Source: a virus
IMG/VR virus record: IMGVR_UViG_3300005264_000044
Coordinates: 1 to 29,991 of that record
Length of the DNA stretch: 29,991 nucleotides
Reading direction: 5' to 3' (one strand)
Position numbers and translations under genes: made by a program. Position 1 is the stretch's first letter. The number at the start of each line of letters is the position of its first letter. Positions 1 to 29,991 of the stretch are shown one piece after another. Under the pieces are notes generated by a model that ran no database searches, was not told where the DNA came from, and was given only the letters and a program-made list of their open reading frames with translations.

Positions 1-1
1 A

Positions 2-244
2 ATGGTTTTGTTATATAAGTGTATTGATTGGGTATTGATTATGTTTGATAAGTTAGTAAGTTTAGTTGGCAGGTTATTACATATAGATAGTACATTGTGT
101 AATTTGGAATTTGATTTAGAGTCTTATTTGATTTATCGTAGGCGTATATGTTGTTTATCGTTTTTATTTTATATATGTTCATTGTTATTTGGTGTTTTTA
201 CAGGTGTAATTATCACAGATTTATTGGATTATATATTTAGTTAG
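2..244 (+). CDS. Small membrane protein, possibly 5'-truncated
   Basis: I do not recognise this gene. The frame is open from the window edge, so the real start may lie upstream. An internal ATG at 41 (MFDKLVSLVG) is an alternative start. Neither ATG has a clear ribosome binding site. The C-terminal half holds one strongly hydrophobic stretch, roughly residues 50-78, flanked on its N side by three arginines (YRRRICC), which suggests one membrane-spanning helix. It precedes another small hydrophobic ORF and the terminase small subunit. A lysis or superinfection role is possible from position and topology, but nothing in the sequence shows it. Confidence 0.45.
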   Translation: MVLLYKCIDWVLIMFDKLVSLVGRLLHIDSTLCNLEFDLESYLIYRRRICCLSFLFYICSLLFGVFTGVIITDLLDYIFS

Positions 245-256
245 TTATATGTTGTT

Positions 257-427
257 ATGTTATTGTTATTTATTTTTTTTATTTTATTATTTTTAATTTA
301 TTTTTATTATTTAATACAGAGTTTTATTCATGTATTTTTAAAGGGTATATTTTTAGGTATATTTGCTGTATTTTTATTTATATTTACCATATACATATTT
401 TGTATATATAGTGGGTTATTTAATTAG
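257..427 (+). CDS. Very small hydrophobic protein (56 aa)
   Basis: A 56-codon frame from ATG 257 to TAG 425-427 encodes an almost wholly hydrophobic peptide. There are two hydrophobic segments, about residues 2-19 and 30-50, with a short polar turn (IQSFIHV) and one lysine between them, so two membrane helices are plausible. No Shine-Dalgarno sequence is visible. The DNA is T-rich, and T-rich DNA alone yields Phe/Leu/Ile codons, so this could be chance. The uninterrupted frame filling the gap between neighbouring genes favours a real gene only weakly. Confidence 0.35.
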   Translation: MLLLFIFFILLFLIYFYYLIQSFIHVFLKGIFLGIFAVFLFIFTIYIFCIYSGLFN

Positions 428-455
428 TTGATTAGTTAATTAGGGGGGGTATTTT

Positions 456-941
456 ATGTTAGAGGGGTTAGGTAAGAAGCGTAAGTTAGTATTAAAGAGT
501 AAGGTTAAGCGTTTTAAGCGTAGTAAGGATAAGTGTTTACGTGCTGGTTGTAATAAGCGGGCATTAGTGGGTAGTAGTTATTGTAGTTTACATGGTGAGA
601 TAGAAGTAGGTGAGATAGATAGGGATGATAGTTTATTAATATATACGGGTAAGTATAGGGCTGATTTTCATCCTATGGAGTTTATTAAGCATAGTACGGA
701 GGGGTTGAGTTTAGTAGAGGTAGCAGCGAAGTTTAAGGTTAGTGTAGGAACAATAGAGGGTTGGTGTGGTAAGTATAAAGAGATGGGGTTGGCATTTGAG
801 GTAGGAAAGGCTATGCATGAGTCTTGGTGGTTAAGTAAAGGTAAGGATGGGTTAGAGAGTCGGAGTTTTAATACGCATTTGTATAAGTTTTTAACAGCTA
901 AGGTAGATGCCGAGGAATGGAGTTCTGGTTTTAATGATTGA
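456..941 (+). CDS. terS: Terminase small subunit
   Basis: This is probably the DNA-recognition subunit of the packaging terminase, which binds the packaging site and hands DNA to the large subunit. The N-terminus is very basic (residues 6-30) and is followed by a putative zinc-binding C-x4-C-x10-C-x2-H group (residues 28-47). A helix-turn-helix-like segment follows (LSLVEVAAKFKVSVGTIEGW, about residues 84-103). The C-terminus resembles small terminase subunits of the type that ends in an 'FNTHLYKFLTAK' helix. A strong AGGGGGGG ribosome site (442-449) lies 6 bases before the ATG. It sits two genes upstream of the large subunit, the expected position. Its lysine codons are nearly all AAG, unlike genes downstream. 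The assignment rests on the HTH, size and context. Confidence 0.75.
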   Translation: MLEGLGKKRKLVLKSKVKRFKRSKDKCLRAGCNKRALVGSSYCSLHGEIEVGEIDRDDSLLIYTGKYRADFHPMEFIKHSTEGLSLVEVAAKFKVSVGTIEGWCGKYKEMGLAFEVGKAMHESWWLSKGKDGLESRSFNTHLYKFLTAKVDAEEWSSGFND

Positions 942-1230
942 TAATATTTTGTTTATTTTGATTATTTGTTTATATTAGTTATATTTGCTGTATTGGATCA
1001 TTTTGATATTATTTGATATTTTATGCTTGTAACTTTATTTTATTATGTTATATTTAGGTTAAGAGTTATGTTTTTACCTGATTTGAGTATTTTTGGGTTT
1101 ATTTTAATTTTTTTGTTATGTAGAGTACTTTATGTTATCTAAATTTTATTATTTATTTATTTTACATAACTTTATTATATATTTATGGTGATTTTATTTG
1201 TATATTTAGTACAATTAAAAAGGTTTTGTT
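942..1230 (+). other. T-rich intergenic region, no clear gene
   Basis: About 290 bases of T-rich sequence lie between the small terminase gene and the next ORF. The longest item seen is a 24-codon hydrophobic frame, ATG 1068 to TAA 1142, with no convincing ribosome site. I see no strong promoter, tRNA or long hairpin. It could contain the packaging (pac or cos) site, which often lies in or near terS, but no motif shows it. Confidence 0.4.
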
Positions 1231-1803
1231 ATGTTGAGATTAGTTAGGGACGTAAAAGTAAGGAAGCCAAGGTATTTAAGGGGTAATTTAGTTTTAAAAA
1301 GAGTTGTTTTGGTGAAATTACCCAAAATTTTAGCTTATTACAAGACTTTAGAGTGTAAAAGGGTACTTCAATTATATGGTTATAAGTATAGGCGTAAGAA
1401 TTGGGAGTATCTTCGTGAGCAAAAGAGAATTTGGACGAAAAAGGATCAAGAATTACGTAATTCTGGTTTAAAGCCTAAGCGTATTCGTGTTTATAAGCCT
1501 AAACGTATGAGTGGTACAAGAGAGACGAGAAATTGGTATCATAATAATAGGTATAGTGAGAATAGTTATGTAAGGTACAAGATTCAGAACACGTCATTGT
1601 ATGTAAACAGTAATGTAAAAGAGAAAAAAAAATTATTATTTAACGATCTTGATTATTTACGTGATTTTAGTAAACGAGTAAGTACAAGGTATTTTAGGAA
1701 AAACAAGAATATATCTGGTGAGAAAAAGAGGTTAATTAAGAGAAGTTTATTATATTTTAAGGAAAAAGAAGAAGTACAAACTGATGGGGTTATTGAAGTA
1801 TGA
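1231..1803 (+). CDS. Basic hypothetical protein between terS and terL
   Basis: This 190-residue protein is rich in lysine, arginine and tyrosine along its whole length, with no recognisable domain, signal peptide or membrane segment. Its stop overlaps the large terminase start (ATGA-type overlap at 1800-1803), so the two are probably translationally coupled. The ribosome site is weak (AAAAAGG near 1216-1222). A nucleic-acid-binding or packaging-accessory role would suit the charge and position, but this is inference only. Confidence 0.6.
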   Translation: MLRLVRDVKVRKPRYLRGNLVLKRVVLVKLPKILAYYKTLECKRVLQLYGYKYRRKNWEYLREQKRIWTKKDQELRNSGLKPKRIRVYKPKRMSGTRETRNWYHNNRYSENSYVRYKIQNTSLYVNSNVKEKKKLLFNDLDYLRDFSKRVSTRYFRKNKNISGEKKRLIKRSLLYFKEKEEVQTDGVIEV

Positions 1804-4664
1804 AAAAACCGAATATAATTTGGCAACCGTTTCCTGGTAGTCAAACAAAGTTCTTGTCTTGTCCTGTTTGGGAGTGTTTATATACAGGAAGTCGCGGAAA
1901 CGGGAAGAAAATTCCCAACTATTCTAAGGTGTTATGTAAATCAGGTTATAAAAGAATTGATGAATTAATACTTGGGGAGTTAGTGTATTCAAGTGATGGT
2001 AATTTGTATCCTGTAACAGGTATTTTCCCACAAGGTATATCCAGAATTTATAATGTTGTATTTCAGGATAAACGTATTAGTAAAACAGGTGATGAACATC
2101 TTTGGTTAGTACGTGATAGACAGCAAAAAATGAGTGTTGTTAGTACTATACAGATGTACCCGAAAATAAAAACAGGAAAGCCTGGAAAATATGAATACAA
2201 ATATAAAGTACCTAATTGTAAGCCTATACAGTATCCAGAAGTACAATTACCGCTTGATCCGTATATGTTAGGTTGTTTAATTAGTGAGGGGTCATTAACA
2301 TTAAAGACACCAAGATTAGCAACATCAAATCAATTTATATTAGATTATTTTAAGAAAAAATTACCTGAATTTGAAATTAAAAAACAAGAAGATGGAAATG
2401 TTAATCACACGATTGTTGATAAAAATAAAACAGGTGATTATTTTCCATCTGTTCCCAAAAGAGATTATGCTTATTCACGTAATAGATTAAATGAAGTTAT
2501 TGAATTTTTAGGGTTAAACGTCACTTGCAAGTTTAAATTTATTCCTGATATGTATAAAACAGCATCCGTACAGCAAAGGTTAGATTTATTATGTGGTTTA
2601 ATGGACACTGATGGGTGTATCACTACAGGTGGGCATGCTGAATTTACATCTTCAAGTAAAGTTTTAATAAATGACGTGAAAAATTTATGTAGAAGTCTTG
2701 GAATACGCTGTCAATTATCTTATGATAAACGTATTGGAAGAAAACATGAAATTAAAGGTGTATCTTGTACATATAAAAATAAAATTTATCGTTTATTTAT
2801 AAACACAAAACAAATAATTGCTAAAGATCCTAAAAAGATACAGCGTTGTTTAAAAAAGCCTGAAACAATATCTCAAAAATATATTAGTATAGTTGATATT
2901 GAAAAGACAGAAGAATTTACAGACATGACTTGTATAAGTGTAGATAGTCCCGATAATACATTTATCATAGATGATTTTGTAGTAACACATAATACAGATT
3001 GTTTGGTCATGGATTATTTACAAGACGTGGGAAAAGGATATGGTGCAGATTATCGTGGATTAATTTTAAGAGAAGCAACAACGGAACTTGAAGATGTTAT
3101 TGCTAAGACGAAAAAATGGATTCCACTAATATTTCCAACTGCTAAATTTAATAACACTAAAAAGGTATGGACATTTAAAGATGGTGAGACATTACGGTTA
3201 AGTTATGCAAGAACTTTGTCTGACTACTTTAATTTCCACGGCTGGGAAATTTCATTTTGTGGTTTCGAGGAATTGACATCATGGGCGTTTCCTGAATTAT
3301 ATTTAAAGTTAATGAGTATAAATAGATGTTCTAACCCTAAAGTACCTAAAAAGTATAGGGCTACTTGTAATTCAAGTGGACCTGGGTTTGGTTGGGTAAA
3401 AGAACGTTTTATAAATTCAGGCAAACCTGGAGAAGTTATTACAGACGAGCAAGGTATGGAAAGAACATACGTAATGGGTATGTTAGATGAGAATAAGGCT
3501 TTATTAGAGGCTGATCCTCAATATAAAGCTAAGTTAGAAAGTATGACAAAAGATGACGATTTATTGTATAAGTCTTGGGTATTAGGTTCTTGGGATTTAA
3601 TAATGGGTGGATTCTTTACTGATGTTTGGAGACCTAAAATTCATGTATTAAAGCATTTTACTATTCCTAAGTCTTGGCATTTATATAGAAGTTTTGATTG
3701 GGGTTCGTCAAAACCTTGGGCTGTAACGTATATTGCTGAATCAAATGGTGAGCAACCAAAAGGTGATAATTTACCTTATATTCCAAGAGGTTCTTGCATT
3801 ATTGTAAATGAAATATATGGTTGGAACGGTAAAGTTAATCAAGGTGATATGGCAACATCACAAGAAATATCTGAACGTGTTTTACAAGTTGACAGGAATA
3901 TGTTAATAGAATATGGTATTAAATGTATGCCGGGACCTGCTGATACATCTATTTGGGATGTGCGAGATGGTAGTTCTATTGCAAATAATTTAGCCAGTCA
4001 TGGTTGTCATTGGACACGAGCATATAAAGGAAGTGGGTCAAGAATTGCTGGTTGGTCTTTAATTAGGCAAATGTTGGGTGCAGCGAAAAGGCAGGATTTA
4101 GAATCCCCACATTTATATTTTTTTGAGCAAGCCAAGCATCATATTAGAACATTACCTATGATGCAACGTGATCAGAAAAAACCTGAAGATCTTGCAACCG
4201 AGGGGGAGGACCACTGTTTTGCATATGATACTGAAATTATAACATCTAAAGGTATTGAAAAAATAGGTGATTTAGTAGGAACAACAGGAAAAGTATTAAC
4301 TTTAAATAATTTTTATACTGATTTTTATTCTTGTAGATTAATTAAAAAACAAGTAAAGATGTTAAAAGTAACATTTACTGATTATAGTTCTTATAATTGC
4401 ACACCAGATCATAAATTTTTTACAACAAAAGGTTTAATTGAAATACAATATTTAGATAAGAATACAGAATTTATAGAATCGGTTTTAAAAATAAAGAAGA
4501 TAGAACCATGTGAGGAATTACAAGATAGTTATTGTTTAGAAGCTAAAGATACACATGTTTTTGCATTAAGTAATGGTGTGATAGTAGCCAATTGCATGGA
4601 CTCTATGAGATACGGACTTGCAAGGAAAATGACAAGGATAAAACGTAAGAAAGTACGTATATAA
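1800..4664 (+). CDS. terL: Terminase large subunit precursor with two inteins
   Basis: This is the ATPase-nuclease motor that pumps DNA into the prohead through the portal and cuts it to length. The precursor has 954 residues. Removing the two inteins (37-398 and 806-931) leaves 466 residues, normal for this family. Extein motifs: Walker A reads GSRGNGK (30-36) joined to T399; Walker B ends in FEE (E490, E491); a coupling motif follows at CNSSGPG. In the C-terminal nuclease, D633 (SFDWG), D715 (GPADTS) and D934 (EDH-CMDSMRYG) give the RNase H-like acidic triad. Both inteins therefore interrupt active-site motifs, so splicing should be required for packaging. The start overlaps the preceding gene. 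Confidence 0.93.
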   Translation: MKKPNIIWQPFPGSQTKFLSCPVWECLYTGSRGNGKKIPNYSKVLCKSGYKRIDELILGELVYSSDGNLYPVTGIFPQGISRIYNVVFQDKRISKTGDEHLWLVRDRQQKMSVVSTIQMYPKIKTGKPGKYEYKYKVPNCKPIQYPEVQLPLDPYMLGCLISEGSLTLKTPRLATSNQFILDYFKKKLPEFEIKKQEDGNVNHTIVDKNKTGDYFPSVPKRDYAYSRNRLNEVIEFLGLNVTCKFKFIPDMYKTASVQQRLDLLCGLMDTDGCITTGGHAEFTSSSKVLINDVKNLCRSLGIRCQLSYDKRIGRKHEIKGVSCTYKNKIYRLFINTKQIIAKDPKKIQRCLKKPETISQKYISIVDIEKTEEFTDMTCISVDSPDNTFIIDDFVVTHNTDCLVMDYLQDVGKGYGADYRGLILREATTELEDVIAKTKKWIPLIFPTAKFNNTKKVWTFKDGETLRLSYARTLSDYFNFHGWEISFCGFEELTSWAFPELYLKLMSINRCSNPKVPKKYRATCNSSGPGFGWVKERFINSGKPGEVITDEQGMERTYVMGMLDENKALLEADPQYKAKLESMTKDDDLLYKSWVLGSWDLIMGGFFTDVWRPKIHVLKHFTIPKSWHLYRSFDWGSSKPWAVTYIAESNGEQPKGDNLPYIPRGSCIIVNEIYGWNGKVNQGDMATSQEISERVLQVDRNMLIEYGIKCMPGPADTSIWDVRDGSSIANNLASHGCHWTRAYKGSGSRIAGWSLIRQMLGAAKRQDLESPHLYFFEQAKHHIRTLPMMQRDQKKPEDLATEGEDHCFAYDTEIITSKGIEKIGDLVGTTGKVLTLNNFYTDFYSCRLIKKQVKMLKVTFTDYSSYNCTPDHKFFTTKGLIEIQYLDKNTEFIESVLKIKKIEPCEELQDSYCLEAKDTHVFALSNGVIVANCMDSMRYGLARKMTRIKRKKVRI
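1908..2993 (+). mobile_element. Class 3-like intein with LAGLIDADG domain in TerL Walker A
   Basis: This in-frame 362-residue insertion (residues 37-398) splits the Walker A motif exactly between GNGK and T399. Its first residue is lysine (KIPNYSKVL), not Cys, Ser or Ala, so the usual first acyl shift is impossible. It carries what look like the three class 3 markers: Trp102 in block B (GDEHLW), Cys378 in block F (DMTCISVDSPD) and Thr396 in the terminal VVTHN, followed by extein Thr399. Known class 3 inteins start splicing from the block F Cys. Two dodecapeptide motifs, LGCLISEG (157-164) and CGLMDTDG (265-272), mark a LAGLIDADG homing endonuclease with both acidic residues kept. Confidence 0.88.
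4215..4592 (+). mobile_element. Mini-intein in the TerL nuclease domain
   Basis: This 126-residue insertion (residues 806-931) begins CFAYDTEIITSKG, a classic block A with Cys1. It has block B with TPDH (CTPDHKFF), block F (YCLEAKDTHVFAL) and ends VIVAN before extein Cys932. No endonuclease domain is present, and the size is that of a minimal splicing domain. The penultimate residue is Ala instead of the usual His, a known variation that may slow Asn cyclisation. It interrupts the nuclease motif EDH-CMDSMRYG. A free-standing HNH gene begins 140 bases downstream and might provide homing. Confidence 0.87.
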
Positions 4665-4677
4665 AGGAATAAATAAC

Positions 4678-4706
4678 TTGACTTTTCTAATATACTCTGT
4701 TATGGT
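4678..4706 (+). promoter_or_regulatory. Putative promoter for the HNH gene
   Basis: TTGACT (4678-4683), a 17-base spacer and TATGGT (4701-4706) lie in the short gap after terL. Transcription would start near 4713, just ahead of the HNH gene and, through it, the portal gene. This is sequence match only. Confidence 0.5.
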
Positions 4707-4731
4707 TTATTTAATATTAATTTTTTAAACA

Positions 4732-5367
4732 ATGAGAGTGTACATGAAAAAGGTTACGGTTATTTCTGATACAAAGCAAAAGTTTAATGGTATTGTCTAT
4801 TATAAGTGTGGAGAGTATTTTCAAAAAAATGATAAAAGATTACATAGAAAAGTGTGGTTATATCATTTTGGTAAAATACCAAAAGGATTATGCATACACC
4901 ATATAGATGAAAATAAAGAAAATAATCAAATTGATAACTTGTCATTAATGACAAAAAAGAAACATACAAATTTACACTTATTTGGAAAACCAAAACAATT
5001 ATCAGAAAAGTGTTTACTTGAAGCAGCAAAATGGCATAAAAGTAAAGAGGGTAAAGAATGGCACAAAGAACATTATGAAGAAAACAAGGATAATCTTCAT
5101 AAGGATCATAAAAGGTATTGCATGAATTGTGATAAACGTATTCTTTCAAGACGTAAGAATCAAAACACATTTTGTTCTGGTGCTTGTAAAACAAAATATA
5201 GAAGAAGACAAGGATTAGATAATATTGAAAAAGAATGTGAGATTTGTTCTACTTTATTTACCAGCAATAAATATGATAAAACAAAAACATGTTCTCGTAA
5301 GTGCACAATGAAATTAATTTCACGTAAAAAATTAATAAAGTTAAATAAAAAAGGAAAAGTATTATGA
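4732..5367 (+). CDS. Free-standing HNH homing endonuclease
   Basis: Likely a site-specific DNA endonuclease. The N-terminal half holds the HNH (ββα-metal) fold typical of phage-borne enzymes: LHRKVWLYHFGKIP, then the HHID core (about residues 61-64), then N..NNQIDNLSLMT and H..LH. The C-terminal half has two Cys4 zinc-knuckle-like groups (C-x2-C ... C-x3-C, about residues 126-150 and 168-191), probably for DNA contact. ATG 4732 has no ribosome site; ATG 4744 (MKKVTVIS) follows GAGAGTG and may be the true start. Its stop overlaps the portal start by 4 bases, so it is embedded in the packaging operon. AAA-rich codon use matches the inteins and other endonucleases here. Confidence 0.85.
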   Translation: MRVYMKKVTVISDTKQKFNGIVYYKCGEYFQKNDKRLHRKVWLYHFGKIPKGLCIHHIDENKENNQIDNLSLMTKKKHTNLHLFGKPKQLSEKCLLEAAKWHKSKEGKEWHKEHYEENKDNLHKDHKRYCMNCDKRILSRRKNQNTFCSGACKTKYRRRQGLDNIEKECEICSTLFTSNKYDKTKTCSRKCTMKLISRKKLIKLNKKGKVL

Positions 5368-7034
5368 ATATTATTACACAACAAAGTGTAGATGGAAGTG
5401 CATCATCTGTAAGTAATCAGCATCCCGATTATAATAATTTTATTAAGTCATGGTCTAAAATTAGGGATTGCTTGGCGGGTGAGGACATGATTAAGTCTAA
5501 AACGGTACAATATTTACCACGACCAGCAGGAATGTCTGGTGAATATGCTGATGCTTATGATTCTTATATTGAACGTGCCCATTTTCCTTTAGTTACAGGT
5601 TATGCATTATCAGGTGCATTAGGTGTTATTATTACAAAAATGCCTGAATTTAATGTACCCCCACAATTAGAGTACATATTAAAAACGGCAACTAAAGATG
5701 GTAAAACTTTACAACAATTATTTTTAGATATTATTATTGAGATATTTCAAACAGGGCGTGTCCCTTTATTAGTGGATGTTTTAGAGGGAACAAACGAATT
5801 TAGGTTTGTACAATATAAGGCAGAGAATTTTATTAATTGGAAAACGTCAGCGTTTAAAGCTATTGAGTCAGCAGAGGACAATTTAATTCTTGGTGTTTTA
5901 AAAGAAGCAGCTCCAACTACTACTGATATTTTTTCTCATGTTACAGACGATTTTTATAGAGTTTTATTTTTAAATGAAAATGGTGACTATGAAACACGTT
6001 TATATGGTGATGGTATTCATATTGAGGAAACAGCAGTTGTACCAACCCACATGGGTACAACTTTACAAGAAATACCATTAGTTTTAGCTGGTTCGATTAA
6101 TAACTCATTTGAAATGCAACCAATACCATTAGTAGCAGTTGCAAACTGTTCTATTCAAATTTATAGAAAAGAAGCTGACTTAGCTAATTCGGAATTTTTA
6201 TCCTGTAATCCAACATTAGTTTTAGTTGGAGCATCAAATGATGATGATTTACCAAATGTTGTTGGTTCGTCAGTTATGATGGTTATTCCAAATGAATCTG
6301 CAAGAGTTTTTTACACTAAAACTGATACTGCTGCATTATCTCATGTAAAAAATCATATAAATGATTTATATGAGGAAGCTATTAGACATGGTGTTAGTAT
6401 TTTGGATGCACGAAAAGGTGTTGAATCAGCAGAAGCATTAAGAATTAGACAAAGTACACAATCAGCCAGTATTTATAGTATTTATTTATCAGCAATAAAT
6501 ACTATTAAAAAAGGGTTACAAATTATGTGTACATGGTCAGGTGCTAATGCTGATGATATTATTATTGATGCACCGTCAACACTTGTTACTGGTTTAGCAG
6601 ACGCATCAGTACTAAAAGAGGTTGTTGAGGGTTTTGGTAAGGGTGTTGTTCCACTTCCTGCTGTACACTCTTATTTAATCAGTTCTGATCTACTTGATTC
6701 ATCTGTTGGGTTTGAGGAGTATATTGAAGCCTTAGATGCTTACAGAGATTATATTGTACCAGAAAAAGAATTGGGTAATGAAGAACTTGTTGATGAAGAT
6801 GGTAATGTGATAGAGAAGGGTGAAACATTAGATGAAGATGTTTCTATTAATGAGAATGGTACTATTTTAGATGATGAAGAGGAGGGATATGATGGTATTT
6901 TAGATGAGGAAGAGGAATATGATGATGGTGAAGTAGATTTAAAGAAGAAGAAAAAGAGGAAAAAGAAGAAAAAAGGAAAAATTACCAAAGAAATATTAAA
7001 AGCAAGTGAAGGTAAAGAAAACAGTAGTGTATAG
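5364..7034 (+). CDS. Portal protein (DUF4055-like)
   Basis: This protein likely forms the ring at one head vertex through which the terminase pumps DNA and to which the tail attaches. The 556 residues resemble the DUF4055 portal family: an N-terminal W.KIRDCLAGE segment, YLPRPAGM, a Y..YIERAHFPLVTGYALSG stretch and FQTGRVPLLVDV, in the expected order. The last 100 or so residues are low-complexity: acidic (EEE, DDD), then a run of about ten lysines and arginines near 530-545. These suggest a flexible tail, perhaps inside the head. The ribosome site AAAAAAGGAAAAG lies just before the ATG, which overlaps the HNH stop. The position between terminase and scaffold fits. Confidence 0.85.
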   Translation: MNIITQQSVDGSASSVSNQHPDYNNFIKSWSKIRDCLAGEDMIKSKTVQYLPRPAGMSGEYADAYDSYIERAHFPLVTGYALSGALGVIITKMPEFNVPPQLEYILKTATKDGKTLQQLFLDIIIEIFQTGRVPLLVDVLEGTNEFRFVQYKAENFINWKTSAFKAIESAEDNLILGVLKEAAPTTTDIFSHVTDDFYRVLFLNENGDYETRLYGDGIHIEETAVVPTHMGTTLQEIPLVLAGSINNSFEMQPIPLVAVANCSIQIYRKEADLANSEFLSCNPTLVLVGASNDDDLPNVVGSSVMMVIPNESARVFYTKTDTAALSHVKNHINDLYEEAIRHGVSILDARKGVESAEALRIRQSTQSASIYSIYLSAINTIKKGLQIMCTWSGANADDIIIDAPSTLVTGLADASVLKEVVEGFGKGVVPLPAVHSYLISSDLLDSSVGFEEYIEALDAYRDYIVPEKELGNEELVDEDGNVIEKGETLDEDVSINENGTILDDEEEGYDGILDEEEEYDDGEVDLKKKKKRKKKKKGKITKEILKASEGKENSSV

Positions 7035-7086
7035 TAGTATTTAACAATTTTTAATAAACCCTTGGGGGTCTCCAGGAGGAGGAAAT

Positions 7087-7860
7087 ATGGATTTTACATT
7101 TATCACAGATGAAGAATTAAGAAAAAAGGCTATTGAGGCACATGAGTCAGAAATGGCGGAAATTAAAGATACAATGAAAACAGAATTTAAAAGTGATATG
7201 CAATCAGCTATTGATGAAGCTGTACAAGGCTTAAAGTCTAAAAACAATGAACTTTTAGATGAAAAAAAGAAAATATCTTCTACATTGAAAAATTTTGAAG
7301 ATATTGATCCTGAAAAAGCAAAAGAGGCATTAAAATTTTTAGAAGAAAATGAAGATGCAAGATTAATTCGAGATGGTAAAATTGATGAACTACTTGATAG
7401 GCGTACATCTCAAATGAGATCTGATCATGAAGCAAAAACAAAAGAAATTAGTGATGAACTATTAAAAGCAACTCAACAAGGAACTTTGTATGAAGGATTA
7501 TATAAAGCAAAAATTGTTGAAGATGCCATACGTGCTGAAGCACATAAAGCAAAAGTACGACCAGAAGCTATTAAGGATATTTTATTACGAGGAAAAAGTG
7601 TTTTTTCTTTAAGTGAAGATGGAAAAACAGTTGAATCAAGAGATAAAAATACTGGTAAATTAACTAAAACAGCAGACGATAAAGTTTTGACAACTACTAA
7701 TTGGCTTGAAGGATTAAAAAAAGAGTCACCACATTATTGGATGCAATCTAATTCTGCAAATGCTTATGGAAACCATAATACTGGTGATCGAAATGAAGCT
7801 ATGATTAGAGCAGCAAATTCTGGTGATATGGAGGCATTCCGAAAACTTAGAGAAAAATAA
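7087..7860 (+). CDS. Capsid scaffolding protein
   Basis: Likely the internal scaffold that nucleates and shapes the prohead and is then removed. The 257 residues are highly charged and mostly helical, with probable coiled coil in residues 10-75 and 90-150 (heptad-like spacing of Leu/Ile/Ala among Glu/Lys). The C-terminal segment (about 205-257) is less regular and ends in basic, helix-forming KLREK, as in scaffolds that bind coat through a basic C-terminal helix. A very strong ribosome site, AGGAGGAGG, is centred about 10 bases before the ATG, fitting high expression. Its place after portal and before coat is standard. No catalytic protease residues are apparent. Confidence 0.8.
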   Translation: MDFTFITDEELRKKAIEAHESEMAEIKDTMKTEFKSDMQSAIDEAVQGLKSKNNELLDEKKKISSTLKNFEDIDPEKAKEALKFLEENEDARLIRDGKIDELLDRRTSQMRSDHEAKTKEISDELLKATQQGTLYEGLYKAKIVEDAIRAEAHKAKVRPEAIKDILLRGKSVFSLSEDGKTVESRDKNTGKLTKTADDKVLTTTNWLEGLKKESPHYWMQSNSANAYGNHNTGDRNEAMIRAANSGDMEAFRKLREK

Positions 7861-7899
7861 ATAAAAAGTATAAAAAAAGTATAAAAAAGTATTAATTTA

Positions 7900-7937
7900 T
7901 TGACATTAAGATATTTTTACATTAATATCTTAATGTC
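7900..7937 (+). promoter_or_regulatory. Promoter overlapped by a 13-bp palindrome
   Basis: TTGACA (7900-7905), a 17-base spacer and TAATAT (7923-7928) form a near-consensus promoter. A perfect 13-bp inverted repeat (7902-7914 with 7925-7937, 10-base loop) covers almost the whole element. It may be a protein operator, or a terminator for the scaffold transcript, although no long T run follows. It would drive the lysine-rich gene at 7981. Confidence 0.6.
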
Positions 7938-7980
7938 TTGTTCTTAATGACCTTAAATTTTTAAACGAAAGGAAAGTATC

Positions 7981-8190
7981 ATGGCAGCAAAAAAGAAACC
8001 CGTAGCGAAAAAGAAACCTGTAGCTAAAAATGCAAAAGCTGTAGCTAAAAATGCAAAAGCTGGTAAAGGAAACCCATTTGCAAAAGTGGCTAATGCAGGA
8101 AAAAACCCATTTGCAAAAAAAGCAGATATTAAAAAGAATCTTGCTCTTGCTAAGAAGAAAAAAGCAAAGGCGGGAAATAAGAAAAAATAA
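7981..8190 (+). CDS. Lysine-rich repeat protein (69 aa)
   Basis: A very basic, low-complexity protein: about 40% lysine and many alanines, built of short repeats (AKKKPV twice, AKNAKA twice, NPFAK twice). The composition is like histone H1 tails or bacterial basic nucleoid proteins, so binding to nucleic acid is a fair inference. No enzyme motif is present. It has its own near-consensus promoter (7900-7928) and a good ribosome site (AAAGGAAAG) before the ATG. It sits between scaffold and coat genes, next to a candidate structured RNA. It could be packaged with DNA, coat an RNA, or neutralise charge during assembly. The function is unknown. Confidence 0.75.
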   Translation: MAAKKKPVAKKKPVAKNAKAVAKNAKAGKGNPFAKVANAGKNPFAKKADIKKNLALAKKKKAKAGNKKK

Positions 8191-8250
8191 GAAGATTATA
8201 AAGTCAAATAAAATAAAGTTACAAAAGTTACAAAAAAACTATAATATTAC

Positions 8251-8278
8251 TTGACTTTATAAAAGAACGTGGTATAAC
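8251..8278 (+). promoter_or_regulatory. Promoter of the candidate non-coding RNA
   Basis: TTGACT (8251-8256), a 16-base spacer and TATAAC (8273-8278). The expected start, about 7 bases downstream, is 8285, the first base of a perfect 12-bp helix. No protein gene starts for 750 bases after it, which argues for an RNA product. Confidence 0.65.
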
Positions 8279-8284
8279 ACTGAT

Positions 8285-8910
8285 ACTTACTTTTGGAGTT
8301 GGGTTTCATTTCGTCTTACCAACGTTAAATTCAATAAGTCGATATAAGCCAAAAGTAAGTTTCTTATTTGTAGCCCCTGCTGAAATAATCTGTTATATTG
8401 TTTTAACGGTGATGCGTAATATAACAGTGAAATTTAAACTTGGAATCGTCTATTGACGTGAAATGACAGCTAAAGCCCCAGGGTATCGGTAGTGCCGATC
8501 AAACCACTTGGGAATTGAAATATTCCCTTTACTCGTGTAGCCTCTTTGCATTAACATAAATAAGAGGGAGTGACTTCTTAGGCAGAAGAGAAACAGTCAG
8601 TGGATAAATTACAAAATATAAGAACCTATAGATTACATAACTAATAATCGTTTAAAGATTTTTTATGCATGTTTTATTATTTTACATGTTAATTTATTTA
8701 AGTAGCTTAGTTGTTTATATGAGTTGTATATAAATTTGCAGTATAAGCTGTATAAACTATTTAAATAAATTAACATATATTATATATAATATTAATAAAA
8801 AATAAAAGTTCAGCAAAACTCTTGCACTTCTAAGTGAGTGAGATAAGATGGGGCGGAGCTTTGCCCTTCCTTGTTCTAATCAAATAATCTCTTATTTTTT
8901 TATTAATATA
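8285..8910 (+). ncRNA. Candidate large structured non-coding RNA (about 625 nt)
   Basis: No credible reading frame lies here, but inverted repeats cover most of the stretch. Helices seen: 8285-8296 with 8349-8360 (12 bp, perfect) enclosing 8298-8302/8319-8323; 8390-8399/8418-8427 (10 bp); 8447-8450/8455-8458; a three-part hairpin at 8477-8512 around 8485-8489/8495-8499; 8541-8546/8562-8567; 8574-8578/8584-8588; 8688-8705/8757-8774 (18 bp with one G-U) enclosing 8714-8720/8728-8734; and 8790-8805/8892-8908 (16 bp, one bulge) enclosing a GC-rich hairpin around 8850-8867. A T7 run (8895-8901) in the last helix may mark the 3' end. Size and phage context recall ROOL and GOLLD RNAs, but I cannot confirm homology. 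The 3' limit is uncertain. Confidence 0.68.
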
Positions 8911-8912
8911 GT

Positions 8913-8941
8913 TTGACAATAAGTAAAAACAATGTTAATTA
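8913..8941 (+). promoter_or_regulatory. Promoter of the first Vsr-like endonuclease gene
   Basis: TTGACA (8913-8918), a 17-base spacer and TAATTA (8936-8941). The expected start near 8948 coincides with the first base of a 7-bp helix in the leader. Confidence 0.5.
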
Positions 8942-8947
8942 CTCTTT

Positions 8948-9002
8948 GTGTGGATAGAGCTGTACACTCGAACGGTTTAGCACCTTACTAAACCTTCCAC
9001 AC
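8948..9002 (+). promoter_or_regulatory. Three-way-junction RNA leader before the endonuclease
   Basis: A closing 7-bp helix (8948-8954 with 8996-9002) encloses a small hairpin (GAG 8957-8959 with CTC 8967-8969) and a perfect 7-bp, 7-nt-loop hairpin (8974-8980 with 8988-8994). It lies in the 5' leader, 20 bases before the AAAGGGG ribosome site. It may protect the mRNA 5' end or control translation. It superficially resembles a tRNA but lacks T-arm and anticodon features. Confidence 0.45.
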
Positions 9003-9036
9003 CTACTTTATTAAGGAAAGCTAAAGGGGCTTAATT

Positions 9037-10908
9037 TTGACACATACAAATCAAAGTAAAACAGATATTAAACAAAAGTCTTTTATCGAACGTTCTAAAA
9101 AAATCCACAACAATAAATACGATTATTCTAAAGTTGTTTATGTAAAAGCTAAACAGAAAGTAATCATTGTATGTCCCATTCATGGTGCATTTGAACAAAT
9201 ACCAACTTCACATATACTTCATCATGGTTGTCCTAAATGTGGAACTATATCAGCCAATAAAAAAAGAACAAAGTCTAAACAGTTGTTTCTTGAAAAAGCT
9301 AAAAAAATTCATAATAATAAATATGATTATTCTAAAGTTGTTTATAAAACAACTAAAGTAAAAGTAGTTATCACTTGTCCTATTCATGGTGATTTTTTAC
9401 AAAAACCAGCTTTGCATATTAAAAAACATGGTTGTCCTAAATGTGCACATGAGAAAACAAGTTTATTATATACAAGCACACAAAAGTCTTTCATTGAAAA
9501 AGCTAATAAAGTACATGGTAACAAGTATGACTATTCTTTAGTAAATTATATTAAATCTATTATAAAAGTGAAAATAGTATGTAAAATTCATGGTATTTTT
9601 GAACAAGCACCATCAGCACACCTTTCTGGACAAAACTGTCCTGAATGTACATTAATAAAACTTGCAAGCAAAAACCGAAAATCAATTACACAAGTACAAA
9701 GTGAACTTGTTAGTAAATACCCTGATTATTTATTTCCTTATATAGAAAAGGAGTATAAAAATAATAAAACAAATTTAACTGTTATTTGCAAAAAACATGG
9801 TACATCTCAAAGATCATTTAATGATTTATTAAGGAAAAATTTTGCATGTGCAAAATGTGGTATTGAAAAAAGAGCAAAAGAATCAAAATTAAGTGTTACT
9901 GAAATTATTAATAGAGCAAATTATTGTCATAATAATAAATACACATATCCATATTTAAAAGATGAGTACATTTCTTGCGATATTCCTGTAACGATTACAT
10001 GTAAAAAACACGGTGATTTCCAACAAAGGATTGCAAATCATATTTTTAATAAATCTGGTTGTCCTAAATGTACTTCTTATGCTAAAATATCTAAAGGAGA
10101 AAAAGAATTATTAGAATGGTTATCACAATATACAAATGTTGAAAGTTCTAATAGAAGTATTTTAAATGGAAAAGAAATAGATTTATACTTGCCTGATTAT
10201 AATGTAGGCATTGAATATAATGGTAATTATTTTCATTCGGAACAAAATCATGTTTTAAAAAATTATCATTTAAACAAAACAAAATTAGCAGAGGAAAAAG
10301 GTGTTTACTTATTACAGTTTTGGGAAACGGAATGTTTATGGCAAATGCCAATAGTAAAATCAATTATTTTAAGTTCTATTGGAAAATCACCAAAAATTAT
10401 TTTTGCAAGAAAATTACAAGTAAGAAATGTAACAACAAAAGAAGCCAGATATTTTTGTATGCAAAACCATATACACGGATTTAGAGGTGGTAATCAATAT
10501 ATAGGACTATATAAAGATACTGTTTTACTTTCTTTATTAATTATTTCAAGTAATGGAGAGGTTGTGCGTTTTGTTAATAAAATTTATTATAATATTCCTG
10601 GTGCTTTTTCTCGTTTATTATCATATGCAAAGAATGTTAAATTCTCTTTTGTAGATAGACGACTATTTACAGGTACATCATATACTAAATGTGGTTTTAT
10701 TTTTGAAAGAAATACAAAACCCAATTATTTTTATTGTCATAAAAATACAAGGAAACCTGAATCAAGAATTAAATATCAAAAACATAAACTTAAAAAGTTA
10801 CTACCATTGTTTGATCCTGAATTAACAGAGGTGCAAAATATGGTAAATAATGGTTTTTTTAGGATATTTGATTGTGGAAATAAGTATTTTACATATGTAA
10901 AGAAATAA
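9037..10908 (+). CDS. Zinc-module Vsr-like homing endonuclease
   Basis: Likely a free-standing homing endonuclease of the EDxHD (Vsr-related) family. The N-terminal 350 residues hold five tandem modules of about 65 residues with the pattern F..KA...H.NKYDYS.V.Y....KV.I.C..HG.F.Q.P..H....GCPKC; the two CxxC/CxxxHG groups of each suggest zinc-bound DNA-reading modules. Modules 1-3 are well conserved, 4 and 5 diverged. The nuclease domain follows: D382 (EIDLYLP), E393 (GIEYNG), H400 (YFHSE) and LLQFWETE, then a C-terminal domain with DRR.FTG. The start is TTG at 9037, 7 bases after AAAGGGG (9023-9029). A paralogue lies at 15404-17224. Confidence 0.85.
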   Translation: MTHTNQSKTDIKQKSFIERSKKIHNNKYDYSKVVYVKAKQKVIIVCPIHGAFEQIPTSHILHHGCPKCGTISANKKRTKSKQLFLEKAKKIHNNKYDYSKVVYKTTKVKVVITCPIHGDFLQKPALHIKKHGCPKCAHEKTSLLYTSTQKSFIEKANKVHGNKYDYSLVNYIKSIIKVKIVCKIHGIFEQAPSAHLSGQNCPECTLIKLASKNRKSITQVQSELVSKYPDYLFPYIEKEYKNNKTNLTVICKKHGTSQRSFNDLLRKNFACAKCGIEKRAKESKLSVTEIINRANYCHNNKYTYPYLKDEYISCDIPVTITCKKHGDFQQRIANHIFNKSGCPKCTSYAKISKGEKELLEWLSQYTNVESSNRSILNGKEIDLYLPDYNVGIEYNGNYFHSEQNHVLKNYHLNKTKLAEEKGVYLLQFWETECLWQMPIVKSIILSSIGKSPKIIFARKLQVRNVTTKEARYFCMQNHIHGFRGGNQYIGLYKDTVLLSLLIISSNGEVVRFVNKIYYNIPGAFSRLLSYAKNVKFSFVDRRLFTGTSYTKCGFIFERNTKPNYFYCHKNTRKPESRIKYQKHKLKKLLPLFDPELTEVQNMVNNGFFRIFDCGNKYFTYVKK

Positions 10909-10944
10909 AAAAGTAAAAAAATTAAAAAAAGTTTCATAAAGTGC

Positions 10945-10972
10945 TTGACAAACACATTTTGAATGTTAAAAT
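10945..10972 (+). promoter_or_regulatory. Promoter for the major capsid gene
   Basis: TTGACA (10945-10950), a 16-base spacer and TAAAAT (10967-10972). A leader of about 145 bases separates it from the coat protein start. The match is close to consensus, as suits the most abundant virion protein. Confidence 0.65.
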
Positions 10973-11010
10973 CAAACTTAGCATATAATTATTTCTGAGA
11001 AATGATTGCG

Positions 11011-11087
11011 AATTGACCTTCTGGGAGGGTCGGAATTTATGAATTTATGTGTTTATGTATTTTTAATTTCGATTCTCATAATCGAAA
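11011..11087 (+). promoter_or_regulatory. Two hairpins in the coat mRNA leader
   Basis: Hairpin one: 11015-11021 with 11025-11031 (7 bp, one G-U, 3-nt loop), extended by AATT on both sides. Hairpin two: 11067-11074 with 11080-11087 (8 bp, perfect, 5-nt loop). An AGGAGG site follows, a few bases before the ATG at 11124. They may stabilise the leader or act as processing sites. Confidence 0.5.
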
Positions 11088-11123
11088 ATTTATTATTATA
11101 ATTTTTAACAGGAGGAAATACGA

Positions 11124-12269
11124 ATGGCTAATTTGTGGGAACACCCATCAATAATTGCATCAGAGGCACTTAGGTTATTGCAGGATCAACTTACTATCGC
11201 TAAAATGTGTGTGATTGACAAAACATCAGACTTTTCCAATAAATCAAATGGTTGGGCTGTTGGTGACACTGTAAGTTTCAAAACTCATGGTGACTACGTG
11301 GTTGATGAATTTTCTGGTTCAATTAATGTTCAAGATATTACAGCGTCCAAACGATCAATGACAATAGAGAAGTTCTTTGACGTATCTGTTGCGTTTACAG
11401 CAAGAGAAGAGGCACTTGACTTAGACTCTCTTTCAGAACAAGTATTACAGCCAGCAACTTATCGTCTTGCTGAAAAAGTAGATACTTATCTTGGTACAAA
11501 AATCCTTCAAGGTGCAGGTCTTTATACATCTTCTGGTTTACTTGCAAATGCTGCTGATGTAGCACAGGCAAGAAAAGCTGCTACATTACAGCAGTTAGAT
11601 CAAAATAGATATTGTCTTGTTGATTTAGAGGCAGAGGCTTCACTATTGGGGCAAACTTGGTTTAATCAATCCCAAACTCGTGGTCAAGAGGGAACAACTA
11701 CATTAAGTACTGGTAATATGGGTCATATTATGGGTATGGATTTTAGTTCTTCTATAGCATTCCCAACAAATGATGCATCTCCTCATACGGCTGGAACTGG
11801 AACTGGAAGTACAAATAATGGTACATCTGATAATGGTATTGGATCGTCCACATTAGTATGTACAGCATTATCTGCTGGTCTTGCTGATGGTGATAGAATT
11901 AAAATTGCAGGACTTCGCCGACCATTAATAGTAAATGGTACTGTTGCATCAAGTGCTACATCTATTCCTTTGGTAGATCCTATTACAGAAATCATCCCTG
12001 ATGCTGCAGCTATTACAGTTATTGGTGCTGGTGATGATCTTACATTTCATGGTGCTATTTTTGATAATCGCTCTATTGCCGCCGCATTTCCTGTATTGGA
12101 TCAACCTGGTGGAAAAGAAGCAGCTACAGCATCAAATAATGGTGTCAGTATTCGTGTAGTAAAAGATTACAATATTTTAACTAAGAATACAACTATGTCT
12201 TTGGATGTTCTATGTGGTGCATTTATGCTCGATCCTCGTAGAGTAACTTTATTGGCAAATCAAGCGTAG
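11124..12269 (+). CDS. Major capsid protein (P22 coat-like)
   Basis: Likely the main shell protein of the head. The 381 residues open with MANLWEHPSIIASEALRLL, matching the start of the P22 gp5-type coat family, and keep the family layout: an N-terminal arm, then GDTVSFKTHGDYVV, and a C-terminal DYNILTKNTTMSLDVLCGAF segment. About residues 215-300 are a Gly/Ser/Thr-rich stretch followed by a β-rich insert (DGDRIKIAGLRRPL ... GTVASSATSIPL), probably a surface or insertion domain. A strong AGGAGG ribosome site, its own promoter and a structured leader suggest high expression. Codon use is more varied than in the nearby endonucleases. Confidence 0.9.
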   Translation: MANLWEHPSIIASEALRLLQDQLTIAKMCVIDKTSDFSNKSNGWAVGDTVSFKTHGDYVVDEFSGSINVQDITASKRSMTIEKFFDVSVAFTAREEALDLDSLSEQVLQPATYRLAEKVDTYLGTKILQGAGLYTSSGLLANAADVAQARKAATLQQLDQNRYCLVDLEAEASLLGQTWFNQSQTRGQEGTTTLSTGNMGHIMGMDFSSSIAFPTNDASPHTAGTGTGSTNNGTSDNGIGSSTLVCTALSAGLADGDRIKIAGLRRPLIVNGTVASSATSIPLVDPITEIIPDAAAITVIGAGDDLTFHGAIFDNRSIAAAFPVLDQPGGKEAATASNNGVSIRVVKDYNILTKNTTMSLDVLCGAFMLDPRRVTLLANQA

Positions 12270-12283
12270 AATTTTTACAATAA

Positions 12284-12330
12284 AAAGTGTTTATGATTTT
12301 CTGATTTTCTGTATTTATTATAAACACTTT
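12284..12330 (+). terminator. Hairpin after the coat gene
   Basis: A perfect 11-bp inverted repeat (12284-12294 with 12320-12330) has a 25-base T-rich loop. No T run follows, so it may act as a weak terminator, attenuator or mRNA-end stabiliser that sets coat expression above that of the downstream connector genes. Confidence 0.45.
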
Positions 12331-12353
12331 ATATTTATTAAGAAGAGGTTTTT

Positions 12354-12554
12354 ATGAAACTTTACAAAGATGGGAAAGTTATAAATGCATCAAGTGAACA
12401 GGTTATCTTGATGGAAAAAGCTGGTTGGTCTAAAATTGACACGCCAGTTATTGTTAAAAAAGAAGTTCCTGTTCAAGAAGATGAAGCTCCTGAAAAGGAA
12501 ACTAAAGGATTTCAGACTGAAAGTAAAAAAAAGGTAATGCGTAGGAAAAAATAA
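12354..12554 (+). CDS. Small charged protein after the coat gene
   Basis: This 66-residue protein starts with a compact segment, MKLYKDGKVINASSEQVILMEKAGW, typical of short phage head-gene proteins, then turns into a charged, probably disordered tail (acidic at 44-50, strongly basic at the end, KKKVMRRKK). A ribosome site (AAGAAGAGG) precedes the ATG. The stop is immediately followed by the next start, so it is coupled to the connector gene. Function unknown; a head-accessory role is inferred from position. Confidence 0.7.
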   Translation: MKLYKDGKVINASSEQVILMEKAGWSKIDTPVIVKKEVPVQEDEAPEKETKGFQTESKKKVMRRKK

Positions 12555-13055
12555 ATGGCTTTAATTGCTACTGTAGGTGCTTCGGATGCTAATTCTTATG
12601 TAGAAATAGCTGAAGCCACTGATTATTATGCTGATAGGTCATACACAAGTGCTTGGGATGACTTTGATGATCAAGCTGGTGTTATCATATTGGCATCACA
12701 AATGTTGGATTGGTATGTTACATTTAAAGGTGTAAAAACTGACCCTACTCAAAGTATGGCATTTCCTCGAACAGGTGTTGTCCGTCCAAGTACTATTGCT
12801 GTAGCCGATGATATAATACCTTATGAAGTTAAGGTTGCCACGTTTGAACTTGCATTAGCCTCTTTAAATGGTGATTTAACTGTCACATCAGATTTAGAGG
12901 GTATTGATCAGGTTAGAGTTAGTTCCTTGATGATAAAGGCTAAAACAGAATTACAAGGAGCTTCTAAAAGTACACTTCCCGATAAAATTTGGGCTATATT
13001 ATCAGACCTAACAAATAGAAGTAAGTTAGGTACTGTTAGATTGATGAGGGCTTAA
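12555..13055 (+). CDS. Head-tail connector, DnaT-like family
   Basis: Likely the adaptor protein that binds under the portal. The 166 residues resemble the 'DnaT-like ssDNA-binding' family found in phage head modules: a SYVEIAEATDYY opening with helical repeats, W....D....A...AS.MLDWY, then a FPR.GV.... segment and a hydrophobic helix V..ATFELALASL. Despite the family name, the position after coat points to an adaptor, comparable with P22 gp4 or HK97 gp6. The ATG directly follows the stop of the preceding gene and has no separate ribosome site beyond the upstream A-rich sequence. Confidence 0.72.
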   Translation: MALIATVGASDANSYVEIAEATDYYADRSYTSAWDDFDDQAGVIILASQMLDWYVTFKGVKTDPTQSMAFPRTGVVRPSTIAVADDIIPYEVKVATFELALASLNGDLTVTSDLEGIDQVRVSSLMIKAKTELQGASKSTLPDKIWAILSDLTNRSKLGTVRLMRA

Positions 13056-13415
13056 ATGGGATTATTAAATGTTTTTGCAAACGGTGTTGAAACAGCATTT
13101 AAAACATTTAACGAAGCTGTAAAGGAAGGTGCATATACTGTGATTTTTGATGATGGTTGGGGGGGTAAAACCGAATCGTCAACAAATGTTAGAATTATAT
13201 GTGATACTTTTAAACAAGAAGATATACATACACTGATTTATGGTAATTTGATTCAACCTACAGATATTAAAGGCTTGATTCCTGGTGTTGATTTAACTGA
13301 TATAGTGGTTTCAACAAAAGATACTGTAAAAGTAGCTGATGTTGTTTATGCAGTTGAAGGTTTTGATGTAGATCCTTACAATGTTTTATATACTTTTTTA
13401 TTAAGGAAAACATAA
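13056..13415 (+). CDS. Putative head closure (stopper) protein
   Basis: A 119-residue, probably β-rich protein with no signature I recognise. In the order adaptor, stopper, gp10-like, tail terminator found in many siphoviruses, this place is that of the stopper that seals the portal channel. The middle (TNVRIICDTFKQEDIHTLIYGNLIQPTDIKGLIP) resembles a β-barrel surface segment. The stop-start junction with the previous gene is immediate (TAA then ATG), and the next gene begins on its last base, suggesting translational coupling. The assignment is mainly by gene order. Confidence 0.6.
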   Translation: MGLLNVFANGVETAFKTFNEAVKEGAYTVIFDDGWGGKTESSTNVRIICDTFKQEDIHTLIYGNLIQPTDIKGLIPGVDLTDIVVSTKDTVKVADVVYAVEGFDVDPYNVLYTFLLRKT

Positions 13416-13882
13416 TGGCTACAATGTTATCCACATTTATAAAAAGAATAGAAAAAAGTAAGGGCGTTAGTGCATCTATTATTAAAGCTGCTGATGAAAA
13501 ATCAACAGAATTATTAAGTGCATTACAACAACATTCACCAGTGGATTCTGGTGCTTTTCAAAGTGGTTGGGCTTTAGATACAAAAAAAGGTAGTAAGGGT
13601 ACATTGGTTTCTATCAGTATAACTAATAAAGCAAACTTACCTTATGCTGTTTTTATGTTGACTGGTGCTGATCCTCAATCTGCTCCTTGGTATTATCCAC
13701 ATGAAAAAACAGTACCAACAGGTAAATTAACAATGCAAGGTGGTAAAGTTTGGGCTGGTGGTTTAGATCCAGGACATGGTAAAACAGTTGGTGGAACAGT
13801 AAATAATGCTTTAAAAGCAGTTGATTATAAAGATGGTTTAAAACGAATGATAACTCAAAAATTTGTTGGTTTATATTTATGA
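13415..13882 (+). CDS. HK97 gp10-like neck/tail-completion protein
   Basis: The 155 residues hold the family hallmark of an N-terminal helix followed by a proline-rich segment LLSALQQHSPVDSGAFQSGW (about residues 31-50). A β-strand and an 'LPYAVFMLTGADPQSAPWYYPH' loop follow. Members of the HK97 gp10 family act in the head-tail joint, helping assemble or attach the tail. It begins on the last base of the previous gene and overlaps the next by 4 bases, so the genes form one tightly packed operon. Confidence 0.78.
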   Translation: MATMLSTFIKRIEKSKGVSASIIKAADEKSTELLSALQQHSPVDSGAFQSGWALDTKKGSKGTLVSISITNKANLPYAVFMLTGADPQSAPWYYPHEKTVPTGKLTMQGGKVWAGGLDPGHGKTVGGTVNNALKAVDYKDGLKRMITQKFVGLYL

Positions 13883-14322
13883 TTACTCGTGAAGAAGGAT
13901 TACAGGAAATATTTGAACGTGTTAAACTTAATAGAACTACATTGGGTTTAAAAGCATTCAAAAGAACCCCAACTGAACCTATAAATGATAATCAAATGCC
14001 TTGTATTTTTATGCATGAGGGTATTGATAAAGTTGTGGAGCATTCATCACGTCATAAAGTAAGTTATCCAGTAAAACGTGTAATGATAGTTACATTAGAA
14101 TTAGTTACAAATAAAAGTACAGATATAAAAGAATTATATAGAAATGTGAGACGTATAGTTTTTACACAAAGAGGGACTGATCCACCAATAACAAATCCTG
14201 TTATTGCAAACCAGACTTTTATTAGTGAAAATCGTACAGAAGGACCAACAGGCTATGGTTTACCTGATGTTTTGGGAATGAGCTTAGTCTTAGATATGTT
14301 TTATATAGACAATGGTTTTTAA
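13879..14322 (+). CDS. Putative tail terminator protein
   Basis: A 147-residue protein with a helix then a mixed α/β layout, as in the gpU-like tail terminators that cap the tail tube and bind the head. It has an N-terminal segment (TREEGLQEIFERVK), a charged middle and a final 'LGMSLVLDMFYIDNGF' β-strand. Gene order (after the gp10-like gene and immediately before the tail tube gene) is the main evidence. It overlaps the preceding gene by four bases (ATGA). Confidence 0.65.
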   Translation: MITREEGLQEIFERVKLNRTTLGLKAFKRTPTEPINDNQMPCIFMHEGIDKVVEHSSRHKVSYPVKRVMIVTLELVTNKSTDIKELYRNVRRIVFTQRGTDPPITNPVIANQTFISENRTEGPTGYGLPDVLGMSLVLDMFYIDNGF

Positions 14323-14350
14323 ATTTTTAACTTAATATGGAGGTTTTATC

Positions 14351-15367
14351 ATGGCTACAAGTCCAAGTACAGACAATTATTCCCTTGGAAAAGGTGTTGT
14401 ATATTTCAATCTAAAAAATGCTGCTGGTGTTTACACTGGTGAACGTGATTTGGGAAATGCACCTGCATTCACATTTAATATTGCTTTGGAAAAACTGGAT
14501 CACTTTAGTTCCCGTGGTGGTTTGAAAGCAAAAGATAAAGTTGTTGTTAGTCAAATCACACCAACAGTTGCATTTACTCTTGATGAAATTACAAAAGAAA
14601 ATGTGGCACTATTGACAATGGGTGAGCAAAATGAAGTTATACAGCCTGCTGGTTCAGTATCCGCTGAAGTAATTACAGCTAATTTAGATAGGCGTAGTAA
14701 ATTGGCTTTTACTGAAATAACTTTTGAAACACTACCATATGATACAGGTACAACAATATTTGTTGAGGGTGAAGTTGTATCAGGTGCTGGTGGTGCTACT
14801 GGTGTTGTATTAGCAGTAACAGGTGATGCTACAGCAGGTACTCTTACTATTGCTAAAACAAATACTGATCCTTATGTTGATGGTGAAGTTCTTTCAGGTA
14901 GTATTGCAGGTGATGCTGCTGTTAATTCTTTAACAGGTTCTATTGCTGGTACAGGTACACCAGTTGTTCTTGTACAGGATTCAACTGATACAATTACTTA
15001 TGTAGCAGGTACAGATTACGAAATTAATACTGTTTTAAAAGATGATAAAATTGGTAGAATTAAAATACTCGATGGTGGATCAATAGCTGCTGGTGATGAA
15101 CTTCATGTAACATATCAGTATAGGGCATGTACATATACAGAAGTACAAGCTCTTAAACAAACCCTAATGGAAGGTGAATTACGATTTGTTTCTGATAATC
15201 CTGTAGGTGCTCAACAGATGGTTCAAATTTGGAGATGTTCACTTACACCAACTGGTGATACTTCCTTGATTGGGGAAAGTTGGAGTGAAATAGCTATATC
15301 AGGTGAAGTACTTAAAGATGACGTAAATCATCCTGATTCACCTTATATGTCAATTACAATGGATTAA
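14351..15367 (+). CDS. Major tail tube protein
   Basis: Likely the repeated subunit of the tail tube. The 338 residues begin MATSPSTDNYSLGKGVVYF, then LGNAPAFTFNIALEKLDHFSSRGG, which resembles the start of phage tail tube proteins. The C-terminus (MVQIWRCSLTPTGDTSLIGESWSEIAISGEVLKD) completes the β-sandwich. About residues 130-265 form a Gly/Thr-rich insert of probable extra β-strands (AGTLTIAKTNTDPYVDGEVL, VAGTDYEINTV), perhaps an exposed decorating domain. A good ribosome site (ATATGGAGG) precedes the ATG. It is the last gene before the inserted reverse-strand pair. Confidence 0.82.
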   Translation: MATSPSTDNYSLGKGVVYFNLKNAAGVYTGERDLGNAPAFTFNIALEKLDHFSSRGGLKAKDKVVVSQITPTVAFTLDEITKENVALLTMGEQNEVIQPAGSVSAEVITANLDRRSKLAFTEITFETLPYDTGTTIFVEGEVVSGAGGATGVVLAVTGDATAGTLTIAKTNTDPYVDGEVLSGSIAGDAAVNSLTGSIAGTGTPVVLVQDSTDTITYVAGTDYEINTVLKDDKIGRIKILDGGSIAAGDELHVTYQYRACTYTEVQALKQTLMEGELRFVSDNPVGAQQMVQIWRCSLTPTGDTSLIGESWSEIAISGEVLKDDVNHPDSPYMSITMD

Positions 15368-15383
15368 AATTATTATATGATTG

Positions 15384-15422
15384 TTATATGAAAAAGGTAG
15401 TTGTTATACCTTTTTCATATAA
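15384..15422. terminator. Bidirectional terminator-like hairpin
   Basis: A perfect 16-bp inverted repeat (15384-15399 with 15407-15422, 7-base loop) lies between the tail tube gene and the reverse-strand endonuclease. Each arm holds a run of five A or T, so it may end transcription from both sides. The endonuclease stop (15404-15406) lies in the loop, and its last codons are in the arm. Confidence 0.7.
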
Positions 15423-17224
15423 TAGCTACCACAATCAAAAACTTGATAATAACCATTGTTTTTCATATTTTGAATTTCTGTTAAATCAGGATTAAAATTA
15501 TTTAGCTTCTTTTTTAATTTGTGTTTTTGAAACATTTGTCGTGATCCAGCATAGCTACCACTTAAAACATAAAAATAATTTGGTGGTGTTACTCTTTCTA
15601 ATATAAATCCATTTTTAACATAACCATTTCCAGTAAAAACACGTCTATCCACAAAAGAATATTTTGTATTTGAATATTTTAAAAGTTTAGAAAAACCACC
15701 TGTAATATTCGTATTTATTTTATTGACAAATCTAAGCATTTCACCTGTTTTTGATGTTATCATTAATGATAAAAGTTCATCATTGTTATATAATCCCAAG
15801 TATTTACTTCCCGCACGAAAACCATTTAAATGATTACAAATACAAAAGGCTCTTGCTTCTTGTGTTTCTACTTGCTTTAGATTTAATTTTCTTGCAAAGT
15901 ATTTATGTTTTGTTTTGCCTATAGCATTTCGTATAATAGACTTTATAATGTTTGGTGAATTTTTCCACTCATAATCCCAAAAGTGCATTAAGTGGATACC
16001 TTGCTTTTGTGCTTGTATAGTTTTATTTAAATGATAATTTTTGTCTTCTTTGGTTCTTGTTGAGTGATAAAATAACCCATTGTATTCTATACCTATTTTA
16101 TATTTTGGTAATAGTATATCTATATCTTGGTTTCTTATTGGAAACTTTAAAAAACCAGTTGCATGTTTTGTTTTTACATCCAATGATTCAATCCATTTTT
16201 TTATTTCATTTTCTGCTTTAGATACTTGATGTGTACAAAAAGGACAACCTAAGCCAGAAACGTGTGAACCAGCCACTTGATCAAATTCACCATGTATTTT
16301 GCATACTATTTTTACTTTTTTTAGGCTTTTTATATAATCAACTTTTGAATAATCATATTTATTGTTATGTGTTTTATTAGCTTTTTCAATAAAAATAGTT
16401 GTTGTGTCAGTAAGTTTATTAGTGTTTTTGACAACACCACATTTAGGACAACCACTATTATTCAAGTGTCCATTTGGTGTTTGGTTGAACTCCCCATGTA
16501 TTTTACAAATGATAATTACATTTGTTGATGTATTTGTATAATTGACTTTTGAATAATCATATAAATCACCGTGTACTTTTTTAGCTTCGGTGATAAATTG
16601 TTTATTTGTTCTTTTAAATGTCCCAGAACAAATAATACAACCTTTTCCCATCATATGATTATTAGGTTGTTGTTGAAATACACCATGTTTTTTACAAATA
16701 ATTGCTACTTTATTTTGATTACCAGTATATTTTACTAATGAATAGTCGTATAAATTACCATGTACAATATTACTTTTTGTTATAAATTCTTGTGTTGATA
16801 ACTTATTTGCCTCATTTGATAGTACACCTTTACATTTTGGGCATGATCCCCTTCCTTTTAAGTGTGAATATGGTGTACATTTAAATTCTATTTTACATAT
16901 TGTACAAAATAGAGTTATTTTAGTATCCACATTTACATATTTTACTTTGTTGTATAAGAATTTATTACCATGTTTCTTTTTGGCTTCTAATATAAATTGC
17001 TTTTTACCCTTCTTGAGTTTATTACCCACACTATTATCACCACATAAAGGACAACCATTTCCTCTCATATGTGCATGTGGTATTTGTGAAAATACACCAT
17101 GTTCTTTGCAAATTATTTTCATCTTTGTCATACTATCTTTATATACTGATAGAGAATAATCGTACTTACTCCCATGTACGTTTTTACTTCGCTCTATAAC
17201 TATATCAGTTGTTAATCTTTTCAT
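15404..17224 (-). CDS. Second zinc-module Vsr-like homing endonuclease
   Basis: A paralogue of the gene at 9037, of 606 residues, with the same plan: five N-terminal zinc-type modules (patterns such as VHGSKYDYSL and CKEHGVFSQIPHAH..GNGCPLC), a PD-(D/E)XK-like Vsr nuclease domain (DIDILLP, GIEYNGLFYHS, LMHFWDYEW) and the shared C-terminal part (DRRVFTGNGY, QNMKNNGYYQVFDCG). Module 2 has a changed zinc group (C-T-I-C-K in place of CxxHG). The start at 17224 (MKRLTTD) is chosen because AAGGAG lies 4 bases before it; an upstream in-frame ATG at 17242 has no site. It overlaps the preceding small regulator gene and lies opposite to the tail operon. Confidence 0.85.
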   Translation of the reverse strand: MKRLTTDIVIERSKNVHGSKYDYSLSVYKDSMTKMKIICKEHGVFSQIPHAHMRGNGCPLCGDNSVGNKLKKGKKQFILEAKKKHGNKFLYNKVKYVNVDTKITLFCTICKIEFKCTPYSHLKGRGSCPKCKGVLSNEANKLSTQEFITKSNIVHGNLYDYSLVKYTGNQNKVAIICKKHGVFQQQPNNHMMGKGCIICSGTFKRTNKQFITEAKKVHGDLYDYSKVNYTNTSTNVIIICKIHGEFNQTPNGHLNNSGCPKCGVVKNTNKLTDTTTIFIEKANKTHNNKYDYSKVDYIKSLKKVKIVCKIHGEFDQVAGSHVSGLGCPFCTHQVSKAENEIKKWIESLDVKTKHATGFLKFPIRNQDIDILLPKYKIGIEYNGLFYHSTRTKEDKNYHLNKTIQAQKQGIHLMHFWDYEWKNSPNIIKSIIRNAIGKTKHKYFARKLNLKQVETQEARAFCICNHLNGFRAGSKYLGLYNNDELLSLMITSKTGEMLRFVNKINTNITGGFSKLLKYSNTKYSFVDRRVFTGNGYVKNGFILERVTPPNYFYVLSGSYAGSRQMFQKHKLKKKLNNFNPDLTEIQNMKNNGYYQVFDCGSYYMKKV

Positions 17225-17363
17225 AATTCTCCTTATAATCATTTAAAATTTTTCTTATTAATTCTGATTTATTCATTACTTTCTCATGTGCTAATTTTTT
17301 ATAAAATTGATCCACAAGAGGATTCAATCTTATATTTACGATTACCTTTGTTTGTTTTTTCAT
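17205..17363 (-). CDS. Ribbon-helix-helix regulator (52 aa)
   Basis: This small gene matches the Arc/CopG/MetJ fold. A basic N-terminal β-strand (KVIVNIRLN) is followed by two helices (PLVDQFYKKLAHEK and SELIRKILNDY), the second beginning with the usual NKSE cap. RHH proteins bind DNA as dimers through the strand. The ATG at 17363 has an AAAAGGAG ribosome site, and the endonuclease start lies inside its last 20 bases, so the two are translationally coupled. It may repress its own promoter (17394-17422) and so keep the endonuclease low. Confidence 0.8.
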   Translation of the reverse strand: MKKQTKVIVNIRLNPLVDQFYKKLAHEKVMNKSELIRKILNDYKENYEKINN

Positions 17364-17393
17364 TTTATCTCCTTTTTATTTATTTTAGTAGGC

Positions 17394-17422
17394 TATATAA
17401 CACACAATTTTATAGAAGTCAA
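17394..17422 (-). promoter_or_regulatory. Promoter for the regulator and endonuclease pair
   Basis: Read on the - strand: TTGACT (17422-17417), a 17-base spacer and TATATA (17399-17394). The start would be near 17387, about 24 bases before the ATG. An RHH dimer binding here would be autoregulation; no clear operator palindrome is seen. Confidence 0.6.
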
Positions 17423-17541
17423 CTCTTTTTGATTTTTTTTATCTTTTTTTAAATATACACTTGTTTTTCTATTTTTATTCATTTATACTTTATATAGAAG
17501 ATGTTTCATATTTATTAATTTTTTTAAAAGAAGGAAAGAAA

Positions 17542-17955
17542 ATGCCAAGACAAAAGTTAAACTTGAACTTAGAAGAGTTATTTCCTGGTGATACATTAGA
17601 TATAGGAAATCAAACCATTCACATTCGCCCATTGGGTGTCCAACAATTAGCAATCATTGCAAAAAAACTTAAAGGTGCTGGTAAATTACTTGCTAAAGAT
17701 GGTATTAATTGGGAAAATTATTCGCAACCAGATAATATTATTTCCATTGCTACTCTTCTTTTAGACCAATTTCCAGAAGTATTAGAGGAAGCATCTAATA
17801 TTGATGTAAAAGATTTGCAAAAGTTGCCTTTAGAGTCAATCTTACCTATTATAAACAAAGTAATAGATGTAAATCTTGAATCTAAGGAATCACTCTCAAA
17901 AAACTTTCAAAACTTGATCAGCAAAATAAACATTCAAGAAGTACCGAAGATGTAG
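17542..17955 (+). CDS. Tail assembly chaperone (gpG-like)
   Basis: A 137-residue, mostly helical protein immediately before the tape measure gene, the place of tail chaperones (lambda G/GT, siphovirus gp13-14). It opens with MPRQKLNLNLEELFPGDTL, and a β-hairpin (DIGNQTIHIRPLG) precedes helices. The start is chosen at ATG 17542, preceded by GAAGGAAAG at a good distance; a longer in-frame start at 17461 has no site. Its 3' end contains the heptamer A AAA AAC in the correct phase (17898-17904), which should send a fraction of ribosomes to the -1 frame and yield the longer GT form. Confidence 0.8.
   Translation: MPRQKLNLNLEELFPGDTLDIGNQTIHIRPLGVQQLAIIAKKLKGAGKLLAKDGINWENYSQPDNIISIATLLLDQFPEVLEEASNIDVKDLQKLPLESILPIINKVIDVNLESKESLSKNFQNLISKINIQEVPKM
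17898..17904 (+). promoter_or_regulatory. Programmed -1 ribosomal frameshift site
   Basis: The heptamer A AAA AAC is in the phase used by the G gene (TCA AAA AAC). Eight bases downstream, CTTGA (17913-17917) can pair with TCAAG (17934-17938). A -1 slip enters a frame open from 17886 to 18242, giving a G-T fusion of about 233 residues. Confidence 0.82.
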
Positions 17956-17969
17956 AAGTTGCACAATTA

Positions 17970-18242
17970 ATGCAAAAACTTGTACAACACGGTCATGCTT
18001 GGTCAAGTATTAAACAATATACATTAGCAGAAATAGGTATATTTTTTCGTATCATAATTGAGGCTGAAAAAGAGGAGCAAATAAACAAATTATATAATTT
18101 ATGGATAGGTAGTAATGCAGATAAAAAGGGGCTTGATTCTATTGTAAAAGAGTTAGGTAAGAAAAAAACAATACAAGATTCTGCTGATGTGGTAGCAAAA
18201 GATTGGAAACGATTAGCTTTATTTATGAAAGGTAAAAAATAA
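17970..18242 (+). CDS. Tail chaperone T domain, made by -1 frameshift
   Basis: The 90-residue frame from ATG 17970 has no ribosome site. It lies in the -1 frame relative to G and is open upstream to 17886, so the natural product is the GT fusion (17542 to 17904, then 17904 to 18242). The part after the slip is helical (LAEIGIFFRIIIEAEKEEQINKLYNLW). In known systems GT binds the tape measure protein and tube subunits, while free G is the abundant chaperone. It ends one base before the tape measure start. Confidence 0.75.
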   Translation: MQKLVQHGHAWSSIKQYTLAEIGIFFRIIIEAEKEEQINKLYNLWIGSNADKKGLDSIVKELGKKKTIQDSADVVAKDWKRLALFMKGKK

Positions 18243-18243
18243 A

Positions 18244-21200
18244 ATGGCTGGTACAGAAGAAATTGGAATTAATGTTACAGTTACAGCCGATGTTACGCCT
18301 GTAGATAATTTTACAAAATCTTTTAAAAATTTACAGACAGTAGCTGTTTCCACAAAAAAAGCAGTAACAACTATTGCTGATTCAGTAGGGAAGTTAAAAT
18401 TCCCTACTGATTTAACTGGTTTTATTGACTCACTTAAAAAATTACAGGATACAACAGTTGATTTTGGTAAATTAAAAACAAAAGCTGATGCCGTATCTGT
18501 AAGTCTAAAAGAATTATCTAAAATAACACTCCCAAATATAGAACAATTAGCAAAGGGTTTAGAAAAATTAAGTGCTGTAAAGATAGATGGTTTAAAAGGC
18601 AATATACCTAAAATTGTTGAGGATATTAATAAATTAAGTGGCATTACGATAAAAGAGTTGCCTGATTTAAAGGGGTTAGCAAATTCCTTAAAAGTTTTAA
18701 AAGACACTAAACTTACAGGTTTCACGAAAAAAACAGAAACAATTAAGACACTTTTTACTGAATTAAGTACATTACAACCTTTAAAATTTGAGGGTGATTT
18801 AAAGGGGGTAAAAGGTTTAGTTTCATTTGTAAAAGCATTTAATAATTTAAAAATAGAGGGTCTTGCTGATAAAGTAACGAATATTAAAACAATATTTGTT
18901 GAATTAGCTAAATTAGAGAATCCTAAAATTAAAGTAGATTTAAAAGGTGTAAAGAGTTTAGTTTCATTTGCAAAAGCATTTAATAATTTAAAAATAGATG
19001 GTCTTGCTGATAAAGTAGCTAATATTAAAACAATATTTGTTGAATTAGCTAAATTAGAGAATCCTAAAATTAAAGTAGATTTAAAAGGTGTAAAGAGTTT
19101 AGTTTCATTTGCAAAATCTTTTAATAATTTAAAAATAGAGGGTCTTACTGATAAAGTAACTAAGATTAAAACAATATTTGTTGAATTAAGTAAATTAGAA
19201 AACCCTAAAATTAAAGTAGATTTAAAAGGTGTAAAAGGTTTAGTCTCATTTGCAAAATCTTTTAATAATTTAAAAATAGAGGGTCTTGCTGATAAAGTAG
19301 CTAAGATTAAAACAATACTTGTTGAATTAGCTAAATTAGAAAACCCTAATATTAAAGTAGATGTAAAAGGTGTAAAAGGTTTAGTCTCATTTGCAAAATC
19401 ATTTAGTGATTTAAAAGTTGGTGAAATAACAAATAAAGTAGCAGATATTAAAAAGGTATTTGATGAGTTAAGTAAAATAAAAAACGTAAAATTTGATGGT
19501 GATTTTACAGGCTTAAAAAATCTTGCACAAAGTTTAAAAATTCTTGAAAAGATTAATATAAAAGCAATAATTTTAAATGTAAAAAAATTAGATACAGTTT
19601 TAAAAGCATTAGCAAAACAAGGACAATTAAAAGCATTTGCCACATTTGCCAGTGATTTACGTGTTGTAAGTAAAGTTTTAAATAAAACGAAAATGTCAGT
19701 AGATCAATTAGGGCAAGCAATGAGTGGTACAGCTAAAAAGACAAATACTTTAGTTGATAGATTTAAAATGTTTGGACAGTACAGAATAGTATCCGAAGCT
19801 TTTATGTATATACGTACTGCCGCATATGCCGCATTAAGTGCAATAACAGATTTTGATCAGGGCTTGAAAAATTTACAAGCTATTACAGGTGCAACAAATT
19901 TACAGGTAGAACAATTAGGTAATAAAATAATTGATGTTGCCAGCAAAACAAAATTTTCAATAAAAGAAGTTGCTGATGGAATGGTAACATTAGGTCAGGC
20001 AGGTTATACAGCAACAGAAGCTATGGAGACTATGCAAGCTGTGTCTGATTTAGCTACTGGTACACTATCTGATATGAATAGTACAGTGGATTTAGTTACT
20101 ACCACAATGCGTGTATTTGGTATAGAATCATCACGTTCGGGTGAGCTTGTTGATATATTTGCCAATGCTGTAAATAAATCTAAATTAACAGTGGATAAAA
20201 TAAGAACATCCATGCAATATATAGGACCTATTGCAAAAGAAGCTGGAATTTCTTTTAAGGAATTATCAGCAACTACAATGACTTTGGCAAATTCAGGTTT
20301 AAGAGCAAGTAAAATTGGTACTGGATTAAGAACAGTATTTGCACAGTTAGTTGATCCTTCTACAAAGGTTCAAATGGCTATGAAAAAAGCTGGTTTGTCT
20401 ATGAGTGATTTAGACCCTAAAGTAAATAGTTTATCCTATGTTATTAGAGGTTTAGATAGATTATTAAAAACATCTGGTGATGCATTTGATTTGTTTGGAA
20501 AACGTGGTGCAACAGCAGTACTTGCATTAGTAAAAAATCAAGGTGTATTCGATGAAATGTTGGATAAAGTGGGTGAATCAGGTACAGCAGCTAAAATGGC
20601 AGCAAAACAAATGGAGGGTTTGGGTTTATCTTTTAAAAATTTAAAAGATAAACTTGGTGTTTTTGCAACAGCAATGGGTAAAGCTGGTATAGCAGATGCT
20701 ATGAAGGGTATTATAGATGTTATTCGTACACTAACAACAGCTTTGACAGCTTTAGTAAATAATGATTTTGTTAGTTTTATGTTAAAAGTTACACTGATGA
20801 CAACAACAATACTTGTTTTTGTTGGTGGTTTAAAAATGATGGGTAGTATGGTTATAGCAAAGATTGCTCCTGCTATGATACTTTTTGGTAATAAGGTTTT
20901 GATGCTTACTAATTACTTAATTACAGGAAATGCTGCAGTAATAACATTTAAAAGTTCTTTAATGGCAGCAGTTGTTCCTTTAGGTACTATATTTTTAGCA
21001 ATAACAGCTATAATTGGTGTTTTTTATATTTTTAATAAAATGACAAATGCATCGAAAGAGGCAGCTAAAGAATTACTTAAAATGGCATCGGCATATGACA
21101 CATTAACCAATAAAATAAACGGATATAGAATAAAACTCGCTACATTAGACAAAGATTCAGAAGAAGCAACAGAAGCCAATAAAGATTTAAGAGAAGAATT

Positions 21201-24200
21201 ATTTGGTGTTGCAAAAGAAATGCCACATTTATCAAAAGAGATTTTTAATGTAATAAATTCTATTGATCCATTAACAGGTAAAATTAATGACTCATCCACA
21301 GCTTTGAAAAAATTACAAGAAGAAATAGCTAAAACAAAATTAAAAGATTTGATTGATGGTTATAAAGAATCTCAAAATGCACTTGAACAGGGTAGTGGTG
21401 TTATAGATTCTGTAAAAACAGCTTATCAATCACTTTTTGAAGTTTTCACAACTGAAAAATCTATTAAAGAACTTCAAGCATTTCAAAAAGCCACTTCGGA
21501 ATTTAGTATTCGTGTAATGCAGGGTAATGTTTCATTAAAGGAAATGGAAAAAACAATGCAGGGTTGGAGGGGTGAAACTTTAACTCAATCCATGATAAAT
21601 ATACAAGATAATATGGTTGTTACAAAAACTGTTTTAGATGAATTAGTACAAGAATTACTTAATGCAAATAAGATTACATTACAAAGTACAGATGAGGAGT
21701 TAAGATCTTTAGGTGAACGTTCTAAAATGTCAGAAATAGAAATACAAAATTTAATAGATAAAATAAATGATTTACGTGATGGATCACAAAATAAACCAAT
21801 AAATATAATTGAAAAAATAGAAACTGATGGTTCATTTGCAGATCAAATAGGAGACTTTAAAAAGTACGTTGATGCAATAGAAACAGGTAATGCACAATTA
21901 GAATCATCTATTCTTGATAGTGAAAAAAATAAAGCAATGGCATATGATGCATCATTAAAGAAATTAGTTGATAGATATAAAAAAACCAAAGCACTTTATG
22001 ATTCAGATATAGCAGAAGCAGGTAAAAACAAAGCAAGAGTGATACAAATAGAAACATCATTTGGCAATTACCAAGCAAATTGGTCTAAGCGTATGAATGC
22101 TGAACTCACAAAAATTGCTGCAGATGGTACAATGCAGAAATTGAAGGCAAAATTAAAGGCTGAAAAAGTAGCGTCAGATGCTTTACGTGTTTTAAATGAA
22201 AGTGGAGTAAAACAAGCTGGTAAATATGGTAAAAGAATAGTTGATATTACAAATAATTATACAAATGAAGTTGCTAAAATAAAAAGTAATTACAAATCAA
22301 CTGGTGATTTATTAAGTAATGCTAAAATAGAAGAAGCTATTATTAAAAATTCTTATGGTGTTAGATTACAAACCATGAAGTTATCAATGTTAAAAGGTAA
22401 AACAGACCAAGAAACTTATTTAAAGGACAAACAAGATGCAGAAATAGAATGCAAAGAAGCTATAGAGAATGTTTGGACAGATGCTTATGCTAATGTTAGT
22501 GATGCTGAAAAAGATAATAGTGCATCAAAAACTATGTTGAAAAAGAAGTTGGATTCTGAAATTGATACAGCCGAAGAAATAACAGATGCAAAACAAGAAG
22601 AGTTGGATAAACAAAATGAGAATGCAAAGGATGCATTTGAAAAAGAAAATAAATTAAGAGAAGTTATTTTATCTAAAACATTGAAAAAAATCACAAAATT
22701 AGAAAAAAAGGGTGCAAAAAGTTCAGTTGATGCTACAAAAGAAAGAGAAGAATCAACTTTAAAAATGTATGCTGAAAATTTAAAAGCAGCACAAGATTAT
22801 TTTGATGAGGTTTCTGATTTAGAAGGAACTGATGAGTATGAAAAAAGATTAGACAAGTTGTTGGATGCCTCTGAAAAATATTATGATAAAGAAAGTGATG
22901 CATTAAATGATTATTATGATTCCAAAAAAGATATAGAAGATCAGATAGTTGAATTAAATACTAATACAGCAAAATCTATTAAAGATATACAAAAAAACCT
23001 ATATGATAGTTTAAAAGATTTAGAAAAAGAAAGAGTACAAAATAAAAAAGATGGTGTACAAGAAATATTAAATATTGAACAAAAGGGTGCAGATGCATTA
23101 CGTGCAATAGATCAAAGAGGTATGACAGATAAAGAAAAAGAAATTGATAACGAAAGAGCTGCACAAGAAAAACTTAAAGCTGGTTTAGCTGCTATAGCAA
23201 AAGCTCGAACATCAGGGGATGCTAAAGCATTGGCAAGTGGTCAAGATTTAATAAATCAATCATTAAATTTATCAAAAGGACTTGCTGATGAAGGTGCTGC
23301 AAGGGATGGTATAAATGACGCTATTGATGCCTTAAAAGGAGCATCTAAAATAAAAACAGAGATAGAAGATAGAAAAAAATTAGTGGAGCAACAAAAATTA
23401 CAAGCAAAAGCATCGGCGGAAATAAAAAAGAAAGAAGAGGAAACAGCAAAAACGGCTGCTGATTTATTAAAATTATTACCGAAAAAAATAAATTTACCTA
23501 TAGAAATAACAGGTACAGAAAATCTTAAAAAGGTTGAGGAGGATATCACTAAAATAAATGAAAAAAGTAAAAGCCAAGTTAAATTAACAGTTAATGTTGG
23601 TCAAGCTATGTCAGGATTGAAAAATATTAAGGATATTTACGATAAGATTAAAGATAAAGTTGTAACCATTATTGTTAAGTATAAAGAAGTAAATAAACCA
23701 GCAGAGTTATCTATTAAAAAAGCTGATGGTGGTATTGTAAAACCATTTGCAAATGGTGGTGGTGTTTTTAGTCGTTTAACAAATCCTTTTATAAGTAAAG
23801 GATCTGGAACAAAAGATGATGTACCAGCTATGCTAATGCAAGGTGAATATGTAATAAAAAGATCATCTGTTGCAAAGTATGGAAAGAGATTTATGAGTAT
23901 GCTTAATCAAGGTTTGATACAAAATGTACCTAAATTTGCTGATGGTGGTGTGGTTACTGATATAGGTGATAAAGTATCATCATCATTAAGAGGTACACAA
24001 TTAGCATTAACACCAAATGCACCATTTAAACATGGTAATACTTTTTATAATATTTCTTCACCATCTTTTTATAATAGTACAGAAAAGAAAATCAGTAATA
24101 TAAAATCATTTGATGGTAAACAAAGAGCATCAAGTTTAGTATCATCTTTTGCTAAAATTGTACCTGGTTTACAATCAGGTGGTGGTACAGAATTATTATC

Positions 24201-27200
24201 TCAATTTCATGTAGAAAAAAATGCTTTAATTGGAAAATATGATGATGAAATAAAATTAGCAAAAGAAACCAAAAATGAAGAGATTGCATTTTTGTTAGAA
24301 ATGGAACAAATACAATTACAAGAATTAGCAAATGAACTTTCAATCACTTTACAACAAGTAAGACTTGATTTTGAAGCAACTAAAACAGAATTAACAGATT
24401 CTTTAGATAGGCACAAACAAGAAATGTTAAATGAAAAAACAGAAACAGAAACAGTTTATCGTGATTCTTTATTAAATATAAGAAAAGAACGTGTAGCAAC
24501 AGAAAGGATGTTTGCTACCGAAGAAAGAATATTACAAAATAAAAAACAAAGAACTGTTAATGGTATCCCAAGTAGTGTTGCTACATTACAAAGTATTAAT
24601 AATAGTATAGTGGCTTTACAGATAGACAATAAAAAAAGCAGTGATTCAGCAGATACAAAAGAAAAAGTAATTGAAATTGAGAAATTAGATAATGCAAAAG
24701 TTGAAAAATCTAATCAAGATTTAATTGTTGGTATAAAACAAAAGTTGTTATTGGTAGAAAATGATCAAAATGATCAAATGCGTAAAAAAGAGTTAGAAAT
24801 TAAACTTAAAGCAGATAAAGTAGTTTCTGATACAGCTTTAAGTATTAATAAAATAGAACAGAAGTCTGATCCTGATGTTTTACGTTTAAAAGGTGAATTG
24901 CAAGCACAATTATTAGATTTAAGAAAACAGTATGATTATATGATTCAAGCTGATTTTTCAAGTGATAGTAACCACCAGCCAGATAAAAAATATTGGTTAA
25001 ATAAAGGTGGTTTTGTAGGTTTTCCAAGAGGAAAGAAAAAAAGGGAAGATTCTGTTCGTGCAATGCTAACTCCTGGAGAATTTGTTATAAATGAGGGTGC
25101 TGTAAATCATTATGGTCTTGATTTTATTGAGTCTTTAAATAAAAAAGAGTTTGGACAAGCTGATTTTCCACAATCAAAAGTGTATGGTTTTCAATATGAA
25201 CCAAGTGTATCAGGTGGAAAAGTAAACCATATTAATGCAACATCATTTCATTTAGGTTTACAAAAAAAGACTGATAAATTCCAAACAGCATTAGGTATGG
25301 AATCAGCGAAAAATATAACAGGTATTTTTAAAGAAGCTGTACCACACTTAGCAGAGGGTGGTGATATAGGTGATTCGCAAGCACAAATGGCAACTGAATT
25401 AAGTATCGCAACACAAAAATATAGTGAGTTAATATCATTTGCCAGAAGTTCAGGTGAAGAGGCACTTGCACATATTTTAGAGACTGAACAAAGAGAATTA
25501 GTACGTTTACAAAAAGAGCTAACATTTACACTAAAAGAATTAAAAGTAGAAAGGGATACAGCATTAAATAAAATATTAACAGATTACATATCTGATGAAT
25601 CAGATTTAACAAACGATTATAATGATGATATTGCTGATTTAAAAATAGATAAGAAAGAACTTCAAGATGAGAAAAAAGAAGCCAAAATTGATTCAGATGA
25701 TGATATTGACGATATGGAAGATGATGCAGAGGATGCAAAGAATGATGCAGTTGATGAAGTAAATGATATTGAAGATGATGCAAGGGATGCTAAAAGAGAT
25801 GCTGATGAGGCTGATCAAGATTCAGTAAGAGAACAAAGTGATTTAATAGAGGATAAAAACGATGATGAAAGAGATTTGAAAGATGATTATGATGATGATA
25901 TTGATGATCTAAATAAAGATAAGAATCGGGATGTAGAAGATATATATGATGAAAATGGTGATTTAAAAAAAGAATATGAACGTGATTATAAAGATATACA
26001 TAAAGATATTAAACGTACTAATAAAGATTATAGTAGAACAAGTAAAAGAAATGCTTATGAAGATGGAAATGAAGATAATGATTTTGAAAAAGCATTAAGA
26101 GAAGCAACAAAAGAGAAACAAAAAGAGTTAGCTGAATATTTAAAAGGGGCGAAAGCAGAAAACAAATCTTATCAAAAAAGTGCTGGGGAACAAAGGAGAG
26201 AATTAAGTAAAAAAGCAGGGAGAGATTGGAATAGTTGGAAAAGAGCCAAGCGACAGAGTGCACGAGCAGCAGCAAAGCAAGCAATAGCAATATTTGAGGA
26301 ACAACAGAGAAGAGGACATGCAGCTGCAGAAGTACAAAGATTAGGTCGGATTGAAAAAAGTAATATAGCACAAAAAGCATTTGACAAGCTTGAAGAGTAT
26401 AAAAGAAGAAAAAAAATAGAAAGAGGTATGAGAGATGGTGAATTACAAAGAGATCTTACTGAAAGTTTAGCTGATAAGAATACAGACTTACTTTATTTAA
26501 AAGAAGATTATAATGATGATTTAAATGATAATAAAATTGATTTAGAGCGTATAAATACAGACTATGTTGATGATATTTCTGATAGAAATAATGAGTATGG
26601 TAAGGGTTTAGTATCTATAAAGAAAAGTTTTGATAGAGAATATGAACAATCAATAAGAGAACAAACACGAGCAAGAGCCATTGCTATAAAAGAACAACAA
26701 GAAGCAAAAGAGGAAGCATCAAGTATAAGTACAAAAGCTGTAATAGATTATATAAAAGCACAAGAAGAAATACAAAAAGCAAGAGTAAAAGCAGAAAAAG
26801 AACAATTAAAATATGATAATGAAATAAGTAAAGTAGATACAGAAAATATAAGAACTACACGAGATTATAAAAAAACAAGAGGTGAATTACTTGCCGATTA
26901 TTTTTCAGAAACTAAAGAGACTCATAGTGACTATACATTAGGTGCTGAAAAAGCTAATTTGGATTATGATTTAGATAAAAAAGATGTTGTAAGGGGTGCT
27001 GCACATGATTATTCTGTTAGATTAAAAGAAATGAATCATGAAATTAAAATATTAGAAATAGAAATGGCACAAGAATTATTTGAAATTAAAAAGAAGTATA
27101 GTAATGCTGGTGAAATGGGTGTAAAACATTTCTTAAATAAGGGTGGTTTTGTAAATATGTTTCCTGATTCAGTAAAAGGGAAAGATTCTGTATCAGCAAT

Positions 27201-27492
27201 GCTAACCCCTGGTGAATTTGTTATCAGAGAAGATGTTGTTAAGAAATTTGGGCAAGGTTTTTTTAATAAATTAAATAATTTTCAAATGCCAAAATATTTT
27301 GCAGAGGGTGGTGTTGTTGGTGATTCTTTAATAAATAATACAAACAATTCAACAGAAATTTTGGGATCAAATGAATTGTTAGGTACAGTTAATTTACAAG
27401 TGGGTAAAAACAATTATCCAATGAATACAAATGTGAATTTAGCAAAACAATTAATTACTGATTTTAAAAGAATGGGGCTAAGTATAGCATGA
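18244..27492 (+). CDS. Tape measure protein (3082 aa)
   Basis: This sets tail length and is ejected during infection. At about 0.15 nm per residue (the published rule) it predicts a tail near 460 nm. Residues about 185-466 are 47-residue repeats. Residues about 509-776 match the TP901-type tape measure core (DFDQGLKNLQAITGAT, GLRASKIGTGL, DLFGKRGATAVLAL). Two or three membrane-like helices follow (about 842-868 and 904-930). Long coiled coils fill 930-1800 and most of the rest. Three copies of a module with AML.PGEFVI occur near 1828, 2251 and 2963. An Asp-rich charged region spans about 2440-2612. The gene follows the chaperones and starts without a strong site, so coupling is likely. Confidence 0.92.
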   Translation: MAGTEEIGINVTVTADVTPVDNFTKSFKNLQTVAVSTKKAVTTIADSVGKLKFPTDLTGFIDSLKKLQDTTVDFGKLKTKADAVSVSLKELSKITLPNIEQLAKGLEKLSAVKIDGLKGNIPKIVEDINKLSGITIKELPDLKGLANSLKVLKDTKLTGFTKKTETIKTLFTELSTLQPLKFEGDLKGVKGLVSFVKAFNNLKIEGLADKVTNIKTIFVELAKLENPKIKVDLKGVKSLVSFAKAFNNLKIDGLADKVANIKTIFVELAKLENPKIKVDLKGVKSLVSFAKSFNNLKIEGLTDKVTKIKTIFVELSKLENPKIKVDLKGVKGLVSFAKSFNNLKIEGLADKVAKIKTILVELAKLENPNIKVDVKGVKGLVSFAKSFSDLKVGEITNKVADIKKVFDELSKIKNVKFDGDFTGLKNLAQSLKILEKINIKAIILNVKKLDTVLKALAKQGQLKAFATFASDLRVVSKVLNKTKMSVDQLGQAMSGTAKKTNTLVDRFKMFGQYRIVSEAFMYIRTAAYAALSAITDFDQGLKNLQAITGATNLQVEQLGNKIIDVASKTKFSIKEVADGMVTLGQAGYTATEAMETMQAVSDLATGTLSDMNSTVDLVTTTMRVFGIESSRSGELVDIFANAVNKSKLTVDKIRTSMQYIGPIAKEAGISFKELSATTMTLANSGLRASKIGTGLRTVFAQLVDPSTKVQMAMKKAGLSMSDLDPKVNSLSYVIRGLDRLLKTSGDAFDLFGKRGATAVLALVKNQGVFDEMLDKVGESGTAAKMAAKQMEGLGLSFKNLKDKLGVFATAMGKAGIADAMKGIIDVIRTLTTALTALVNNDFVSFMLKVTLMTTTILVFVGGLKMMGSMVIAKIAPAMILFGNKVLMLTNYLITGNAAVITFKSSLMAAVVPLGTIFLAITAIIGVFYIFNKMTNASKEAAKELLKMASAYDTLTNKINGYRIKLATLDKDSEEATEANKDLREELFGVAKEMPHLSKEIFNVINSIDPLTGKINDSSTALKKLQEEIAKTKLKDLIDGYKESQNALEQGSGVIDSVKTAYQSLFEVFTTEKSIKELQAFQKATSEFSIRVMQGNVSLKEMEKTMQGWRGETLTQSMINIQDNMVVTKTVLDELVQELLNANKITLQSTDEELRSLGERSKMSEIEIQNLIDKINDLRDGSQNKPINIIEKIETDGSFADQIGDFKKYVDAIETGNAQLESSILDSEKNKAMAYDASLKKLVDRYKKTKALYDSDIAEAGKNKARVIQIETSFGNYQANWSKRMNAELTKIAADGTMQKLKAKLKAEKVASDALRVLNESGVKQAGKYGKRIVDITNNYTNEVAKIKSNYKSTGDLLSNAKIEEAIIKNSYGVRLQTMKLSMLKGKTDQETYLKDKQDAEIECKEAIENVWTDAYANVSDAEKDNSASKTMLKKKLDSEIDTAEEITDAKQEELDKQNENAKDAFEKENKLREVILSKTLKKITKLEKKGAKSSVDATKEREESTLKMYAENLKAAQDYFDEVSDLEGTDEYEKRLDKLLDASEKYYDKESDALNDYYDSKKDIEDQIVELNTNTAKSIKDIQKNLYDSLKDLEKERVQNKKDGVQEILNIEQKGADALRAIDQRGMTDKEKEIDNERAAQEKLKAGLAAIAKARTSGDAKALASGQDLINQSLNLSKGLADEGAARDGINDAIDALKGASKIKTEIEDRKKLVEQQKLQAKASAEIKKKEEETAKTAADLLKLLPKKINLPIEITGTENLKKVEEDITKINEKSKSQVKLTVNVGQAMSGLKNIKDIYDKIKDKVVTIIVKYKEVNKPAELSIKKADGGIVKPFANGGGVFSRLTNPFISKGSGTKDDVPAMLMQGEYVIKRSSVAKYGKRFMSMLNQGLIQNVPKFADGGVVTDIGDKVSSSLRGTQLALTPNAPFKHGNTFYNISSPSFYNSTEKKISNIKSFDGKQRASSLVSSFAKIVPGLQSGGGTELLSQFHVEKNALIGKYDDEIKLAKETKNEEIAFLLEMEQIQLQELANELSITLQQVRLDFEATKTELTDSLDRHKQEMLNEKTETETVYRDSLLNIRKERVATERMFATEERILQNKKQRTVNGIPSSVATLQSINNSIVALQIDNKKSSDSADTKEKVIEIEKLDNAKVEKSNQDLIVGIKQKLLLVENDQNDQMRKKELEIKLKADKVVSDTALSINKIEQKSDPDVLRLKGELQAQLLDLRKQYDYMIQADFSSDSNHQPDKKYWLNKGGFVGFPRGKKKREDSVRAMLTPGEFVINEGAVNHYGLDFIESLNKKEFGQADFPQSKVYGFQYEPSVSGGKVNHINATSFHLGLQKKTDKFQTALGMESAKNITGIFKEAVPHLAEGGDIGDSQAQMATELSIATQKYSELISFARSSGEEALAHILETEQRELVRLQKELTFTLKELKVERDTALNKILTDYISDESDLTNDYNDDIADLKIDKKELQDEKKEAKIDSDDDIDDMEDDAEDAKNDAVDEVNDIEDDARDAKRDADEADQDSVREQSDLIEDKNDDERDLKDDYDDDIDDLNKDKNRDVEDIYDENGDLKKEYERDYKDIHKDIKRTNKDYSRTSKRNAYEDGNEDNDFEKALREATKEKQKELAEYLKGAKAENKSYQKSAGEQRRELSKKAGRDWNSWKRAKRQSARAAAKQAIAIFEEQQRRGHAAAEVQRLGRIEKSNIAQKAFDKLEEYKRRKKIERGMRDGELQRDLTESLADKNTDLLYLKEDYNDDLNDNKIDLERINTDYVDDISDRNNEYGKGLVSIKKSFDREYEQSIREQTRARAIAIKEQQEAKEEASSISTKAVIDYIKAQEEIQKARVKAEKEQLKYDNEISKVDTENIRTTRDYKKTRGELLADYFSETKETHSDYTLGAEKANLDYDLDKKDVVRGAAHDYSVRLKEMNHEIKILEIEMAQELFEIKKKYSNAGEMGVKHFLNKGGFVNMFPDSVKGKDSVSAMLTPGEFVIREDVVKKFGQGFFNKLNNFQMPKYFAEGGVVGDSLINNTNNSTEILGSNELLGTVNLQVGKNNYPMNTNVNLAKQLITDFKRMGLSIA
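18796..19641 (+). repeat. 141-bp (47-residue) tandem repeats in the tape measure gene
   Basis: Copies start at 18796, 18937, 19078, 19219, 19360 and 19501, each exactly 141 bases apart. The middle copies are near identical (LKGVKSLVSFAKAFNNLKI..., IKTIFVELAKLENPKIKVD). Degenerate units precede and follow. The exact codon-multiple spacing keeps the frame and would change tail length by about 7 nm per unit. Confidence 0.9.
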
Positions 27493-27869
27493 TATTAGAT
27501 ACACTAACATTACCAAGCGAATTAATTTGGGTTGATGAATTTACTTGGAGTAAAGTACAATCGAAAAATAAAAGGACAATACAAGGCAGAATGATTATAC
27601 AGGAAAATGATTTACCATCTGAATGTGGTAGATTAATAACATTACAATCAGATAATGCTTGGATTAAACGTGTAGATTTACAATTATTACGTTCTTGGAC
27701 TGATGAATTAAATAAAGTAATGAGATTAACATTAAATAACTTATTGTTTTATGATGTTGTGTTTAGAAGATGGGATAATCCTTGTATTGATGCAAAAAGT
27801 TTAATTAGTACGGCTTTTCCTGATAGTGACACATATTACAATTTAACTTTGAAATTAATGGTATTTTAA
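27489..27869 (+). CDS. Small tail protein after the tape measure gene
   Basis: This 126-residue protein overlaps the tape measure stop by 4 bases (ATGA), so it is coupled to it. It looks like a compact β-rich domain with several tryptophans (LIWVDEFTWSKVQ, AWIKRVDLQLLRSW) and a final strand YNLTLKLMVF. I do not recognise the family. Position suggests a distal tail or tail-tip component, possibly a small hub protein. No catalytic motif is seen. Confidence 0.7.
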   Translation: MILDTLTLPSELIWVDEFTWSKVQSKNKRTIQGRMIIQENDLPSECGRLITLQSDNAWIKRVDLQLLRSWTDELNKVMRLTLNNLLFYDVVFRRWDNPCIDAKSLISTAFPDSDTYYNLTLKLMVF

Positions 27870-28691
27870 ATGTCAAATAAAGCTGTACAATTACAAGTTG
27901 GTTATGGTGTTGGTGATGAAAATAAGGAGTGTTCTGGTGTTTTATTTGAAATACCAGAAGTGGATGTTATTGGTGGTCAATCACTTCCTATAACTATTTG
28001 GGGGCACAATTTAGATGCTATTAGAGAATATTCTTTATTTATAGGCACAAGATCTTTGGGTGGTGGATCTCTTTTTACAGAACCAGCATATAATCTAACC
28101 GAAGTAATGAATTTTGCTGAAACATCATCGTTTCAAGCAAAATATCCTATTGAAAAAATAAATTATGTTAAGGCAATATCTGATATTTTTTACATAAATA
28201 GTAATGAGGAAATAAAAAATATAGCTTATTCAGGTGAAGTTATAACACATCATTTTGAAAGAAAAGGTTATTCTTGTGTAAAAGAAATATTAAATACAAA
28301 TTTATATGGTGGTGCAGAAGTTAATTATACAAGATCAAGGCATAAAAAAATATGGAATTGGATTGTTCCCACAGGTAAGGCTTGTACATATTGGTTTTTT
28401 TTATATAAGAATGTCCTAAAAAATAAATTTTCTATTGCTATACCAGATTTAACTGATGGTACAATGGTGAAAAAAGATATATTATTACGTATAGTAGAAT
28501 ATGGTACAGATGCACCAATACATAATGCACAAATTATGATTGATGAACAAGTTTTTGGTTATACAGATACTAATGGTGCAATAGCACTTAGAGATATTGA
28601 ACAAGGAACATATAAATTAAAAGTTAAGGCTAATGGTTATATCCCATCAGAGGATGATATGTTATATAATGATGAATTTACTGTTTATTAA
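27870..28691 (+). CDS. Tail-tip protein with Ig-like/PEGA-like C-terminal domain
   Basis: The 273 residues start directly after the previous stop (TAA then ATG) with no clear ribosome site, so translation is probably coupled. The first 195 residues are unrecognised, likely β-rich. Residues about 199-260 (KKDILLRIVEYGTDAPIHNAQIMI, GYTDTNGAIALRDI, GTYKLKVKANGY) form a carboxypeptidase-regulatory-like or PEGA-like β-sandwich, common in virion proteins that touch the host surface. The position fits a distal tail or fibre-adaptor part. Confidence 0.65.
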   Translation: MSNKAVQLQVGYGVGDENKECSGVLFEIPEVDVIGGQSLPITIWGHNLDAIREYSLFIGTRSLGGGSLFTEPAYNLTEVMNFAETSSFQAKYPIEKINYVKAISDIFYINSNEEIKNIAYSGEVITHHFERKGYSCVKEILNTNLYGGAEVNYTRSRHKKIWNWIVPTGKACTYWFFLYKNVLKNKFSIAIPDLTDGTMVKKDILLRIVEYGTDAPIHNAQIMIDEQVFGYTDTNGAIALRDIEQGTYKLKVKANGYIPSEDDMLYNDEFTVY

Positions 28692-28695
28692 ATAG

Positions 28696-29463
28696 GTGTC
28701 TAATTTGGTACAAAGTTATACTTTAGTGAAAAAAGAACCTTTATATATAAAAGCAAGTTTAAAACGTGTATTACCTTGGGAAAATGGTATAGAACGTGAT
28801 GAAAGTGTTGTTGAAACTGAAATCCAAGGACCATATAAGACTGATTGTATATATCATGGTTATGAATGTTATGATATGTTGTATAGTCCTTATGAAAAGT
28901 GTGATTTCACTTTAAACGTTTTTTTAAAAATAGCTATACCAAATATATCAGGGGCAAGTTTTGTAGATGAAACAAAAACAACTGATTTATTAATAACAAA
29001 TTATGATAATGATGTTACTTACGAGATAGATGTATCAGATGGTGAATTTGAATTAATTGGTGCTATTATAAAATGGACTATGCCAGAGGTTGAGGAAGAT
29101 ACAGAATTAACTTTAACAATTAATGCTACAAAAATAGAGGGTACAAGTGAGGATTTTGAATTTGTTTTAATGTGTGTAAATGTACCAGCTATTTTAAGTG
29201 GTCCTACAAGTGCATTAGAAACCAAAATTATAGATGTTATAATAACAAATTATGATGAAGATTTAGAATATGATATAGATGTATCAGATGGTGAATTTGA
29301 ATTAATTGGTGCTATTATAAAATGGACTATGCCAGAGGTTGAGGAAGATACAGAATTAACTTTAACTGTAGAAACAACAGGGAATGAAACTGTACATACA
29401 GTTAATTGTATAAATGTACCAGCTAATGGACTATGCCAGAGGTTGAGGAAGATACAGAATTAA
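28696..29463 (+). CDS. Tail protein with Ig-like repeats, frame broken at 3' end
   Basis: This begins with GTG 28696, 4 bases after the previous stop, with no clear ribosome site. The first 80 residues are unique (MSNLVQSYTLVKKEPLY). From about residue 82 on there are repeats of about 78-85 residues, with strands such as ITNYD.D..Y.IDVSDGEFEL and a strongly repeated core WTMPEVEEDTELTL, ending in NCINVPA. The pattern resembles surface-exposed Ig-like tail fibre domains. The frame is lost at 29425, where an exact 104-base duplication begins, and stops at 29463 after NGLCQRLRKIQN. The intact product probably continued through the repeats. Confidence 0.65.
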   Translation: MSNLVQSYTLVKKEPLYIKASLKRVLPWENGIERDESVVETEIQGPYKTDCIYHGYECYDMLYSPYEKCDFTLNVFLKIAIPNISGASFVDETKTTDLLITNYDNDVTYEIDVSDGEFELIGAIIKWTMPEVEEDTELTLTINATKIEGTSEDFEFVLMCVNVPAILSGPTSALETKIIDVIITNYDEDLEYDIDVSDGEFELIGAIIKWTMPEVEEDTELTLTVETTGNETVHTVNCINVPANGLCQRLRKIQN

Positions 29464-29528
29464 CTTTAACTGTAGAAACAACAGGGAATGAAACTGTACA
29501 TACAGTTAATTGTATAAATGTACCAGCT
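29321..29528 (+). repeat. Exact 104-bp tandem duplication
   Basis: Bases 29321-29424 are repeated without change at 29425-29528. Because 104 is not a multiple of three, the second copy shifts the reading frame. A further frame change follows at 29529-29537, consistent with a deletion of 43 bases relative to the other repeats. Confidence 0.9.
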
Positions 29529-29991
29529 ATGTTAGAATAACAAATTATGATGCAGATTTGCTTTTAGATTATAATATAGATGTATCAGATGGTGAATTTG
29601 AATTAATTGATTTTGAAAATATTAAGTGGACTATGCCAGAGGTTGAGGAAGATACAGAATTAACTTTAACTGTAGATGTGAATATGAATGAAACTGTACA
29701 TACAGTTAATTGTATAAATGTACCAGCTATTTTAAGTGGTCCTACAAGTGCATTAGAAACCAAAATTATAGATGTTATAATAACAAATTATGATGCAGAT
29801 TTGCTTTTAGATTATAATATAGATGTATCAGATGGTGATTATTTTATTGACTCAAATGTTATTACATGGACTATGCCAGAGGTTGAAGAAGATACAGAAT
29901 TAACTTTAACTGTAGGTATAAATATGAATGAAACTGTACATACAGTTAATTGTAGAAATATGTCAGCTATTTTAAGTGGTCCTACAAGTGC
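29510..29991 (+). pseudogene. Continuation of the Ig-like repeat gene, shifted frame, cut by window end
   Basis: A frame open from 29510 to the window end carries three more repeat units, two of them nearly complete (VRITNYDADLLLDYN, WTMPEVEEDTELTLTV, ILSGPTSALETKIIDVIITN). It lies in a third frame relative to 28696 and to the middle fragment. It could be a separate gene, but a plain continuation of the broken gene is more likely. A TTG at 29510 is the only obvious early start, and no ribosome site is visible. Confidence 0.6.

Follow-up and report, generated by a model that had tools for sequence, protein, structure and literature searches.

An orphan non-coding segment rich in inverted repeats beside a homing endonuclease gene in a phage with a P22-like coat

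Several described systems resemble parts of the region between the scaffold and coat genes of the phage studied here (IMG/VR record IMGVR_UViG_3300005264_000044; the window is the whole stretch of 29,991 nt that was analysed). The large RNAs ROOL and GOLLD have a wide distribution and are often found close to tRNA islands (PMC12286853). Vsr-like homing endonucleases have been described in phage introns of groups I and II (PMC12350094). In phages T4 (I-TevI, I-TevII, I-TevIII and segB) and Aeh1 (mobE), endonuclease genes have leaders that sequester the ribosome-binding site, and both phages provide a precedent for long and short endonuclease transcripts (PMC2988022). Segment 8285-8910 of the window shares with ROOL and GOLLD (RF03087, RF02032) a length of several hundred nucleotides, a phage location and many helices, but it lacks a covariance-model match and homologues, and the window holds no tRNA gene. 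As in the introns, a Vsr-type endonuclease stands beside a structured non-coding stretch, whereas here there is no intron core, no interrupted gene and no domain 5. The likeness to the T4 and Aeh1 leaders is that a predicted long transcript hides the Shine-Dalgarno (SD) sequence of the endonuclease gene and that a gene-proximal promoter would open it; in contrast to the local hairpin of those leaders, the pairing here is long-range (about 650 nt), predicted, and statistically only suggestive. Finally, 8947-9003 resembles the int-alpA RNA (RF02996) in its three-way junction and its GGAUAG...GAA...UUCC core, but the window copy is unmatched by RF02996 and, here as in relatives, the junction precedes homing endonuclease genes.

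A homing endonuclease insertion between the scaffold and coat genes

In most coat relatives with a scaffold gene in their record, the gap between the scaffold gene (7087-7860 in the window, phrog_206) and the gene of the P22-like major coat protein (11124-12269) measures 169-330 nt. Other relatives carry a homing endonuclease in this gap: the enzyme at the same place is of the Vsr/DUF723 type in L005, L009, L027 and L028, and of the HNH type in L021, L023 and L044. The orphan segment is absent from all relatives, whichever of the two arrangements they have. In the phage studied here the gap holds, in this order, a Lys-rich ORF, the orphan segment, a 623-aa endonuclease and then an intact coat promoter and leader (Table 1). 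The Lys-rich ORF belongs to no Pfam or PHROG family and has no tblastn match in phages. Phrog_559, which the endonuclease matches, is a family of HNH/homing endonucleases, and the gene combines this family with a position between conserved phage genes. On our reading of the protein, it would have DUF723 fingers and an EDxHD/Vsr-like C-terminal active site, with no Vsr model matched, and its family is one known from phage introns of both groups (PMC12350094). The orphan segment lies in this insertion and most likely came with it.

Table 1. Positions of features in and around the gap between the scaffold and coat genes
Feature	Position	Strand	Evidence
Lys-rich 69-aa ORF	7981-8190	+	ORF with SD-like AAAGGAAAG
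Promoter-like TTGACT-16-TATAAC, predicted start near 8285	8251-8278	+	sequence reading
Orphan non-coding segment rich in inverted repeats	8285-8910	+	helix excess, MFE
12-bp helix 8285-8296/8349-8360 with inner 5-bp hairpin	8285-8360	+	fold z -2.5
AGCCCCT, complementary to AGGGGCT 9025-9031 (endonuclease SD)	8372-8378	+	pairing probability 0.78-0.96
10-bp helix 8390-8399/8418-8427	8390-8427	+	stem search
Nested G+C-containing hairpin (CCCAG..CTTGGG, GGT..ACC, ATCGG-TAGTG-CCGAT)	8475-8512	+	sequence
16-bp A+T helix 8686-8701/8761-8776, longer with mismatches	8686-8776	+	stem search
14-bp A+T helix 8789-8802/8896-8909 enclosing G+C-containing hairpin 8850-8867	8789-8909	+	stem search
Candidate endonuclease promoter, perfect -35 TTGACA, weak -10	8913-8941	+	sequence reading
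Three-way-junction leader RNA related to int-alpA (RF02996)	8947-9003	+	models R2/R3, covariation
Small SD-presenting hairpin AAGC-TAAAGGG-GCTT	9017-9032	+	sequence; G9028-T9031 paired in short-transcript fold
Homing endonuclease, TTG start, 623 aa	9037-10908	+	phrog_559 E 1.5e-122, PF05265 (DUF723) E 3e-18
Coat-gene promoter TTGACA-16-TAAAAT	10945-10972	+	sequence; TTGAC promoter at same place in relatives
Coat-gene leader RNA, hairpins 10987-11007 and 11015-11031, competing stem 11025-11037/11065-11077	10977-11123	+	model R1

Homing elements occur elsewhere in the window as well. The large terminase ORF (1800-4664) contains an intein with Intein_splicing and LAGLIDADG_3 matches, and further homing-type nucleases are encoded by an HNH_3 gene (4732-5367) and by a second Vsr/DUF4379-type gene on the - strand (15404-17242), which is preceded by a small ORF resembling a ribbon-helix-helix protein, as is the endonuclease gene of L011. 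Inverted repeats lie over or beside TTGAC promoters in the window (7900-7937 and 8196-8262) and in L003, L006, L012, L018 and L042, and differ from phage to phage, as if they were lineage-specific operators. The coat relatives found in genome contigs, which were two MAG contigs, indicated no host.

Inverted repeats and identity of segment 8285-8910

The first-pass annotation had described about 625 bases without a gene. The gene-free stretch proved to be larger, 846 nt (8191-9036), in which no ORF longer than 37 aa starts, and translating all six frames with masked stops gave no match to PHROGs below E 0.029. The sequence and a stem search against shuffles likewise bore out the helices at the places that this annotation had given them, as well as a foldability above chance. 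In segment 8285-8910 there are four perfect stems with a length of 10 bp or more (10-16 bp), against 0.26 or 0.48 expected from dinucleotide shuffles (n=200) done globally or in 50-nt blocks, respectively, with four stems reached in 0/200. Stems with at least 24 hydrogen bonds number three versus about 0.08 in shuffles, and the minimum free energy (MFE) has a z of about -3 against both global and block shuffles. On the reverse complement, however, z is about -4 against its own shuffles, beyond that of the + strand; the signal is therefore one of inverted repeats and no evidence for a + strand RNA. Within the segment, 150-nt windows are unremarkable (z +1.5 to -1.35), 8285-8640 alone reaches a folding z of only -1.3, and 8466-8512 one of -1.6. 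The helices are real, but they do not establish a large structured RNA. A stretch of 141 nt in the segment has four copies of TGAAAT (8381, 8428, 8459 and 8516), each of which follows a predicted or possible hairpin.

A folding excess that is as strong on the other strand, and that comes largely from A+T helices, is what ordinary A+T-rich intergenic DNA would give if its palindromes acted, if at all, on the DNA as operators or terminators, and inverted repeats do accompany promoters of this phage and its relatives. The stem excess nevertheless persists against the 50-nt block shuffles, which preserve local composition, and the 12-bp and 10-bp stems lie in a less A+T-rich part of the segment, so that we consider this explanation unlikely.

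Regarding the identity of the segment, it had been proposed that it might be ROOL or GOLLD, with these two, raiA and group I and II introns named as the families to look for in Rfam; no family matched. The whole Rfam 15 library, run on 8285-8910 at the gathering cut-off and at E<=5-10, returned chance matches only, with raiA covered. ROOL (RF03087) gave no match in the library scans, nor in the record at E<=10 in a single-model run without a positive control, and the best GOLLD (RF02032) match reached only 3.9 bits (E 2.9) over 24 nt of the - strand. The group I intron core P3-P8 (Intron_gpI model) gave no match at E<=10, with control genomes positive, domains 5-6 of group II introns (RF00029) gave none in the record, with positive controls that worked, and none of the group II D1-D4 models matched in the Rfam library scans. 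As far as models can exclude them, ROOL, GOLLD and introns are therefore excluded as the identity of 8285-8910.

These results bear on the idea that the endonuclease gene once resided in a mobile element, for instance an intron of group I or II or an insertion that was later truncated, and that the segment is what remains of it after decay. The idea suits a phage full of homing elements (the terminase LAGLIDADG intein, the HNH gene at 4732 and the second Vsr-type endonuclease at 15404-17242), but both Intron_gpI and Intron_gpII are unmatched in the record even at E 10, no group II D1-D4 model matched in the library scans, no gene is interrupted, as both the coat gene and the leader before it are intact, and the six-frame translations show no protein remnant. 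We regard such an origin as improbable.

Homologues of 8285-8910 were sought more widely. None was found by blastn in 50,697 phage records and 72,556 plasmids or in the whole records of 42 coat relatives, where the best matches span 14-25 nt. Exact probes in IMG/VR (one 38-mer and five 15-mers) showed no extended similarity around the matches, among the matches listed, and nhmmer and blastn on endonuclease loci gave A+T noise only, with no comparable segment upstream of those endonucleases. Within these collections the segment is an orphan, and it belongs to none of the known families of large RNAs. It would become testable at once if homologues appeared in metagenomes; the neighbouring leaders matter more.

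Could the segment nonetheless be an independent RNA, large, structured and of a new class, which acts in trans and lies beside the endonuclease gene by chance? The four long perfect stems, the MFE and the missing gene are consistent with this, and since the endonuclease seems to own a promoter and leader from 8913, 8285-8910 would be left as a separate unit. Transcription would start from the promoter that the first-pass annotation had placed at 8251-8278, which is plausible as a sequence, but promoter-like sites of this kind occur at chance frequency in the window; its -35 box sits in a 12-bp inverted repeat with 8196-8207. Together with the equal or better folding of the opposite strand, the ordinary 150-nt windows and the lack of a homologue in phages, plasmids, coat relatives or the IMG/VR probes, this makes a free-standing RNA doubtful. 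A large, ornate RNA of an undescribed class that is transcribed from 8251 and travelled as cargo of the homing endonuclease insertion likewise appears to us to be a poor candidate, for which the excess of stems is the sole support.

A three-way junction upstream of homing endonuclease genes

Two structured RNAs in the gap between the scaffold and coat genes are conserved, at 8947-9003 and 10977-11123, both outside 8285-8910. The first folds as GUGUGGA-UA-GAG..CUC-GAA-C-GGUUUAG..CUAAACC-U-UCCACAC, and a descriptor based on this fold picked out the junction also in L005, L009, L021, L027, L044 and L094, as well as one loose 86-nt match in L014 and zero matches in reversed sequence. In a hand-made structural alignment with N as padding, 97% of the cells pair and two-sided changes number 36 versus 10.6 in shuffled alignments, counts that lean towards structure because the descriptor demanded pairing; independent support comes from the reversed control and from later matches. 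Sliding the partner by 1-3 columns lowers the pairing to about 50-60%. Model R2 found one copy outside its training set, directly before an HNH gene (L044, 5371-5421). In the relatives the junction lies at 3099 (L005), 2189 (L009), 5301 (L021), 4319 (L027), and 5371 and 9284 (L044), and within this phage family all genes 3' of it encode HNH_3 or DUF723/Vsr endonucleases. Further loci are L094, L423, L424, L426-L431, L433, L434 and L436-L438. BLAST with single copies led to other phage and plasmid loci, 13/16 of which are matched by model R3. Among the downstream genes there with an annotation or a Pfam match are those for NUMOD4 proteins, in an Exiguobacterium plasmid and the Flyfo siphovirus, and for a Seg-like/AP2 endonuclease in a Rhizobium phage; short unknown ORFs occur at this place as well.

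In the Cloacimonadota genome L423 the junction has iteron-like repeats on one side and, on the other, a gene whose product reads as a plasmid replication initiator of the Rep_3 type. In an unrelated phage a weak match (L085, 1824-1888; E 0.39) lies just upstream of a GIY-YIG (T5orf172-like) ORF.

Rfam missed the window copy, which has no RF02996 match in the window, and the junction therefore first looked like a new RNA, a reading that we dropped when an Rfam search of wider relatives showed the likeness to int-alpA. Model R3 matches the int-alpA loci L427, L438, L426 and L428-L431 at E 2e-8 to 1e-4, and these seven loci pass the Rfam int-alpA cut-off (RF02996). Within this phage family, G028 has a copy at the same place (30218-30287), which was among the sequences used to build R2 and R3 and scores 39.9 bits against an int-alpA cut-off of 35.8. 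We conclude that 8947-9003 is a divergent relative of int-alpA and not a certified member. A hammerhead ribozyme, considered because of a GAAA after stem II, was rejected on reading, as the CUGAUGA strand is missing. With strict filters, R3 matched 0/398 Pseudomonadota genomes, a result that shows little.

This int-alpA relative lies 30-45 nt upstream of unrelated types of homing endonuclease (Vsr/DUF723, HNH_3, NUMOD4 and AP2/Seg-like) and also precedes a few other mobile-element genes. Rfam files the family under an integrase/alpA context, and the endonuclease link gives it a concrete gene partner. The candidate endonuclease promoter would start transcription just before the junction, and -10-like boxes stand just upstream of the copies in L005, L027, L094, L423 and L427, for which reason the junction would probably sit at the transcript start.

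Predicted Shine-Dalgarno pairing and the coat-gene leader

Our tentatively favoured explanation, which we put forward as a possibility, is that 8285-8910 is a lineage-specific non-coding segment derived from the mobile endonuclease insertion and, if it is transcribed, the 5' part of a leader that hides the endonuclease SD. The insertion between the scaffold and coat genes would have brought, or left, the segment, which would be transcribed from a promoter near 8251 or by read-through. In a long endonuclease transcript, 8372-8378 would pair with the SD at 9025-9031 and keep the gene silent, whereas the promoter near 8913 would yield a short transcript beginning with the three-way junction, with the SD more open. 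Such a switch between long and short transcripts could serve as timing control, as for T4 I-TevI and Aeh1 mobE (PMC2988022).

In the predicted long transcript, the SD is paired with upstream sequence at P 0.99, versus a shuffle mean of 0.47 and about 6% of shuffles as high, in folds over 750 nt whose long-range pairs are unreliable. The complement AGCCCCT itself lies at the 90th percentile of shuffles. For a transcript that starts at 8945, the model leaves G9026 and G9027 unpaired at about 0.9, and SD hairpins similar to that at 9017-9032 are found in L005, L021, L027 and L044. The + strand of the 30 kb has just two copies of GCCCC, both in the orphan segment (one at 8475), and GGGGC stands at 8850 and in the endonuclease SD. 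Sequestration of the SD by 8372-8378, as modelled, is only suggestive. Against a leader role, L005, L009 and L027 have endonuclease leaders that do without a segment of this kind; moreover, a separate leader would begin at the three-way junction, and 8285-8910 therefore need not belong to the endonuclease mRNA.

The second conserved RNA occupies about 140 nt before the coat gene, where its structure is conserved in at least 25 phages and is found directly upstream of the coat gene across L003-L044. The tandem hairpins 1 and 2 carry a YWGNG loop, hairpin 2 usually being GACC-UUGGG-GGUC, and a segment 3' of them is able to form a competing long-range stem with the 3' arm of hairpin 2. In the hairpins 96.8% of the cells are paired, with 26 two-sided changes versus 7.2 shuffled; for the competing stem, hairpin 1 included, the figures are 94.8% and 33 versus 10. 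Model R1 matches each record once, and in every case at the coat gene; this holds also for L021, L024, L026 and L035, which are outside its training set. No Rfam family matches the window copy. Judged from these sequence comparisons, the leader appears to be a conserved cis-regulatory RNA of phages with a P22-like coat, with no match in Rfam, and our guess is that it is a site of coat autoregulation. R1 has no match in 8285-8910; a hairpin there (8485-8499) carries a YWGNG loop like that of the coat leader, a candidate that we set aside as chance, since one such hairpin is expected among 148 pentaloop hairpins.

A second type of coat leader is present upstream of the coat gene in L016, L031, L034, L041, L043 and L216. 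In it, UCCC...GGGA flanks a pair of hairpins, whose loops are for instance CAGAG or UAGAG, and AUCGGCCA follows, and it looks related in logic to the first type.
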